Shown here piece by piece: positions 1 to 64,000 of a stretch of DNA of 64,000 bases. How positions within the stretch are numbered: the stretch's first letter is position 1; every line of letters starts with the position of its first letter. The DNA lies in NCBI GenBank assembly GCA_014695195.1, contig JACJNW010000044.1, positions 124,001 through 188,000 on the forward strand, read 5' to 3'. The translations under genes were made by a program, and so were the position numbers. A model generated the notes under the pieces. The model worked only from the letters and a program-made list of their open reading frames with translations, made no database searches and had not been told where the DNA came from. This DNA is from Cyanobacteria bacterium FACHB-DQ100. GTDB lineage: Bacteria > Cyanobacteriota > Cyanobacteriia > Leptolyngbyales > Leptolyngbyaceae.

Positions 1-311
1 CAGTTGAGGAGTTAGCAGAACCGCAAGCGATTCAGCGCGAGGATGGTTCTTGGCTACTGGATGGAATGCTGCCCATTTATCAATTCAAAGAGATTTTAGA
101 CCTTGAAGACCAAGAGCTTCCCGGAGAACAGCGAGGTAGCTATCAGACGTTGGGCGGTTTTGTGGTGATGTATTTGGGACGCATTCCCACCGCTTCGGAT
201 GCTTTCGAGTGGGAAACACTCCGGTTTGAAGTGATGGATATGGACGGCAATCGCGTGGATAAAGTTTTAGTTGAGGCTGCTAAGTCCTACGGAACAATCC
301 AAGAGATGTAA
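1..311 (+). CDS. CorC/HlyC-type transporter-associated protein, C-terminal end (partial)
   Basis: The gene enters from the left edge; the frame is open from base 3 and only the last ~102 codons are visible. The end resembles the CorC_HlyC (transporter-associated) domain found at the C-terminus of CNNM/TlyC 'hemolysin family' membrane proteins. Visible cues are the segment EDGSWLLDGMLPIYQFKE, the phrase YQTLGGFVVMYLGRIP, and a closing strand with FEVMDMDGNRVDKVLVE. Such proteins normally carry a DUF21 membrane domain and two CBS domains upstream, which would lie outside the window. The role in the family is thought to be divalent-cation transport or its regulation. The family is fairly sure; the substrate is unknown. 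Confidence 0.75.
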   Translation, partial: VEELAEPQAIQREDGSWLLDGMLPIYQFKEILDLEDQELPGEQRGSYQTLGGFVVMYLGRIPTASDAFEWETLRFEVMDMDGNRVDKVLVEAAKSYGTIQEM

Positions 312-314
312 CAC

Positions 315-638
315 TTAAGCGAACAGCGCATGAATCGCTAACCAAATACAAGCAGGATTGTTGCTGGTATAGCTCACCCGATGTTTTTGGTGGGCTGGAA
401 TCAATAGATAATTTCCTGCTTTGAGATCGATCGTTCTCCCATCCTCATACATTAACTGCGCCTCACCCTGCAATAGCAACACCCATTCATCGCGGGGTTG
501 ATCGTACCATTCACCCTCCGGCGTGGTTTGTCCAGTTGAAATAATGCGTTCAACTAATAGCTGATCGGTTTCAATTAATGGCTCAAATAGTTCTCGATCG
601 AGCGATCGCTCCCCAATCTCAAAGATGTTTCCAATCAT
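315..638 (-). CDS. Small cupin-domain protein
   Basis: A 107-residue single-domain cupin. The β-barrel motifs are visible: a first motif around EWYDQPRDEWVLLLQGEAQL and a second around KAGNYLLIPAHQKHRVSY, with the LIPAHQKHRV part typical of metal-binding cupins. I start it at the ATG at 638 (MIGNIFEIGER) rather than an upstream codon at 686, because that keeps it clear of the gene before it. It lies 2 bases downstream of the stop of the aldehyde dehydrogenase-like gene on the same strand, so the two are probably co-transcribed. The substrate cannot be read from the sequence. Confidence 0.8.
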   Translation of the reverse strand: MIGNIFEIGERSLDRELFEPLIETDQLLVERIISTGQTTPEGEWYDQPRDEWVLLLQGEAQLMYEDGRTIDLKAGNYLLIPAHQKHRVSYTSNNPACIWLAIHALFA

Positions 639-640
639 AC

Positions 641-2212
641 CTACCCTTGAATTGCTGCGATTACGACCTGAGCAAAGTTGCCCCACGTGGGTTTAATCTG
701 AAGTCTTGCAAAACATCGCGAACAATTGAGCAAATTCCGATGATCCGCAAACCAAACCGGAGTCAGCGGCATTCGGAACGGTGCATACAAGACAGATTTT
801 TGGGGTCGATCGAGAAAGCAAGCGTTATGCACAAAGCCTTGACCGGATTGAATATCGTTCGCATCATTGCCTGGATAAGCCCCCCAAGTCAGTTGAGGCA
901 CGCCGAAATTGGCAGCCGACCAAGCATTCACGCCGATCGCGCCATACTTCAAATTCGCAACCGCATCTTCTACGTTTGACTTCGACAAAATTACGCAGGA
1001 CAAATTGCCCCAAATTTTCTCATTAGCAAAGGGAACGACACGATCAAGAAATTCTTCTGCGGTCGTCGCGTCTAAACTCACCTCAGCCAGCACTCCACAA
1101 AAAGCTTCGTTTTGTAGCGCATAATCATCCTCAATATTCGGAATGAATGTCCACGGTACAATCGCTTCCGTGCGAGTGCCGAAGATTTCAGCTTGGGGAT
1201 AACGATCGAGAAATGCCTGATAGCGCTGTTGCGCCCCTGGATAGTAAGCGTTGCGACTGGGAGTTTTGGCGAGTTCTTCTCGGATTAGATCGAGGAAACG
1301 ATCGCGCAGTTTCCACCCGCTTGCCGTCACAATCACCTGTGCAGCCACACAGTTAAAACTGGCATTGTTGACTACCATACTCGCGACATGACGAGCTTGA
1401 TATCTTAACTCCGACTCAGACCAATCGCCGGGAACAATCAAAACCGGAGTGACACAGCCTAGCTCAGAGGTGATCGGCTTCGGCTGAGGGAGTGATTGAA
1501 CGATCGCTTCATAAGTATGATGCGACCCCGTGATGTGAATGGTGTCAATTTTTGGATGCTGACAAAGAAATGCGCCGACATCAGCGCCACCATAGACAAT
1601 TTGCAGAAAACCATCCGCGATTAACGGCTCAAACGCTTGCTCTAAAAATTTCCCTACATAAGCGTTGACCGGATTCATCTTCAGCAAAACGACTTGATTT
1701 TCAGCAAATAGCTTGTGAATTGCATCGAGCGGCGGCGTTGCTCCGACATTCCCCGCTCCCAAAACCAGCGCAATCCCTCCAGTTTGAGAAACCTGACGAG
1801 ATTCAAAGTCCCCCACTCGTGGGGAGTTTAGGGGGCTTTCTGAGTCTTCAGCCGCACCTCGATCGAGCCAAACTTCCCCCCGAAACCCAAGCCAAAGCAA
1901 TCGATCGAACCAATTATCGGGGAACGCCCGCGCAATATTATTTTCGATTTTTGCAGTTCGTCCTTCGAGTGTTCTGACGATCGCCCGCAGCATCGTCAAG
2001 GTCGCTACTGCTCCGGTCAGATATTCTTCACCTACCCACTTTGGATCAAATCCCTTCGCCTCACACGCCGCGATCGCCCACGGCTCTGCAACCGCCATCA
2101 CACCATGCATACACCGCTTCAGATAATCAATCCGCGCTGCCGTTTTGACCTGGAGCCACGCAGATTTCCGGGAATTTAGTAAATCGATCGCACATTCGGT
2201 TTGGGTAAACAT
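641..2212 (-). CDS. Aldehyde dehydrogenase-superfamily protein with an inserted palindrome
   Basis: About 523 residues. ALDH-fold landmarks are visible: the nucleotide-binding stretch GGIALVLGAGN near residue 147, HITGSHHTYEA near 227, the general-base region TSELGC (Glu 250) and the nucleophile in NNASFNC (Cys 288). The ATG at 2212 is preferred; the open frame runs on upstream, but that part overlaps the promoter of the divergent peroxiredoxin gene. Residues ~125-138 are encoded by a copy of the CCCCCTAAA palindrome that elsewhere in the window is intergenic, so the gene has taken up a repeat in frame. The segment lies between the N-terminal region and the Rossmann fold, probably a surface loop. 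It is co-oriented with the cupin gene. The substrate is unknown; an acyl-CoA reductase-like role is possible. Confidence 0.8.
   Translation of the reverse strand: MFTQTECAIDLLNSRKSAWLQVKTAARIDYLKRCMHGVMAVAEPWAIAACEAKGFDPKWVGEEYLTGAVATLTMLRAIVRTLEGRTAKIENNIARAFPDNWFDRLLWLGFRGEVWLDRGAAEDSESPLNSPRVGDFESRQVSQTGGIALVLGAGNVGATPPLDAIHKLFAENQVVLLKMNPVNAYVGKFLEQAFEPLIADGFLQIVYGGADVGAFLCQHPKIDTIHITGSHHTYEAIVQSLPQPKPITSELGCVTPVLIVPGDWSESELRYQARHVASMVVNNASFNCVAAQVIVTASGWKLRDRFLDLIREELAKTPSRNAYYPGAQQRYQAFLDRYPQAEIFGTRTEAIVPWTFIPNIEDDYALQNEAFCGVLAEVSLDATTAEEFLDRVVPFANEKIWGNLSCVILSKSNVEDAVANLKYGAIGVNAWSAANFGVPQLTWGAYPGNDANDIQSGQGFVHNACFLDRPQKSVLYAPFRMPLTPVWFADHRNLLNCSRCFARLQIKPTWGNFAQVVIAAIQG
1804..1836. 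repeat. Half-unit of the CCCCCTAAA palindromic repeat inside a coding sequence
   Basis: On the plus strand this reads AAGTCCCCCACTCGTGGGG followed by AGTTTAGGGGGCT. It is nearly identical to the right arm of the MITE-like elements at 3003-3161, 13843-14020 and 21012-21181. Here it is translated on the minus strand as SPLNSPRVGDF within the aldehyde dehydrogenase-like protein. Confidence 0.85.
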
Positions 2213-2307
2213 TTCGTAGGTCAAAATCGTAATGACTATGATATAGTTGTTAAAGTTTCGTGATCCTAATACGAAACCTGCTACTCTTGCAAGGAGAATT
2301 AAATCCC

Positions 2308-2907
2308 ATGACCCAAGAAGGATGCTTGCGTGTCGGTCAGAGCGCACCCGATTTTGCTGCTACCGCCGTCATCGATCAAGAATTCAAAGACATTAAACTG
2401 TCTGACTATCGTGGCAAATACGTGGTGCTGTTCTTCTACCCGCTCGATTTTACCTTTGTTTGTCCGACCGAAATTACCGCCTTTAGCGATCGCCACGAAG
2501 AGTTCAAAGCGATCGGCACCGAAATCCTTGGAGTATCAGTCGATAGCGCGTTCTCGCACCTCGCTTGGATTCAAACCGATCGTAAATCGGGTGGTGTGGG
2601 CGACTTGAACTATCCATTGGTTTCAGACATCAAGAAAGAAATCAGCACCGCTTACAATGTGCTTGATCCTGAACAAGGAATTGCACTGCGCGGTCTGTTC
2701 ATCATCGACAAAGATGGTGTGATTCAACACTCGACAATCAACAACTTGTCGTTCGGTCGCAGTGTGGATGAAACGCTGCGGACGCTACAAGCGATCCAAT
2801 ACGTACAATCGCACCCGGATGAAGTTTGCCCCGCAGGTTGGAAACCCGGTGATCAAACGATGAATCCTGATCCGGTGAAGTCGAAGGAATACTTCGCAGC
2901 GGTTTAA
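2308..2907 (+). CDS. Typical 2-Cys peroxiredoxin
   Basis: A 199-residue thioredoxin-fold peroxidase that reduces H2O2 and organic hydroperoxides, using thioredoxin as reductant in cyanobacteria. The peroxidatic cysteine lies in [10 protein letters not shown] (Cys 52) and the resolving cysteine in EVCPAGW (Cys ~174), which marks the typical 2-Cys (AhpC/Prx1) class. The start at 2308 is chosen because AAGGAG at 2291-2296 sits at proper ribosome-binding spacing and the family normally begins about ten residues before the GQSAPDF motif. It is transcribed divergently from the aldehyde dehydrogenase-like gene and is followed by a terminator, so it is likely monocistronic. Confidence 0.96.
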
Positions 2908-2930
2908 GCATTCTAGACAGGCTGAGTATT

Positions 2931-2964
2931 GCCCCTAAGATTAAGGTCTTGGGGGTTTTATTTT
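2931..2964 (+). terminator. Rho-independent terminator of the peroxiredoxin gene
   Basis: The arms CCCCTAAGA and TCTTGGGG form a stem with one bulge, followed by TTTTATTTT. Confidence 0.7.
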
Positions 2965-3002
2965 GCCAGTTTTATTGTTTATTGCAATCGTGCGATCGTC
3001 TC

Positions 3003-3161
3003 ATACCAAATTGATTTTTGAGTGCGACAGATCTCGGAAGCCCCCTAAATCCCCCACGCGTGGGGGACTTCAAGCCCAATCTGTTTCGGATTCTCAAAGT
3101 CCCCCAGTATGGGGGATTTAGGGGGCGAAGGATCTGTCGCATTAATAAATTGATTCGGTAT
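3003..3161. mobile_element. MITE-like palindromic element, copy A (159 bp)
   Basis: Imperfect terminal inverted repeats of about 31 bp run inward from ATACC at each end and finish in GCGACAGATC. Between them lie two hairpins, each with arms of the type CCCCCTAAATCCCCCA / TGGGGGACTT. The core matches the elements at 13843 and 21012, but the termini differ, so this is a related subfamily. There is no coding capacity. It fills most of the 332-bp gap between the peroxiredoxin gene and the next gene. Confidence 0.75.
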
Positions 3162-3239
3162 CAAATAGCCTTCTTTTGATAGACGGCATGGCTAGATCAG
3201 GAGTTCTATAACAGTTGTGATGAGATCAAACCGATAGCA

Positions 3240-3620
3240 ATGACTGTAGAAGTTTTAAGAAAAAGCGACATGATGGCGCATTTACTGGATGCGCTAGATG
3301 CAGGGGAAGACATCGGACATTATGGGCGGTTAGTGTTTGCGATGATTGCGCGGCATTTCTTGTCGAAAGAAGAAGTGATTGAATATCTCCTGAAGGACAA
3401 AGACTGCGACGAAACCGAAGCAAAATCACTCTATGAGCAAGTTCAGGGCAAAGATTACAACCCGCCGAAGCGCGATCGTATTCTCGAATGGCAACAGCAG
3501 CAGGACTTTCCCATCTGCCCGAATTCCGATGACCCAGATGCTTGTAATGTTTACCGCGATTTAGAGTTTCCGCAGCACGTTTACGAACATATCTCAAGCT
3601 ACTACGCGCATAAGGCTTAG
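3240..3620 (+). CDS. Conserved cyanobacterial protein of unknown function
   Basis: A 126-residue soluble, acidic protein with no signal peptide or membrane segment. I recognise the sequence style as one conserved among cyanobacteria but cannot attach a function. It appears largely helical in its first 75 residues (MAHLLDALDAGEDIGHYGRL, then SKEEVIEYLLKDKDCDE). The C-terminal part has the phrases KDYNPPKRDRILEWQ and PICPNSDDPDACNVYRDL, with two cysteines spaced like a possible metal or disulfide pair. It stands alone between a MITE-like element and a convergent flavoprotein gene. Confidence 0.75.
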   Translation: MTVEVLRKSDMMAHLLDALDAGEDIGHYGRLVFAMIARHFLSKEEVIEYLLKDKDCDETEAKSLYEQVQGKDYNPPKRDRILEWQQQQDFPICPNSDDPDACNVYRDLEFPQHVYEHISSYYAHKA

Positions 3621-3664
3621 CTACTTGTTGGGAGTGAGGAGTCTTATCCTCTACTCCCCAACTT

Positions 3665-4786
3665 CTAACCGCCCATACCCGGAATCAACCCGCCGCCTAG
3701 CCGTTTCAGCGCCCGATTTGCTACATCTGCATATCGCATTTCACCGCACATAATCTTGCCGAGTCGATCGGTCGCAGTCGGACGCTTCACACCCACTTTG
3801 TAGCCAATTCCCGGCACACGATAAAACAGATTCGCCAGCCGTTGTGCCCAAACCATATCGCTACCCCAGTCGCGCTGAATCGTTTCGGTGTATTGCGCCA
3901 AGGCAGATTGATCTCCATTCAACGATTGATCGATCGCTTCTGCAGCTTTCATACCGCTATACATCGAAGGACGAATCCCTTCAGCCGTCATTGGATCAAC
4001 GATCGCAGCCGTTTCTCCTGCCAACACTGCATTCTGAGTATGCAGTGTTTGATCGCCATCCCAAAATACGATCGGATGCGTGTAAATCTGTGCGCCACTG
4101 GTATTAAAGCCTGCTTCCTTTGCATACTTCGACAAAGCAGCGTTGAAATCCGTGCGATCGTCCCCTCGAAATGAGGCGGTTCCAGCAGAGAATCCTTCTG
4201 CTTTCGGCAAATTCCAGATAAAGCCGTTTTTCAGCATTCCGAAGTCGAACTGAGCAGTATTGCCGATCGCTTGAGGCGCTTCCATTACCGCACCCATGCG
4301 GGTTTTGCGCTCTTTGAATCCGAGCCATTTTGCCATCGATCCTTTTGCACCGTCGGCAGCAATGAGATATTTAGCTTCTAAGGTCCCAGCCGTTGTGTTG
4401 ACTTGCCAGTGATTGCCTTTAAATTCGATGCCTGTGACTGCGGTTGCATCTTGGAGTTTCGCGCCTGCTTGCTGTGCCTGCTGCATCAAATACTCATCAA
4501 ACCGATCGCGCTGCACCATCCACATCGGCTCAGGTGTGTTTAGCGTTGCATTCACTGGATCGCCAAGCTTCCAGGTATAGCGAATCGAATTCACTTTACG
4601 CGAGATCACGGGGCTGAAATCGAAATCGAACCATTGAGCGATCGCAGGAGATACCCCACCGCTACAGGGTTTATAGCGGGGGAGGGCTTCTTTTTCCAGC
4701 ACTAAAACAGAGCGCCCACGTTTGGCAAGATGATAGGCAGCAGTTCCTCCGGCGGGGCCTGCTCCGACAACAATACAATCAAACAT
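3665..4786 (-). CDS. Geranylgeranyl reductase-family FAD oxidoreductase
   Basis: A 373-residue flavoprotein. The N-terminus carries the FAD dinucleotide motif VVGAGPAGGTAAYHLA with an acidic residue after the second strand (LVLEKE), and PRYKPCSGG follows, a hallmark of the geranylgeranyl reductase family (ChlP/BchP-like and archaeal relatives). A second FAD motif is seen in AVLAGETAAIVDPMTAEGI near residue 270. The family reduces isoprenoid double bonds, for instance on chlorophyll or lipid side chains. The sequence does not look like classical ChlP, so I give no symbol. The ATG at 4786 is preferred because the FAD motif normally begins within the first ten residues; an in-frame ATG at 4831 is an alternative. 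Confidence 0.8.
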   Translation of the reverse strand: MFDCIVVGAGPAGGTAAYHLAKRGRSVLVLEKEALPRYKPCSGGVSPAIAQWFDFDFSPVISRKVNSIRYTWKLGDPVNATLNTPEPMWMVQRDRFDEYLMQQAQQAGAKLQDATAVTGIEFKGNHWQVNTTAGTLEAKYLIAADGAKGSMAKWLGFKERKTRMGAVMEAPQAIGNTAQFDFGMLKNGFIWNLPKAEGFSAGTASFRGDDRTDFNAALSKYAKEAGFNTSGAQIYTHPIVFWDGDQTLHTQNAVLAGETAAIVDPMTAEGIRPSMYSGMKAAEAIDQSLNGDQSALAQYTETIQRDWGSDMVWAQRLANLFYRVPGIGYKVGVKRPTATDRLGKIMCGEMRYADVANRALKRLGGGLIPGMGG

Positions 4787-5092
4787 ATGCTGGAACCTCA
4801 CTCCTACGTCAACGCTATGTAGATTATTCAAACGTTCAGCTCGTGATCCGAACTGTTTCGGTAATTCACAGAAATGCTCTGCTAGTGTACGTTAGATTCT
4901 AAAAAAATTCCGGCGTTTCCTCAGCTTAGGAGAGCAATCATCATCAAGTATTTACAAATTTCCCGATGAACTCTGTAAGGGGATGCTTGAAAAGTCTTCG
5001 ATCGTTATCTCGAAGCGAAGAGACTTTCTAGATGTTTCAAACATCATCTAAGTTGCCGAATGATTTGAACGAGCAAGCTAAAAGAGTGCGAA
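4787..5092. other. 306-bp intergenic region
   Basis: It should hold the promoter of the flavoprotein gene and the 3' end region of the oxidase gene. Small dyads are visible: AAGTCTTCG paired with CGAAGAGACTT around 4991-5029, and AGATGTTTCAAACATC at about 5030. There is no convincing T-tract terminator and no small gene that I can support. Confidence 0.4.
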
Positions 5093-6442
5093 TTATCGCT
5101 CTAGCCAAGCCCGCATTTTACCCGGATTTAATAATCCGTAGGGATCAACTTTTTCTTTGAATTGAAGTTGCGCCAGATCCACCATTTTCATCCCACCATC
5201 TTCGATCAGATAAGTATGAGGATTGAAAATAAACGCGCCATTTGATTCATGATGAGCGATGATTTCATTTAATCGTTCTTCAGTCGAATACCGCACCAAT
5301 TGTAGCGAAGCCGGACGCGCCGTTCCCCCGACCCTCAAAAACTCCAAGTGCATCATCACTTCATCACCATAGTGATGATACATCTCTTCTAAAAGCGTCA
5401 GATTCTTGTCATCTGGAAATAGCGTTTGTAGATAAGTAATCGACGAATCAACGCTGCGAGCATGAAGCGTTGTATGATTCCAACTGTACTCAGCTAAAGC
5501 AAATCCTTTTCCTGCATCTTCAGCATTTTTTTGATAAGAAATCTCACCACCGAATTCTTTTACAAATTCATTGAGCGGCTCTAAACAAGTCTCAGAAACA
5601 ATCAAAAGCGCACAACTTTTTCTGCTCGGAATATAGCTTTTCAATGCCGCGAAATAGTTCGGAATGGGATCAGCGCAAATGCACACCAATTTTTTGATCA
5701 TGCCGTCCGCATCGCTGAGAGATTGCCCAAATCGAGCCGCGCTCATAAAATTCGAAAAGGTCACAATCACTTCTGCCCAAGGATAAGCAGGCGCAAGCGG
5801 AATCTCTAGTTCCGTGATAATTCCATTCGTGCCATACGCATGAGCGACTTGGTACACATCATCCCCGCGTAAGTCCAGCACTCTTGGCTGATCTTCCATC
5901 GTCACTACTCGCACCGCCAGAAGATTGCCCCGATCGCGCAGTTGTCCATAAGTCACCGAGCCAATTCCGCCGCTACCGCCACCGATAAACCCGCCGATCG
6001 TGGCGGTGCGATAGGTGGACGGAGCCATGCGAATTTCCCAGCCGATCTCGCGGGTTTGTTTGTCGATCGCCGCTAGTTTCGCACCTGCCTCGACTCGCAG
6101 CAAACCAGGCTTCATCCATTTCACTGCGGTCATTCGAGTTAAATCCAGAATCACGCCGCCTTCGAGTGGAATACATTGCCCGTAGTTTCCGGTTCCCGCA
6201 CCCCGCACGGTGAGGGGAACGCGATATCGAACACACGCCTGCGCCACTTGTAACACTTCTGCTTCATTCACTGGACGCACTACCACATCGCCGAATTTGT
6301 CCTGCAATTGAGGCTGCAAAACTGGGCTGAAATGATAGTAATCCTGCGAGAGTTTTGCGACTTGGCTTGGCTCGGTGATGAGATCAAGTCCTGCCAAATC
6401 TGCTAAAACCGATGCGATCGCGTTAGAAGTGGTTGTGGTCAT
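5093..6442 (-). CDS. GlcD-like FAD-binding oxidase (VAO/FAD_binding_4 family)
   Basis: A 449-residue flavoprotein of the vanillyl-alcohol-oxidase fold. The PP-loop type FAD-binding region is visible as VPLTVRGAGTGNYGQ near residue 95 and ATIGGFIGGGSGGIGS near 148. The C-terminal segment ends in DPYGLLNPGKMRAWL, the closing motif of D-lactate/glycolate dehydrogenases. In cyanobacteria GlcD-type subunits oxidise glycolate from photorespiration, and glcE and glcF homologues occur 47 kb away, so a glycolate role is possible. Several FAD_binding_4 paralogues exist in these genomes, so the substrate stays open. It stands alone on the minus strand. Confidence 0.8.
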   Translation of the reverse strand: MTTTTSNAIASVLADLAGLDLITEPSQVAKLSQDYYHFSPVLQPQLQDKFGDVVVRPVNEAEVLQVAQACVRYRVPLTVRGAGTGNYGQCIPLEGGVILDLTRMTAVKWMKPGLLRVEAGAKLAAIDKQTREIGWEIRMAPSTYRTATIGGFIGGGSGGIGSVTYGQLRDRGNLLAVRVVTMEDQPRVLDLRGDDVYQVAHAYGTNGIITELEIPLAPAYPWAEVIVTFSNFMSAARFGQSLSDADGMIKKLVCICADPIPNYFAALKSYIPSRKSCALLIVSETCLEPLNEFVKEFGGEISYQKNAEDAGKGFALAEYSWNHTTLHARSVDSSITYLQTLFPDDKNLTLLEEMYHHYGDEVMMHLEFLRVGGTARPASLQLVRYSTEERLNEIIAHHESNGAFIFNPHTYLIEDGGMKMVDLAQLQFKEKVDPYGLLNPGKMRAWLER

Positions 6443-6507
6443 GCCGCTGTCCTCATAGTCTTGTTTCTGACTATAAAGGGATTTTTCGCTTTCAACTGTA
6501 CTTGCGA

Positions 6508-6606
6508 TCGCAAAATTTCTAATAAAAAACCCTGATCCGAAGACCAGGGTAAATAATCAGGGTGCATCTACCACTCCACTATTCCCAAAGTGGGAGAGCT
6601 ATCCGG
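6508..6606 (-). ncRNA. Candidate small RNA, downstream copy
   Basis: This unit has the same structure as the copy at 6612-6710, with CCAGGGT in place of CCAGGGC on the plus strand. It retains an intact terminator hairpin and T-run. Independent expression would need its own promoter inside the repeat. Confidence 0.45.
6522..6549 (-). terminator. Terminator of the downstream small-RNA copy
   Basis: On the minus strand CCCTGGTC-TTCG-GATCAGGG forms an 8-bp stem with one G-T pair and a UUCG tetraloop, followed by TTTTTTATT. The same structure recurs 104 bases higher, at about 6626-6653. Confidence 0.85.
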
Positions 6607-6611
6607 AGGAT

Positions 6612-6710
6612 TCGCAAAATTTCTAATAAAAAACCCTGATCCGAAGACCAGGGCAAATAATCAGGGTGCATCTACCACTCCACTATTCCCAAAGTGGGAG
6701 AGCTATCCGG
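6612..6710 (-). ncRNA. Candidate small RNA, upstream copy
   Basis: This is the first unit met by transcription from the cryptochrome side. It holds a 5' hairpin, a single-stranded linker and a rho-independent terminator (6626-6653 region). No promoter was confirmed; it could be read from a promoter near the 3' end of the photolyase gene or processed from that mRNA. It may match one of the conserved cyanobacterial small RNAs, but I cannot name which. Confidence 0.5.
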
Positions 6711-6715
6711 AAGAA

Positions 6716-8236
6716 TTAGCGACGTTTTTGAGATTTAAATCGACGATCTCGCTCTCTTTGAGGAGCCTGAGACGATTTACCGAATGCAGCGTTGTAGATT
6801 TTCTCGTTTGCCTCGGCAGATTTGAATAGATCAACGATTGGATTCGGATAATCCACGCCTAAGCGCACGTTAAATCGCTGCTGCTCCACAGGCAAAAGTT
6901 TCCAAGGCTCATGAACTTTAGCAGCGGGAACCTCTTTCAGCGCTGGGAGCCAGTGTTTCACATAAGAGCCGTCTGGGTCGTAGTCCTTCGATTGCTTGAT
7001 GATGTTGAAAAACCGAAATCCCCGCGCATCATTTCCGACTCCTGCGGTGTAGTTCCAGTTGCCCCAATTGCTACAGACATCGTAATCAATCAGTTGAGAC
7101 TCGAACCATTCTGCGCCCCACTGCCAATTGATTCCCAAATTTTTTGTGAGAAAGCTGGCGACATTTTGCCGTCCTCGATTCGACATAAATCCGGTCGCGG
7201 CAATTTCCTGCATATTCGCATCTACAAGCGGAAAACCTGTTTTCCCTTCGCGCCAAAGTTCAAACCGCTCGACATCTTCTTTCCACGCGATCGGAATCCG
7301 TTGCAAGCCCGATCGATAAAAGATACGATCGCCATGTTTCGCCACAATAAACCGAAAGTAATCGCGCCACAGCAATTCAAAAATCAGCCAGTAAGTTGAG
7401 TCGTTCCGCACCCGCTTCGATTCATAGTCTTGAACTTGCGAATAGATGTAGCGCGGCGACAAACATCCCAAGGCTAACCATGCTGAGAACTTAGAAGAGT
7501 AATCGACTCCCAGCATTCCGTTGCGCGTTTCTTTGTAAGCCTTGAGTGCATCTTGATTCCAGAAATACTCCTGAAGCCGAGCCTTTCCCGCTGTTTCACC
7601 GCCCTTGTACGGAATCATGTCTCTCGGATCTGGTTCTGGTGCTTCGAGTCCAAACACACTCAACGCTGGAATCTCACCTGAACTAATCTCCGGCAATTGC
7701 GGCAGTCGCTCTGGAGTCGGAAACACTTCGTACACAGTCGAAGACTTCTCAACCTGCTTGCGGAAACTCGTAAACAGTTCTGGAGTCTCGCTAATCTCGA
7801 ATGGCAAATCATCACGATGATAAAGCGTCTGTCCCCAAAATTCTTGGGTTGAGACACCGATCGCTCTCAACGCCTCACTTAATGTCTTTTCAACCTCCGT
7901 TTCTTCGGAAGTAACTTCGTGATAGTAATAAACCAATTCAACGTTCAATTCTTTGGCGATCGCCGGAATCACTTCTTCGGCTTTCCCTTGCCGCACAATC
8001 AAATCGCTGCCGAGCGATCGTAAATTCTCACGCAAGTCCGCAACGCTTTCGAGCAGAAACTGCGCTCGGATTGCCCCAGTTTTGGGAAATCCATACGGAG
8101 TCGTGCCAAACTGTCTCGGCTCAAAACAATAAACTGGAATAACACTTGCACCGGATCGAACTGCTTTGACTAACGGTTCATGATCATGAATCCGTAGATC
8201 ATTGCGATACCAAATAATAATCCGCTTCTCTGCCAC
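6716..8236 (-). CDS. Cryptochrome DASH (photolyase/cryptochrome family)
   Basis: About 506 residues. The N-terminal photolyase domain is clear (IIIWYRNDLRIHDHEPL), followed by the FAD-binding domain with YSSKFSAWLALGCLSPRYIY, FELLWRDYFRF, and the loop GFMSNRGRQNVASFL. The RYIY and LLWRDYFRF wording fits the CRY-DASH subfamily, flavoproteins with blue-light signalling roles and repair activity on single-stranded DNA. The C-terminus ends in a basic Arg/Lys-rich tail. The frame is open to a TTG at 8299, but the GTG at 8236 places the conserved WYRNDLR at the expected distance from the start. Downstream lie the tandem small-RNA units. Confidence 0.93.
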   Translation of the reverse strand: MAEKRIIIWYRNDLRIHDHEPLVKAVRSGASVIPVYCFEPRQFGTTPYGFPKTGAIRAQFLLESVADLRENLRSLGSDLIVRQGKAEEVIPAIAKELNVELVYYYHEVTSEETEVEKTLSEALRAIGVSTQEFWGQTLYHRDDLPFEISETPELFTSFRKQVEKSSTVYEVFPTPERLPQLPEISSGEIPALSVFGLEAPEPDPRDMIPYKGGETAGKARLQEYFWNQDALKAYKETRNGMLGVDYSSKFSAWLALGCLSPRYIYSQVQDYESKRVRNDSTYWLIFELLWRDYFRFIVAKHGDRIFYRSGLQRIPIAWKEDVERFELWREGKTGFPLVDANMQEIAATGFMSNRGRQNVASFLTKNLGINWQWGAEWFESQLIDYDVCSNWGNWNYTAGVGNDARGFRFFNIIKQSKDYDPDGSYVKHWLPALKEVPAAKVHEPWKLLPVEQQRFNVRLGVDYPNPIVDLFKSAEANEKIYNAAFGKSSQAPQRERDRRFKSQKRR

Positions 8237-8284
8237 GATCGAGTCTTGTAAACGCTTCACGTCGATCGTAACGTTTCTAAACAA

Positions 8285-8315
8285 GAGCGCGACCGCCAAG
8301 TGGACGATCGCGCTC
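8285..8315 (-). terminator. Terminator of the yggT-like gene
   Basis: GAGCGCGA pairs with TCGCGCTC around a 15-base loop, and TTGTTT follows on the minus strand. It overlaps the start region of the cryptochrome gene. Confidence 0.6.
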
Positions 8316-8344
8316 TAAATATCGGCTCCCTACTGACCGAAGTT

Positions 8345-8644
8345 TTAGCTGACAAACACAGGAATACTGGCTAACACTGAAGCCAAAAGACTCGGAATCA
8401 ATTGCATTGCAAACTGAAGCACAAAAATCGCCAAGATTGCCGAAAAATCAATCCCACCTAACGGTGGAATAATGCGACGAAAGAGGTTCAAATACGGATC
8501 AGTCAACTGGCTTAACACTGCGAAGGGCTGTTTATACCAGTCGATATTTGGGAACCAACTGAGCAAGATGCGGATAATCAGCAATGCAAAGTAAATTCCC
8601 AGAAATTGATTGATCGTTGTAATAAGCAAAATGGCTGGATTCAT
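8345..8644 (-). CDS. YggT family membrane protein
   Basis: A 99-residue protein with two hydrophobic segments (ILLITTINQFLGIYFALLII and SAILAIFVLQFAMQLIPSLL) flanking the conserved motif ILLSWFPNI...DPYLNLFRRIIPPLGGIDFS. This is the YggT/YlmG (plastid Ycf19) family, linked in plastids and cyanobacteria to nucleoid or thylakoid organisation and, in other bacteria, to osmotic tolerance. It is followed by its own terminator. Confidence 0.92.
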   Translation of the reverse strand: MNPAILLITTINQFLGIYFALLIIRILLSWFPNIDWYKQPFAVLSQLTDPYLNLFRRIIPPLGGIDFSAILAIFVLQFAMQLIPSLLASVLASIPVFVS

Positions 8645-8741
8645 ATCCTTTCCGTTTCCTTCTAATGTAGGGATCTACGATTCGCTCTCAGAACAGTTTA
8701 AGCGATCTTTTTTGTTCTTGTACTCTTGCTGCGGAGGCACG

Positions 8742-9071
8742 TCATTCTTCGCGGGTGGTTTCTCGCGCTCCGGGCAAATCGTTCTCAATCGCACGTCCAT
8801 TCACGTTGCCTAACTGCTGACGCACATCGTCGATCGCATCATTCAGTTGAGCAATCTTATCCTCTAAACCTCGACGCGCTAATTCAATATTTTGCTCGGT
8901 TGAGGGACGCATCCGGCGTTTTGGCTTGGGGAGTTCTGATTTGGCTTGAGTGTCTTCGGTTTCTTCTGCAAATCGTTGCGCGGTTACGACCGAGCCGATA
9001 ATCCCGCCAACAATGCCACCGACGATCGCACCCAGAACAAATCCACCAGAAAAATTATCTTGTTGACTCAT
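8742..9071 (-). CDS. Small glycine-zipper membrane protein of unknown function
   Basis: A 109-residue protein starting at the ATG at 9071 (MSQQDNF). One N-terminal membrane segment is rich in glycine (GGFVLGAIVGGIVGGIIGSVV), a glycine-zipper pattern. A basic linker (PKPKRRMRP) and a predicted coiled coil (ELARRGLEDKIAQLNDAIDD) follow. The layout resembles small membrane-anchored coiled-coil proteins common in cyanobacteria (YtxH-like), but I recognise no specific function. It lies between yggT and upp on the same strand. Confidence 0.75.
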   Translation of the reverse strand: MSQQDNFSGGFVLGAIVGGIVGGIIGSVVTAQRFAEETEDTQAKSELPKPKRRMRPSTEQNIELARRGLEDKIAQLNDAIDDVRQQLGNVNGRAIENDLPGARETTREE

Positions 9072-9118
9072 ACGGCGATCGTTCCTCAAACTCTATAAGA
9101 CTTCTATTGTATCGATCC

Positions 9119-9769
9119 TCAAGTCCCAAAGATCCGATCGCCCGCATCTCCCAAGCCAGGGACAATAAACCCGCGATCGTTCAGCACTTCATCAATCCCC
9201 GCCGTGTAAATGCTCAAACTTGGATAAGCCGCACCTAATTTTTGCAGGGCAGGTGGAGCTGCAACGACTGCAACAATTCGCACAAATGCCGGATCAATTC
9301 CACGCTGAGTTAATTCTTCCATCGCTCGAATTGAGCTTCCACCCGTTGCCAGCATCGGATCAACGATCAAAACTCGCGTTTGCGGATCAAAGCGATCGGG
9401 CAATTTATTCAAGTAGCAACTCGCTTCGAGCGTTTCTTCATTTCGCACCAGTCCCAGATGGTAGATCGATGCTAAGGGTAACAACGACTGTGCGCCATTC
9501 AGCAAACCGAGTCCAGCCCGCAGAATCGGTACGATCACGATCGGAACTTCAGAATTGACAAAGGTTGCCGGACAGGGAGCGAGAGGAGTTTCGATCGTGG
9601 TGTCGATCGTTGGCAACCATTCGCGCACGGCTTCATACGTGAGCCACCGTCCTAATTCTGTGATTGCACTGCGAAATATCGTTGAGGGTGTTTCAGCATT
9701 CCGAGCGACACCAAGCCAATGTTTGATCAGGGGATGGGGTGGAACGTATACACGCAGTTGCGGACTCAT
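9119..9769 (-). CDS. upp: Uracil phosphoribosyltransferase
   Basis: A 216-residue type I phosphoribosyltransferase that makes UMP from uracil and PRPP in pyrimidine salvage. The PRPP-binding loop is VLIVDPMLATGGSS near residue 130, and the uracil-binding C-terminal segment GIDEVLNDRGFIVPGLGDAGDR matches the family signature. The length is normal for bacterial Upp (~208-216). The start at 9769 gives the usual N-terminal phrase HPLIKHWLGVARN. It is probably transcribed alone; the upstream 316-bp gap separates it from the VapBC genes. Confidence 0.96.
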   Translation of the reverse strand: MSPQLRVYVPPHPLIKHWLGVARNAETPSTIFRSAITELGRWLTYEAVREWLPTIDTTIETPLAPCPATFVNSEVPIVIVPILRAGLGLLNGAQSLLPLASIYHLGLVRNEETLEASCYLNKLPDRFDPQTRVLIVDPMLATGGSSIRAMEELTQRGIDPAFVRIVAVVAAPPALQKLGAAYPSLSIYTAGIDEVLNDRGFIVPGLGDAGDRIFGT

Positions 9770-9890
9770 AAGCGCTCATCTTGAATAATCTGAATCATCA
9801 TACTCCTTACTGCTTCAATATTTTCGGTGATAGGTTGAAAAATTGCGCGATCGTCGCTGTCGATTTTATTGAAATACTTTCTCATTAGTG

Positions 9891-9920
9891 TTGACAAAGT
9901 TTTTCAACAAGCCGTATAGT
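9891..9920 (+). promoter_or_regulatory. Strong sigma-70-type promoter candidate
   Basis: TTGACA at 9891-9896 and TATAGT at 9915-9920 are separated by 18 bases. No protein gene starts downstream on this strand; the next element is a rho-independent terminator at 9952-9991, so the product would be a ~65-nt RNA. Confidence 0.65.
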
Positions 9921-9926
9921 AATTTT

Positions 9927-9991
9927 CAGTGTTCTCCTCTCTAGAGGATCGGCGGGCGCAAACAACGATGAGTTTTGCGTCCGATTTTTTT
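9927..9991 (+). ncRNA. Candidate ~65-nt small RNA in the left island repeat
   Basis: It is bounded by the promoter at 9891-9920 and a terminator. It contains a short hairpin CCTCTCTAGAGG and then the terminator hairpin GGGCGCAAA/TTTTGCGTCC with a T7 tail. A second copy of the body, without this promoter, lies at 13515-13570 downstream of the 88-codon gene. Confidence 0.5.
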
Positions 9992-10232
9992 ATCTATTAA
10001 ATTTATTAACAAGACGCGCAGGGCGAATAGCACTTAGCTTCCAGAAATTGGAGTCAAATTGTTAATCAGTTTGTGAGATGAGCCGCTACTCTAGCAGCAC
10101 GATCGGTAGACAGGTCTGAAAGGTTCTAAAATCCTGATCTGTTGTAAAGATAGAATCGTTGCGACGATAGGCAACAGCACAAATTAGAAAATCCGTATTC
10201 GAGCCTTGAATTCCATTGCGGCGGCAGGTGTT
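9934..10232. repeat. Direct repeat bounding the accessory island, left copy
   Basis: About 299 bp, aligning almost end to end with 13515-13806 at high identity by eye. It holds a terminator and the last ~147 bp of vapC. It begins at CTCCTCTCTAGAGGATCG and ends at GGCGGCAGGTGTT in both copies. Confidence 0.85.
9952..9991 (+). terminator. Rho-independent terminator, left repeat copy
   Basis: The stem GGGCGCAAA / TTTTGCGTCC is closed by a ~9-nt loop, then TTTTTTT. There is no T-run on the other strand, so it acts on plus-strand transcripts. Confidence 0.8.
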
Positions 10233-10481
10233 GAAAAATTCAGCAGCGGTTTCGTAGTCGTCTCGGAGAACCATTACGTCTGGAAAAGCTCGAAGATAGT
10301 CGCGTAGTCGCCTGAACTGTTCAATTGTGCGAAGCCCGGAGAGAATTTCTTGGCGAATGGCTCCGAGAATGCTGACCTCATCTTCAGTGATGAGTGTGCG
10401 AAGTCGATCGACGATTTCGGAATCAGGAGCATTACGACGCAAAGCCAGTGACCAAACAGAAGTATCAACAATTACGCTCAT
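10086..10481 (-). CDS. vapC: VapC-type PIN-domain toxin
   Basis: A 131-residue PIN-domain ribonuclease. Acidic active-site residues are visible: Asp in IVDTSVW near residue 6, Glu in IRQEILSG near 45, Asp in NTDFLICAVA near 98, and Asp in TTDQDF near 116. VapC toxins cleave tRNA or rRNA when free and are held inactive by VapB. The start overlaps the antitoxin stop by four bases, the standard translational coupling. The 3' end lies inside the left 299-bp direct repeat, and a degenerate copy of that end sits at 13656-13806. Confidence 0.93.
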   Translation of the reverse strand: MSVIVDTSVWSLALRRNAPDSEIVDRLRTLITEDEVSILGAIRQEILSGLRTIEQFRRLRDYLRAFPDVMVLRDDYETAAEFFNTCRRNGIQGSNTDFLICAVAYRRNDSIFTTDQDFRTFQTCLPIVLLE

Positions 10482-10678
10482 GGAGTTTGGCGTTGAGCTT
10501 TGTAGTCATAACTTTCTTCGTAGTCGATCGTTCCAAATAACTCGACGATTTTGCGACGTTGGCGGCGTTGAATGTACTCGCGTAGAGCGGTTTCGATGAC
10601 AGATTCTAGGTTCTGCTGTTCATCGAGTGCCAATGCTTCCTGAATTAGAGATTCATCCAGATTGAGCGAGTGAGTCAT
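10478..10678 (-). CDS. vapB: VapB-type antitoxin
   Basis: A 66-residue antitoxin. The N-terminus has the ribbon-helix-helix pattern of the VapB family (NLDESLIQEALALDEQQNLESVIETALREYIQRRQRRKI), which binds operator DNA. The C-terminal tail GTIDYEESYDYKAQ is acidic and aromatic, as expected for the toxin-neutralising part. It overlaps vapC by four bases. Autoregulation of the pair is expected for the family; I could not identify the operator. Confidence 0.9.
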   Translation of the reverse strand: MTHSLNLDESLIQEALALDEQQNLESVIETALREYIQRRQRRKIVELFGTIDYEESYDYKAQRQTP

Positions 10679-10719
10679 TGCTACTAGCGATGTTGTGATT
10701 GCTCTATCTTATCTGTGTT

Positions 10720-13089
10720 TCAAGACTGAGATTCGGATGATTGGAGGTTTTGAATTTCGGTGAATGGTAACAACAAAGTGCTTTCAATTTTCTCACGCAC
10801 ACCGCGACTAACATAGCAATCGCTATTAAGGCAATCAATTAATAATTTATTGGCATCATTATACTTTTTCTTCATCTTAATCTGCTCTCCCTGCATTTTC
10901 AAATTTTGAAAGTCAAATCGCCAGTAAAGAGCGATATTACGCTCCTGAACAATCACAGATCTCATCTGATCAACAACTACTAGTCTTTCTCTATATTTCG
11001 CTTCATCACTACCATGCAGTTCAATTATTTGTTGTAGAAATGGTTGAAGTTTTTGGTGAAGTTGTGGAGACAGCAGGCTGATAAAATTGGCTTGTTTTAC
11101 AAAGATAACTGCTGGAGAAAGAACATTTTGGGACTCGTCATCCCTTCTAACTTGTATATCAGTGTTCTGAAAGTCACTACAAGATGCCCAGTAAACGCAA
11201 CCATCCAGCAAGTTATCAAGAAGAAGTTCACTATGAGCAATAGACTCTGCATCTGGGCATGGCACATCAAATAATCGATGGTCAATAAGTCTTCCAATTT
11301 CGAGGATGTTTTCATCCATAGCGATAGAAAGCAATCGATCAATGGAGTGAAGCTCCGCATCACCAAGTGCGAAATAGAAGGCGCGAATAGCTGGCAGTTT
11401 GTATGGTGCTGCCACTGAGTTAGCTTTTTGTGCAACCCAAGCTAAAAATTGTTGAAGCTTTTCATCTTTAGATGCGCTTGTATCAATCTTTTTCTTCATC
11501 ATCAGGAGCAATTCATCTGCCTGCCGTATCATCCCTGCGGTTAACAAAAATACTTCTCTCCAACGTCGATCAAAAACATGATCAACTAATTTTGAATAGG
11601 CAGTTTTCTCTTTGATTTCCCTTGCAGCAAAATACTCTTGAAATGTGAGGTGCGAGAAAGAATAAATTCCTTTCGCTCGCTCTATTAATAAACCATGCTG
11701 CGCTTCAATTGAATTTAAAACCACTTCACTATCCAAGCGCAACATCTCCTCATTATCGGCAGCGTTTGGTAAGTTACGAATGAAACTTGCAATGTATGCC
11801 TCAATTGTCTTCTTCTTAAGAAAATACTCCTTCTTCTCGAAGGCTTTTAGTGCAATCTCACCCAGAAGATTCTGCTTAACATGTAAGGATAATTTCTTAT
11901 AGACTTGCTTCCGTTCAATGTTGCGCTTGACATCCCATTTTTTCATCAAAACGTCTACGCCGTCTTGATAAAGTTCTGATCGATTCGCTGAAAAATCTCC
12001 TGAATCTTCAAATACTAAGCACAAAAGTGTTAACAAGAGTGGGCTGGTAGCGAGTTCCTGGATTGGTGGATGAGCTTTTAGCTGCTCAAGAAAGCGGTCT
12101 GCTTTCACCTCATCTTCTCTAGTCTGAAACCATCTATTAGTAAAATATGCAATCTGCTCATTATCAAAATCAGCCACTTCGATTTCTGTAAATTGCTCAA
12201 ACGTATATTCACGGGCAGCAATTCGACAAGTCACAACAAATTGATTGCGATGGTAACGCTCTGAAAGCCTCTGAATCTGTCGCAGAACATGAGAAACATC
12301 AGTTTCTCGAACCTCATCCAAGCCATCAAGAAGAATCAGCGCATTTCCACGATCGAGCAATTCACGAATTGTCTCTGGCTCATCACATTCGAGATACAAA
12401 CCAATATATTTAAGGAGATCAGGACGTTCTTCAATCTCAGCAAACTCTTTTAAGGTGATGAAGATTGGGACTTGCTGCGGTTGAAACCTTCCACCGATAC
12501 ACTGAATTGCCAGATGTTTGAGAAACGTAGTTTTGCCCGCCCCAGGCTTTCCTAAAATCATCAGTTTGCTATATTGCTCAACCGCTTTTAACCCCGGAAT
12601 TGGTTTACCTTTCACTGCTCCCAAGCTAAACCTTTCTACGTTCTCGGCTGAGACAGTTTGCAACAGTTCTGATAGCTCTAACCGTCTGCGTCCAGTGATT
12701 TTCTCCAGGATGTTAACGTTCGTATAAATGTCATCCAAACCGATCGGTTGCGACATATCCAATACGCGCATCGTGCCACAACGCTTTTGCAAATGTGGTC
12801 TGATGTGATCGCGAAACTTCTGAACCATACCCATTGAAGTGTCGCTCATTCCATCTGGAGCAATCGATTGAGCAGCGATTCCTGTAATTTCTTCCCAATT
12901 TAAGCCAAGCTTCTCGCAAAGTTTGACGAAAATCCGTCGATCAACCTTTTCTCCTCGGCAAAACTTCTTTGACGTTGCTGGTTGACAAATATCGCCGCCC
13001 AATTCTTCTTGACTTAATTTTTGATGAGTCAGTGCATGAGCAATTTGCTCAACGCCCACGCAACACGCTTGCAGCGATCGACTTGCCAT
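10720..13089 (-). CDS. HTH-NACHT NTPase, STAND-type (candidate anti-phage sensor)
   Basis: About 789 residues. Residues 1-70 form a helix-turn-helix-like domain seen at the N-terminus of many cyanobacterial NACHT proteins (KLSQEELGGDICQPATSKKF, then VDRRIFVKLCEKLGLNWEEI). A NACHT module follows with Walker A ILGKPGAGKTTFL near 180, Walker B ALILLDGLDEV near 250, and the arginine region VVTCRIAAREY. Helical NACHT-associated segments follow (LATSPLLLTLLCLVFEDSG, YSFSHLTFQEYFAA). The last ~200 residues are an unidentified C-terminal sensor. Bacterial NACHT proteins are NLR-like and several protect against phage; that role is inference here. The ATG at 13089 (MASRSLQ) matches family starts better than the upstream codon at 13107. 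It sits beside VapBC between direct repeats. Confidence 0.88.
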   Translation of the reverse strand: MASRSLQACCVGVEQIAHALTHQKLSQEELGGDICQPATSKKFCRGEKVDRRIFVKLCEKLGLNWEEITGIAAQSIAPDGMSDTSMGMVQKFRDHIRPHLQKRCGTMRVLDMSQPIGLDDIYTNVNILEKITGRRRLELSELLQTVSAENVERFSLGAVKGKPIPGLKAVEQYSKLMILGKPGAGKTTFLKHLAIQCIGGRFQPQQVPIFITLKEFAEIEERPDLLKYIGLYLECDEPETIRELLDRGNALILLDGLDEVRETDVSHVLRQIQRLSERYHRNQFVVTCRIAAREYTFEQFTEIEVADFDNEQIAYFTNRWFQTREDEVKADRFLEQLKAHPPIQELATSPLLLTLLCLVFEDSGDFSANRSELYQDGVDVLMKKWDVKRNIERKQVYKKLSLHVKQNLLGEIALKAFEKKEYFLKKKTIEAYIASFIRNLPNAADNEEMLRLDSEVVLNSIEAQHGLLIERAKGIYSFSHLTFQEYFAAREIKEKTAYSKLVDHVFDRRWREVFLLTAGMIRQADELLLMMKKKIDTSASKDEKLQQFLAWVAQKANSVAAPYKLPAIRAFYFALGDAELHSIDRLLSIAMDENILEIGRLIDHRLFDVPCPDAESIAHSELLLDNLLDGCVYWASCSDFQNTDIQVRRDDESQNVLSPAVIFVKQANFISLLSPQLHQKLQPFLQQIIELHGSDEAKYRERLVVVDQMRSVIVQERNIALYWRFDFQNLKMQGEQIKMKKKYNDANKLLIDCLNSDCYVSRGVREKIESTLLLPFTEIQNLQSSESQS

Positions 13090-13239
13090 ACTCTCTGACC
13101 AGCACAATGCCCAATTTTACCATCTCATTCAAAGTTATCCCCAAGTCAACCCAAACTCATCCAGGTGAGAACCCTTGTAGAGCCTGAACTTTAGCTTCAT
13201 CTCCCTGATAGTAAGAGTGTCAATTACAGCCTGATGGTT

Positions 13240-13500
13240 ATGCACAAATCGACACCTTCTCTCTTTCAACAGGTCTTCTTCACCGTCGTTGCATTCACGC
13301 TGCTATCCGGTGGTGGAGCGATTAGCCTCGCAAGTCAATCCGAACTCACTCCAGAACAATCTCGTATTCTCGAAACGCTTGATACCACCTGGAAGATTGG
13401 CATCGGCACAATTTTTGGGCTTCTTGGCAGTCAAACACCGACATTACTCAACCCAAAACTTGAGACAGATGGGGATGAAGCAGATGAATCACATTCTTAG
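13240..13500 (+). CDS. Small two-segment membrane protein divergent from the NACHT gene
   Basis: About 86 residues from the ATG at 13240 (an in-frame ATG lies at 13234). A first hydrophobic segment covers VFFTVVAFTLLSGGGAISLA and a second, shorter one covers WKIGIGTIFGLLGS. Between them lies SELTPEQSRILETLDTTW, and the end is acidic. I recall similar small proteins in cyanobacteria but no assigned function. It shares a ~150-bp divergent promoter region with the NACHT gene and ends at a terminator inside the right direct repeat. A role as partner of the NACHT protein is possible but unsupported. Confidence 0.7.
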   Translation: MHKSTPSLFQQVFFTVVAFTLLSGGGAISLASQSELTPEQSRILETLDTTWKIGIGTIFGLLGSQTPTLLNPKLETDGDEADESHS

Positions 13501-13531
13501 TAGGGCTGTGTACCCTCCTCTCTAGAGGATC

Positions 13532-13570
13532 GACGGGCGCAAGAACGATGAGTTTTGCGTCCGATTTTTT
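13532..13570 (+). terminator. Terminator of the small membrane protein gene (right repeat copy)
   Basis: GGGCGCAA pairs with TTGCGTCC, followed by TTTTTT. It is homologous to 9952-9991 and lies about 30 bases after the stop codon at 13500. Confidence 0.8.
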
Positions 13571-13655
13571 ATCTATGAACAAGAGACGAAGGGCGAATAG
13601 CGCTTAGTTTCCAGGAATTGGAGTCGAATTGTTAATCAGTTTGTGAGATGAGCCG

Positions 13656-13806
13656 CTACTCTAGCCGCACGATCAGGAGACAGGTTTGAGAGATTCTGAA
13701 ATCCTGATCCGTTTTAGAAATAGAACTGTTGCGGCGATGGACAACAGCACAAATTAGTTAGAAAATCTGTATTCGAGCCTTGAATCCCATTACGGCGGCA
13801 GGTGTT
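13656..13806 (-). pseudogene. vapC 3'-fragment (degenerate)
   Basis: Matches the last ~49 codons of the intact vapC at 10086. Translated on the minus strand it keeps the C-terminal phrase ending VLLE-like, but a 4-base insertion at about 13756 (TTAGTTAG) shifts the frame and gives a stop. The 5' two thirds of the gene are missing: homology ends abruptly at 13806, 37 bases before a MITE-like element. It cannot make a functional toxin. Confidence 0.8.
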
Positions 13807-13842
13807 AACGGATGAGACGGAAATCCCCTCCCTGCTTCGCGG

Positions 13843-14020
13843 CTACCGTGTACACACAAGTCGTAACTCGCTTCGTTTGAGTCGGCTTTAGCCCCCTAAA
13901 TCCCCCAAAATGGGGGACTTTGAGCTCGGAGTTTTGGATCGAAGTCCCCCATTCATGGGGGATTTAGGGGGCAGAGGATTTCTGCGGTAACAGATCAATC
14001 AACTTGTGTGTACACGGTAG
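13843..14020. mobile_element. MITE-like palindromic element, copy B (178 bp) with flanking direct repeats
   Basis: The terminal inverted repeats are perfect over 18 bp: CTACCGTGTACACACAAG at the left and its complement at the right. The 11-bp sequence CTGCTTCGCGG occurs directly on both sides (13832-13842 and 14021-14031), as a target-site duplication would. The core has two hairpins with CCCCCTAAATCCCCCA-type arms. No open reading frame is present. Confidence 0.85.
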
Positions 14021-14159
14021 CTGCTTCGCGGAGGAAAGAGGGATGAGATGTTGCGGCAATGACAAATCGATGTCTTGAACAATGTGAAGCATTACTGAGT
14101 CCAGGACAAAAAGTGAGAACCTCTCTCATTACTTAACTCTCGCTCTCATCCTGACGCTT

Positions 14160-16064
14160 CTAGCCCGTTACGACCTCAGCCGATCGACGCGCTTGCACTT
14201 CCAGATAAACAAGCAGGGCATTCACATCAGCCGGATTCACGCCTCCAATTCGGGAGGCTTGCCCGATCGTCAGAGGGCGCACTTTAGACAGCTTTTCTCG
14301 CGCCTCCTTGGAAAGCGTTTCAATCTCGTTGTAATTTAGCGTTTCTGGAAGTTTGCGATTTTCTTGTCGGCTGATTTGTTCGATCTGATGTTGCTGGCGT
14401 TGAATATAGCCTGAATATTTGATATCAATTTCAGCGCCTTCTTTCTCAAACTCGTTTAAGTTCGCATTCCCTAAACCATAACGATGGAGATCAGCATAGT
14501 GAAACCCAGGACGACGCAAAAGATCGGCAAGCGTGATTGATCCTTTAATTGCTTGTTGTGTATTTTGTGCGATCGCTTTCCCGATTTCGTCATGTTCTTT
14601 GACTCGCGTTTCGTGCAATCGCTCTTTCTCTGCGGCGATGTTTTCTTGCTTTTGAGTAAACAATGCCCAGCGTCGATCGTCGATTAATCCTATTTCGCGC
14701 CCTAACGGGGTTAGGCGTTGATCGGCGTTGTCTGAGCGTAAGATCAATCGATACTCCGATCGGGAAGTCAACATCCGATAAGGCTCACGCAGATCCTTGG
14801 TGCAAAGATCATCGATCAGGGTTCCGATATAGCTCTGTTCACGCGGGAAGATCACCATTTCTTGATTGCGGCAGAATCGTGCGGCATTAATTCCAGCCAC
14901 TAACCCTTGAGTCGCTGCCTCTTCATAACCCGTTGTGCCGTTGATTTGACCTGCACAAAATAGACCGTTGATCTTCTTCGTCATCAAAGTTGGGTAACAC
15001 TGCGTTGCTGGAAGATAGTCATACTCCACTGCATAAGCAGGACGCAGCATCGCGCAGTTTTCTAAACCGGGGAGCGATCGCAGCATTTGCAGTTGAATTT
15101 TCTCAGGCAGTCCGGTTGAAAAGCCTTGAATATACAGTTCTGGAATGTCGCGTCCTTCTGGCTCGATAAAGATTTGATGGCTCTCTTTGTCGGCAAATCG
15201 CACGATCTTATCTTCAATACTGGGACAGTATCGAGGCCCCTTCGCATCCACCCAACCTCCATACACAGGTGATAGATGCAAATTCTCGCGGATAATCCGG
15301 TGAGTTTCGGCAGTGGTGCGCGTCAAATGACAATCCATCGGTTCGCGTTCGACCCAAACTTCTGGATCGAAGCTAAACCAGCGCACTTCTGGATCGCTCG
15401 GTTGGCGTTCTAGGACATCGAAGTTTACCGATCGGCGATCGACCCGCGCAGGTGTGCCTGTTTTTAACCGTCCGGTTTCAAAGCCGAAGCGATTCAGCGT
15501 CTCGGTTAAGCCGATCGCCGCAAACTCTCCCGCACGTCCCGCGTCCATCGACTTGTTGCCGACCCAAATCTTGCCGCCGAGAAACGTTCCGGTCGTCAGC
15601 ACAACCGCTTTGCACTCAAACGCCACACCGAAGTAAGTCTCAACGCCGATCACTTCATCGTTTGCGTTCAATACCAGATCCGTCGCCATGCCTTCTCGGA
15701 TCGTCAGATTTTCCTCATTCTCAACGATATTCTTCATCACGGAGGCATATTCGCGCTTGTCGGTTTGCGCTCGTAATGCCCACACCGCAGGGCCACGCGA
15801 CGAATTGAGAATTCGCTTTTGCAGATACGTGCGATCGGCGATTTTGCCAATCTCGCCGCCGAGGGCATCTGCTTCATGGACAAGCTGAGATTTTGCCGGG
15901 CCGCCAACTGCTGGATTACAAGGTTGCCAAGCGATTTTGTCGAGATTCAAAGTGAGCAGCAATGTCCGACAGCCTAAGCGTGCAGTCGCAAGCGCCGCCT
16001 CGCAGCCCGCGTGTCCGGCTCCCACAACGACAACATCATACGCATCAAGAAACTCTACGCTCAT
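14160..16064 (-). CDS. mnmG: tRNA uridine-5-carboxymethylaminomethyl(34) synthesis enzyme MnmG
   Basis: A 634-residue FAD protein that, with GTPase MnmE, modifies the wobble uridine of certain tRNAs. The FAD motif [17 protein letters not shown] is at the N-terminus. Family landmarks include [27 protein letters not shown], the NAD-binding [26 protein letters not shown], and the C-terminal helical domain with [27 protein letters not shown]. The length fits the family (~630). The ATG at 16064 ([15 protein letters not shown]) is favoured over an upstream codon at 16088. It is transcribed divergently from lexA. Confidence 0.97.
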
Positions 16065-16179
16065 AACTCTCTCGGACGATCGGTGCAATCTCTATTCTAG
16101 AGGGCAAGTTGAAACTCAAGCAGGATACCGGAAATCTTAGGGAAATCTAGAATTAGGCATAAAAATAAGATACCGTATA

Positions 16180-16193
16180 AGTACAAGCGTCCT
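16180..16193 (+). promoter_or_regulatory. Weak LexA-box-like sequence before lexA
   Basis: AGTACAAGCGTCCT resembles the cyanobacterial LexA box (RGTACNNNDGTWC) with two mismatches and touches the lexA start. Autoregulation is common in the family; the match alone is weak. Confidence 0.3.
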
Positions 16194-16835
16194 ATGAATA
16201 TGATGGCTGACCTCTCTCCTCCTAAACAGAAGCTGTTAGATTGGCTCGAAGACCACATCGATCGCTATCACTCTGTACCGTCTTACGATGAAATGGCAGT
16301 CGCATTAGGCTACAAGTCAAAAGACACAATCCGCTACCATCTAGCGGATTTGAGAGATGCAGGCTACGTGGCTTGGAGAGAAGGAGCCGTAAAGTCACTG
16401 ATCATTTGCAAGCCACGATCGCGCAACATTCCGATTCTGGGTGTAATTGCAGCAGGCGGACTGGTCGAAACTTTTGCAGAGTCAGAAATTGAAGAATATG
16501 TCGATGTTTCTACCTTGCCGCATTTCGCTGGAAAACGCCGGCAGCAGATGAGTCAGTATTTTGCGCTACGGGTTCGAGGAGACAGCATGATCGGAGCCGC
16601 GATCGCAGATAACGATGTGGTAATTCTGAGAAAAGAACCGGAACCCCGCACAATCAAAAACGGCGATATTGTCGCAGCCCGATTTGAAACACAAACGACC
16701 TTAAAGCATTTGTTTTGGAGCGGTGATCAGATCTTCTTGCAACCTGCAAATCCAAGCTATCCCGTCATTGAGAAACAAGCGGACGAAGTGACGATCGAAG
16801 GCGTATTCGTCGGCTTGGTACGCGGTTTGGTTTAA
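16194..16835 (+). CDS. lexA: LexA-type SOS repressor
   Basis: A 213-residue protein with an N-terminal winged helix (PPKQKLLDWLEDHI, SVPSYDEMAVALGYKSKDTIRYHLADLRDAGYV) and a C-terminal S24 peptidase domain. The self-cleavage site is Ala-Gly in GVIAAGGLVE. The catalytic serine is in RVRGDSMIGAAI and the lysine in TQTTLKHLF, so the cleavage machinery looks intact, unlike some cyanobacterial LexA proteins that have lost it. Several ATG codons cluster at the start (16194, 16200, 16203); the first is used. In cyanobacteria the regulon can include carbon or redox genes besides DNA repair. Confidence 0.93.
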   Translation: MNMMADLSPPKQKLLDWLEDHIDRYHSVPSYDEMAVALGYKSKDTIRYHLADLRDAGYVAWREGAVKSLIICKPRSRNIPILGVIAAGGLVETFAESEIEEYVDVSTLPHFAGKRRQQMSQYFALRVRGDSMIGAAIADNDVVILRKEPEPRTIKNGDIVAARFETQTTLKHLFWSGDQIFLQPANPSYPVIEKQADEVTIEGVFVGLVRGLV

Positions 16836-16925
16836 CTGGAAATCACCTTCTGTTTAGCCCCCAGGGTAGAGATTCCCCTAATTTGAAACTGAAACAATAG
16901 AACCATCTGTCTCAAAGTGAATTCT

Positions 16926-17819
16926 ATGACTTTCAGTTTCTTTGATTTAATCTGGGTATTCTTCATTTTTTCTTCACTGCAACCGCTATGGCAACGGCGG
17001 CAAACTGAAACGAGACGGTACAACACGCTCAAAGACATCGAACGTAAGCGCAATAGCCGTGTGATTCTGCTGGTGCATCGTCAAGAGTCGATTAGCCTGT
17101 TGGGAATTCCGCTCTCTCGCTACATCACGATCGAAGACTCTGAACAAATCCTGCGGGCAATTCGCCTCACGCCGGCGGATGTACCGATCGATCTGATTCT
17201 GCATACGCCCGGTGGACTGGTACTTGCAACCGAACAGATCGCACGCGCTCTGATTCGCCACCCTGCAAAAGTCACCGTGTACGTGCCGCACTATGCAATG
17301 AGCGGTGGAACGATGTTAGCGTTGGCAGCAGACGAAATTGTGATGGATGCTAATGCGGTGTTAGGCCCCGTTGATCCGCAGTTGGGCAACTTCCCCGCAG
17401 CCAGCGTTTTGAAAGTTGTAGAAGATAAGCCGATCGGAGACATCGACGATCAAACGTTAATCATGGCGGACTTGTCGCGCAAAGCGATCGCGCAAGTTCA
17501 GCGCTTTGTTCGTACCTTACTTAACGACACAGTTCCGAATCCAAAGATTGCGTCTGAGAAGGTAGAAGCGGTGATCGATGCGCTCACCACCGGAAGAGTT
17601 ACACACGATTATCCGATTACCGTGGAAGAGGCTTCAGAGCTTGGATTGCCGATCACCGTCGGACTCGATCGCGAAATCTACGATCTGATGGAACTGTATC
17701 CGCAGCCTCAAGGCGGTCGCCCTTCGGTGCAATACATTCCGCTACCGTATGAGCGCCGTCCTTCCTTGCCAGAGCCGAAAGGAAGACCGCTCCCAGAAGC
17801 AGCACGGCTTCGCGATTAA
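16926..17819 (+). CDS. SDH_sah-family membrane-anchored serine protease (ClpP fold)
   Basis: A 297-residue protein with an N-terminal hydrophobic anchor (FSFFDLIWVFFIFSSLQPL) and a ClpP/crotonase-like core. Visible landmarks are LLGIPLSRYITIEDSE, PIDLILHTPGGLVLATEQIA, and the nucleophile region HYAMSGGTMLALAADEIVMD, with the serine in AMSGG, followed by LGPVDPQ. This fits the serine dehydrogenase proteinase (SDH_sah) group, related to signal-peptide-peptidase-like ClpP enzymes. The C-terminal tail is proline-rich. A GTG at 16917 is an alternative start. Likely located at a membrane; the substrate is unknown. Confidence 0.88.
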   Translation: MTFSFFDLIWVFFIFSSLQPLWQRRQTETRRYNTLKDIERKRNSRVILLVHRQESISLLGIPLSRYITIEDSEQILRAIRLTPADVPIDLILHTPGGLVLATEQIARALIRHPAKVTVYVPHYAMSGGTMLALAADEIVMDANAVLGPVDPQLGNFPAASVLKVVEDKPIGDIDDQTLIMADLSRKAIAQVQRFVRTLLNDTVPNPKIASEKVEAVIDALTTGRVTHDYPITVEEASELGLPITVGLDREIYDLMELYPQPQGGRPSVQYIPLPYERRPSLPEPKGRPLPEAARLRD

Positions 17820-17860
17820 TCGAGCTGGCGTTAATCTCTGCCTTTCTTGAAGTGCCCTTG

Positions 17861-17896
17861 TGCGATCGCATCGGAATTGATGCGATCGCATTTTTT
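17861..17896 (+). terminator. Terminator built from two HIP1 octamers
   Basis: TGCGATCGCAT pairs with ATGCGATCGCA around an 8-base loop, followed by TTTTTT. Each arm contains the HIP1 motif GCGATCGC. Confidence 0.8.
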
Positions 17897-17920
17897 ACCC
17901 AAACATTACTAGCTGCAAAT

Positions 17921-20629
17921 TCAAGTGCTCACCTTAAACATTTGCACCGATTGTTCCAGTGATTTCGCAACGCTGACCGTTTCTCTGAGTGAACTTGAAA
18001 CGTCAAGCGATGAACTTGAGGTATGTTTCGCCACTTGAGCGATCGTAGTCATCAACTGCGACACCGTATCTGAGGTACTTACCTGTGACACGGTTGCTTC
18101 CGAAATCGATTGCACAATCTGATCAATCTGTTGCGACACCTGCATAATCTGCTCTAAGCTCTGTTTCGCCGATTCCACGGAATGACTCCCCGTCAACACC
18201 TGAGCGGTACTCTTCTCCATCGCGTTTACCATCTCGACCGTTTCTTGCTGAATCGTCGTCACCAACTGCGAAATCTCATGCGTTGCCGCAGAAGCCCGAC
18301 CCGCAAGAGCGCTCACTTCTTCTGCGATCGTGGCAAATCCCTGATGTTCCTCGGTACGGCTCGCTTCAATTCCAGCATTTACCGCCAACACATTCGTCTG
18401 CGTTTCGATCTGATTGATTAACAACACAGCTTTTGAGATTTGCTGAGCAGATTCTCCCAGCCGTTTCACCTTTTTCGCCGCTTCGCTAATCGATTGCTTT
18501 AGCTCGTCCATGCTCTCAGCCGTTTGATTCACGGCGAACTTACCCGCTTGTGCCGTCAGCGCTGCGGTATGACTCACTTCGGCAGCCTGCTTGGCGCGTT
18601 CTGCAACCGTGTGAATCGATCGCACCATCTGATCAAGACATCTCAGCGTCACTTGAGTTTCTTCCGCTTGCTTGAGCGCATCTTCAGACAGCGATCGCAC
18701 CGCAACCTCATGCTGGCTCAACGAAGCATTGACTTCTAAAGCACTATGTTTGACTTGTTTCACAATGCGTTGGAGGCTTTCGACGATCGTATTAAAAAAG
18801 TCGGCCACGGTACCAATCTCTGCACCGCTCACGGTTGCCCGGACGGTTAAATCGCCGTGTGCCGCTTGTTCTGCTTGCTGCATCAGTTCGAGCAGTTGCG
18901 CTTGCAAAACTTCTCGCTGCGCTTGACGGTCTTGAGCTAGAGCGGCTTGGGCTTGCGCTGCTTCACGCTCAGCCGCTAACTTGACTTGCTCGATCGCGTA
19001 TGCCAGATGCAAAGCAATTTGCATAAATAAACTGATCTCCGAGGGTTGCCACTGACGCGGCGCGCTGCATTGATGCACGACCAGCAATCCGATTAAGTTG
19101 CCTTCCACCACCATTGGCGCAACGATATTCGCTTTCACCTCGAAGGGTTCTAACTGTCCCCGGTAACATGGATCAAGATCCGCTTCAGCAATGTTTGGAA
19201 TTGCATGAACCCGACCGGCGCGATACTTTTCGACATAGTGTTCTGCAAAACAAGGATCAGCAATTCTCGCGCCGAGCGCTGCTGGAAACTGCATTGCGAC
19301 CGATTCAGCAATCACGCTGCCTTGCCAGTTCTCGTCAAAGAGGTAGACGATCGCACGATCGACATTCAGCAGATACCGAACCTCTTGAACTCCGGTTTGG
19401 ACAATCTGATCAAAATCAATCGATTTGCGAATGTTGAAGGCGGCCTGATTAAGCTGCTGTAGCTGATCTACGTTTTTCGATTGTTCGCGCATCGAGTGTT
19501 CGATCGTTTCTGCCATGTGATCAATCACTTGACCAAACGCTGCAATCTCGTCGCTGCCTTTGACATTTAGTCGGGTGCTGAAATCGCCGTCTGAAAGTTT
19601 CCGCACCCGATTTTTCATCAGACTGATGCGACGAGTTAAAGCATTGGCAAGCAGGATGGCGATGAATCCAGAGGCGATCGCGGTTCCGCTACTCATGAGC
19701 AACACCCACAGGCGCGAAGGTTCCGAAATCTGCTCGGCAGGAGCGCTGAGAATAATGCGCCAGTTCAGCTCCGGTAGCTGCTCGATTGGGGCGATCGGGG
19801 CTTGAGTCAGAAACAAACGGCGCTGTGTTTGGTCGTTTGTCCAGAACTTACTTTGTAGAGTGCGTGAATCGGCAAAGCTGTTTAGGGCGCTTGAATTTGA
19901 GTTGGAAGCAATTACAAAGCGATTGGCACCATCAGCAATGCTATAGGACTGCGGCGCTATGGAAACGAGGTCTGCAAGGTTACGAGTGGGTAGAGTGGCT
20001 CGGACGATCGCAATAGTTTTTCCGGTCGTACTCTCTTGGATAGGTTGGCTGAAATACAGCACCGTCTGGTTTTCATTTTCGGTCGCAGCACTCACGCTCA
20101 CTCGATTCGCTTTGAGTGCTGCCTGAAAGTAAGACTCTTGCGCTTGGTTAGGGATGATCTGCGGCTGAGTTTGCAGCAGAGCAGTTCCGTTTAGATCGAA
20201 TATCACAATGTTGCTATAAGCGCTATAAGCCTGAGTTGCTCGATCGAGCGCAATGGCGCGATCGGCGGGAAGCAAGCTATCCCAAACTTTCGCATCATTC
20301 AGCATGGGAAGCGTTGCGATCGTGCTAATTTCTGCCTGTCGCTGCTTAATATAGTATCGGACGGCATCGCTCGTCATTCTGGCGCTGAGTTGCTGAAGCT
20401 CGATCGCTTGATTGACAGCATGATCGTTTAATCGATAGCTCACAACCCCCACCGCTAAAGTCGGCAGCATTCCAAGCGCGATCGCGATCGCAGCGACTTG
20501 ATGTCTAAAGCTCAGGGGGCTAAAGCGGGATGACAGCGGGTTGGATGACTTTGAGGATTGGGCAGTTCCTTCTGCTGCATCAGCTGACGCAGCAGGAACA
20601 AAGCGCTGGAGCGAATCAATTTTGAACAT
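17921..20629 (-). CDS. Methyl-accepting chemotaxis protein with a DXCF-type cyanobacteriochrome-like GAF
   Basis: About 902 residues. First membrane segment near 42-64; a periplasmic double-Cache-like sensor to ~305; second membrane segment ~307-332; HAMP ~333-385; GAF ~400-560; a second HAMP-like linker ~600; MCP signalling coiled coil with IETQTNVLAVNAGIEASR and FATIAEEVSALAGRAS. The GAF contains IADPCF (Cys 460) and DPCYRGQLEPFEVKAN (Cys 488). The 28-residue spacing equals that of the two bilin-linking cysteines of PixJ-type DXCF cyanobacteriochromes, as I recall it, though the usual Cys-His at the second site is Cys-Tyr here. A phototaxis transducer like PixJ/TaxD1 is a reasonable inference. 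The ATG at 20629 is chosen over 20671. No other chemotaxis genes are adjacent. Confidence 0.9.
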   Translation of the reverse strand: MFKIDSLQRFVPAASADAAEGTAQSSKSSNPLSSRFSPLSFRHQVAAIAIALGMLPTLAVGVVSYRLNDHAVNQAIELQQLSARMTSDAVRYYIKQRQAEISTIATLPMLNDAKVWDSLLPADRAIALDRATQAYSAYSNIVIFDLNGTALLQTQPQIIPNQAQESYFQAALKANRVSVSAATENENQTVLYFSQPIQESTTGKTIAIVRATLPTRNLADLVSIAPQSYSIADGANRFVIASNSNSSALNSFADSRTLQSKFWTNDQTQRRLFLTQAPIAPIEQLPELNWRIILSAPAEQISEPSRLWVLLMSSGTAIASGFIAILLANALTRRISLMKNRVRKLSDGDFSTRLNVKGSDEIAAFGQVIDHMAETIEHSMREQSKNVDQLQQLNQAAFNIRKSIDFDQIVQTGVQEVRYLLNVDRAIVYLFDENWQGSVIAESVAMQFPAALGARIADPCFAEHYVEKYRAGRVHAIPNIAEADLDPCYRGQLEPFEVKANIVAPMVVEGNLIGLLVVHQCSAPRQWQPSEISLFMQIALHLAYAIEQVKLAAEREAAQAQAALAQDRQAQREVLQAQLLELMQQAEQAAHGDLTVRATVSGAEIGTVADFFNTIVESLQRIVKQVKHSALEVNASLSQHEVAVRSLSEDALKQAEETQVTLRCLDQMVRSIHTVAERAKQAAEVSHTAALTAQAGKFAVNQTAESMDELKQSISEAAKKVKRLGESAQQISKAVLLINQIETQTNVLAVNAGIEASRTEEHQGFATIAEEVSALAGRASAATHEISQLVTTIQQETVEMVNAMEKSTAQVLTGSHSVESAKQSLEQIMQVSQQIDQIVQSISEATVSQVSTSDTVSQLMTTIAQVAKHTSSSSLDVSSSLRETVSVAKSLEQSVQMFKVST

Positions 20630-21011
20630 AGTACAGGCATTCCTTAGAACGAATTCAGGAACAGAATCCACGCTGGGGTCTGAAGTGACGAATTGAATTC
20701 AGTATTTCTACGGTTTCCATTCGTTAGCAGAGATTGTGTCACTAATGCCTTACTCTGTCGAGAGTTTTTAGCGCATTCTTTTTCCAACTTCACTCTATAG
20801 ACAATTTAGAAAAAAACTGTTATGCGACTTCGATCGTCTTGGGATCGCAGATTAAACAAACCCTGGATCTACCCTCACCCTAGCTCTCTCCTGCAGGAGG
20901 GGGAAACAGGAGTCTAGCTCCCTTCTCCCCAGCAGACCTGTTTCATTCTCCTCAAATGATTTTCTCATCTGCGTTCTAACCGATTTGCCCTCATTCCCAA
21001 CCCTTCTCCCG
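20630..21011. other. Intergenic region with repeat relic
   Basis: This is the upstream region of the chemoreceptor gene. From about 20870 to 21010 it carries a pyrimidine-rich sequence (CCCTCACCCTAGCTCTCTCC, later CTCCCTTCTCCCC) that resembles a common cyanobacterial intergenic repeat. No gene is visible. It abuts the MITE-like element at 21012. Confidence 0.4.
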
Positions 21012-21181
21012 CTACGGTGTATACACATCTCTTTCTCGCTGCGTTTGAGTCAGCTCCCTAAATCCCCCACTCGTGGGGGGCTTTGAAGTCAAAGCTTCGG
21101 ATCGAAGTCCCCCAGAATGGGGGATTTAGGGGGCTGAGGCCGATGACAACGAAGTGAGAAGAAGATGTGTATACACCGTAG
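21012..21181. mobile_element. MITE-like palindromic element, copy C (170 bp)
   Basis: Perfect 19-bp terminal inverted repeats: CTACGGTGTATACACATCT at the left and its complement at the right. The interior aligns with copy B, including GCGTTTGAGTC and both CCCCCTAAA/CCCCCA hairpins. I see no clear target-site duplication here. Confidence 0.85.
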
Positions 21182-21251
21182 TCCGCCATGCGGTAGGGAG
21201 TGTCAAGTTTAGTGAGGCTTGTCTACTTAGCTTCACCCGGATCAAAGCATC

Positions 21252-22433
21252 TTATGGACTGAGTAAGATCAATTGCTGTGATTGCAGCGATCGTACCAAC
21301 TCCAATGAAAGCGAAACTTCAGAGAGAATGTCTTTCACAGATCGCGTTTGATTGCCGTCGCAAGCCTTGAGAAATGCAAACTCATCCTCGGACAAGTTAA
21401 TGATTTGGTAGTCGTAGTTAAACAAACAGCGACTTTCCCAACCATCCATACAAGGGCTCCGCTCAGGAATAGCATTCAACAGCGCTTCGTCGGAACTCCA
21501 GTCCGATCGCGGTAACTCTCCTTTACTCAGAAAGAATTCATAGTGAGTCACGGACTCTGGATCGAGCAGTTCAATCAAGCGGTATCGTTCTCGATCGCTC
21601 AGGTGTTCTGCCCGTTCTAATAATTCGGGATGATTGAACAATCGCGACGCTTCCCACTGACGCGGATTAGAAAAGCCCAGGAATTCTAAGCCCGAAGCAT
21701 CAATCAACTCAAACAATGTATGAATGTTGTAATCGACTTCTTGCGGATGCACATACATATCGGCAAAACATTCATCTCGCGTGTTTTCCATCGACCAGCG
21801 CTCCTGCTCCCGGCGCACCAGACGATTATTCGGAGGCAACGACGCGAAAAGTTGTCGCCCGATCGCGACTCCTTCCCGGTAATTCGAGCGATCAGACTGC
21901 AACAGCGCGATCGCTTCTTGCATTAGTTGAATTTCATGTCGTCCCAATTCTGAATACACAAAGATGTGCATCAATCCACCGGGCGCAAGTTTGGCAGAGA
22001 GCGATCGAATCCCCCGAATCGGATCGGGTAAATGGTGCAGAACTCCAACGCAGTTGATTAAGTCAAACTGTCCTGACAATTGATCCGCATCGTAAAGGCT
22101 GAGGTGATGGAACTCGACACGATCGGCTCCCGATCGTTGACAGCGTTCTTGTGCAACCGACAAAGCTCCCGAACTCAGATCAATTCCAGTGACATGAGCC
22201 TGGGGATTTAAGTGAACGAGATATTCAGTCCCTACACCTGTTCCACAGCCTGCGTCTAAAATTCGGACATCTTGGCGAGTTGGTTTTTGTCCGGTGCAAA
22301 AACTGTAAGCAGCAAGCCAATTCCAGCGCCAGTTATATCCGGGCGGTGGCTCATCTAATAAAGGCTCTGGGGGAAAAGGATACGTATTATAAAGCGCAGC
22401 AACCGCAGCACTAATCGTTTGAGAGTCTGACAT
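21252..22433 (-). CDS. SAM-dependent class I methyltransferase
   Basis: A 393-residue protein. The N-terminus has the phrase YNTYPFPPEPLL seen before methyltransferase domains in cyanobacteria. The SAM-binding motif I is ILDAGCGTGVGTEYL near 80, with an acidic residue at the end of strand 2 (VTGIDLSSGAL) and motif post-II FDLINCVGVLHHLPDP. The C-terminal ~180 residues form an extra domain (YDYQIINLSEDEFAFLKACDG) that I cannot name. The substrate is unknown. The gene stands alone and is divergent from the phasin-like gene. Confidence 0.85.
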   Translation of the reverse strand: MSDSQTISAAVAALYNTYPFPPEPLLDEPPPGYNWRWNWLAAYSFCTGQKPTRQDVRILDAGCGTGVGTEYLVHLNPQAHVTGIDLSSGALSVAQERCQRSGADRVEFHHLSLYDADQLSGQFDLINCVGVLHHLPDPIRGIRSLSAKLAPGGLMHIFVYSELGRHEIQLMQEAIALLQSDRSNYREGVAIGRQLFASLPPNNRLVRREQERWSMENTRDECFADMYVHPQEVDYNIHTLFELIDASGLEFLGFSNPRQWEASRLFNHPELLERAEHLSDRERYRLIELLDPESVTHYEFFLSKGELPRSDWSSDEALLNAIPERSPCMDGWESRCLFNYDYQIINLSEDEFAFLKACDGNQTRSVKDILSEVSLSLELVRSLQSQQLILLSP

Positions 22434-22575
22434 AGTTAGGAAAAATCACAGCAAGCCGATATAGATCTAGTCTCTCATTCGATGCGCCCCTGTGACGGGA
22501 AACCGTCCTGTTGCGAATCGATCGAGATTTGCCACAATGGACGTAAGCGGAACCGATCAGGCTACACAAAAAATC

Positions 22576-22899
22576 ATGGATAACAATAATTGGATCACGC
22601 AGCTTCTGATGTTGGGTGTGGGGACAACTTCTCTGGTTACCGAAAGACTCAAACAAGTGGGTGATCAGTGGGTAAAAGACGGCAAGCTAGACCCTGAGCA
22701 AGCAAAGGGCTTTGTTGATGATTTGATGACTCAATTGAAAACCGAGCAGGGCGGATTTGAAGCTCAGATGCAGCGTCAGCTTCGCAATATGCTGATGGAT
22801 CTCGGTGTACCGCGTCAAGCCGAGATGGATGAATTGCGGGGACGACTCGATCGCTTAGAACGCCAACTGCGCGATTTAGAAAATAAGCTCTGGAAATAG
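22576..22899 (+). CDS. Phasin-like coiled-coil protein
   Basis: A 107-residue protein starting at ATG 22576 (MDNNNWITQLLMLGVGTTSL). It has a short amphipathic or hydrophobic N-terminal helix, a central helix (LKQVGDQWVKDGKLDPEQAKGFVDDLM) and a C-terminal leucine-zipper-like coiled coil (ELRGRLDRLERQLRDLENKLWK). This layout matches small phasin/PhaF-like proteins that coat polyhydroxyalkanoate granules or bind DNA. No PHA genes are visible nearby, so the granule link is inference. Confidence 0.72.
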   Translation: MDNNNWITQLLMLGVGTTSLVTERLKQVGDQWVKDGKLDPEQAKGFVDDLMTQLKTEQGGFEAQMQRQLRNMLMDLGVPRQAEMDELRGRLDRLERQLRDLENKLWK

Positions 22900-22936
22900 T
22901 GTCAGAATTAGAAAGCACATTCGAGAGGACTGATCG

Positions 22937-23464
22937 ATGAGAGAGATTTTGATCAGTTTTGGTGTAATGGTGGTTTGCGTAGTGCTGCTGATTGTGGCAC
23001 AAGTAACGGGTTCGCGGGACAGTGCGATCGCGGCAAACCTAACCGAAACCGAGACTGCTCCTGTTGTTCAAGTGGCTCAAGCTGCTGATCTTAAACCTAT
23101 GACAACTCCTAACGCAGAGAATAAAGAAACGGTCACAACAGCTTCTGGACTGAAATACACCGAGGTTGTTGAAGGAACGGGCGCAACGCCCCAAGAAGGC
23201 CAAGTCGTAACGGTGCATTATACGGGCACGTTAACCGACGGTACGAAGTTTGATAGCTCTCGCGATCGGGGTCAGCCGTTTAAGTTCAAAATCGGCGTAG
23301 GTCAGGTGATCAAGGGCTGGGATGAAGGAGTCGGCACGATGAAAGTCGGCGGACGAAGAATGCTGGAGATTCCACCAGACTTAGGTTATGGCAGTCGCGG
23401 CATTGGCCCGATTCCACCGAATGCGACGCTGCTCTTTGATGTGGAATTGCTTAAGGTTGGCTAA
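22937..23464 (+). CDS. FKBP-type peptidyl-prolyl cis-trans isomerase
   Basis: A 175-residue protein with an N-terminal hydrophobic segment ([20 protein letters not shown]) acting as a signal anchor. A ~45-residue linker and one FKBP domain follow: [47 protein letters not shown], and [15 protein letters not shown]. Active-site aromatics (Tyr, Phe-Asp, Trp, Tyr, Phe) are all in place, so it should be active. It is expected in the periplasm or thylakoid lumen, assisting protein folding. It is 37 bases after the phasin-like gene and may be co-transcribed with it. Confidence 0.95.
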
Positions 23465-23487
23465 GTCGCAATTTAGTGATTTTTCAG

Positions 23488-23521
23488 GCTCTTCAGTGTT
23501 AGTGCTGGAGGGCTTATTTTT
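23488..23521 (+). terminator. Terminator of the FKBP gene
   Basis: GCTCTTCAG pairs with CTGGAGGGC (one G-T pair) around TGTTAGTG; TTATTTTTA follows. Confidence 0.6.
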
Positions 23522-23647
23522 ATGGCGAAATGCTTGATGACACAGAGCCATCGAAGCGCTTTAATCGTTCGTCTTCACATCTGATGATGGTCAAATCTTT
23601 TAAGAAGTGTTAACTTATGTATCGTAATCTTTCTTTTGAAAGAGGGA

Positions 23648-23794
23648 ATGGACATGGAGAAAAAGGCAAAGTTTGGGTTTACCAATTTCGCTGAAAGCTG
23701 GAATGGTCGCTTGGCTATGCTTGGCTTGGCGATCGGTCTTGCGACTGAGCTAATGACCGGAAAAGGCATTCTCGCTCAGTTGGGCTTGATGTAA
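23648..23794 (+). CDS. High-light-inducible protein (HLIP, 48 aa)
   Basis: A 48-codon gene starting in GGGAATGGACATGG. The product contains the single-helix chlorophyll-binding motif of the Lhc superfamily: FAESWNGRLAMLGLAIGLATE, with the conserved Glu-x-x-Asn-x-Arg pattern (ESWNGR) that binds chlorophyll. HLIPs (Scp/Hli) protect photosystem II assembly and quench excess energy in thylakoids. An AGAGGG precedes the start, and a strong terminator follows at 23820. It is probably a single-gene, stress-induced unit. Confidence 0.9.
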   Translation: MDMEKKAKFGFTNFAESWNGRLAMLGLAIGLATELMTGKGILAQLGLM

Positions 23795-23819
23795 TTCTCA
23801 CTGGGTTTATCGTTATGCG

Positions 23820-23847
23820 CCTGGGGTAACGTTACCCCAGGTTTTTT
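23820..23847 (+). terminator. Terminator of the HLIP gene
   Basis: Perfect palindrome CCTGGGGTAAC/GTTACCCCAGG followed by TTTTTT. It overlaps the 3' end of the convergent GldG-like gene. Confidence 0.85.
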
Positions 23848-25468
23848 AGCGCCTTTGCCACCAAACCACACCAGCACTCACAAAGCCGAATAAGGGCACA
23901 AGTCCTAACGCTAAAAATCCAATCAGCACAGCTTGTTCATTGGTGAGAACAATGCGGCGATTTCTCACTTCTTTGGGACGAATGGAGAGCGGCTGGAGTT
24001 GGTCTTGACTCAGCCAGGTAACGGAATTGAGAAAAACATCGCCATTAAGCTGCTGATTGAAAAAGCCGTTGACGACAAAGGTGGAATTGCCGAAAATGAT
24101 CATTCTCGCGGGTTTGGCAGGTGAGGCTGTGGGGCTTGGAGAAGGGGAGGCAGTCGGGCTTGGACTAGGGGAGGGAGACGGGGAAACAGTCGGCGTAACG
24201 ATGCGCTCTAAAGCAACTCCAATCGCTAAAGGTCCTGGTCGATCGCCGCCGTCTAGCTTAAGGGGTTGCTGCTTGATGTTGGATTCTGCCCAGCTTTGGG
24301 GATCGGTTAGCAGAAGTGGGGTCGCTTGAATGCCTGGGGTTTGCGTAATGTCGATCGGACGTGCGATCGGGTAGAACGAAATACCGTTGCCAAAGTCTTT
24401 GGTGATAGGGTGAGCACCGTATTGCGTGACGACAGACACAGCAGGGCCTGCGTTGGTTAATCGCTGATCGGGTGCGTTAATGGCAATGCGATCGTCGAGT
24501 TTGACTCCCCAAGTTCCAAGCAGCGCATCGAGACCCGATTTAATGTTGGGGTCGATCGCAATGAGCAAATTTCCACCCTGATTTGAGTAATCTTGGAGGG
24601 CTTTCACTTCACCTTCTGCCAGGGCGCGAGTCGCACCGACAACGAGAACCACAGAAGCATCCGCTGGCACTTTCCCCAGTTGAGCCAGATTGAGCGGTGC
24701 GCTGGTAAAGTTCTTTTCTTCTAAAGCTTTGACCGAGTTAGAAATTGCCCCTTCTCCATCGGTGAGCGATTTTTCTCCGTGACCTTGAAGGAAATAGGCT
24801 TTAGACCGTCGATCGCTGGTAATCTGCAAAATTCCATTCGTGACACGATTTTCAGAAAGTCTAGCTTGCGAGGAAATGCTTTGCAGAAATTGGCGGCGCT
24901 TGCTCGATTGCAGTTCGATAAACACATCGCGATTATCGCCTGCATTCTTAATCCCAAACGCTTGCGCTAGACCTGGATTTGTCTGAGGATCAATGTACTC
25001 AAAGGTAAATTTCGGCGTTCTGCGCTGATAGTTTTCCAGTAAATCGACATCTTGAGGATTGCGATCGCTGGAGAACACCCAAACTTTTACGCCTTGCTGC
25101 ATTTCTCGCAAAACTTGCTGAGATTCGGGCGACAGCGTGAACAGTCGAGATTCGGTTAAATCAATTCGTTGTGCCGATCGGACTGCGAGGAAGTTAATCA
25201 AACCAAGAATCACGAGAACCGCGATCGTACTCACGATCGCATTGGTGCTGGCTTGCGTCGATCGTCTTCTCCAAAAGCTTGGCTCTAATGGATCTTTGAA
25301 GCGTCCAATTAGTAACATCCACAAGCCGATTACTACAATTCCTGCGATGATCAATCCGGTTGGAATCGCTCCCCAAGCTCCAGAGATAATCCCAGCGGAA
25401 ATGCCTGCAAGAATTAGCATTGCGCCCGGTAGAATCAGAAATTTTACGAAATTTAAGCGTCTTTTCAT
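23846..25468 (-). CDS. GldG-family ABC transporter auxiliary protein
   Basis: A 540-residue membrane protein. Two hydrophobic segments near the N-terminus (LILPGAMLILAGISAGIISG and GLIIAGIVVIGLWMLLIG), a third before the periplasmic part (IVSTIAVLVILGLINFLAV), then a large extracytoplasmic domain starting with the family phrase RIDLTESRLFTLSPESQQVLREM, and a C-terminal helix (LIGFLALGLVPLFGFVSAGVVW). An insert of Pro-Ser repeats (SPSPSPSPTASPSPSPTA) interrupts the domain near residue 425. GldG proteins accompany GldA/GldF ABC exporters; their role outside gliding bacteria is unknown. It is third in the operon. Confidence 0.88.
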   Translation of the reverse strand: MKRRLNFVKFLILPGAMLILAGISAGIISGAWGAIPTGLIIAGIVVIGLWMLLIGRFKDPLEPSFWRRRSTQASTNAIVSTIAVLVILGLINFLAVRSAQRIDLTESRLFTLSPESQQVLREMQQGVKVWVFSSDRNPQDVDLLENYQRRTPKFTFEYIDPQTNPGLAQAFGIKNAGDNRDVFIELQSSKRRQFLQSISSQARLSENRVTNGILQITSDRRSKAYFLQGHGEKSLTDGEGAISNSVKALEEKNFTSAPLNLAQLGKVPADASVVLVVGATRALAEGEVKALQDYSNQGGNLLIAIDPNIKSGLDALLGTWGVKLDDRIAINAPDQRLTNAGPAVSVVTQYGAHPITKDFGNGISFYPIARPIDITQTPGIQATPLLLTDPQSWAESNIKQQPLKLDGGDRPGPLAIGVALERIVTPTVSPSPSPSPSPTASPSPSPTASPAKPARMIIFGNSTFVVNGFFNQQLNGDVFLNSVTWLSQDQLQPLSIRPKEVRNRRIVLTNEQAVLIGFLALGLVPLFGFVSAGVVWWQRR

Positions 25469-25472
25469 AACA

Positions 25473-26273
25473 CTAGGAACGCTGGAAACGGAAGGTATCG
25501 ATCGATTGAGCCGTCAGAAAAATTCCAAGAAAAATGTAGCTTGCAAACACCACAAGACTACTGGTATCAACAATGCCTTGGATCAGGTTTGTATAGTGTT
25601 TTAGTAAGGATAAATGTCCGATCGCTTCTCCAATCGCACCCCCAAAATTTTTTGCCACTAAATCCACAACCCACAACGCCATGACTAACGCGAATGTGAA
25701 AATTGCAGCAACGATCGTACTATCTGTTAAAGATGACATAAACATTCCTAACGACAAGACTGCTCCAGCCAGTAGAAGCAACCCAGCATGACCCAGCAAT
25801 AGAACATTAAGTTGAATCGGTGGATTAATATTTGAGAGCGCGATCGCTTCATATAGCAGTAACGGTAATGACATCGTAAAGAAAAACGTCATCACACCCA
25901 GTAATTTCCCCACTGCAACCGCCCAATTCGTTAAGGGTGATGTCGCTAGCAATTCTAAGGTGCCGCGCTTGCGCTCTTCTGCATATAGCCCCATCGATAG
26001 AACGGGTAATACAAACAGTGATAGTGAACCAATCACTCCTAAGATCGTGCGGATGAATTCATAAGGGATGTCGATCGGAGCCGTTCTAATTCCTGCGGCG
26101 GCGGCTTGATCGTACTGGGCTGCCTGTTGGATCACTCCATCGAGCGTTACTGTAAACAGAAAGCCAGAAATCAGCCAGAACACGGCTGCGATCGTATACG
26201 CTAAGGGCGACGTGAAGTAGCTGAGCAATTCTCGCCGATAGATCGCCAAAGTGTTGAATAGAACTGTCTTCAT
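25473..26273 (-). CDS. ABC-2 type permease (GldF-like)
   Basis: A 266-residue protein with six hydrophobic segments typical of ABC-2 permeases. The motif YAEERKRGTLELLATSPLTNW (cytoplasmic loop 1, coupling region) and the ending LGIFLTAQSIDTFRFQRS match the family. It pairs with the ATPase encoded just upstream, whose stop it overlaps by four bases, and with the GldG-like gene four bases downstream. Confidence 0.9.
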   Translation of the reverse strand: MKTVLFNTLAIYRRELLSYFTSPLAYTIAAVFWLISGFLFTVTLDGVIQQAAQYDQAAAAGIRTAPIDIPYEFIRTILGVIGSLSLFVLPVLSMGLYAEERKRGTLELLATSPLTNWAVAVGKLLGVMTFFFTMSLPLLLYEAIALSNINPPIQLNVLLLGHAGLLLLAGAVLSLGMFMSSLTDSTIVAAIFTFALVMALWVVDLVAKNFGGAIGEAIGHLSLLKHYTNLIQGIVDTSSLVVFASYIFLGIFLTAQSIDTFRFQRS

Positions 26274-27241
26274 GCTTCTGGCTCTCCCTCAATCGCGTCT
26301 TCTACAGGTTTCTCTTCGGTCGTTAGCTCTAAAAACACATCTTCTAAGCTGGCTTGCATTCGTCGCATCTCATACAGTCCAACCCCATTTCGCACTAAGA
26401 CACCGGCAATCTCCCGTCCTGGTTCTGTTTCGGATTGCGATATTACACGAATGCGATAACGTTGATCTGAACCTGAGAGTTGCTCGATCGATTGCACATT
26501 TTCAACTAAGTTTAAGCACTGCTCGATCGCGTTCCAATTGCCCTCCACATCTAACTCGTAGCCCAAACCGCGATTGAGTTGCGCCATTAACTGATCCGGC
26601 GTATTGGTTGCGACGACTTGACCGCGATTAATAATCGTGACGCGATCGCAGGTCATACTCACTTCTGGGAGAATGTGCGTTGAGAGAATAACGGTGTGAT
26701 CGCCCGCGAGTTGCTTGATTAAATTCCGCACTTCGATAATTTGGCGTGGATCAAGTCCGACCGTGGGTTCGTCGAGAATAATTACAGGGGGATCATGCAC
26801 GATCGCTTGAGCAATTCCGACCCGTTGCCGGTACCCTTTAGACAGCTTACGAATCAGCGTTTTGCGTTTGTCTACTAATCCGGTTTTTTCCAATGCGGTT
26901 TGAATTCGAGTCGGACGATCGCCCGCACTCACGCCCTTAATCTGCGCGACAAAGTTGAGAAATCCCTGAACTGTCATCTCAGGGTAAAGCGGCGGCGTTT
27001 CCGGCAAATATCCGATCTTCTGCCGCACCGCCATCAAATTCTCATGCACCTCAAACCCTGCAACTTTTGCCGTTCCTCGGCTCGCTGGCAGATAGCCCGA
27101 CAGAATTCGCATCGTGGTGGTTTTTCCAGCACCGTTAGGCCCTAAAAAACCGAGAATTTCGCCTGCCGCGACCGAAAAAGTTACATCCTCGATCGCTGCG
27201 GTTGAACCATAAACTTTGCTGAGATGCTCAACTTCGATCAT
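26270..27241 (-). CDS. ABC transporter ATP-binding protein (GldA-like)
   Basis: A 323-residue ATPase with Walker A GFLGPNGAGKTTTMRIL near 35, the Q-loop, signature LSKGYRQRVGIAQAI near 138, Walker B PPVIILDEPTVGLDP near 160, and the switch His in STHILPEV. The ~85-residue C-terminal extension is typical of drug or natriuretic-type export ATPases. First gene of the operon with the permease and GldG-like genes; the four-base overlap with the next gene suggests coupled translation. The substrate is unknown. Confidence 0.93.
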   Translation of the reverse strand: MIEVEHLSKVYGSTAAIEDVTFSVAAGEILGFLGPNGAGKTTTMRILSGYLPASRGTAKVAGFEVHENLMAVRQKIGYLPETPPLYPEMTVQGFLNFVAQIKGVSAGDRPTRIQTALEKTGLVDKRKTLIRKLSKGYRQRVGIAQAIVHDPPVIILDEPTVGLDPRQIIEVRNLIKQLAGDHTVILSTHILPEVSMTCDRVTIINRGQVVATNTPDQLMAQLNRGLGYELDVEGNWNAIEQCLNLVENVQSIEQLSGSDQRYRIRVISQSETEPGREIAGVLVRNGVGLYEMRRMQASLEDVFLELTTEEKPVEDAIEGEPEA

Positions 27242-27381
27242 AAACCTGAGAGAACTAGGGTCGCAGTCTCGTAGAGTAGCAAAGTTTTGCCGCGACTGCC
27301 TGCATTTTGACGCAAACCGATACGATTTGCTCCCAGCCTTTCTCAGCTTTAACTTGAGAACAGCGAGCAGGCGATGAGTGC

Positions 27382-27535
27382 GATCTCTATTGCAGTGATC
27401 GGATGCACTGTTTTAGTGGTCGCGATCGCAATTCCAGTGATCCGGAGAGCTATTTCAGTGCTCACGATCGCTATTTCAGCGCTCCGGAGAGCTATTTCAG
27501 TGCTCACGATCGCTATTTCAGTGCTCGCGCTCCTT
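27382..27535. repeat. 21-bp minisatellite downstream of ftsX
   Basis: About seven units of ~21 bp with consensus GCTATTTCAGTGCTCACGATC, alternating with GCTATTTCAGCGCTCCGGAGA, so a 42-bp higher-order period also appears. The last four units are nearly perfect; the first three are degenerate. Frames remain open on both strands because the unit is a multiple of three; I do not consider them genes. Confidence 0.85.
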
Positions 27536-27548
27536 CCTAAACTTCTTC

Positions 27549-28448
27549 TCAAATCCTGGCAAATCGCCGCACTGCCAACACACTACCCACAAATCCAACC
27601 ATTGCGCCAAACGCCAATAGAATCAACGGCAGCGCGATCGCCTCGATTGGTCTAACTGCCCCAGTCGTCAAAAACTGCACAAACTCCGCTTGTCCGCTCA
27701 ATTGATGCCGGATAAATTTTCCGATCGCCTGAATCAGCATAAAAGCGATCGCCGATCCTGCAATCCCAAACACCACACCCTGAGTCAGAAACGGCAAATA
27801 GATCCAGCTTCGAGTTGCGCCGACAAGCTGCATCACTTCAATCTCTTTGCGACGCGCCAACACAATCAATCGAATCGTCGTATTGATCACCGCGATCGCC
27901 GTTGCCGTCAGCAACCCAATAATGGCGGTGCTCATCGAATTAAATCCCCGACTCAGTTGAGCCATTCTCTGAACCGCTTCGCTCACATACTGAACCTCTT
28001 CGACCCCGCGAATGTTCTTTAATTTCTCCGCTAAAGCCGGAACCGCCTCCGACGATCGCGCCTTCACCCGTAACTCATCCACCAGCGGATTGCCTTGAAG
28101 CTGCTGCGTTGCATCTTTTAAGTTTGACAAACCCAACTCTTGCACCAAACCACTCCAGGCTTGCTCTTTAGAAACATCCTGCACCGAAGCCACTTCCGGC
28201 AATTTTTCCACCACAGATCGCAGCACATCCGCCGCCACCCCAGTTTCTAAATAAGCAGAAACCTCAAGCTGACTGCCAAACTGAGTCAGCAAGCTCTCCA
28301 ACTGCCAAGAAGCCTGTAAACTCATGCCAAACAAAAACAGCAGCACCGTCACCATACTCACCGCTGCCCAATTCATCCAGCCGCCACGCCGCAAGCCCAG
28401 CCACGTCTCACGCCACAAATAATCGAACTTGGTGAAGAACCGAAACAT
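27549..28448 (-). CDS. ftsX: Cell-division ABC-like protein FtsX
   Basis: A 299-residue permease-like protein. A first membrane segment (WMNWAAVSMVTVLLFLFGMSL) is followed by a periplasmic domain (LEVSAYLETGVAADVLRSVVEKLPEV) and then three membrane segments with the conserved cytoplasmic phrase LARRKEIEVMQLVGATRSWIYLPF. FtsX works with the ATPase FtsE to control peptidoglycan hydrolases at division; ftsE is not in the window. The ATG at 28448 (MFRFFTKFDYLWRETW) is preferred over 28469. Confidence 0.93.
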   Translation of the reverse strand: MFRFFTKFDYLWRETWLGLRRGGWMNWAAVSMVTVLLFLFGMSLQASWQLESLLTQFGSQLEVSAYLETGVAADVLRSVVEKLPEVASVQDVSKEQAWSGLVQELGLSNLKDATQQLQGNPLVDELRVKARSSEAVPALAEKLKNIRGVEEVQYVSEAVQRMAQLSRGFNSMSTAIIGLLTATAIAVINTTIRLIVLARRKEIEVMQLVGATRSWIYLPFLTQGVVFGIAGSAIAFMLIQAIGKFIRHQLSGQAEFVQFLTTGAVRPIEAIALPLILLAFGAMVGFVGSVLAVRRFARI

Positions 28449-28612
28449 CCTCCTCCTCCCACAAAACAATTTTCACAGTGCGACCCCCCTTGTAACATTC
28501 AGAATTAAAACCAGCATCCGGATTACCCACTGAATTCGTCACCCATTCGCTAAAATAGAACCAACACGGAATCACTCCGACCTTTGAACCTCAGTTTTAG
28601 GTGACACATCCC

Positions 28613-29176
28613 ATGCCCTCCTCAGTTTTGGTTGAGAAGAAGAAATTAGACAATCCACCGTTACAGATGCACCACATGGGCGATCGCGTGTTGCGTCAGC
28701 CTGCAAAACGAGTGGCGAAGGTGGATGATGAAGTGCGCGAAATCGTCCGGCAAATGCTGCAAACCATGTACAGCGAAGACGGCATCGGGCTTGCGGCTCC
28801 TCAAGTCGGCATCCACAAGCAAATCATCGTCGTAGACATCGAGCCAGATAAACCCGAAGTTTCGCCGCTGGTGCTGATTAATCCCGTGATTAAAAAATCA
28901 GGCACGACAACCTGTAGCGGCCAAGAAGGCTGCCTCAGCATTCCCGGTGTATATCTCGATGTCGAGCGCCCAGAAGAAATTGAAGTTTCTTTCAAAGACG
29001 AAACCGGACGGATGAGAACCTTGGCGGCTGATGGATTATTGTCGCGCTGTATTCAGCACGAAATCGATCACCTGAATGGTGTTTTGTTCGTCGATCGCGT
29101 CGAAAACAAACTGGCACTGAACCAAGAACTGAAAAAACGCGGCTTCTCAGCAAATGATGTCCGTCCCGTCGGATAA
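28613..29176 (+). CDS. def: Peptide deformylase
   Basis: A 187-residue metallo-hydrolase that removes the N-formyl group from nascent proteins. All three motifs are present: GIGLAAPQVG, EGCLSIPG with the metal-binding cysteine, and QHEIDHLNG with the two metal-binding histidines and catalytic Glu. The ATG at 28613 is favoured; a GTG at 28601 is in frame. It has its own terminator. Confidence 0.97.
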   Translation: MPSSVLVEKKKLDNPPLQMHHMGDRVLRQPAKRVAKVDDEVREIVRQMLQTMYSEDGIGLAAPQVGIHKQIIVVDIEPDKPEVSPLVLINPVIKKSGTTTCSGQEGCLSIPGVYLDVERPEEIEVSFKDETGRMRTLAADGLLSRCIQHEIDHLNGVLFVDRVENKLALNQELKKRGFSANDVRPVG

Positions 29177-29190
29177 TAAAGACTAAACAA

Positions 29191-29215
29191 ACCGTCAGCA
29201 CCCCTGACGGTTTTT
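29191..29215 (+). terminator. Terminator of def
   Basis: ACCGTCAG pairs with CTGACGGT around CACCC, followed by TTTTT. Confidence 0.85.
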
Positions 29216-29235
29216 CAGTCTTAGAGGCAAGAATT

Positions 29236-29439
29236 ATGATAATGACACCGAAAAGCGGTTTATTTCTGGGCGTGTCCTGTGTTGCCGCGATCGCCGCAGT
29301 CGGGTGCGTGTTTGAACTCACATCCGGAAATCCTGAATATGGAACTGTAGTCACCGGAGCGATTTTGGCGATTAGCGCCCCGTTGACGATCGTTAGCTTT
29401 ATTGCCGCAGTTGCCGATGCAAGAGCCAATAATCAATAA
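29236..29439 (+). CDS. Small two-helix membrane protein, unknown function
   Basis: A 67-residue protein with two hydrophobic segments (GLFLGVSCVAAIAAVGCVF and VVTGAILAISAPLTIVSFIAAVA) separated by ELTSGNPEYGT, ending in a short polar tail. Probably starts at 29236 or at the second ATG at 29242. No family recognised. It lies between the def terminator and the FHA-PrsW gene. Confidence 0.65.
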   Translation: MIMTPKSGLFLGVSCVAAIAAVGCVFELTSGNPEYGTVVTGAILAISAPLTIVSFIAAVADARANNQ

Positions 29440-29590
29440 GCCGATAAAAAACCTAGAACCTGCCGATTGCTCAAGCTCAAGCGCGATCGGAAGACTGAAG
29501 CCCTATCTTCAATAACGTGCTGGAAATTATCATCATTTCCCTGGTTTTACTGTATGGTTCTAGCAAACGCTCACTGCTTGAACTTCTTCC

Positions 29591-30937
29591 ATGACGGGCG
29601 AAATTAGTCCGATCGCTTGCCTGCGGCAACTGTCGATCGACGATCCTGCAAATCCCAAATTACTGGTACATTCCCTACCCATCGACGCAGTAATCGCGAT
29701 CGGGCGTGATCCTCGCTGTCAAATTGTCGTCGATCCGCTGCGGTTTGCCTCGGTTTCGCGTCGTCATGCTGAAGTGCGACCCAGTGAACCAAATGCCGGA
29801 GAACGCCCAGCCTGGTGGATTTGTGACCTCAACAGTTCTAATGGCACCTATCTAAATGGACAGCAATTGCGAGGATGTCAGCTTTTGCAGCCGGGCGATC
29901 GCGTGTCTTTGGGCAATGATGGACCTGAATATATTTTTGAGTATCTGGTAGAGTTCAATCGCGAGGTCGCCGTGGCGACTCAGCAAGAAGCAATTTCTCC
30001 GTCTCTAACTCCAGCCGATCCCGTCACCTTGACGCAACTGTTTCCGATCGTTTCCACCGGACGAGAACTGACGCACAAAGCCTTCCTCGTTCCGAGCGTG
30101 GTGACGATCGTCTTTGTCGTGGGCTTATTCGTTGCGGTCGGACAGCCTTTATTATTTAACCGTCTATTAGCAGGTTACATTGCCCTAGTCGGATTTTACT
30201 TCGTCTATCGACTGTGCGGAAAGCGCAAGCCCTGGTGGGTAATGGCTCTCTCGGCCATGGGAACCTATTTCTTACTCCGGAGTCCCGTCTTACCGCTATT
30301 TGTCGCACTGTTTCGAGAAGTGCTGCCTGGACAAGTTCCAACCCCCGGAGAACCAATCAATCCGTTGATGTTATTCATTCGGATGTTCTTTGGCGCGGGA
30401 CTCATGGAAGAACTGCTAAAAGCACTGCCGTTAGGTGCGTTGTTTCTAATTGGGCGCGTTCTGCCTGCTCCGTGGAACGATCGTGTCGGCATCCGGGAAC
30501 CTCTGGACGGCATCCTTCTAGGAGCAGCATCCGCCGTTGGCTTTACCCTAATAGAAACTTTGGGGCAATACGTTCCCGACATGATTCAAACAACATCGCT
30601 GCAACTCGGAACCGGATGGGATCAACTGCGTGGCTTACAAGTGCTGATCCCGCGGTTATTAGGCGCAACTGCAGGACACATGGCGTATAGCGGTTACTTT
30701 GGATACTTCATAGGGCTGGCAGTCCTAAAATCGCGCCAAAGCTGGCTGATCCTGTTGATCGGTTATTTAACCGCGTCTGGACTTCACGCTCTCTGGAACG
30801 TTATGGGAAGCGTCAGCGAAATTCTTTTGGCATTAGTGGGAATGGTGTCTTACGCCTTTCTGGCTGCCGCAATCCTTAAAGCCCGGAGCATATCACCCAC
30901 GCGATCGCAGAACTTCGCTACTCGCCTAAAATCCTAG
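29591..30937 (+). CDS. FHA domain fused to a PrsW-family intramembrane protease
   Basis: A 448-residue protein. Residues ~30-115 are an FHA phosphothreonine-binding domain with the signatures IAIGRDPRCQIVVD, VSRRHAEV and DLNSSNGTYLNGQ. The rest has about eight hydrophobic segments with PrsW family motifs: GAGLMEELLKALPLGALF with the active-site Glu-Glu, LDGILLGAASAVGFTLIET, HMAYSGYFGYFIGLA with a metal-type His, and SGLHALWNVMG. PrsW proteins are membrane metalloproteases, in Bacillus acting on an anti-sigma factor. The FHA part suggests that Ser/Thr phosphorylation recruits or controls it; that is inference. Confidence 0.9.
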   Translation: MTGEISPIACLRQLSIDDPANPKLLVHSLPIDAVIAIGRDPRCQIVVDPLRFASVSRRHAEVRPSEPNAGERPAWWICDLNSSNGTYLNGQQLRGCQLLQPGDRVSLGNDGPEYIFEYLVEFNREVAVATQQEAISPSLTPADPVTLTQLFPIVSTGRELTHKAFLVPSVVTIVFVVGLFVAVGQPLLFNRLLAGYIALVGFYFVYRLCGKRKPWWVMALSAMGTYFLLRSPVLPLFVALFREVLPGQVPTPGEPINPLMLFIRMFFGAGLMEELLKALPLGALFLIGRVLPAPWNDRVGIREPLDGILLGAASAVGFTLIETLGQYVPDMIQTTSLQLGTGWDQLRGLQVLIPRLLGATAGHMAYSGYFGYFIGLAVLKSRQSWLILLIGYLTASGLHALWNVMGSVSEILLALVGMVSYAFLAAAILKARSISPTRSQNFATRLKS

Positions 30938-31088
30938 CGCGACGAAAAACTCTATCCTGCGATATACACCGAACAACTTCTGACTTGAACTTAAGTAAGA
31001 AGTTGTTTACAAGTTTGAGCATTAGGCTCGAATTACAGGTATTTCCACGCCTGCATCGCCATTAAACTCAAACGATAATCATTCGACT

Positions 31089-32099
31089 ATGACTTTGAAT
31101 CCACGCCTTGGCGCAAGTGCGCCAAAAGCAGCGCTAAAACTCTTTTTACCGCTGTCACTTATTTCAATCGCGCTCGTTGCAGGTGAACTCAAGGCGAATG
31201 CACAAGAACCCAGCACAGTTAAAGCTGCTACCCGTTCTGTTGCTTCAAATGGTGCAGCATCATTGGGTCAACCTGCGATCAGCATCAATCAGCCTCCTGT
31301 AAACCAAGGATTTGCCGCTGACGCTCGCTTTACGGTGGCACAAACAACACCTTCTACACCGAGCGAAATTGCTCCGGGTCGATCGGTTCCGGGAAACACT
31401 CCTGCGGGCAATCCGACAAACCCCGCAGATACGACACCGAGCAATACCACTCCGAGCACGACACAAGATGCAACACCCGTTGCACCCGCCACCACGCCTT
31501 CTGGTACGACCACAACACCGGGCGGCACGACCACCACGCCTGAAACAACGCCTTCTGGCACGACCACCACGCCTTCTGGTACACCGACAACGCCGGGCAC
31601 GACCACCACGCCTGACACCACAACGCCGGGCACGACCCCTGGAACGACGCCAGCTAGCGAGTTTGCGCCTGGTCGTGCGACCCGTTCCGGTTCTAGCTAC
31701 GTCGGAGTCGGCGGCAACATTGGAATTGGCGACGGCGACATTGCTCTAGGTGAAGGCAGCTTTGCGTTATTAAGCAAAATCGGCTTAACGCGGAATTTCT
31801 CGGTTCGCCCATCTGTGTTGTTTGCTGACGATGTGGCGATTCTTCTGCCTATCACTTATGACTTTAGCTTCGGTGAAAGTGTAACAGGTGATTTAGGATT
31901 TACGGCGGCTCCCTTTTTGGGAATTGGTGCAGCCATTTCGACAGGTCGCGGCGGTGATGTCGGTCTGCTGCTGACAGGTGGAATTGATGTGCCCATTTCG
32001 TCGCAATTTACGGCAACGGCTTCGGTGAATGCTTCTGTGACGGGTCAAGCCGCAGTGGGCGTTCTTCTGGGAATTGGCTATAACTTTGCAGGCTTCTAG
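31089..32099 (+). CDS. Secreted Thr/Pro-repeat protein with C-terminal β-rich domain
   Basis: A 336-residue protein with a signal peptide (LKLFLPLSLISIALVAGELKANAQ). Residues ~85-195 are low-complexity Thr/Pro/Gly repeats (TTPSGTTTTPGGTTTTPET type). The C-terminal ~135 residues look like short β-strands with alternating small and hydrophobic residues (SYVGVGGNIGIGDGDIALG, VGVLLGIGYNFAGF), similar to outer-membrane or surface β-domains. Thr-rich linkers often span the wall. The function is unknown. It is followed by a terminator. Confidence 0.75.
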   Translation: MTLNPRLGASAPKAALKLFLPLSLISIALVAGELKANAQEPSTVKAATRSVASNGAASLGQPAISINQPPVNQGFAADARFTVAQTTPSTPSEIAPGRSVPGNTPAGNPTNPADTTPSNTTPSTTQDATPVAPATTPSGTTTTPGGTTTTPETTPSGTTTTPSGTPTTPGTTTTPDTTTPGTTPGTTPASEFAPGRATRSGSSYVGVGGNIGIGDGDIALGEGSFALLSKIGLTRNFSVRPSVLFADDVAILLPITYDFSFGESVTGDLGFTAAPFLGIGAAISTGRGGDVGLLLTGGIDVPISSQFTATASVNASVTGQAAVGVLLGIGYNFAGF

Positions 32100-32120
32100 T
32101 CGCAAAGGTTAATGCTCGAT

Positions 32121-32162
32121 CGCTCTCTAGATTTTCCTTAAAATTTAGAGAGCGAATTTTTT
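32121..32162 (+). terminator. Terminator of the Thr/Pro-repeat gene
   Basis: CGCTCTCTA pairs with TAGAGAGCG around an AT-rich loop, with TTTTTT after. Confidence 0.75.
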
Positions 32163-32164
32163 AT

Positions 32165-33493
32165 TTAAAGCGTGAATTCAGCAAATTCGTCATCTGTTGC
32201 GGGTTGTGTTGTTCTGACTGTTGCAGATTGGTATTGCTGAGTATTAATTAGTTCATTGAATTTGAGCTGCGGATTTTGTTGTATCAGATTCAATGCGGTC
32301 ATAAAATCGCGAATAATTTCGCCTGGAGTGAGTCGCGTTTCAGTTCCGACTCTGCCACTCCGTACTGCTGCGATAAATCGAGAAATTTCATCCGAAGTTA
32401 ACTGCTTGTTCAACTCATAGTGAGTAAAAAAGACGATCGCAATTCGCTGCAATAACCCCTGAAGTTCAGAATCATTCAGCGGGTCAAGATGAATCACTGG
32501 AGCACTAGTGTCGATCGCATCCGATTGCACCACGCGACTTTGCGCCGTTCGACGCTGCCAAGCCGGATCGCTATACAATCCCCGTCGCGGATCTTCTAAA
32601 AACTGCGGTGTTCCACCAATCAACGTTCCTAAGTGGCTGACTTTACCTTGCATCGCATCGTTGAACATTGCAAGGAGCTTATCGTAATTGTTTTGACGTG
32701 CGATCGCAGTTGGAATCTTCGATAAATGCACCACTTCATCAAGAATCACAATCAAGCCTTTGTAATCAATATCTGCCGCAAATCGAGCGATTAATTTAAT
32801 GTAGTCATACCAAGAATCGTCATCAATGATTACCCGAACCCCTAACGCTGCTTTTGCTTCGGTTTTGGTTGAAAACTCTCCTCGTAGCCAACGCAGTGCC
32901 GATTCTTTTTTCGTGTCATCATCCGATCGATATCCCGTCCAATACGCAATAATCACCGTCGCGAAATCAAACCCATTGACTAAATCCGCAACATCCTGAG
33001 TCACCAATCGAATCCGCGCTTCGACTTGCTGATCAAAGCCTTCTTCATTCGGCTTCATTCCGGTTTCTTGTGCCACTTGCGCTTGAATTGCCGCAATCCA
33101 GCGTTCCAGAATAATCGTCAATGCCCCGCCTTCAGGACGGCTTTTAGTCGCCAAATTTCGCATCAGTTCACGGTAAGTTGCGACTCCTGCCCCTTGGCTT
33201 CCCGTTAAGCGTCGATCAGGTGTGATGTCCGCATCTGCAACCACAAATCCGCTTTCCATCGCCAAATTGCGAATCAGTTGCAGCGTGAAACTTTTCCCGG
33301 CTCCATACCGCCCAATCACAAATCGAAACGCCGCACCGCCATTCGCGATATGCTCAAAATCTTGGCGAATTGCGGCAATTTCCTTTTCGCGTCCCACAGC
33401 AATATGCTCTAAACCCACTCGCGGCACAACGCCTGCACTTAGAGCATTGACTAAGGCAGTTGAAACACGCTTTGTAAGTTTAGGCTGAGACAT
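32165..33493 (-). CDS. DUF2791/BrxD-like P-loop ATPase
   Basis: A 442-residue ATPase. Walker A is FVIGRYGAGKSFTLQL near 64; Walker B is GLIVILDEVVHL near 245. The N-terminal phrase GVVPRVGLEHIAVGREKEI, the pattern VADADITPDRRL, and TLIGGTPQFLEDPRRGLYS are features I associate with the DUF2791 (BrxC_BrxD) family, which includes ATPases of BREX phage-defence loci and of TerB-containing loci. None of the usual partners (methylase, PglZ, helicase, TerB proteins) are in the window. It lies 81 bases downstream of the DUF29 gene on the same strand. A defence or stress role is inference. Confidence 0.85.
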   Translation of the reverse strand: MSQPKLTKRVSTALVNALSAGVVPRVGLEHIAVGREKEIAAIRQDFEHIANGGAAFRFVIGRYGAGKSFTLQLIRNLAMESGFVVADADITPDRRLTGSQGAGVATYRELMRNLATKSRPEGGALTIILERWIAAIQAQVAQETGMKPNEEGFDQQVEARIRLVTQDVADLVNGFDFATVIIAYWTGYRSDDDTKKESALRWLRGEFSTKTEAKAALGVRVIIDDDSWYDYIKLIARFAADIDYKGLIVILDEVVHLSKIPTAIARQNNYDKLLAMFNDAMQGKVSHLGTLIGGTPQFLEDPRRGLYSDPAWQRRTAQSRVVQSDAIDTSAPVIHLDPLNDSELQGLLQRIAIVFFTHYELNKQLTSDEISRFIAAVRSGRVGTETRLTPGEIIRDFMTALNLIQQNPQLKFNELINTQQYQSATVRTTQPATDDEFAEFTL

Positions 33494-33574
33494 AAGACTA
33501 GGATAGGAATTCAGAGTCTTAGAGTAGCACTAAAGCTTACGATCGATGAACCTTGTCCTAATGCTCCTCTGGAT

Positions 33575-34021
33575 TCAATTGGGCAAAAAATCATCATCAA
33601 GAATCGAGGCAACATCATAAGGGCATTCACTAGGAAAGGTTTGTAATGGTAAACCTGTTTCAGCTTTTGCCTGTTTTGTTGCTCTGATGTACGACTCGGC
33701 AAGAATCGTTTCAAGATAAGGCTTGAGACTGGGAGAGTCTTGAATGTCATCTTGAAGCCGATGTCGATGTTCTAACAAGCTTGATTCCCAGCAACCACTG
33801 CGTTTCTCAGACTGATACTGCCATTTCAGCAGATGCAGCAACACAACAATTAAATTGCTTTTCAAACTGCGTCGCTGACTTCGCGCCATGTCTTCAATCT
33901 CATCGAGCAAGTTCTCCCAATCAACACTGTCATAGTCGCCATTTCGCAGACGTTCAACGGTCGTCTCAATCCACTGTACGTAATCTGTTTCATAAAGCAG
34001 CCGTTGTGTTGCCTGAGTCAT
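33575..34021 (-). CDS. DUF29 family protein
   Basis: A 148-residue soluble helical protein with the DUF29 pattern: LYETDYVQWIETTVERLRNG, then DWENLLDEIEDMARSQRRSLKSNL, then HLLKWQYQSEKRSGCWESS. DUF29 is very abundant in cyanobacteria, with no established function. It is 3 bases downstream of the ycf46 stop, so it should share that transcript. Confidence 0.92.
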   Translation of the reverse strand: MTQATQRLLYETDYVQWIETTVERLRNGDYDSVDWENLLDEIEDMARSQRRSLKSNLIVVLLHLLKWQYQSEKRSGCWESSLLEHRHRLQDDIQDSPSLKPYLETILAESYIRATKQAKAETGLPLQTFPSECPYDVASILDDDFLPN

Positions 34022-34024
34022 AAT

Positions 34025-35548
34025 CTATTCCGGTTGTTGAAGTTGGCGTTGAATACGATCGCTTAACTGACTATGCTTTGAAGCAAGCCGTGCTTTTCCA
34101 GCGGCTGCCCAGTCTTGCAGGAAATCAATCTGTTCTTTGGCAGTCCGTGCTAGTGGCACGATCTGACTTGCCGCTTCCAGAATGTCATCGGTCATAAAGT
34201 CGCGATTCTGACTAAAGCCAATGTGCATCGCTTCGATTAAAGTCTGCTCGATTTCAGCTCCTGAGAAATCTGGTGTTTCGTAGGCTAGTCGATCGAGATC
34301 ATATTGCTTCAAATTGTGCGGACGCAGGCGAGAAAGATGAACGGAAAAGATCGATCGGCGTTCTTCCTGCGTCGGCAGTCCCACAAAGAAAATCTCATCA
34401 AATCGCCCTTTTCTTAGCATCTCTGGCGGAAGCGCTTGAATATTGTTGGCGGTTGCAACCACGAACACCGGCGATTTCTTCTCCGCCATCCAGGTAATAA
34501 AAGTTCCGAACACTCGGCTGGTCGTACCAGAATCGCTGCGACCATCCACGCCAGAAAAGGCTTTATCAATTTCATCGATCCACAGCACACAGGGGGCAAG
34601 CGCTTCGGCAAGCTGAATCATTTGGCGAGTGCGCGATTCTGACTCCCCAACCAAGCCACCGAACAATCGTCCTACATCTAAGCGCAGTAACGGTAAATGC
34701 CAATGATGCGCGATCGCTTTTGCCGTCAGCGATTTGCCCGTTCCCTGAATTCCAACTAGCATCAAGCCTTTCGGATGCGGCAGACCGTATTGTCGAGCGC
34801 GATCGCTAAATGATCCGCCTCGTCTGAGTAGCCAATCTTTTAAGTTATCCAATCCTCCAATATCTGAAATATCTTCTTTGGCTGGATAGAAATCGAGAAT
34901 TTGAGTTTGGCGGATGGTTTGGCGCTTTTCCTCAAGAATCAGTTCAACATCATCCGGGCGCAGTTCACCGTGGAGCGCGAACGCCCGTGCCAGAACGCGC
35001 CGAATTCGCTCGATCGACAATCCCTGGCACGATCGCACCAATTCATCCAATGTCTTATTCTCAAGTCGCTGACCTGTTGCACTGAGAAGCCGTTCAATCT
35101 CAGTTTTGATCTCCGTTGCACCCGGAAGCGGAAACTCTAACACGGTCAGCACTTCGCTCAAATCATCAGGAATCGAAATTTGAGACGATAACAGCACCAG
35201 ATTTTTGGGCTGAGATTTCAGCAATCGAGCTAGATTTCTCAGTTTCCGCGAAATCGAAATATCTTCTAAAAATCGGTGAAAGTCCCGCAAAATGAAAACT
35301 GCGGGCGCACTCATCGGCAGTTTTTCAACAAATTCAAGCGCTTGCAGGGGATTGCGTTTTCCAAATCCGACATCGTTGGGATTGCCTTGATAGCCATCGA
35401 CAAAATCCCAGATATAGACGGCACGATCGCCCTGTGCTTTCGCAGTTTGAGCGATCGCGGCTTCGACTCGTTCTTCCTCACGAGTTGGAATATAGATAAT
35501 CGGATACCGCGCCCGGATTAGCAGGTTGAATTCGTCGCTAAAACTCAT
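34025..35548 (-). CDS. ycf46: Ycf46-type AAA ATPase
   Basis: A 507-residue AAA protein. Walker A is [17 protein letters not shown] near 275, Walker [13 protein letters not shown] near 333, and the second region of homology includes [21 protein letters not shown]. The N-terminal ~230 residues are the divergent Ycf46 module ([24 protein letters not shown]). Ycf46 is conserved across cyanobacteria and algal plastids and has been linked to photosynthetic CO2 use; that link is from the literature as I recall it. It is downstream of the yceD-like gene and upstream of DUF29. Confidence 0.93.
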
Positions 35549-35595
35549 AAATAGCTTGATGTTGTACGGTCTTTCTTCTACCGTACAACATCAGG

Positions 35596-36096
35596 CTAAT
35601 TGAGATGACCCTTCAACGTTTGTAAGGCTGCCCAACGGCTATCAATCCCTGGATTTTTAATCTCGTCCACTACTTCAATGCCCTTACAGTCTTGCTCACA
35701 GAGTTGGCGCTGGGGAATTTCGAGCGAAAGCTGCTCATACAGCCAAGCTTCTGGATCAAAGTAACCGTTCGGCGGCAGCGTTTCAACCAGATCGTCCATT
35801 GAAAGATCGCGATCGAGCGGCAATTCCTCCAGTTGATCAGCCGTCTCATCGAGCCAAATCATCTCGCTCGACTCGATCGCTAATCGATGATTAAACTGCT
35901 GCAAACAGCGATGACAGGTCAAAGTGACGATCGTTTCTGCTTTGGCGGAAACCTCGAGAAAATTGCCTTGATGCGTAATTTTAATCCAGCCTTGAACCGG
36001 AGTCAGAGTTTTCAGATTTTCGAGGAGTGTCTTGAACTCGATCGTCTGCGTGTGCTCAGGGCAATGAATCAGGCGGGGAATATGAATAGCTTCCAT
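35596..36096 (-). CDS. YceD/DUF177 family protein
   Basis: A 166-residue protein, start at ATG 36096. It has the DUF177 cysteine pairs: LTCHRCLQQF near 70 and QLCEQDCKGI near 135, with the acidic central block. The family is linked to rRNA/ribosome assembly (bacterial YceD beside rpmF, and the plastid homologue needed for 23S accumulation). Here it lies in the rpmH-rnpA-yidC-jag operon rather than beside rpmF. Confidence 0.85.
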   Translation of the reverse strand: MEAIHIPRLIHCPEHTQTIEFKTLLENLKTLTPVQGWIKITHQGNFLEVSAKAETIVTLTCHRCLQQFNHRLAIESSEMIWLDETADQLEELPLDRDLSMDDLVETLPPNGYFDPEAWLYEQLSLEIPQRQLCEQDCKGIEVVDEIKNPGIDSRWAALQTLKGHLN

Positions 36097-36206
36097 ACGG
36101 CTTAATGCTGAAGGGAACGATCGCAAATGAGCGATCCACAAGGAAAAAGCGGAAAACTTGCTTGTACAAATCCCCCGCTTTCTTAGTCTAACGAATTTTA
36201 TCCGAA

Positions 36207-36710
36207 CTATACTTCGTCTGAACCAGAGCCAGCGAGACGAACCACCAATCGCCGATCGGGTTCTTGACCCCGACTGTAAGTTTCAATGTCATCGCTGCTT
36301 TGAAGAATCGAATGCACCTGACGACGCTCGGCTGAAGAAAGCGCTTTAATTTCGTACTCTTCACCGGTTTCTCGCACTTGATTCGCGGCAGATTCAGCGA
36401 TCGCAGTCAGTTCCTTCAGTCGCCGATCACGATAGCCATCGATTTCGATCGTGTAAGCAATCTGCTCTTCTTGCCCAATATTCAGAATCGCACTTGCCAA
36501 ATATTGAATCGAATCAAGAACCGCGCCATTGCTACCGAGTAGCGCTTCGATCTGAGCAGGCTGCAGGGAAGTATGGTCGATCGTCAACCAGCAACTTTTC
36601 TCAGCAAAGGTATTTCGCACTTCCGGGGTTACGGTTGCGGGAAAAGCAGCCAGCTTCAGAAAAGTTTCGAGCCACTGCTGTCCCCGCTGCTGCAATTGAG
36701 TTTCAGCCAT
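36207..36710 (-). CDS. Jag/KhpB-like R3H RNA-binding protein
   Basis: A 167-residue protein with a KH-like region (LLGSNGAVLDSIQYLASAILN) and a C-terminal R3H domain (LSSAERRQVHSILQSSDDIETYSRGQEPDRRLVV). This matches Jag/KhpB, an RNA-binding partner of KhpA, which in other bacteria is usually encoded directly after yidC, as it is here. The N-terminal Jag_N domain is absent, as in other cyanobacterial copies. Confidence 0.88.
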   Translation of the reverse strand: MAETQLQQRGQQWLETFLKLAAFPATVTPEVRNTFAEKSCWLTIDHTSLQPAQIEALLGSNGAVLDSIQYLASAILNIGQEEQIAYTIEIDGYRDRRLKELTAIAESAANQVRETGEEYEIKALSSAERRQVHSILQSSDDIETYSRGQEPDRRLVVRLAGSGSDEV

Positions 36711-36719
36711 ACGTCCCCA

Positions 36720-37874
36720 CTATGCCTTCTTCTTACGGCCAGGTTCAAACGGGAGCGGATCATCGCCATCCGACTTTGCACTTCCACCGCTAGCTTTCGC
36801 AGTTGCCCCAGCTTCCGCTTCGACTAACTTCTGAAGATTTTCAGGTAACGGTTCACGCGACAGAAGGAAGGTTTGAGCCGTCTGGAAAATGTTCGCGATT
36901 ACCATGTACATCAGCACACCTGCGGGCAAGGGGAAGAACAAGAACATTCCAGAGAAAATCACAGGCGTAACTTTGTTGATGGTGTCTTGCTGAGGATTGC
37001 CTGTCGAACCCTGTCCCGAAATCAACTGGCTGATATAAAGGCTGAGCCCAAAGAAAACCACCATACCGATGATGTCCCAGTGGAAGGTGCCATCTGGATC
37101 AACTGCACCGACTCGCCCAAGCTGATCGATAAACAAGAAGCCTTTGTCCGCAGCCAATCCAGGGATAAATGCCTGAACCGTCGCATCTCCCGGCTGAAGC
37201 GCTTCGATCGTGCCGTCTTCGTTAATCTTGATGCGCTCAGCGCCAGTCGTAGCTTTCAGTCTCGGCGTTAGGCTGCTGCTATATTGCGCTTCCAGTTCCG
37301 TAAATGGCTTGCCGTCTAAAGTTTGAAATTCAATCTTGGTTTTCTCACCGACAGCCAACTTCGTACCACTCGGCGCGATCGCGCTAATTTTCGCGTGAAT
37401 ACCATCTGCCACGTAAATGTTTTGTGGCGGAGTGACAAACGCTTGGGGTGCAACTTGCTCAACTTGAGCTTGAGGCGCAATCTGGAAGTTCACCGTGTAA
37501 GGCACATCTGAAAAGGGTGAGCCTCTGAGCGTCGCAAACAGCGCAAACAGAATTGGCATCTGCAAGACTACCGGGAAGCACCCCGCTAACGGATTGCCAA
37601 ACTCCTTGTAGATTGCGCTCATTTCTTCCTGCTGTTTTGCAGGATCATTTTTATATCGTTCCTGAATTTCTTTAACGCGCTTTTGCATCACAGGTTGAGT
37701 CACCTTCATGCGGCGCATACTGCGGATTGAACCTGCGCTAAGCGGATAGAGGGCAAAGCGAATGACTAGAGTCAACGCTACGATCGCCAACCCATAGCTC
37801 GGTACGATCCCGTAGAAAAAATCCAGGATCGGTAGCATCACGTTATTGGATAAGAAGCCTACACCAAAGTCCAT
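36720..37874 (-). CDS. yidC: Membrane protein insertase YidC/Oxa1
   Basis: A 384-residue insertase for thylakoid and plasma membrane proteins. The first segment is [21 protein letters not shown], with the conserved arginine of the hydrophilic groove. The cytoplasmic hairpin includes [33 protein letters not shown], then [15 protein letters not shown] and [26 protein letters not shown] ~150-residue lumenal insert ([14 protein letters not shown]..., with a Big_2-like part) separates helices, as in other cyanobacteria. Between the PH protein and jag. Confidence 0.95.
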
Positions 37875-37965
37875 TCGCTTTACGTCTACCTAATAGGGTC
37901 TAAAGTGATCAAGGCATTTCAGAATCAAAAATGCCAAATCCAGTGTAGCGCTCAGGGCGGCAACT

Positions 37966-38364
37966 TTAAGGTTGACTTCCGAGACTGCCACTAACTTTTT
38001 TGGCTCGGTCTGAAAGCCGCTCGTTGATAAAGTCATACACTTCCCGGAACTTGGGAATCGCTCGTAATTCGATGCGGCTTCCGTCGCGGAGAGTTAACAC
38101 CATATCGCCATACGCTCCAATCCCGCGCGGGACAGTGACGACTTTCGTGATTTCTGAATAAATAACATCCGCCCGATCGCGCCCTTGCCAGCCACCAACG
38201 ACACTAATGCGGCGATTAGTAATGCGATAGCGCAACCAAAGCGCCCGGACGATCGAACCGACCGTGAGCGGCAAACAAATCACGGTAAAACCTAGAAGAA
38301 CGTTGATAATCAAGTCCCCAATATGCGGCCCACCTTCGTAGAAGACTTCTTCTTTAATTGCCAT
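37966..38364 (-). CDS. Bacterial PH-domain membrane protein
   Basis: A 132-residue protein with a hydrophobic segment (LIINVLLGFTVICLPLTVGSIV) and a bPH_2 domain (LRYRITNRRISVVGGWQGRDRADVIYSEITKV). Its start overlaps the 3' end of rnpA by 11 bases. This placement between rnpA and yidC is the conserved cyanobacterial arrangement. A membrane-protein biogenesis role is suggested by context only. Confidence 0.87.
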   Translation of the reverse strand: MAIKEEVFYEGGPHIGDLIINVLLGFTVICLPLTVGSIVRALWLRYRITNRRISVVGGWQGRDRADVIYSEITKVVTVPRGIGAYGDMVLTLRDGSRIELRAIPKFREVYDFINERLSDRAKKVSGSLGSQP

Positions 38365-38701
38365 TCAGCACCTCAGCTTTAACCAATAGCTGCTCTAATT
38401 CTTGCAGATATTGAGAATAATCACACTCGGTCGCTTCGATTCGCACGCCGATGACGATCGCATATCCCGGTTTCGTACGAGGGAGAAAACTTCGCAAAAT
38501 CGATCGAACCTGGCGTTTAATCCGGTTGCGAATCACTGCGCGTTTACTCACCTTTTTACTAATTGAGATACCGATACGGGTCGGCTGTTCAGGGCATTTC
38601 AGCGCTCTTAGGGTGAAACAACGTGAACCTCGACGAAATCCTCGCTGATAAACGGCATCAAAATCTCGTCGATGTTTCAGGCGATTTTCTTGGGGCAGCA
38701 A
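38354..38701 (-). CDS. rnpA: Ribonuclease P protein component
   Basis: A 115-residue basic protein, the protein subunit of RNase P for tRNA 5'-end maturation. The N-terminal LPQENRLKHRRDFDAVYQRG and the RNR motif ISKKVSKRAVIRNRIKRQVR are diagnostic. The start at 38701 lies just before the rpmH stop (38710), in the standard rpmH-rnpA pair. Confidence 0.95.
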   Translation of the reverse strand: MLPQENRLKHRRDFDAVYQRGFRRGSRCFTLRALKCPEQPTRIGISISKKVSKRAVIRNRIKRQVRSILRSFLPRTKPGYAIVIGVRIEATECDYSQYLQELEQLLVKAEVLNGN

Positions 38702-38709
38702 AACCGGGA

Positions 38710-38856
38710 TCAGGAACTTGAAACAGAGAGGCGCAAGCGTCCTTTTTTACGGCGTGCTTGAATCACTTTTTGTCCATTTTTCGTCCGCATCCGGGCGCGA
38801 AATCCTGATACCCGTCTCCGCTTGCGGCTTGTTCCGCCTAAAGTGCGCTTTGTCAT
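38710..38856 (-). CDS. rpmH: 50S ribosomal protein L34
   Basis: A 48-residue, strongly basic protein: [20 protein letters not shown] at the start, then [18 protein letters not shown], ending in SVSSS. It is the first gene of the operon with rnpA, the PH protein, yidC, jag, yceD and ycf46. The ATG is at 38856. Confidence 0.96.
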
Positions 38857-38943
38857 AGTTGTGGCTCCAGTAAATTAATCCCAAGCAAAAAATAAGTAGA
38901 CCGTGGGAAAAGTCACAGTCTACTAGCGTATCACGATTTTCGG

Positions 38944-39477
38944 TTACTGAATCGTCACAATCCAGGTGCCGATGTCACGCAGCAAGGGGACATCTCCAGG
39001 CGACAGAACGCGACAGTTGAAGTAGAACATACCGCCGCTGTTGGGGTTGCGAACGTTTGAGAAAATCATTTCAACGTTAGAACCCGCCGGAACCGGTTCT
39101 TGGGGGAAAATTTCGATCACATAGTTGTCTTTTTCCCACTTCACTTCTTGAATCGCAACTTTTTTGTCGTTGACTAACAGTTCGACTTCTTTCGGGTCGA
39201 ATGTGCCTTTGAAGTAGTTGGGATAGTCGATCGAGAACTGTGCGATCGCGACTTTCACTTTGTCACGGGGAACCCGGAAGCGGTACCGATCCCAGGAGCC
39301 TGTGTTTCCGCCAAAGTCGAGTCGATAGTTGAGTTGCTTGCCTGCTCCAACGCCACTGAAGAGCGTCAGACCCGGTAAACCTTGAGCGATCGCACCCAAG
39401 GGTACACTTGCGAGGAGGCTACCTGCGATCGCAAGGGCTGAAACGGCGCGACGCATTGAATTTCTTTTCAGTAGCAT
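38944..39477 (-). CDS. DUF2808 secreted protein
   Basis: A 177-residue protein with a signal peptide (MRRAVSALAIAGSLLASVPLGAIAQ) and the DUF2808 domain: YRLDFGGNTGSWDRYRFRVP, VAIAQFSIDYPNYFKGTFDP, NPNSGGMFYFNCRVLSPGDVP. The family is restricted mainly to cyanobacteria and is of unknown function; it is expected to be extracytoplasmic. The start is the first ATG at 39477 or the one at 39456. Confidence 0.9.
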   Translation of the reverse strand: MLLKRNSMRRAVSALAIAGSLLASVPLGAIAQGLPGLTLFSGVGAGKQLNYRLDFGGNTGSWDRYRFRVPRDKVKVAIAQFSIDYPNYFKGTFDPKEVELLVNDKKVAIQEVKWEKDNYVIEIFPQEPVPAGSNVEMIFSNVRNPNSGGMFYFNCRVLSPGDVPLLRDIGTWIVTIQ

Positions 39478-40011
39478 AAAGAAAAAGATGAGTAAGGGTT
39501 AAGTGAATTAATACTGAGAGTAGCAGGAACCTGCATAGGGGGGATACGGTGTGAAGACGCGATCGTCGATCATTTTGTTCCTGATTAAGAAATTTGCTCC
39601 GGGTCAATTTCTAATAAACCGAGCAGTGGTAAAGGAAGGGTGCCGCCAGCCAGAAGTGTAGCTTTTGGAGCGCTTAGGTCACAGCGGGTTCTGTACCGAT
39701 CAATTCAAGTCAAGTTTAACAGAGCCTTTGTTCTATTAAGATTCGCAAGAATGTTAAACAGATTGAATTTAGATTTCAAATTATAAAATCTGTCGATTTT
39801 CATAGCATTTTTTAACTAAATCTTTGAGAAACTAAACTTACAAAAATCTTTATTTCATTGATATTTCCTGAATCTATAATTTTTGAAAATCTGCTTGTTT
39901 GATTACTTTTTGAAACACAAGGGGTTTGTTGTCTTGTGTTTTCGAGTATGACTGAGAAAAGCTTAGACCGTAGTGAATCGCTGTTACAAAACGCCATAAT
40001 GAGGAGACAGC
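39478..40011. other. 534-bp AT-rich intergenic region before pntA
   Basis: Divergent promoters of the DUF2808 gene and pntA should lie here. At 39913-39942 AAACACAAG pairs with CTTGTGTTT, a hairpin in the pntA leader followed only by TTTTCG, so at best a weak terminator or leader structure. AGGAG at about 40001 is the pntA ribosome-binding site. I see no small gene. Confidence 0.45.
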
Positions 40012-41616
40012 ATGACGATCGCGATCGACAAGGAATCAGAGGCGGGACAACCTGAACAGTCTCCCGCTCTTTATAGAAAAATTGGAATTCCAAAAGAAAT
40101 TTATGCTGGAGAATGTCGAGTTGCTGCCACGCCGGACACTGTAAAAATTTTGCAAAAATACGGCTTTGAGATATTGATTGAATCTGGAGCCGGAGAAGCT
40201 GCAAATTTTTCAGATGAAGCCTATTTACAAGCTGGATGTCGAATCATTGTCGATACTGAAACGCTTTGGTCTCATGCCGATTTAATTCTAAAAGTTCGAC
40301 CCCCCATCTGGAATTCGCACCTTAACAAACATGAAGCGGATTTGTTACACGAAGGCACGACGCTGATTAGTTTTATCTGGGCAGCACAGCATCCAGAATT
40401 AGTCGAACATCTAGCGAATCGTAAGGCGACTGTATTAGCGATGGATGCTGTTCCTCGAATTAGTCGCGCTCAGAAATTAGATGCTTTGAGTTCGATGGCA
40501 AATATCGCTGGATATCGAGCCGTGATCGAGGCAGCGCATCAGTTTGGACGGTTTTTTACAGGACAAATCACCGCAGCGGGCAAGGTTCCCCCTGCGAAAG
40601 TGCTGGTGATTGGGGCTGGAGTTGCAGGACTGGCGGCAGTGGGAACCGCACGATCGCTCGGTGCAATTGTTCGCGCATTTGATACTCGTCCGGCGGTAAA
40701 AGAGCAGGTGCAAAGCTTGGGAGCCGAGTTCTTAGAGTTAGCGTTTGAGGAGGACGGTACGGGGCAGGGTGGCTATGCAAAAACCATGAGTCCTGAGTTC
40801 ATCAAAGCCGAACTGGAACTCTTCGCCGCTCAGGCGAAAGAAGTCGATATCATCATTACGACGGCATTGATTCCAGGTAAGAAGGCTCCAACTTTAATCA
40901 CTAAAGCAATGGTTGAGAGCATGAAACAAGGTTCTGTCATTGTCGATCTAGCAGCAGAGCAAGGCGGCAACTGTGAGGTGACACACCCTGGAGAGATTGC
41001 TCAACATCACGGCGTAACTGTCATTGGTCTAACGGATTTACCCAGTCGAATGGCAGCGCAGGCAAGCCAGCTTTATGGCAAGAATCTGTGCCATCTGCTC
41101 GATGATATGGGTAGAAATGATAACTATCGCGTTGATTTAGAAGATGAAGTGATTCGAGGGGCATTGGTGCTGCATCAGGGCGAAACGGTTGCGCCCTTAC
41201 CGAAAGTGGTTACGCCTGTATCACAGAAGCCTGAAGCGCCCACCGCTGAAGCTTCAACTGTTCAACAGAGATCGATCCCCTCTTGGATTTGGACAATGCT
41301 TTTAGGAGTAGGACTGCTGGGGATTGGAACGATCGCGCCTTCCACATTTCTCAGTCACTTCACCGTGTTTGTCTTAGCTTGCTTTGTGGGATGGCAGGTG
41401 ATCTGGAATGTGAAACCTGCATTGCATACTCCTTTGATGAGTGTGACGAATGCCATTAGCGGCATCATCATCCTGGGTGGAATGCTGCAAATTTCGGGAA
41501 CTCCAACTTCCGCCACAACAATTTTAGGCGCGATCGCAGTTCTGATCGGCACGATTAACATTGCTGGAGGCTTTTTAGTAACTCAGCGAATGCTTAAGAT
41601 GTTTCAAAAACAATAG
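40012..41616 (+). CDS. pntA: NAD(P) transhydrogenase subunit alpha
   Basis: A 534-residue protein with fused NAD-binding domain and C-terminal membrane helices. N-terminal part: [39 protein letters not shown]-like segment, and the dinucleotide motif [23 protein letters not shown] proline-rich linker near 400 leads to four hydrophobic helices ([17 protein letters not shown] onward). The enzyme passes hydride from NADH to NADP+, driven by the proton gradient. The stop is 9 bases before pntB. GAGG precedes the start. Confidence 0.96.
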
Positions 41617-41625
41617 AGGTGTGCA

Positions 41626-43014
41626 ATGTTTGACAGTCTTTCTAATGTGGCTTACATTGCCGCCAGCGCATTGTTTATTTTAAGCTTGAGCGGGCTTTCC
41701 AATCAAGAAACCGCAACCAAAGGAAATTGGTATGGGATTGCAGGAATGTCGATCGCATTTCTCGCAACCGTGCTTCGCAGTGATGTGACCGGATACGGAG
41801 TTTTGGCAGCCGTCATTCTACCGGGTGCAATCATTGGTGCAATATTGGCGAGTCGAGTTGCCATGACTGAGATGCCTGAGCTAGTTGCAATGCTGCATAG
41901 CTTTGTTGGAATGGCTGCGGTACTGGTGGGAATTGCTAACCATCTACAACCGCAAACTTTAATTGGGGCAGAAGCAACCATTCATCAAGCTGAAATTTTT
42001 ATCGGTGCGTTTATTGGAGCGGTAACATTTACGGGATCGATCGTAGCGTTTGGAAAGCTGCGAGGATTAATCAGCACTCAGTCGCTATTGCTTCCAGGCC
42101 GGCATCTATTAAACATTGGATTGTTAGCGGCTTGTGTAGGATTAGGAGCACAGTTCTTAGCTCATCAATCAATCACAGCACTGTTAATCATGTGTGTACT
42201 GGCGGGTGTTTTGGGTGTGCATCTAGTTATGGCGATCGGCGGTGCAGATATGCCCGTTGTGATTTCCATGTTGAATAGCTACTCTGGCTGGGCTGCGGCG
42301 GCGGCTGGATTTATGTTGTCGAATGATCTCTTGATCATCACCGGTGCATTAGTCGGAAGTAGTGGTGCGATTCTGAGCTACATCATGTGTAAGGCGATGA
42401 ATCGATCGTTTATCAGTGTAATTTTAGGTGGATTTGGAACAGGCAATCGTTCTAACGCTAGGGAGATCACCGGAGAAGCTAAATCGATTTCAATTGAGGA
42501 AGCCGTTGAGCAATTAGAGAATGCTAACAGTGTGATCATTGTTCCAGGCTACGGCATGGCGGTGGCGCAAGCACAGCACCCGATTTCTGAGATTACAAAA
42601 ATCTTGCGAAGTCGTGGTATTCATGTTCGATTCGGCATTCATCCCGTCGCCGGAAGGCTTCCAGGACACATGAATGTGTTACTTGCTGAGGCGAAAGTAC
42701 CCTATGACATTGTTCTAGAAATGGATGAGATCAATGATGATTTTGCTGAAACGGATGTTGTGCTAGTGATTGGCGCGAATGATACCGTCAACCCTAGCGC
42801 TGTGGAAGATCCAAGCTGCTCGATCGCAGGAATGCCCGTTCTAGAAGTATGGAAGGCGAAGACTACGATCGTGCTGAAGCGCAGTCTTGGAAGTGGATAT
42901 GCAGGCGTTGAGAACCCACTGTTTTACAAGGAAAACACTCATATGCTTTTTGGCGATGCGAAGAAGAACACGGATGCGATTCTGAATCAACTTAACGCAT
43001 TGGTCGTCGCCTAA
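41626..43014 (+). CDS. pntB: NAD(P) transhydrogenase subunit beta
   Basis: A 462-residue membrane protein with about nine N-terminal helices (proton channel) and a C-terminal NADP-binding domain. Landmarks: [85 protein letters not shown]. It completes the transhydrogenase with PntA. A terminator follows. Confidence 0.97.
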
Positions 43015-43034
43015 ACCCCGTTGCAGCTCGCAAC

Positions 43035-43063
43035 CGTAGAAGCTTAGCGCTTCTACGTCTTTT
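43035..43063 (+). terminator. Terminator of pntAB
   Basis: CGTAGAAGC pairs with GCTTCTACG around TTAGC; TCTTTT follows. Confidence 0.75.
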
Positions 43064-43178
43064 CAAGGTCAAACGTCATGGTAATCGCCTCATTGGAGTC
43101 ATTCAATGGGCGATTTTTTGTTTGCAATGGGTTGCAAAGCGATCGCTATTCCTCTTTGAATCACGATCGCACGTTCAA

Positions 43179-44477
43179 CTACTTGGACTCTGGATTGACG
43201 ATCGACCCCATAAACAAAATTTCACCGGTTCGATTGTCCCGAATTGCACAGAAGAATGGTCGATCGACAGTCATCTTAAACGGCGCTTGTTCGATCGGAA
43301 GCGAAGTTGTAACAATCCCAATCGAAGTCACTGCGGCCGCCTCCGTTCCTTCCTCGTTCACTTCAACAAACGTCTTATGTTTGACTTGGTCAATTTTAGT
43401 GGTTGCTTTACTTAGACCAGAGAAATCCGCAGCATCATCAAACGCAACACCCATGCCGATCGCTGATAGCGCCGTTTTTAGCTCGACCTCATAATCCATC
43501 TTGAAGCGGGGCAGTTGAATCTCTCCATCACGGCTGCTAAATTGCCTCATCCAAGTTTGCCAATTCTGAACCGTTAAAGTCTTCTGAAATTCAGCTAAGT
43601 TCGACTTGGGCAGAAATACATACATGCTTAAGCGTCGATCGCCGTAAGGTAAGCTAATCGCCTGAAATTGATCTGTTTCAGCATAGCGATACTTGCCTTG
43701 CCGCTTCATCAAAGGCACTTGTTTTTTTGAGCCATTCGTTAGCGAAAAGGGTCGGGTTTGTGTATTGCTTTTATCAAACTCATCTGTCCATTGACCTTTG
43801 AAGTAAATCGCATTGATCAAAAACATCACATCATTTGGATTAATGCGATCGATAATCTTCGGAATTTTGCCGCGTGTACTTTCCTTCACCCAGCCATTAA
43901 TCTCATCAGACGCACTAGGCTGATCGAAATCTAAAGATTTAACCTTCGCATCGTAGAATTTTGCATTTCTCTCTAAGAAGCTTGAATTAAAGGCAACTCC
44001 TTGTTTTGCCCAAAGTGAATTCGCGATCGACAGTTGAACTTTTGGATCAGCTTTTTCGAGAGCCGCTCTTAAATCACGATGCGCCTGGTTAACTTGTTCA
44101 AGCGTCATGCCTTGAAACTCTAGCGCTTTTGCCATTGCTGCTTTTGTTTCACCGTTAGCACCGTTGTACGCCATCGAAAGCGCGATCGCCACACTCGAAG
44201 GCGAGACAAACACATTCTTGTTGCGATCTTGCTTCAGAACCTCAGAAAACAACTTAAACCCAAACTTTGTATTGGCTTCCACAATTTTCGGATTGACTGC
44301 TTGAACGGGTTTCGATAGCTCTGCTACACGGGTACGTGCTCGCGTACCCTGACTAATCTCTAGTTTAGGATTTTGTGAGCTTGCTGAACCAGAACAAGAA
44401 ATCGCGCTAATCGCAATCAGTGTAGCGATCAGTGCAACTCCAACTTTAAGAGATTTCAAGCGTTGAGTGATGACCAT
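43179..44477 (-). CDS. Serpin (serine protease inhibitor), probable lipoprotein
   Basis: A 432-residue serpin. A hydrophobic N-terminus ending in ISAISCSGS suggests a lipoprotein signal with cysteine as the lipid site. The serpin core shows NVFVSPSSVAIALSMAYNGA, FLINAIYFKGQW and the C-terminal PFFCAIRDNRTGEILFMGSI. The reactive loop hinge EEGTEAAAVTS has the small residues needed for an inhibitory insertion mechanism; counting from the hinge puts P1-P1' near Thr-Ser in IVTTSLP. The ATG at 44477 follows GGAGAGGAG and is preferred to a TTG at 44489. It lies 133 bases downstream of a subtilase gene on the same strand, a natural target candidate. Confidence 0.93.
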   Translation of the reverse strand: MVITQRLKSLKVGVALIATLIAISAISCSGSASSQNPKLEISQGTRARTRVAELSKPVQAVNPKIVEANTKFGFKLFSEVLKQDRNKNVFVSPSSVAIALSMAYNGANGETKAAMAKALEFQGMTLEQVNQAHRDLRAALEKADPKVQLSIANSLWAKQGVAFNSSFLERNAKFYDAKVKSLDFDQPSASDEINGWVKESTRGKIPKIIDRINPNDVMFLINAIYFKGQWTDEFDKSNTQTRPFSLTNGSKKQVPLMKRQGKYRYAETDQFQAISLPYGDRRLSMYVFLPKSNLAEFQKTLTVQNWQTWMRQFSSRDGEIQLPRFKMDYEVELKTALSAIGMGVAFDDAADFSGLSKATTKIDQVKHKTFVEVNEEGTEAAAVTSIGIVTTSLPIEQAPFKMTVDRPFFCAIRDNRTGEILFMGSIVNPESK

Positions 44478-44622
44478 ACTCCTCTCCAAGAAAATTTGGA
44501 ATTGATCGATCGACCAATTCCAATAGACCTCAATTGTGTAGACCTTAATTGTGTAGCGCCTCGATGAATCCGCTATCTATGGCTACATTAACCAATTCCA
44601 CAATTGCGTAGAGAGCGCGTTA

Positions 44623-46224
44623 CTATTTTTGAGACGGAGCCGTCCACCATGCCAACGCATAGGATTGTACGGGCTGATTCACTTGTTGACGGAAAACGAC
44701 CCGAATTTTATAACGTCCGGTTGCTGGCACTGGATAGAAAATATGCTGCACACTATCAATGTCGCTGACCGATGACCAGATAGCCCGACGAATATCATTG
44801 TCTTCCGCCCGCATCAGGTAAAGATCCAGCCTATTCAGTCCCCGATCGCGAAAGCTCTCCCCAATCTCAAATTCACCGTTGCGATTGCGATCGTTTAGCT
44901 CCACCAATCGATTCCAGGCTAAGGTTGCAGAAACATAGCTTCCTTGCAGCAAAGGCTTCTCAATCAGATAGTCTTGTACTGACTTCTTTGTTTCGATTTT
45001 GCCGTAGTTCCAGCCGATCGCGGGTACTGCTCGATTCGGTGCCCATTGTCCGGCACTAAACTGCTGATACGCTCGAAACGCATTCAATTGTCCCGCGCCC
45101 ATCTGAATGTTTAAGGGAATTTTGCGGTCTTTATACGCATCAGAATCTAGCCAAGTTTTATTGTCTTTCTCTACGATCGTGCGCGTCATTCCGAGCAATC
45201 GCCCATCGCCTTTGTCTTTGATTTTGTCAGCAGAATTCATCAGTACCGCTTTCATCACTTCATGACGACGAGCATCCGTTGTCCAAGGTAATTTACAGCC
45301 CCCTTTACAACCAGCGCGGAGTTGTCGATCGCCGAATTCCTGCAACAATGCGACTGTTGCAGTCACGTGCGGAGCCGCAAAGCTTGAACCAACGGCAGTC
45401 GTTTGTTTGCCTCTGAGATTCGCGACGTTGATCTTACTTCCGGGAGCCGTGAGCGAGAGCGATCGACGACCTCCTAAGCTCGTCTCAACGCCATCGTTGC
45501 GCTTAAAAATGCGCGGATAAGTATCTCCAATATTTGAAAAATCAATTTTTGCATACTCCGCTCCGACTCGCCGTGTGAACGAAACTGTCATGCCGTTATA
45601 GCTATCCGTTGGAATCGGAATGCCGCCTTTTCCTTGATTCCCTGCCACAATGAACAAAGAATTATGCTTCAGTGATAACCAATCAATACATTGGGTTAGA
45701 AGTGCATTTCCGTCTAATCGAGCATTCGGGCGCGGATCTTGCTGCAATGCTTCCCCAAAGCTAAAGTTAATTGCTCTCACATCCCCCCCATTCTGCAAGG
45801 TGACCTGCTGAGCTGAAAGACATTCCTCGGCTTGTCCGCTGCGCTGTGGAGTGGCTGCGGCAGAAGAATAAAGCCGAGCCTCTGGCGCAACTCCTCGCAC
45901 CGCTTTACTATCCCCGATCATCACACTCGCAACCTGAGCCGCATGAGTATCTAAGTTTGTATTCGTTTTTGCGGGCTGATTGCGGAAAAACACTCGCGTT
46001 AAGCCGATCGTCTGATTCGTTGTACTGGCCTTATCCACACCAAATCGAGGAGGTCGTCCGATTTCTACTTGCCCGATCGCAATCTTCTTTCCAGTGAGAT
46101 TGTAGGGAGCCTGCTGAAGCCGGAGTGCATCAATGCCAGAGGCACCGATCGAGCTTTCTGCTATAGGCATCGCTTGTGCGGCAACTGCAATCCACATTCC
46201 ACCAAGTCCCACCAGCCACTTCAT
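44623..46224 (-). CDS. S8 subtilisin-family protease with Glu at the Asp position
   Basis: A 533-residue secreted protease; signal peptide MKWLVGLGGMWIAVAAQAMP. The subtilase triad region reads: GQVEIGRP (Glu 54 where Asp is usual), DTHAAQVASVM (His 94), oxyanion Asn in VAGNQG (196), and GSSFAAPHVTATVALL (Ser 281). A C-terminal β-rich domain of ~150 residues contains NDRNRNGEFEIGESF, a calcium-loop-like motif. The Asp-to-Glu change at the first triad position may alter or reduce activity. Directly followed by the serpin gene. Confidence 0.87.
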   Translation of the reverse strand: MKWLVGLGGMWIAVAAQAMPIAESSIGASGIDALRLQQAPYNLTGKKIAIGQVEIGRPPRFGVDKASTTNQTIGLTRVFFRNQPAKTNTNLDTHAAQVASVMIGDSKAVRGVAPEARLYSSAAATPQRSGQAEECLSAQQVTLQNGGDVRAINFSFGEALQQDPRPNARLDGNALLTQCIDWLSLKHNSLFIVAGNQGKGGIPIPTDSYNGMTVSFTRRVGAEYAKIDFSNIGDTYPRIFKRNDGVETSLGGRRSLSLTAPGSKINVANLRGKQTTAVGSSFAAPHVTATVALLQEFGDRQLRAGCKGGCKLPWTTDARRHEVMKAVLMNSADKIKDKGDGRLLGMTRTIVEKDNKTWLDSDAYKDRKIPLNIQMGAGQLNAFRAYQQFSAGQWAPNRAVPAIGWNYGKIETKKSVQDYLIEKPLLQGSYVSATLAWNRLVELNDRNRNGEFEIGESFRDRGLNRLDLYLMRAEDNDIRRAIWSSVSDIDSVQHIFYPVPATGRYKIRVVFRQQVNQPVQSYALAWWTAPSQK

Positions 46225-46352
46225 CCTTCACGCTCCGTTTTTGAGTATTTATTCCTAAGATTTGTGCAAACCCTGACCAAAATCTGAGAGAAAGCCTTCA
46301 CAATTTGTTAAACTGATCACAAAATCATGCTCTCCAAGGGGAACACACCGTC

Positions 46353-47048
46353 ATGTCCAATAAACCGATCGTCATTGCACCTTCGATTCTCTCTGCTGAT
46401 TTTAGTCGGTTAGGCGACGAAATTCGTGCGGTTGATGCCGCCGGAGCCGACTGGATTCACGTTGATGTGATGGATGGTCGGTTTGTGCCGAACATTACGA
46501 TCGGCCCCCTGATCGTTGAAGCAATCCGTCCTGTGACCCAAAAGCCGCTGGATGTCCACTTGATGATTGTAGAGCCAGAAAAATACGTTGGTGATTTTGC
46601 TAAAGCTGGAGCGGATCACATCTACGTTCACGCGGAACACAACGCCTCGCCGCACCTGCACCGCACTCTGGGACAGATCAAAGAGTACGGCAAGAAAGCA
46701 GGAGTTGTGCTCAATCCGGGTAGCCCCTTGGAGCTGATCGACTATGTTCTGGAACTCTGCGATCTGGTTCTGATTATGAGCGTTAACCCTGGATTTGGTG
46801 GACAAAGCTTTATTCCCGGTGTGTTGCCGAAAATTCGTAAGCTGCGTCAGATGTGCGATGAGCGCGGACTCGATCCTTGGATCGAAGTCGATGGTGGCTT
46901 AAAAGCGAACAACACCTGGCAAGTGATCGAAGCCGGTGCAAACGCGATCGTTGCGGGTTCTGCGGTATTTAATGCTCCCGATTATGCAGCCGCGATCGAA
47001 GGCATTCGCAACAGCAAGCGCCCCGCACCGGAACTTGCAACCGTTTAA
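46353..47048 (+). CDS. rpe: Ribulose-phosphate 3-epimerase
   Basis: A 231-residue TIM-barrel enzyme interconverting ribulose-5-phosphate and xylulose-5-phosphate in the Calvin cycle and the pentose phosphate pathway. Motifs: [30 protein letters not shown] with metal ligands, [28 protein letters not shown], and the phosphate site [10 protein letters not shown]...VAGSAVF. AAGGGG lies before the ATG. A terminator follows. Confidence 0.97.
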
Positions 47049-47070
47049 TTGATTCAATTTCGATTAAGCC

Positions 47071-47106
47071 AAAAAAGCCGATCGCAGTAGTGCGATCGGC
47101 TTTTTT
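47071..47106 (+). terminator. Bidirectional terminator between rpe and a response regulator gene
   Basis: AAAAAAGCCGATCGCA pairs with TGCGATCGGCTTTTTT around GTAG; an A-run and a T-run flank the stem, so both strands can use it. Confidence 0.85.
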
Positions 47107-47122
47107 GCATTCCATCCCTCGA

Positions 47123-47848
47123 TCAAACTGAGTCTTCGCTCATAATTTGAGCTAAATTACAGTTCCGCAGCAGTTCAGCGCTCTCTGGAATCAGATGCTC
47201 CTGAAGCTGATACACCGCTTGCAGCACCGCCAACTCCCGTCCGTAGTCGCGCTCTAAGATGTCGATCGCTGATTCCTGTCCAACTCGCCCTAATCTCAAT
47301 AAATGCAGCGCCATATTGATATTAGAAAGCGGATTGCGAAGCTCCTGATAGAAATGGTTCAGCAAACCATCGCGTGTTCCAGAAACCTGTGGCGCAGTTA
47401 CAGGCAAAGAAACGGGCTGACTTTTCGCTTTTTCTGGCTTGGCGGGCTTAACCTGGCGCGAATAGCACTCCGCTAACGCCTCATATTTTGCCAAGCGACC
47501 GACGACCGCCCCTAGCAAATCCGTCGCCGTGCAGGGCTTGGTCAGATAGTCGTCCGCACCGAGTTCCATGCCTTGGCGCTGGTCAGTTTTGGCGCTGCGA
47601 GCAGAGAGAAAAATAAACGGAATTCCAGACGTATCGGGCGAGGTGCGGAGTTGAGTCAGCACAGAGAAGCCATCACAGTCGGGCATCGTCACGTCACACA
47701 AGATCAAATCTGGATGATGATCATGTGCCAGTTGCACCCCAATCTGACCATTCTCGCCGCCAATTCCCCGAAATCCCTCAGCTTCCAGCAAATCTAAAAT
47801 CGACTCTCGAACGGTTTGTTCGTCTTCAATCACGAGGATCGTTTTCAT
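47123..47848 (-). CDS. Response regulator with a degenerate histidine-kinase dimerisation domain
   Basis: A 241-residue protein. The receiver domain (1-120) has phospho-acceptor Asp 52 in LILCDVTMP and Lys 104 in LTKPC. A linker rich in Lys/Pro follows, then residues 160-225 resemble a HisKA dimerisation helix pair (HFYQELRNPLSNINMALHLL), but the phosphorylated His of the usual SHELR is Gln 168. There is no ATPase domain. It overlaps the upstream kinase gene by 23 bases and is the last gene of a three-gene two-component operon. Confidence 0.88.
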   Translation of the reverse strand: MKTILVIEDEQTVRESILDLLEAEGFRGIGGENGQIGVQLAHDHHPDLILCDVTMPDCDGFSVLTQLRTSPDTSGIPFIFLSARSAKTDQRQGMELGADDYLTKPCTATDLLGAVVGRLAKYEALAECYSRQVKPAKPEKAKSQPVSLPVTAPQVSGTRDGLLNHFYQELRNPLSNINMALHLLRLGRVGQESAIDILERDYGRELAVLQAVYQLQEHLIPESAELLRNCNLAQIMSEDSV

Positions 47849-48956
47849 ACGTGGACTGTCTATTTATCGGTAGCGTTACTGTAACTAGAGTTCCCTGATT
47901 TTCCTCGCTCTCAACGGTAATCGTGCCGCCGTGCAGATCAACGCATTGTTTCACGATCGACAAGCCTAAGCCCGTCCCTGGAATCGATTTTGCATTGCTA
48001 GCACGATGAAACGATTGAAACAAATCCGTTTGCTCCGATTTTGGAATGCCAATGCCACGATCGCGAATCTGAAACACAGCGCTACGATCGCTCAGCTCCA
48101 ATCTAAAGTCAATCAACTCACCGCTAGGGGAGTATTTCACTGCATTCGATAATAAATTGGTCAAAATGTGGCGCAATAACCGCTCATCAAGGCGGGAATG
48201 GCTCCCATTCGTCTCATTGTAAGAAAACGCGATCGAACTTTTGCGCTTGTCGGTGAGGTGAAATTCGTCAACAAGCTCTTTACAGAATCGAATGAGATCC
48301 AACGACTGCGGGATAAACTGTAGCTTTCCTGCCTCGGTTTCTCCGACCGTTAACACATCCGTCAAAAGCTGGTGCATTCGTTTAACAGAGTCTTGAATGC
48401 GTTCGAGATACGTTGCCTTTTTTTGCTCAGTAATTTGAGTTCCGTAGCGTTGCAACAGTTCCGTTGAAAACAAAATTGTATTCAATGGATTGCGAAATTC
48501 ATGCGATACAACTGACACAAATCTCGATTTTAGTTCGCTGATTTCTTTCTCTTTTTTCAGCGCAGATTGAATCATCCTCTCTGCTTTGTGCCGCGACAAA
48601 GCAATCTCAACCGCTGTGACTAATTCTCGGTCTTCAAAGGGCTTTAGAATATAGCCGAAAGGCTGAACATTTTTAGCTCGCGCTAAGGTTGGTTCATCGG
48701 CATGAGCCGTCAAAAAAACTACAGGCAACTGCCAATTTTTACGGATTTTCTCTGCTGTCTCGACTCCATCCATTTCACCCGATAAGCGAACATCCATTAA
48801 TACCAAGTCGGGTTGCAGGTGAGTGATATCACTCAGCGCTTCTTCTGCGGTGGTTGCGATCGAAACGACTTGATATCCGGCATTCTGTAAGCTTGTTTGG
48901 ATATCCAAGGCGATAATACTTTCATCCTCAACGATGAGTATTTTAGCAGTAGACAT
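47826..48956 (-). CDS. Hybrid receiver-histidine kinase (REC-HisKA-HATPase)
   Basis: A 376-residue protein. The N-terminal receiver has Asp 55 in LVLMDVRLSG and Lys in YILKPFEDREL. A coiled linker leads to HisKA with FVSVVSHEFRNPLNTIL, whose His is present, and an ATPase domain with LLSNAVKYSP (N box), FQIRDRGIGIP and SIPGTGLGLSIVKQCVDLHGG. It likely receives a phosphoryl group on the receiver that tunes its kinase. Middle gene of the operon; its end overlaps the next gene. Confidence 0.92.
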   Translation of the reverse strand: MSTAKILIVEDESIIALDIQTSLQNAGYQVVSIATTAEEALSDITHLQPDLVLMDVRLSGEMDGVETAEKIRKNWQLPVVFLTAHADEPTLARAKNVQPFGYILKPFEDRELVTAVEIALSRHKAERMIQSALKKEKEISELKSRFVSVVSHEFRNPLNTILFSTELLQRYGTQITEQKKATYLERIQDSVKRMHQLLTDVLTVGETEAGKLQFIPQSLDLIRFCKELVDEFHLTDKRKSSIAFSYNETNGSHSRLDERLLRHILTNLLSNAVKYSPSGELIDFRLELSDRSAVFQIRDRGIGIPKSEQTDLFQSFHRASNAKSIPGTGLGLSIVKQCVDLHGGTITVESEENQGTLVTVTLPINRQSTYENDPRD

Positions 48957-48981
48957 AATTCAGCCCTGAATTGAATCTTGA

Positions 48982-51966
48982 TTAAACCTTGAGCTTTTGT
49001 TCTGTAAAAGAGATTGTAAATTGAACTCCTGATTCAAGGTTAAGGTTTATCTCTCCTCGCAATTGGCGAATCAACATACAAACAAGCTGCAAGCCCAGCG
49101 ATTTGGTTTGGCGAAAATCGAGGTTTGGCGGAAAGCCGCGCCCATTATCGCGCACTACCAGCTGATAGCGCGTAAATTCACGTAAATCGTTGTAAAAATT
49201 TTCCTCAGCGTGAAGCTGAACCGAAATAGTCCCTGCTTCTCCGAAGGGAAAAGCGTACTTAAGCGAATTAGAAATAAGCTCATTAATAATTAGCCCACAA
49301 GGAATTGCGGTATCGATACTTAACCGCACATCTTCAACATCAAGATGAAGCTGAATTGATCGAGCATTCGCTGAATAAGAGCGAAATAAAGCATTCGTTA
49401 AACCATGAATATACTCTGAAAAATGAGTCTTTGCGAGATCCTCAGATTGGTAAAGCTTCTCGTGAATCAGCGCCATCGCACTCACTCGATTCTGGCTTTC
49501 TTTGAACACTTCAATAATTTGCTGGTCTTGAATGTGTCCTGCTTGTAATTTGAGCAGACTAGAGACGACCTGGAGATTATTTTTGACGCGATGATGAATC
49601 TCTTTCAGCATCACTTCTTTTTCTTGCAGCGATGCCCGAATTTTATTTTCTGCCCACTTACGTTCGCTAATATCAACAACAGAACCGATCACTTCGATCG
49701 ATTGGTCACTCAGCCATTTCATGCTGTCTCGCAGCCATCGGTAGGAGCCATCATGATGTAAGAATCGGTATTCGCAAGTAATTTCTCCGGCTTGCGGCAA
49801 ACTACGCAAATGCTCTAGCACGAACGATCGATCTTCTGGGTGAATGTGATCGATCCAAAACTGCGGATCTTTGAGGTATTGCCAAACCTCATAGCCGAGT
49901 TGTTGAGTGATATTTTCACTGACGAATGTACAGGCGCGATGGCGATCGGGTTGACAAGTATAAATCACGGCAGGACTGGAAGAAAGCAAATATTTTAACC
50001 GAGCTTGAGTGGCGATTAAGGCTTTTTCTGAGTATTTGCGATCGGTAATGTCGCGCTGTACGGCAACAAAATGGGTGACTTTTCCTTGCAAATTTGCGAT
50101 CGGCACTACATTTAAATCCGCCCAATATTCGGAGCCATCTACGCGGTAGTTCATCAGTTCAAATCGGATGGATCTTCCGTGGCTGAGTGCAGTTTTGATT
50201 CTTTTGATCAGAGCATCATTGATTTTTTCACCTTTTCTTTCACCTTGAGTGAGAATGGTAGCCGTTTCTCCGATGACTTCTTCAGCTGAATATCCTGTCA
50301 TTTGCTCGAAAGCAGCATTAACATACGTGATTTTTGGGGTTTCTAGATCTGCGTCGGTAATAATTACGGCATCATTCCCATTGACAACTACAGATTCAAA
50401 TAATTTCAGGCGTTCTTCTGCGGCTTGGCGATCTTCTTGTGCCTGGACTTTTTGCAGCACGATCGAGAGATAATCGCCGAGTTCTTGAAGGACTTCAACT
50501 TCGGAGGAAGTCCAAGGCTTAGCGTACGGAGCATTAAGCGCCAGAATACCGATTTCGTGGGTGGAGTGTTGGACTGCCACCATCGCGATCGCACGGGTTC
50601 TACGGCTCAGCATATCGGTTGACATTGACGCGAATGCGGGGTCAGACAAAACATCCTCCACGATCGCCGGTTCACGTCGCTGCATCATTTCAAAATAAAA
50701 GGGAGTCAGGTGGAATCTCTCTACCTCTCCTTGCATAGACGGCATCGTTGGCGGTTGAACCGAGTGAATGACCTTGAATCGACGATTTTCGATAATGCTA
50801 TAAAGCACTCGCAAGTCTGGAAACTGCTGAGCGGTTTGATCGGTCGTCAGTTTGATTAATTCGTTGACTGATAATCCAGCCGCAACGCCTTGCGAAATCT
50901 GATTCAAAATTTGCAGACAGCGTTGCTTTTCGCGCAGATTTTGCTCGATTAATCGTCGTTGTGAAACTTCTTTTTGCAGTTTTGCGTTTGCGGCTCTGAG
51001 TTCTACGGTTCGCAATTCGACGCGAATTTCCAGGTCTTGTTTGGTCTGCTGGAGTTCGATTTCAGCTTGGCGCTGGGCAGTGACATCAGTGGCAACGCCG
51101 ATCAGCCCAATCACTTCGCCTTCTGTGCTGCGAATCGGAGTAGCGCGATTGTCATAAAACGCGCCGCCGAACTCCAAAATCGATCGATGTTCCTCGCCTT
51201 GAAGGACACGATCGAAGTCTCGAATCACTTGCGGATAGTCACGGTAAAACTCGTAAATCGATTGCCCAACCAGTACCCCTGGCTGTACTCCAAACGTTTC
51301 AAGCCCTTTACCTTCGCATAAAGTATAGACTCCGTTTTTATCGAGCGCGTAGAGGATTGTGGGAGTGTTAATCACCACGGTGCGTAACAGCTTTTCGCTT
51401 GCAATGAGGCTTTTTTGGGTGTGGCTTTGCTCAGTAATGTCGCGCATACTAATTACTCGACCCCAGAGCGTGTTGTTGAGCCATAACGGCTTTGAAAATC
51501 GCTCTAGAATTCGCCCGTCTTTTAGATAAAGCAGATTATGTCCCTCGATCGTGGGCTGTTCGGTTTCGAGTTGTATCTGCTGACGGAATAGATTGGGCTC
51601 AACCAGCAGTTGAGCCACCTGCTCTATCAGGCGAATGTCTTTGCTCAGCACAGATGCTTCAATGTTCCACTGTTGGCGAAAGGTTTGATTGATGCTGAGG
51701 ATTTTGCCCTGCGAATCGATCGCTAGAATTCCGTCTGCGGCAGATTCGATCGTCATGTCTAGCAGCATTTTGGCGTTTTCTGCTTGCTGGCGAGCGGTGC
51801 GTTCCTGATAGAGTTCTTGCTGGAGGGTAGCGATCGTCGTTTTTAGATCTGCAAAAGCAGACTGAAGCTGTAAGCGGGTAGATGCTTCAGTATCAGAATC
51901 GCACTGACACCGGCTGAGAAGCGCTTGAAGTTGAGCAATTCTGGGCAGTGCGTCATCCTGGTACAT
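48982..51966 (-). CDS. Multi-PAS/GAF sensor histidine kinase (HisKA_2 type)
   Basis: A 994-residue soluble kinase. An N-terminal coiled coil is followed by PAS domains near 70-180, 195-305, 530-650 and 660-770, a GAF-like region near 350-510, and a HisKA_2/HATPase module at the C-terminus: MLKEIHHRVKNNLQVVSSLLKLQ with the phosphorylated His, LIINELISNSLKYAF, LVVRDNGRGFPP, SLGLQLVCMLIRQL. The third PAS has GETATILTQGERKG where LOV domains have their flavin-binding cysteine motif, so it is not photoactive by that mechanism. No membrane segments. First gene of the operon. Confidence 0.92.
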   Translation of the reverse strand: MYQDDALPRIAQLQALLSRCQCDSDTEASTRLQLQSAFADLKTTIATLQQELYQERTARQQAENAKMLLDMTIESAADGILAIDSQGKILSINQTFRQQWNIEASVLSKDIRLIEQVAQLLVEPNLFRQQIQLETEQPTIEGHNLLYLKDGRILERFSKPLWLNNTLWGRVISMRDITEQSHTQKSLIASEKLLRTVVINTPTILYALDKNGVYTLCEGKGLETFGVQPGVLVGQSIYEFYRDYPQVIRDFDRVLQGEEHRSILEFGGAFYDNRATPIRSTEGEVIGLIGVATDVTAQRQAEIELQQTKQDLEIRVELRTVELRAANAKLQKEVSQRRLIEQNLREKQRCLQILNQISQGVAAGLSVNELIKLTTDQTAQQFPDLRVLYSIIENRRFKVIHSVQPPTMPSMQGEVERFHLTPFYFEMMQRREPAIVEDVLSDPAFASMSTDMLSRRTRAIAMVAVQHSTHEIGILALNAPYAKPWTSSEVEVLQELGDYLSIVLQKVQAQEDRQAAEERLKLFESVVVNGNDAVIITDADLETPKITYVNAAFEQMTGYSAEEVIGETATILTQGERKGEKINDALIKRIKTALSHGRSIRFELMNYRVDGSEYWADLNVVPIANLQGKVTHFVAVQRDITDRKYSEKALIATQARLKYLLSSSPAVIYTCQPDRHRACTFVSENITQQLGYEVWQYLKDPQFWIDHIHPEDRSFVLEHLRSLPQAGEITCEYRFLHHDGSYRWLRDSMKWLSDQSIEVIGSVVDISERKWAENKIRASLQEKEVMLKEIHHRVKNNLQVVSSLLKLQAGHIQDQQIIEVFKESQNRVSAMALIHEKLYQSEDLAKTHFSEYIHGLTNALFRSYSANARSIQLHLDVEDVRLSIDTAIPCGLIINELISNSLKYAFPFGEAGTISVQLHAEENFYNDLREFTRYQLVVRDNGRGFPPNLDFRQTKSLGLQLVCMLIRQLRGEINLNLESGVQFTISFTEQKLKV

Positions 51967-52165
51967 GGATCGTCATTAAGAATAGGAAAGCCGAATGATT
52001 GGGACTGTGATCTAGGGTTTACGGTTCTCGTGATTCCCTTTCGCCCCGAATATAAGCGTATTATTCCCTAGGTGATAGGATCTGAATCGAAATCTTTTCA
52101 TAAGGCTTCCACAATTCTTCATCAGCTTTGATTCGCCTATTTTGCTCTTTTCCCTACATTCTCGG

Positions 52166-53482
52166 ATGCAAACTGTTCTTCAAACGCTCTCAACTACGAT
52201 CGCACCTGCAGAAATTCGGACGTGGGATGCTCTATCTGATTTTCAACAAGCGCAGCTAACCCGATCAATTCGTCATCCCGATCAGATCGCGTGGGTGACT
52301 CCGACTTCGATCGAGGAGTTAAGCGCGATCGTGGCCTGTGCTCATCGCAATCAATGGCGCATTCTGCCTTGTGGTCGTGCGAGCAAGTTGCATTGGGGCG
52401 GTGTGATCGATGCGGTGACACTGGTGGTGAGTACGGAAAAGCTCGATCGCTTGGTTGAACACGCTGAAGGTGATTTAACCGTAACGGCTGAAGCGGGAAT
52501 TTCGTTTGCCAAGCTGCAATCGATCGTCGGCGAAGTGGGGCAATTCTGCGCGATCGACCCGACGGGGCACGATCAAGCAACGTTGGGCGGGGTGATTGCA
52601 ACGGCGGATACTGGATCGCTGCGGCATCGCTACAACAGTGTGCGCGATATGCTGCTGGGTGTGACGTTTGTGCGCTGTGATGGTGAGATTGTCAAAGCGG
52701 GCGGACGAGTGGTGAAAAACGTTGCGGGCTACGATTTGATGAAGCTACTCACCGGATCGTATGGAACGCTGGGAATTTTAGCGCAGGCGACAGTGCGGGT
52801 ATATCCGATTCCGCCTGTTTCTCGATCGATGATTCTCATGGGTGATCCAGTTGCGTTAGAGAAAGTGACACAAACCCTATTAAGTTCTGCATTAACGCCT
52901 GTGAGTGTAGATTTGCTGTCGAATGTGATCACAGCAGCGTTAGGATTTACGAATACTCCAAGTTTGTTAGTCCGATTCCAAAGCATTGCGGAAAGTGTTG
53001 ATCAACAAATTGAACGATTTACCGAAGTTGGAAAAACGCTGAATTTAAGCATTTCTGAACCCGCAGACTCGGATCTATGGCAGCAGTTGACAGAACAAAT
53101 AAATTTATCTGCCCAAAGTGACCAGATCGTTTGCAAAATAGGAGTAAAGCCGTCTGAAGCAGTGTCAGTTCTGAATCAGATTTCTGCACTTTTACCGACT
53201 GCGGAAGTATTGATTCATGCTGGAAGCGGCATTGGGCGATTGAGTGTCAGAGAGGCGCGATCGACGCAACTTTTAGAAGCACGATCGATCTGTGAAGCCA
53301 CAGGCGGATATCTTTCTGTGCTGCAAGCCTCGAGCGAGTTCAAACAACAGCTTGAAGTGTGGGGCTATTCTGGCCATGCGAACGCGAAACGCGGTGCAAG
53401 CATCGACTGGATGAAGCGTATTAAAGCGCAATTTGATCCTCAAACTCTATTTAGTCCTCACCGTTTTGTAGGCGGAATTTAA
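52166..53482 (+). CDS. glcE: Glycolate dehydrogenase FAD-binding subunit GlcE-like
   Basis: A 438-residue FAD-binding oxidoreductase (VAO fold). Motifs: ILPCGRASKLHWGG, TVTAEAGISFAKLQ, QATLGGVIATADTGSLRHRYNSVRDMLLGVTFV, GRVVKNVAGYDLMKLLTGSYGTLG. The C-terminal end is DWMKRIKAQFDPQTLFSPHRF. It lies 3 bases before the iron-sulfur subunit gene. Together with a GlcD-type subunit the complex oxidises photorespiratory glycolate to glyoxylate. The ATG at 52166 is chosen over a TTG at 52142. Confidence 0.9.
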   Translation: MQTVLQTLSTTIAPAEIRTWDALSDFQQAQLTRSIRHPDQIAWVTPTSIEELSAIVACAHRNQWRILPCGRASKLHWGGVIDAVTLVVSTEKLDRLVEHAEGDLTVTAEAGISFAKLQSIVGEVGQFCAIDPTGHDQATLGGVIATADTGSLRHRYNSVRDMLLGVTFVRCDGEIVKAGGRVVKNVAGYDLMKLLTGSYGTLGILAQATVRVYPIPPVSRSMILMGDPVALEKVTQTLLSSALTPVSVDLLSNVITAALGFTNTPSLLVRFQSIAESVDQQIERFTEVGKTLNLSISEPADSDLWQQLTEQINLSAQSDQIVCKIGVKPSEAVSVLNQISALLPTAEVLIHAGSGIGRLSVREARSTQLLEARSICEATGGYLSVLQASSEFKQQLEVWGYSGHANAKRGASIDWMKRIKAQFDPQTLFSPHRFVGGI

Positions 53483-53485
53483 AAA

Positions 53486-54829
53486 ATGCAAACCTCTGAC
53501 TCCGTAGCCAATCCCGGTTTTGATGCTCACAATCCCCCCGATCCAAAGCTGATCGATTCTTGTGTACATTGTGGTTTCTGTTTATCGACTTGTCCGAGCT
53601 ATCGCGTCATCGGTAAGGAAATGGACTCGCCGCGAGGACGCATTTACCTGATGGATGGCATTAACGAAGGTGAAATCCCGCTGAATGCCGCGACGGTGCA
53701 GCATTTTGACTCTTGCCTAGGGTGTCTTGCCTGTGTGACAACTTGCCCATCCGGTGTGCAGTACGACAAGCTGATCGGCGCAACTCGTCCACAAGTTGAG
53801 CGCAAAGAGCCGCGATCGCTCCCCCAAAAGCTCTTACGCCAATTTATTTTCTCGGTGTTTCCCTATCCAAATCGGATGCGGGCATTACTGCGACCGTTGG
53901 GACTTTATCAAAAATCAGGATTGCAAAAGTTAGTGCGATCGCTGAAATTTTTGGACGCGATCGCGCCGCAACTGTCTGCAATGGAAGCGATCTTACCGGA
54001 GATTCCCGCCAGAGCCTTTACCGATTCAATTCCCGCACTGATTCCCGCCCTAGGTGAAAAGCGGTATCGAGTGGGGATGCTTCTGGGTTGTGTGCAGCGT
54101 TTGTTCAATCCAGACGTGAATGATGCAACGGTTCGAGTCTTAACTGCGAACGGCTGTGAAGTGGTTGTGCCGCAAGTTCAAGGTTGTTGTGGGGCATTGT
54201 CGCATCACCAGGGACAAGAAGAGGAAGCAAAACAATTTGCGCGGCGAATGATTGATACGTTTGCCGATACCGGAGTCGATGCAATCTTGATCAATGCTTC
54301 TGGCTGTGGTCACACGATGAAAGAATATAGTCATCTATTGCAGGATGATCCAAACTATCGCACCAAAGCAGAAGCCTTTGTTCGTAAGGTCAAAGATGTG
54401 CAAGAGTTTCTGGCTGAAGTTGGGCTGACTGCACCGTTGTCCCCGTTGCAAGATCAACCGTTAACGTTGGTTTATCAAGATGCGTGTCATATGCTGCATG
54501 GTCAGAAAATCAGTGTTCAACCGCGTCAATTGTTGCGGAAGATTCCAGGAGTCCAATTACGGGAGCCTGTAGATGCAGCATTATGTTGTGGCAGTGCGGG
54601 AATTTATAACATTCTTCAACCAGAAGTCGCGAACGAGTTAGGGCGGCAGAAAGTGGAGAACTTAACCAATACCAGAGCAGAGATTATTGCCTCTGCGAAC
54701 ATTGGTTGCTATGTGCAGATTTCTCGGCACCTGAAGCTGCAAGATAAATCAGTTCCAGTGTTGCACCCGATGCAACTGTTGGATTACTCAATTCGCGGGA
54801 TTCGGTTGAAAGATCTACAACTTCTTTAA
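53486..54829 (+). CDS. glcF: Glycolate dehydrogenase iron-sulfur subunit GlcF-like
   Basis: A 447-residue protein with two 4Fe-4S motifs: CVHCGFCLSTCPSYR near 25 and CLGCLACVTTCPSG near 78. Two CCG domains follow, with cysteines in VQGCCGALSHHQGQEEEA and DAALCCGSAGIYNIL. It passes electrons from the FAD subunits to the respiratory or photosynthetic chain. Co-transcribed with glcE. A possible third subunit, GlcD-like, is encoded far away at 5093. Confidence 0.93.
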   Translation: MQTSDSVANPGFDAHNPPDPKLIDSCVHCGFCLSTCPSYRVIGKEMDSPRGRIYLMDGINEGEIPLNAATVQHFDSCLGCLACVTTCPSGVQYDKLIGATRPQVERKEPRSLPQKLLRQFIFSVFPYPNRMRALLRPLGLYQKSGLQKLVRSLKFLDAIAPQLSAMEAILPEIPARAFTDSIPALIPALGEKRYRVGMLLGCVQRLFNPDVNDATVRVLTANGCEVVVPQVQGCCGALSHHQGQEEEAKQFARRMIDTFADTGVDAILINASGCGHTMKEYSHLLQDDPNYRTKAEAFVRKVKDVQEFLAEVGLTAPLSPLQDQPLTLVYQDACHMLHGQKISVQPRQLLRKIPGVQLREPVDAALCCGSAGIYNILQPEVANELGRQKVENLTNTRAEIIASANIGCYVQISRHLKLQDKSVPVLHPMQLLDYSIRGIRLKDLQLL

Positions 54830-54948
54830 TAGCTTGTCGTAATTGCTAGGTGAGCCGATCCAGAACCATACGATCCGACGGGATCTTTCATCACTCCTAC
54901 AGTCCGACAACCGATTCTTGCTCCCACCGAGCCGATCAGTTGGGTCAT
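54826..54948 (-). CDS. Possible 40-codon ORF, unknown
   Basis: An ATG at 54948 opens a 40-codon frame (MTQLIGSVGARIGCRTVGVM at the start) ending inside the last codons of glcF. It begins near AAGAAG at the expected distance. No family is recognised and the length is close to chance, so this is tentative. Confidence 0.25.
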   Translation of the reverse strand: MTQLIGSVGARIGCRTVGVMKDPVGSYGSGSAHLAITTSY

Positions 54949-55176
54949 ATTAAGCTTCTTGAACTCTAAACATTGGCTTCAAATACTGCTTGGAGTTTTA
55001 ATTTTTTACGTTTAGGCTTGCTTAGGGCGGATTTGGCTTACCGCAGTTAGAGCCAATCGCCTCTGCCTAAATAGTGAACTTTTCTGAAGCATTTGTCAGA
55101 ATCAGCCCCAAGGCATACTTACAATAAGTCTCGAATTCTTTTTGTTCTCTTCAGAATCATTAGGAAAAATTAAGAT
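54949..55176. other. Upstream region of psaL
   Basis: It holds the psaL promoter region. A promoter-like TTGTCA lies at about 55095 with TACTTACAAT downstream near 55117-55127. Further up, GGCGGATTTGGC and GCCAATCGCC can pair with bulges (about 55026-55060). I looked for psaI and did not find it here. Confidence 0.4.
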
Positions 55177-55644
55177 ATGGCTGACGAGCTTATCAAACCT
55201 TATAACGGCGATCCGTTTGCCGGACACCTCTCGACCCCTATCAGTGATTCTGCCTTCACCCGCGCCTTCATTGGCAACCTACCCGCTTACCGCAAAGGGC
55301 TTTCTCCCTTGCTGCGCGGGCTGGAAATCGGAATGGCACATGGTTACTTCTTAGTCGGTCCTTGGACATTGCTCGGACCGCTGCGGGATTCACAAGAAGC
55401 CGCGATCGGTGGACTCATTTCCGCTGTCGCACTCATCTTGATTGCAACCGCTTGTCTTTCGATCTACGGTTTAGCAACCTTCCAAGGAGAAAAAACCTCC
55501 TCGGATTCGCTGCAAACCTCCGAAGGTTGGAGCCAATTTACAGGCGGATTCTTCGTTGGTGCAACAGGTGGCGCATTCGTCGCTTACCTGCTGATCGCTA
55601 ACTTCTCGATCGTAGACAAGATCTTTACGGGTGCATTCAACTAG
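55177..55644 (+). CDS. psaL: Photosystem I reaction centre subunit XI (PsaL)
   Basis: A 155-residue thylakoid protein needed for photosystem I trimer formation. Motifs: [47 protein letters not shown], and two to three hydrophobic helices ([38 protein letters not shown]). The C-terminus ends just after the last helix, as in cyanobacteria. The ATG at 55177 gives the normal [11 protein letters not shown] beginning. A terminator follows. Confidence 0.97.
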
Positions 55645-55673
55645 CCCTGTCGAACTGAAATTTCTTGCCAACA

Positions 55674-55702
55674 GGCTCGATCGTGATATCGAGCCTTTTT
55701 TA
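55674..55702 (+). terminator. Terminator of psaL
   Basis: GGCTCGAT pairs with ATCGAGCC, followed by TTTTTT. Confidence 0.85.
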
Positions 55703-55789
55703 TATTTTTGTGGCGAACTCAGCACAAGCGGATAAAATCGCCAAAAGTGGGTTGACATGAAGTACCCTATTAACTGCAAAACGTGGTAA

Positions 55790-57781
55790 ATGCCCTCCCG
55801 ACCTATGCCCGAACCACAAACCTGGGAATTTTTGATACAGCTAGACGGCGATCGAGCTTGGCTTCCGTTGGACACTTCCGAAATTCTGGAAGGTCGGTAT
55901 CGCATTGCCGCAAAATCAAGCTATAAAAACGCACCCGTCGAAGTTCGCATTCAGTATGACGCGATCGACGAGGTTCCACCCAAGCGCCGCACTCAGACTC
56001 GAACCTATCAAACCAATCCAAACGGCTTAATGGCGGTGATTCCCTTCACCCATCTCCAGTCTGGGATTTGGGAGTTTCACTGCTCACCTCAAGAAGGCAG
56101 TCCACAGTCGCTGCGGTTTCGGGTGTTGTCGCTTGAGTCGGACGCAGTAGATGATTGGAGTCCAGTTTGGGATATTGAAGAGTTTGAAGCGATCGGGGTT
56201 GAGCCAGTAGAAGCAAAGGCAATCGAAGTCGATCGTCCCTTGGTTGAGGAAGCCTTAAAGGCAGAACCAGAGCGCGTCTCAGTTGAGGAGATTTTACAAC
56301 AGGCAGAGCAGGAATCAACCACGATCGCAGACGAAATCTTGACCGAGTACGGCTTAATTGCAGAAACACCGTATCCAGATTACCGTTTGCCAGAGATAGT
56401 TGTTGCAGCAGCGCCACTGGTTGCGATCGATCTCGCTCAAAATACTTATATTGCTCGTTGGGGCGATTCTTTGAGCATTACCGGGCAAATTACTTCGGCT
56501 CAAACGGCGGATCTTGATGCAGAACTGCGGATTTGCCTGCGCGATCCCCAAACCTCTGAACTATTATTAGAAACTTGCAGAACACTGGATCAAGCAGCGT
56601 TACCGTTTGAATTGTCTTATCAGGTCACGTTGCCTGCTGGACTTGAAACGCAGCTAGTGTTGGGAGAGATTACGCTGCACGACCCGAAAGTTGAGGGACA
56701 TCCGATCGTTGCAACCGAATTCTTTACGCTGCTGGCAGAGCTTGATCAGCTACTTGAGGCGATGTACCAGGCGAAAGAAGACGATCGGGCAATGGCGGAA
56801 GATATGTTAGATTTGCCTGCTCCTAAGTCTGCGGTGCAGCCGCCGCTCAATCTCGCTTTTCTTGACTTTGTTGCGGCTCCAAAAGATGCTGAAGCGGTGA
56901 GCTTCACACCCAAAGAAACGCAAGCACTTCCGCCGCAACTGCATCCACCAAGTCCGTACCGGCGCAAATCGCTGAACCTACCCAACTTCGGCATTCAGCC
57001 CGATGGAGCCATTCCTGAATACGCTCCCCCAGAAGCGACTCAGCTAGAAATTCCATTGTCCGAGGTTTCTGTGTCTGAGGTTTCTGATGAAATTTCTGTG
57101 TCTGAGGTTTCTGAACTGACTGAACCGCCCATCGAAGCCCCCGAAGACCCTACTGAAGAAGCTTTGCTCGATCTACTTACCCCGGTTGAAGAACCCGAAG
57201 CAAGCGAACTCAAGGTTCAAGCAGACGATCGAGAAATTACTCCCCTAGAAGAATCTGGGTTTCAGGCTAGTCCTGAATCGTCAAGTAGTGAAGTGGTAGT
57301 CGATGACGAGCCGATCTTGCCGTTCGCTGAATTAATCGTGTCGCGTCGTCACAATAAGGGACAGTCTGATCGCGCTCAAAATCCTTTACTGCTGCCAGAG
57401 CATGAATCTGTTCCTGATCCGATCGTGACGATCGCAGAAGCCGAACTCACCGGAGGGAAAACGACGACTGTTCGGATCAAGCTGCCAGACATTGCGCCGA
57501 AAATCTACGTCAAGCTGTGGGTGAGCGATCGACAAAGCCGCGGCATGATTGAACCGTCGCGATGGATCATTGACTTCAAACCTGATGGGCACGGCAATTT
57601 GGAAGCAACAACCGAGGTCAAAGTCCCGTTTGAGAGCGTAGAAATTCAGATCGAGGCGATCGCGGTAGAAGTCATGACCAATCGTGAAAGCCATAAAGTG
57701 ACTGTCGATCGACGAGTCACGCCGGAAGAACTTCCTGACTTATGGATTGATCCGCTTGATGATTCGATTGTTTCGCCCTGA
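55790..57781 (+). CDS. Large acidic cyanobacterial protein of unknown function
   Basis: A 663-residue, strongly acidic protein without signal peptide or membrane segment. The N-terminal ~105 residues (WEFLIQLDGDRAWLPLDTSEILEGRYRI) and residues ~200-330 (ARWGDSLSITGQITSAQ...) look like β-sandwich domains. A long Glu/Pro/Ser-rich linker follows, with short repeats of SEVS (SEVSVSEVSDEISVSEVSE) near 425. The C-terminal ~120 residues form another β-domain (DIAPKIYVKLWVSDRQSRGM). I have a sense of it as conserved in cyanobacteria but know no function. Its end overlaps the GNAT gene by 23 bases. Confidence 0.7.
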   Translation: MPSRPMPEPQTWEFLIQLDGDRAWLPLDTSEILEGRYRIAAKSSYKNAPVEVRIQYDAIDEVPPKRRTQTRTYQTNPNGLMAVIPFTHLQSGIWEFHCSPQEGSPQSLRFRVLSLESDAVDDWSPVWDIEEFEAIGVEPVEAKAIEVDRPLVEEALKAEPERVSVEEILQQAEQESTTIADEILTEYGLIAETPYPDYRLPEIVVAAAPLVAIDLAQNTYIARWGDSLSITGQITSAQTADLDAELRICLRDPQTSELLLETCRTLDQAALPFELSYQVTLPAGLETQLVLGEITLHDPKVEGHPIVATEFFTLLAELDQLLEAMYQAKEDDRAMAEDMLDLPAPKSAVQPPLNLAFLDFVAAPKDAEAVSFTPKETQALPPQLHPPSPYRRKSLNLPNFGIQPDGAIPEYAPPEATQLEIPLSEVSVSEVSDEISVSEVSELTEPPIEAPEDPTEEALLDLLTPVEEPEASELKVQADDREITPLEESGFQASPESSSSEVVVDDEPILPFAELIVSRRHNKGQSDRAQNPLLLPEHESVPDPIVTIAEAELTGGKTTTVRIKLPDIAPKIYVKLWVSDRQSRGMIEPSRWIIDFKPDGHGNLEATTEVKVPFESVEIQIEAIAVEVMTNRESHKVTVDRRVTPEELPDLWIDPLDDSIVSP

Positions 57782-58241
57782 AGACGCTGAACAAATCGCG
57801 CAGCTATTTCACGATACGGTGCGTGAAGTAAATTTGCGCGATTATTCGATCGCTCAAGTGCAAGCTTGGTCGCCGGATGATCTAAATTTTCGAGATTGGG
57901 TGACGGTTTGCTCTAGTCGCTTCACTTATGTTGCTGAGGAAGCAGGACTCATTCTTGGATTTGGTGAACTCGAAGTAAATGGGCACATTGATTGTTTTTA
58001 CTGTCACAAAAATTATCAGCGACGAGGGATCGGACGGGCAATTTATCAAGCCATCGAAGCAAAAGCAAGAGAATTAGACCTCGATCGCCTCTTTACTGAA
58101 GCGAGCATCACGGCAAAGCCGTTTTTTCAGAGCGTTGGCTTTACTGTGATTGCAGAGCAGCAGGTTTTTCGACGGGGTGGAACCTTCACAAACTATCGCA
58201 TGGAGAAAAACTTGCAAGTGAGCGATCGATCTAAGTTGTAG
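57759..58241 (+). CDS. GNAT family N-acetyltransferase
   Basis: A 160-residue acetyltransferase starting at ATG 57759 (MIRLFRPEDAEQIAQLFHDTV). The acetyl-CoA motif A is YCHKNYQRRGIGRAIYQAIEAKA with the Q/RxxGxG/A pattern, and the C-terminus has FFQSVGFTVIAEQQVFRRG. The substrate is unknown; GNAT proteins of this style (PF13673) include tRNA, peptide and antibiotic acetylases. It overlaps the 3' end of the upstream gene, so translation may be coupled. Confidence 0.9.
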   Translation: MIRLFRPEDAEQIAQLFHDTVREVNLRDYSIAQVQAWSPDDLNFRDWVTVCSSRFTYVAEEAGLILGFGELEVNGHIDCFYCHKNYQRRGIGRAIYQAIEAKARELDLDRLFTEASITAKPFFQSVGFTVIAEQQVFRRGGTFTNYRMEKNLQVSDRSKL

Positions 58242-58338
58242 ATCTTTTTAGCAAATTCGCTCATCTTACGATTACACTCAATATACGAGTGCTGGTGTAC
58301 TTTCGTGCATCCGTACTGTGTTTTCTGCAATTGCCGCG

Positions 58339-61300
58339 ATGATTCCGCAACGTCTCACACTCCGACACTTCTTAAGCTACCGGGAAGCGACGCTCGACTT
58401 CCAGGGGCTTCATACTGCCTGTGTGTGCGGCGCAAATGGAGCAGGAAAGTCTTCGCTGTTAGAGGCAATTTCTTGGGTGCTTTGGGGAGAGGGTCGGGCA
58501 GCTTCTGAAGACGATGTGATTCACATGGGCGCAAAGGAAGCTCAGGTTGAATTTATTTTCCAGATGCACCAGCAGACTTATCGAGTACTGAGAACGCGCC
58601 AACGCGGACAAGGCGGAACATTGGAGTTTCAGATCATGCAGGGTGGCGGATTTAAGTCGCTTACCGCAAAAGGCATCCGATCGACCCAGCAGTTAATCCT
58701 GACGCATCTCAGACTCGATTACGAAACCTTTGTCAATTCGGCTTATCTGCGTCAAGGTCGGGCTGATGAATTCATGTTGAAACGTCCGGCTGAACGCAAG
58801 CAAATTCTGGCGGATCTCCTAAAGCTACATCAGTATGATGAACTCTCTGAGCAAGCGAAAGATAAATCGCGTCAGTTCAAAGCCCAAGTCGAGTTACTAG
58901 AACGGCATTTAGAAAGCATTCGGGAACAGCTACAGCAGCGAGATACGATCGCACAAGAGCGCTCCAAACTCGAAGCTGTGTTGGAACAAATGCAGCAACA
59001 ACAATCCACAAATCATCATCAACTGCAACAGTTCCAAGCCGTTCAACATCAACGGCAAACGTGGCAACAACAATTAAGCTGGCAACAACAACAACAGCGC
59101 AACCTGAATCAAGACTGCCAGCGATTGCAAAAAGAACGATCGCAAACCGATCAACAACGCCAAACTTTAGAATATCTATTGCAGCAAGAAAGCACGATTA
59201 TCGCGGGCTATCAACAATGGCAAGCACTTCAAGGCCAAGAAGAGCTATTCTCTGCAAAGTTTCAATCTCATCAAGTTGCTCAATCTCAACGGCAACAATA
59301 CGAGCAGCAGCAGACTGAAAAACTGCAAGAGCTACAAAATCAACTCCAGAAAGTTCAAGCCCAGGAAATTACCTTGCAAGAACAATTGCAGGAAGTTCAA
59401 AAAGCATTGAGCAAGGAAGCGGAGATTGAATCTGCGATCGAACAACTCAATCTAGCGCGTCAAGACCTGCAAAGGCTCGATCGTCTCCAGCTTCAAGCCT
59501 CACCCCTGCTTCAGCGTAAACAACAACTGCAACAAAAGCTCGATCGTTCTTTCACCCGTCTTTCTGCCCGACTAGAAGAACTCCGAACCTCTGCGCGTCA
59601 ACTACAAACCCAACAACAACGACAACCGACCCTACAAAAAGCGGCAGTCGAAGTTGCCGTCAAAATCGAAGAACTGGAAAAGCTCAGAGCCTATCAAGAT
59701 CAAGTCCGCGAGAAAGGCTTAGAGCGCCGCAGTTTTATGGAACAGCTTCAGGCACATCAACGCAACTATGAAGCTCAGTTAGCTGAGCTCGACTACAAAA
59801 TTCGGATGCTAGAACAAGAGCGAGCAGCAACGGTTACAGCGACCGAGGAATTTGCAGGCACAACTTTAGTGCAACTCAAACATCAAGAATTTCCGCCTTG
59901 TCCCTTGTGCGATCGACCTTTAGATGAGCATCATTGGCACTTAGTTCTAGAGAAACAACAACTTCAAAAAGAGGAAATCCTGACTGAAATCTGGGTGATT
60001 CGAGAACAGTTAACCGTATCAGAACGAGAAATCCAGGTACTTCGCGACGAATACACCCACATTGAGAAACAGTTAGCTCAATACGGAGATGCTTTGCAAC
60101 GTCGCGGACAGCTTCAAGAACAATTACAAAACACCGCAGAAGTTCAAGATCAACTATCGCAGATTACTAGCGAATCACTCAAGCTAGAAGAACAACTAAA
60201 AACCGCAGCTTTTGAACCAGAACTCCACGAAGAACTAAACATTCTCGATCGCAGTCTACAACAACTCAATTATGATGAGCGCGATCATGCACTGGCGCGG
60301 GGAAGCGTCGATCGCTGGCGTTGGGCAGAAATCCGCCAAGCTGAAATCAAACAAGCAAAACGCAGACAAGCGAACATCTTGCAGCGCCAACCCGCTCTCA
60401 GAACACAAATCGAACAATTAGAACAACAACGTAATAGTTTGATCGCAACTCTGGAGCAAGGTTTACAACAGTACGATCGTCAACTTCAAGACATTGGATA
60501 CAACTTAGATCAGCACAACGCCATACGATCAGCATTGCGTCAGGCACAAGCTTGGCAACTCCGCTATCAAGAACTCAGACAAGCTCAAAAAAATTATCCT
60601 CAAGTTCAACATCGCCTCTACGAACTAACACACACCTTGCAAGCACGATTCAACGATCTACAAACCATCACACACAATTGTCAAGAACTCATCCACGCCC
60701 TAGAGCAAACTCCAGATCTCACCGCACACATTCAAACCCTTGAACAACAAATCCAGCAGCAGCGCACCCAACTCGACGAACATCTAGCCAAGCTCGGACG
60801 ACTGCAACAACAAGAGCAACAGCAGGAACTCATGAGTCAACAGTTTGAAGCGGTCAACACCCAACTCAAAACCGCTCGTCAACAATGCCGTATCTATCAA
60901 GAACTTGCTCAAGCCTTCGGGAAAAACGGCATTCAAGCATTGATGATCGAGAACATCCTGCCGCAGCTTGAAGCAACAACTAATCAAATTCTGTCCCGTC
61001 TCAGCGCCAATCAGCTTCATGTTCAATTTGTCACCCAGCGCAACCGCAAAACTAAAACTGCGAAAGCAATGGAAACACTAGACATTCTCATTGCAGATGC
61101 CTACGGCACTCGACCGTATGAAACTTATTCCGGTGGAGAAGCATTCCGGGTCAATTTTGCCATTCGATTAGCGTTAGCGCGACTGTTAGCCCAGCGATCG
61201 GGCACTGCTCTACAAATGCTCGTTGTCGATGAAGGCTTCGGCACTCAAGATCAAGAAGGGTGCGATCGCCTGATTGCCGCAATTAACGCGATCGCGCCAG

Positions 61301-61413
61301 AATTTGCTTGCATCCTCACCATTACGCATATGCCGCACTTTAGAGAAGCCTTCCAAGCGCGAATCGAAGTCACCAAAACTCAAAACGGCTCCGAACTGAT
61401 GCTGTGCCTATAG
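58339..61413 (+). CDS. sbcC: SbcC-like SMC-family exonuclease subunit
   Basis: About 1024 residues. The ABC-type head starts with [17 protein letters not shown] and Walker [23 protein letters not shown] long glutamine-rich coiled coil runs to the zinc hook CPLC ([10 protein letters not shown]) near residue 520, then returns. The C-terminal head has the signature [21 protein letters not shown] near 930, Walker [16 protein letters not shown] and the switch ITHMPHF. With SbcD it would form the Mre11-Rad50-like nuclease that cuts hairpins and blocked ends; sbcD is not in the window. The ATG at 58339 ([11 protein letters not shown]) is preferred over a GTG at 58318. A complex that cuts hairpins is notable in a genome with so many palindromic elements. 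Confidence 0.92.
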
Positions 61414-61469
61414 ATCAAAATGGTTTGGACTCCTGTAGAATAGGAGGGTTGTTTAAATTCGCCGATCCT

Positions 61470-61643
61470 ATGGCAGTTCCTAAGAAGAAAACCTCCAACG
61501 CCAAGCGCGACCAGCGCAAAGCGACTTGGAAACGCAAAGCCAATCTGCAAGCCCAACGCGCTCTGTCTCTCGGCAAATCGATTCTCACCGGACGGGCAAA
61601 AGGCTTCGTCTATCCGACCGAAGAAGAAGGCGAAGAAGAATAA
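61470..61643 (+). CDS. rpmF: 50S ribosomal protein L32
   Basis: A 57-residue basic protein: [20 protein letters not shown], then [18 protein letters not shown], ending in a short acidic tail (PTEEEGEEE) seen in cyanobacteria. The usual CxxC zinc pairs are absent, as in many cyanobacterial L32 proteins. AGGAGGG precedes the gene by about 24 bases. A terminator follows. Confidence 0.95.
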
Positions 61644-61649
61644 GTAAAA

Positions 61650-61689
61650 TGCGTGATTCCGTCTAATTGAAGAGTCACGCATTTTTTTG
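61650..61689 (+). terminator. Terminator of rpmF
   Basis: ATGCGTGA pairs with TCACGCAT across an 18-base loop, followed by TTTTTTT. Confidence 0.75.
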
Positions 61690-61735
61690 GCTCTGCTATA
61701 TTTCCAGAGTCACGCCTCTCTCAAAAGTCACGATT

Positions 61736-62338
61736 ATGTTAGGCAAATATTTCAAAAAGCCAGAACCGCAACATGGCGATCGTGTTCCTCCCGGTCAGAG
61801 ACTAGCGACAGGATTTCCCGTTCTGACCTACGGCGACACTCCAGACATCGATCGTTCTAATTGGCAATTTCGCGTCTGGGGACTGGCTCAGGAGAAAGTT
61901 TTCTCCTGGGACGACTTCATGGCGCTGCCGCAAAGCGAATTTACCGCCGATTTTCACTGCGTTACTACTTGGTCAAAGCTGGATGTGCAGTGGGTCGGCG
62001 TGAAAGTGACCGACTTTATGAACGCGATCGCAGTCGATCCGAAAGCCGTGCACATTATGGAACATTGCTACGGCGGCTATACAACGAATATCTCGATGGA
62101 AGATTTCGTCCGAGAAGAAAACTTCTTTGCTCATACGCTGTTTGGTGAGCCGTTACCAGCCGATCATGGTGGGCCATTGCGTTTAGTCGTTCCCCACCTG
62201 TACGCCTGGAAAAGCGCAAAATGGATTAATGGTTTAGAATTTCTGTCAAAAGAAGACTTAGGATTTTGGGAGCGCAACGGCTATCATCACCGAGGCGACC
62301 CCTGGAAAGAAGAACGCTATAGCGGAAGATTCTTCTAA
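61736..62338 (+). CDS. Sulfite-oxidase-fold molybdopterin oxidoreductase
   Basis: A 200-residue protein with the sulfite oxidase/YedY molybdopterin-binding fold. The Mo-ligating cysteine is in ADFHCVTTWSKLDVQWVGV. Conserved GGYTTNISMEDF, LPADHGGPLRLVVPHLYAWKSAKWINGLEF follow. There is no Tat signal at the N-terminus (MLGKYFKKPEPQHGD), so it is probably cytoplasmic. The substrate is unknown; it is shorter than MsrP and lacks a cytochrome partner nearby. The ATG at 61736 avoids the rpmF terminator. Confidence 0.9.
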   Translation: MLGKYFKKPEPQHGDRVPPGQRLATGFPVLTYGDTPDIDRSNWQFRVWGLAQEKVFSWDDFMALPQSEFTADFHCVTTWSKLDVQWVGVKVTDFMNAIAVDPKAVHIMEHCYGGYTTNISMEDFVREENFFAHTLFGEPLPADHGGPLRLVVPHLYAWKSAKWINGLEFLSKEDLGFWERNGYHHRGDPWKEERYSGRFF

Positions 62339-62349
62339 ACATTCTAAAC

Positions 62350-62379
62350 AAAAGCCGAGGCATTACACCTCGGCTTTTG
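62350..62379. terminator. Bidirectional terminator
   Basis: AAAAGCCGAGG pairs with CCTCGGCTTTT around CATTACA; convergent genes on both sides can use it. Confidence 0.8.
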
Positions 62380-62383
62380 TGGT

Positions 62384-63502
62384 CTAATGGGTCGGTAGAT
62401 AAACCGTAAAGGTACTTCCCTTTCCAAACTCTGTTGAAACGTTGATTCTGCCGTTGTGCGCCTCAACAATTCGACGAGTAAGATGCAATCCCAGACCGCT
62501 ACCCGATCGCTTGTGTTTGCCCGGAACAAAGCTTTCAAACAGATTCTCTCGATCGCTCTCCGAAATTCCAGGACCTGTATCCTGCACTTCGAGCTTAATT
62601 GCAGGCACCAATCCGGTATCCACCTTTGTTAACCGAACAGAAACAGAACCTTCGTCGGTGAATTTAATCGCATTCCCAACTAAGTTTGTCATCACGCGAT
62701 AAAGTTCTAATCGATCGCCCTTCGCATTGAAGTTATCGTTCTCATTCAACTCTAGCTTCAACGTTAAATGCTTGTCGATCGCAAGCGGTGAAAGTTCCTT
62801 AACTACTTCTTGCGCCAGTTCGCCTAAATCAACAGGCGAAAATACTAGCGTCTTCCGTCCCGCCTCGTAACGATACACTTCCAGCAGCGTGTTCACCATC
62901 GTCAGCAAGTTCGCATTACTCCGAATCATGGTGGAGATTGCATCTTGAACATCGCTAGACAGATCACCTAATGCCCCCTGAGACATTAGATTCAACATCC
63001 GATCAGCAGCCACCAACGGCGTTCTCAAGTCATGCGTCAATCGTGAAACAAAGTCCTCTCGCTGACGTGCAATCTGATCGCGCTCATCGACACTGTGCTT
63101 CAAGCGAAGCAGCGCCCGGACTCTTGCTAACAATTCATCGAAATGCACAGGCTTGCGGATGAAATCATCTGCGCCAGTATCCAAACCCTGGGCTACACTC
63201 GGCTGATCGTAAGCCGTCGTCAGCAAAATCGGCATAAAGGGCAGCGAGATATTCGCTCGAATTCGGCGCGTGACTTCGTACCCATCCATGCCGGGCATCA
63301 TCACATCCAGCAACACCAAATCAGGTGGAGACTGCTCGATCAGGCGTAAGGCTTCTTTGCCACTATCCGCAAGTTCAACCTGATAACCTTCGTCCTGCAA
63401 AATGGCTTGAATTAGCAGACAGTTATCAGGCGTGTCGTCTACCACAAGAATACGATCGACGGTGCGGGATCGGTTGAAAGGGGAGTGATTCATGCAATCC
63501 AC
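62384..63502 (-). CDS. Receiver-histidine kinase hybrid (REC-HisKA-HATPase)
   Basis: A 372-residue protein. The receiver has Asp in LVLLDVMMPGMDGYE near 66 and Lys in FIRKPVHFDEL. HisKA follows with EDFVSRLTHDLRTPLVAAD, whose His is present, and then the ATPase domain: MTNLVGNAIKFTDEG, LEVQDTGPGIS, SGSGLGLHLTRRIVEAHNG. The phosphoryl group could pass between the two domains. It may start at 63502 or at an ATG at 63493. It lies 60 bases before a convergent-free partial GAF gene on the same strand. Confidence 0.93.
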   Translation of the reverse strand: MDCMNHSPFNRSRTVDRILVVDDTPDNCLLIQAILQDEGYQVELADSGKEALRLIEQSPPDLVLLDVMMPGMDGYEVTRRIRANISLPFMPILLTTAYDQPSVAQGLDTGADDFIRKPVHFDELLARVRALLRLKHSVDERDQIARQREDFVSRLTHDLRTPLVAADRMLNLMSQGALGDLSSDVQDAISTMIRSNANLLTMVNTLLEVYRYEAGRKTLVFSPVDLGELAQEVVKELSPLAIDKHLTLKLELNENDNFNAKGDRLELYRVMTNLVGNAIKFTDEGSVSVRLTKVDTGLVPAIKLEVQDTGPGISESDRENLFESFVPGKHKRSGSGLGLHLTRRIVEAHNGRINVSTEFGKGSTFTVYLPTH

Positions 63503-63561
63503 CTATGAAAGGCAAAGTCAGTCAGTATTCTGAATAAACACGACTTAGGTTACACTCTACC

Positions 63562-64000
63562 TCATTCTTCTGATGGATTTTTCCTGTATTGTTCGACGTA
63601 CTGCACAACAAGTGGGGTGATCTTCTCGATCATCTCGCTAAACGTCGATCGTTCCTCGTCTGTCCAATAGCGCGGCTCATGCATCAAACAAGGCTGCAAA
63701 ACTCCCCAAAGCTGATGATCCTGACAAAGATGCCCATGAATCAGTGCCCGATGCCCAAAATTCTCGCGCTCAAACTGTGCATTTAAGACTTCAGGGCTTG
63801 CCGTCGTCACGTCTTCTACAAAGATCGAAGGTTTAGTGGCAAGTGCAGCCGCAAACATCGGATCTTCATCAGCAAGCGATTCAGGTTCAGGCTTCCAGTC
63901 CTCATCATAGACTGTAGGGATCTCTGAGTTGCGCGTCCAGCAAAAGGGAACCCGACCCAAGCGAGTCTGGGGATCACGCAGGTAAACAAAACAACGATCG
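63562..64000 (-). CDS. GAF-domain protein, C-terminal part (partial)
   Basis: The gene enters from the right edge; reading is open from 64000 to a stop at 63562. The visible end begins DRCFVYLRDPQTRLGRVPFC and continues with LADEDPMFAAALATKPSIFVEDV, GHRALIHGHLCQDHQLWGVLQPC and ITPLVVQYVEQY. This is the style of GAF proteins widespread in cyanobacteria, some of which sit beside two-component genes, as here. Function and ligand are unknown. Confidence 0.8.
   Translation of the reverse strand, partial: DRCFVYLRDPQTRLGRVPFCWTRNSEIPTVYDEDWKPEPESLADEDPMFAAALATKPSIFVEDVTTASPEVLNAQFERENFGHRALIHGHLCQDHQLWGVLQPCLMHEPRYWTDEERSTFSEMIEKITPLVVQYVEQYRKNPSEE

Follow-up and report, generated by a model that had tools for sequence, protein, structure and literature searches.

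A palindromic repeat translated in frame within an aldehyde dehydrogenase-like gene of a cyanobacterium and its probable origin from an IS982-type miniature element

Palindromic repeats that are translated in frame inside genes were first described in Rickettsia, and protein-coding palindromes have so far come mainly from Rickettsia and Wolbachia, which are intracellular bacteria that are hard to manipulate. The question raised by the locus described here is whether such a repeat lies within an aldehyde dehydrogenase-like gene of a cyanobacterium, and by what route it came to be there. The stretch of DNA analysed (64,000 nucleotides of Cyanobacteria bacterium FACHB-DQ100, called the window) contains this gene on the minus strand at positions 641 to 2212, encoding 523 amino acids from an ATG at 2212. 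The reading frame is open to 2347, and the ATG at 2212 rather than the first GTG is the most likely start because most homologues align from about residue 45 to 57. The protein matched Pfam PF00171 (51.7 bits) and matched the aldehyde dehydrogenase models of NCBIfam below threshold only, and the best Foldseek matches to a model of the protein were solved aldehyde dehydrogenases (E about 1e-20, TM about 0.6).

The first-pass annotation of this DNA had placed a palindromic repeat in frame inside the gene, and the same reading was obtained here: positions 1799-1840 of the minus strand translate as ESPLNSPRVGDFES in the frame of the open reading frame 641-2347. The repeat core, CCCCCTAAACTCCCCACGAGTGGGGGA, is at 1809-1835, and the palindrome half unit occupies 1803-1838 on the minus strand and is read as SPLNSPRVGDF (1805-1837), which makes up residues 126-136 of 523. 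The catalytic residues had been said to be intact, and it was found that Glu250 and Cys288 (numbering of the 523-residue protein), which we take to be the catalytic residues of this dehydrogenase-like protein, are invariant across an alignment of 62 sequences.

The repeat unit has the form GCCCCCTAAATCCCCCAnnn(n)TGGGGGACTTTGA and recurs within the window, where CCCCCTAAA was found six times compared to a shuffle mean of 0.16. Over the 5.5-Mb genome, the pattern CCCCCTAAAYYCCCC was found at 181 sites; the reversed-sequence control for this pattern is uninformative because CCCCCTAAATCCCCC is identical when read backwards. The genome contains 174 exact copies of the core and, when mismatches are allowed, 190 unit matches in 116 element rows, 68 of which consist of two units in inverted order; two places enter these rows twice because the unit matches both strands. 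The palindrome is thus present in many genomic copies, as are the protein-coding palindromic elements of the Rickettsia (RPE) and Wolbachia (WPE) kind. Beyond this genome, the 15-mer CCCCCTAAATCCCCC was present in 159 of the 291 genomes of the class (this genome included). The loops of the units pair as reverse complements (TTC 39 and GAA 18, CGAG 39 and CTCG 13, CAAG 7 and CTTG 2), as if the loops were inverting.

A match to the dehydrogenase, in some cases weak, was found in 35 of 58 genomes searched, including this one. The alignment held 38 rows from outside the genus, several of which represent one locus from two collections and two of which do not cover the site, and the insert peptide was absent from all 36 rows that do. 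It might be proposed, given an intact frame and a conserved gene family, that the peptide has long had a function in the protein and resembles the repeat by chance. However, the DNA matches a genome-wide repeat, homologues lack the peptide (the 36 rows from outside the genus and two relatives within it, G004 and G006), and no distant genus among these rows was found to carry it in diverged DNA, which the first-pass annotation had named as the sign of an old protein part. This explanation was therefore rejected as extremely improbable.

The gene was then compared between this genome (G000) and seven relatives of the same genus (G001 to G007), five of which have the gene in one of three states. 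In G001 (Phormidium tanganyikae FI6-MK23), a whole element of two units in inverted order is present at the same site and is translated in frame (ISPLNPPFWGNLKE...VSKSPNCGGFRGQKPLKTKR), in agreement with the earlier proposal that the window copy is a half unit. Two relatives have remnants (SSPLNPPQFE in G002 and SSLNSLQVRNF in G005), and G004 and G006 have no insert at the site. There was no match to the dehydrogenase protein in G003, and in the closest relative, G007, the gene is missing between conserved neighbours (locus L276 compared to window 659-2207), which is a gene loss. The decayed unit of G005 (L034) has arms, TTCCTT...GAGGAA, that have each changed and look complementary to one another, and the minimum-energy fold pairs this stretch otherwise.

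An AlphaFold2 model of the window protein, which alone was modelled, was obtained with 62 homologues and had a mean pLDDT of 93.4. Nowhere but at residues 120-135 did the pLDDT stay under 50 for three or more residues in a row, and the insert peptide (126-136) was placed in this low-confidence region between two strands, directly before the strand of the LVLGAGN motif. Because few aligned sequences cover the insert, a low pLDDT is expected there, and so the model supports but does not prove that the insert sits in a flexible loop. The host protein is presumably made and functional with the insert.

A scan of the proteome for similar peptides, of the sort the first-pass annotation had in mind, was positive: six more in-frame copies were found in this genome, in MenC, MenD, MenE, CbiD, CobN, and an HAD-family hydrolase. 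These host genes were identified as open frames around the genomic units and were named by NCBIfam, with MenC, CbiD, MenD, and CobN passing the equivalog cut-off, MenE scoring 579.5 bits where its best equivalog requires 640, and the HAD hydrolase passing broad subfamily models only. Candidate copies in a C-terminal tail (L203) or probably upstream of the true start (L159, L168, and L186) were left out of this count. In all, seven conserved genes that have insert-free homologues read the repeat in frame, as is characteristic of RPE and WPE.

The states of the six further sites in the eight genomes were as follows, where a decayed state was judged from weak likeness. In MenC, a half unit is present in G000, G001, G003, G006, and G007, is truncated in G004, and is absent from G002 and G005; in MenD, a half unit is present in G000, G001, G002, G005, and G007 and absent from G003, G004, and G006. 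The MenE site has a half unit in G000 and G007, a whole element in G001 and G002, a decayed one in G005, another palindrome in G004 and G006, and none in G003. The CobN site has a whole element in G000, G001, and G007 and none in G002, G004, G005, and G006, and is not covered in G003. The CbiD site has a whole element in G001 and G004, a half unit in G000, and a decayed one in G005, and is empty in G002, G003, G006, and G007. The HAD hydrolase has a whole element in G000 and a short stretch in G007 that, by eye, consists of the two ends of the element, and the element is absent from G001 to G006. The different palindrome in the MenE loop of G006 (L262) and G004 (L265) reads CCCGGAATGGAATTC... 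and AAAGTCCACTGAAGGGGACT, respectively; that of G004 ends in CGCAACGAAGCGAA, which resembles the family B ends described below, and a loose motif search found this palindrome nowhere else in the loci examined.

Relatives whose genomes were assembled separately, including G002 (5 contigs) and G004 (4 contigs), have inserts at the same sites, which leaves next to no chance that a repeat was misjoined into the gene by a sequencing or assembly error, even though this genome is in 44 contigs and its repeats are common. The same site states bear on whether these loops are hot spots that took fresh copies independently in each lineage. A FastTree phylogeny of four host genes (gap-free columns) gave the groups (G002,G005), (G000,G007), and (G003,G004,G006) at full support, with G001 beside (G003,G004,G006) at 0.59 and (G002,G005) outermost at 0.76. 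The CbiD states are patchy on this tree and conflict with it, and young copies would be expected to have arms near the consensus even where the species have diverged, both of which favor independent insertion. On the other hand, by inspection six of the seven sites are compatible with a single gain followed by no more than one loss in a clade, and the codon position of the MenC half unit is the same in G000, G001, G003, G006, and G007 (truncated in G004), a state that independent truncations would hardly reproduce. Independent repeated insertion is therefore considered an unlikely explanation.

What kind of element gave rise to these inserts was evaluated from the ends of the intergenic copies, by which the elements were grouped into families. 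Family A comprises 43 rows at 41 places, mostly of 156-158 or 100 bp, with ends TACCRAATT. The flanking 3-mers were equal in 38 rows (36 places) and were TNA in 36 rows (35 places), where equality by chance is estimated at about 1 in 64. An example in the window is the 157-bp element at 3004-3160, with TACC...GGTA ends and two inverted core units, which is flanked by the target duplication TCA on the left (3001-3003) and on the right (3161-3163); the orthologous place in G007 is without the element and has a single TCA. Two other intergenic elements of the window also have two core units between outer inverted repeats, at 13839-14024 (core units 13892-13971, repeats GCGGCTACCGTGTACACACAAGT) and at 21012-21181 (core units 21054-21133, repeats CTACGGTGTATACACA...). 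Length alone was rejected as the cause of the absence of family A from the seven genes: its commonest lengths with the 3 bp of duplication added (160 and 103) are not multiples of three, yet 156-bp copies (159) exist.

Family B comprises 57 rows in which the inner end TTCGCTKCG was found on one side or both, with up to one mismatch, and the CobN and HAD copies are among them. Seventeen intergenic family B elements have both outer ends ACGTSAGTTCGAY. Ten of these have flanking 7-mers that agree at 6 or 7 of the 7 positions, compared to 5 of 272 mismatched pairs; the other seven had no good 7-bp duplication. Sixteen element rows were without recognized ends, including the half units in MenE, MenC, CbiD, and MenD and the window copy, which is a half unit that itself keeps no recognizable ends. 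Among the whole copies in genes, both inner ends, with at most one mismatch each, were found in CobN (G000, G001, and G007) and CbiD (G001 and G004), whereas the whole dehydrogenase copy of G001 has an inner end on one side and the MenE copy of G001 has the right end. The CbiD, dehydrogenase, and MenE copies were assigned to family B from these ends of their whole orthologues, and so the window copy probably belongs to family B by way of its whole orthologue in G001. For MenC and MenD, the whole form was found in no relative examined, and these copies were assigned to neither family. A search gave no clear outer ends at in-gene copies, those of the HAD copy having been read by eye; the latter has the host sequence CTAAAAACTGC (protein ALKTA) on both sides, 174 nt apart, which is a multiple of 3.

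A search with the outer-end pattern also found an inverted pair 1 kb apart (L307) with an IS982-family transposase gene between (NF033520, 257.7 bits, cut-off 130). TAAAATC is present on both sides of this element, a 7-bp duplication, and the element is without the CCCCCTAAA core. Family B thus has the outer ends of an autonomous element found in this genome, and the duplication size is the same, as is characteristic of an IS982-derived miniature inverted-repeat element (MITE), and both empty and filled sites exist among the relatives.

These inverted hairpins could alternatively be REP units, and the whole elements REPINs, moved by a RAYT-type (Y1, HUH) transposase, since there are two short palindromic units, inverted, mostly intergenic, and in high copy number. 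Y1_Tnp had matches in each of the seven relatives and in 219 of the 291 class genomes, and so such a mover could have been lost from this genome, and GTAG directly precedes 9 of the 190 units. However, this genome has no Y1_Tnp (RAYT) match despite 174 exact core copies, whereas 5 of 14 control genomes do match, and G016, G061, and G084 (35, 23, and 40 copies) are also without one. Moreover, of the 190 units only 9 directly follow GTAG and none follows CGTC, and neither tag stands directly after any unit, which is not the pattern of REP tags. The copies are also bounded by inverted repeats, with duplications of 3 bp or 7 bp. A RAYT as the present mover is therefore disfavored, as no Y1 transposase was found in this genome and the tags are mostly lacking, and an origin as REP sequences is considered improbable.

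An IS982-type miniature element that inserted in frame and is now eroding is thus the best explanation of the window copy, to which we assign a probability of roughly three in four. The earlier interpretation of an in-gene palindrome is supported, with the refinement that the repeat is transposon-like and that relatives in the genus share the insertion, in several states. The proposed course of events is that, in an ancestor of the genus, a non-autonomous MITE inserted in frame where the gene encodes a loop of the enzyme, and that the window copy is its remaining half. The element family would have been moved by an IS982-type transposase, the insertion adding a 7-bp target duplication; this transposase is the most likely mover because the outer ends of the family also bound the complete IS982-family element of this genome. 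Selection would have left in genes only those insertions with a total length divisible by three and no stop in the frame that is translated. Such inserts would become loop peptides, and later in-frame deletions would reduce them to a half unit or a remnant or remove them altogether, an order of events suggested by the series of states among the relatives.

The element is a further, well documented protein-coding palindrome, now in a cyanobacterial genus. RPE and the Wolbachia palindromic elements are described as multi-copy repeats that conserved genes tolerate and translate in frame (PMC2229807, PMC10969869, PMC3733652), and by description the present element is like them, as a palindromic, multi-copy repeat translated inside conserved genes. 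On the same descriptions, the present element differs in its cyanobacterial host, in the IS982-type ends of intact members, in visible target duplications, and in the occurrence of whole, half, remnant, and empty states at one site in related species. The GTAG/CGTC REPs, which include cyanobacterial families, are also intragenic in some cases, and a stretch of 20 to 30 residues is then encoded by a dimer or group (PMC3733652). The likeness lies in inverted units that are short, occur singly or as dimers, and in some cases are inside genes, and the differences in the rarity of a preceding GTAG (9 of 190 units), the lack of a Y1 transposase here, and the MITE-type duplications. MITEs with open frames fused to genes include the Correia 107-bp element and ERIC (PMC2229807), which are likewise small and non-autonomous with some copies in frame within genes, but the present element has other ends and probably another transposase family (IS982).

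The literature searched, with supplements and some earlier repeat studies beyond its scope, contained no recognized report of this in-frame repeat in cyanobacteria, and the core sequence was not found in it. Elhai in 2008 (cited in PMC3116915) reportedly described small dispersed mobile repeats of cyanobacterial genomes, which by description the present element resembles in being small, mobile, and cyanobacterial. In this cyanobacterial genus there is a candidate transposase, sites occur both empty and filled, and related species have every stage from a whole element to a remnant at one codon position, and therefore the origin of such insertions, their cost to the enzyme, and their loss or retention are testable.

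Retention of the repeat as coding sequence looks specific to the genus, although this is not proven. When a 52-residue translation of the element, the one translation queried, was searched against ten genomes of other genera with high core counts, there was no frame longer than 138 aa among the matches listed (about 150, mostly from one genome). The same query against six genomes of the genus gave, as the top listed matches, four copies within genes, their frames being 417 to 557 aa long, one of these copies being the source of the query. An open frame through the core plus 25 bases on each side was found in 42 of 66 two-unit elements compared to 53% of shuffles, a weak excess.

The arms of the in-gene copies were found to be conserved relative to the rest of the genes. 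Between G000 and the relatives, taking in all species with aligned codons, the arm codons for the same residue were identical in 134 of 158 cases, whereas 93.6 were predicted from the same residues elsewhere, pooled. For the 33 pairs in which both copies are recognizable, 231 of 237 codons were identical compared to 64% in the rest of the genes, a count that is biased because recognition requires similarity and in which the pairs are not independent. The loop varies and the arms stay, including the CCCCCTAAA arm that has no inverted partner unit in half units. This identity could be explained by the youth of the copies, by gene conversion, or by selection on structure. Read by eye, the core (TCCCCC-loop-GGGGGA-TTT-AGGGGG) is laid out in three arms, a pyrimidine arm, a purine arm, and a mirror purine arm, like a purine-motif intrastrand triplex. 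This class of triplex is reported to be frequent in some cyanobacteria (PMC4666352), and from the likeness in layout the core may be one of those motifs.

Five of the seven host genes serve phylloquinone or cobalamin synthesis, which was noticed after the fact, and MenC and MenE are neighbours. The men mutants of cyanobacteria are viable, and this pathway bias may only reflect enzymes that are tolerant of change. It is a tentative and rather doubtful idea that the arms are held at the genomic consensus while the enzymes around them diverge, by gene conversion from about a hundred copies or by selection on hairpin or triplex DNA or RNA, such that repeat dynamics as well as protein selection dictate part of the enzyme sequence, together with a real targeting or regulatory bias toward phylloquinone and cobalamin genes.

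The window contains other repeats as well. Two direct repeats of 103 bases with 98% identity, which start 104 bases apart, are present at 6508-6714, and a stretch of about 235 bases is duplicated at 10001-10232 and 13571-13806, 3.6 kb apart, with 87-94% identity.
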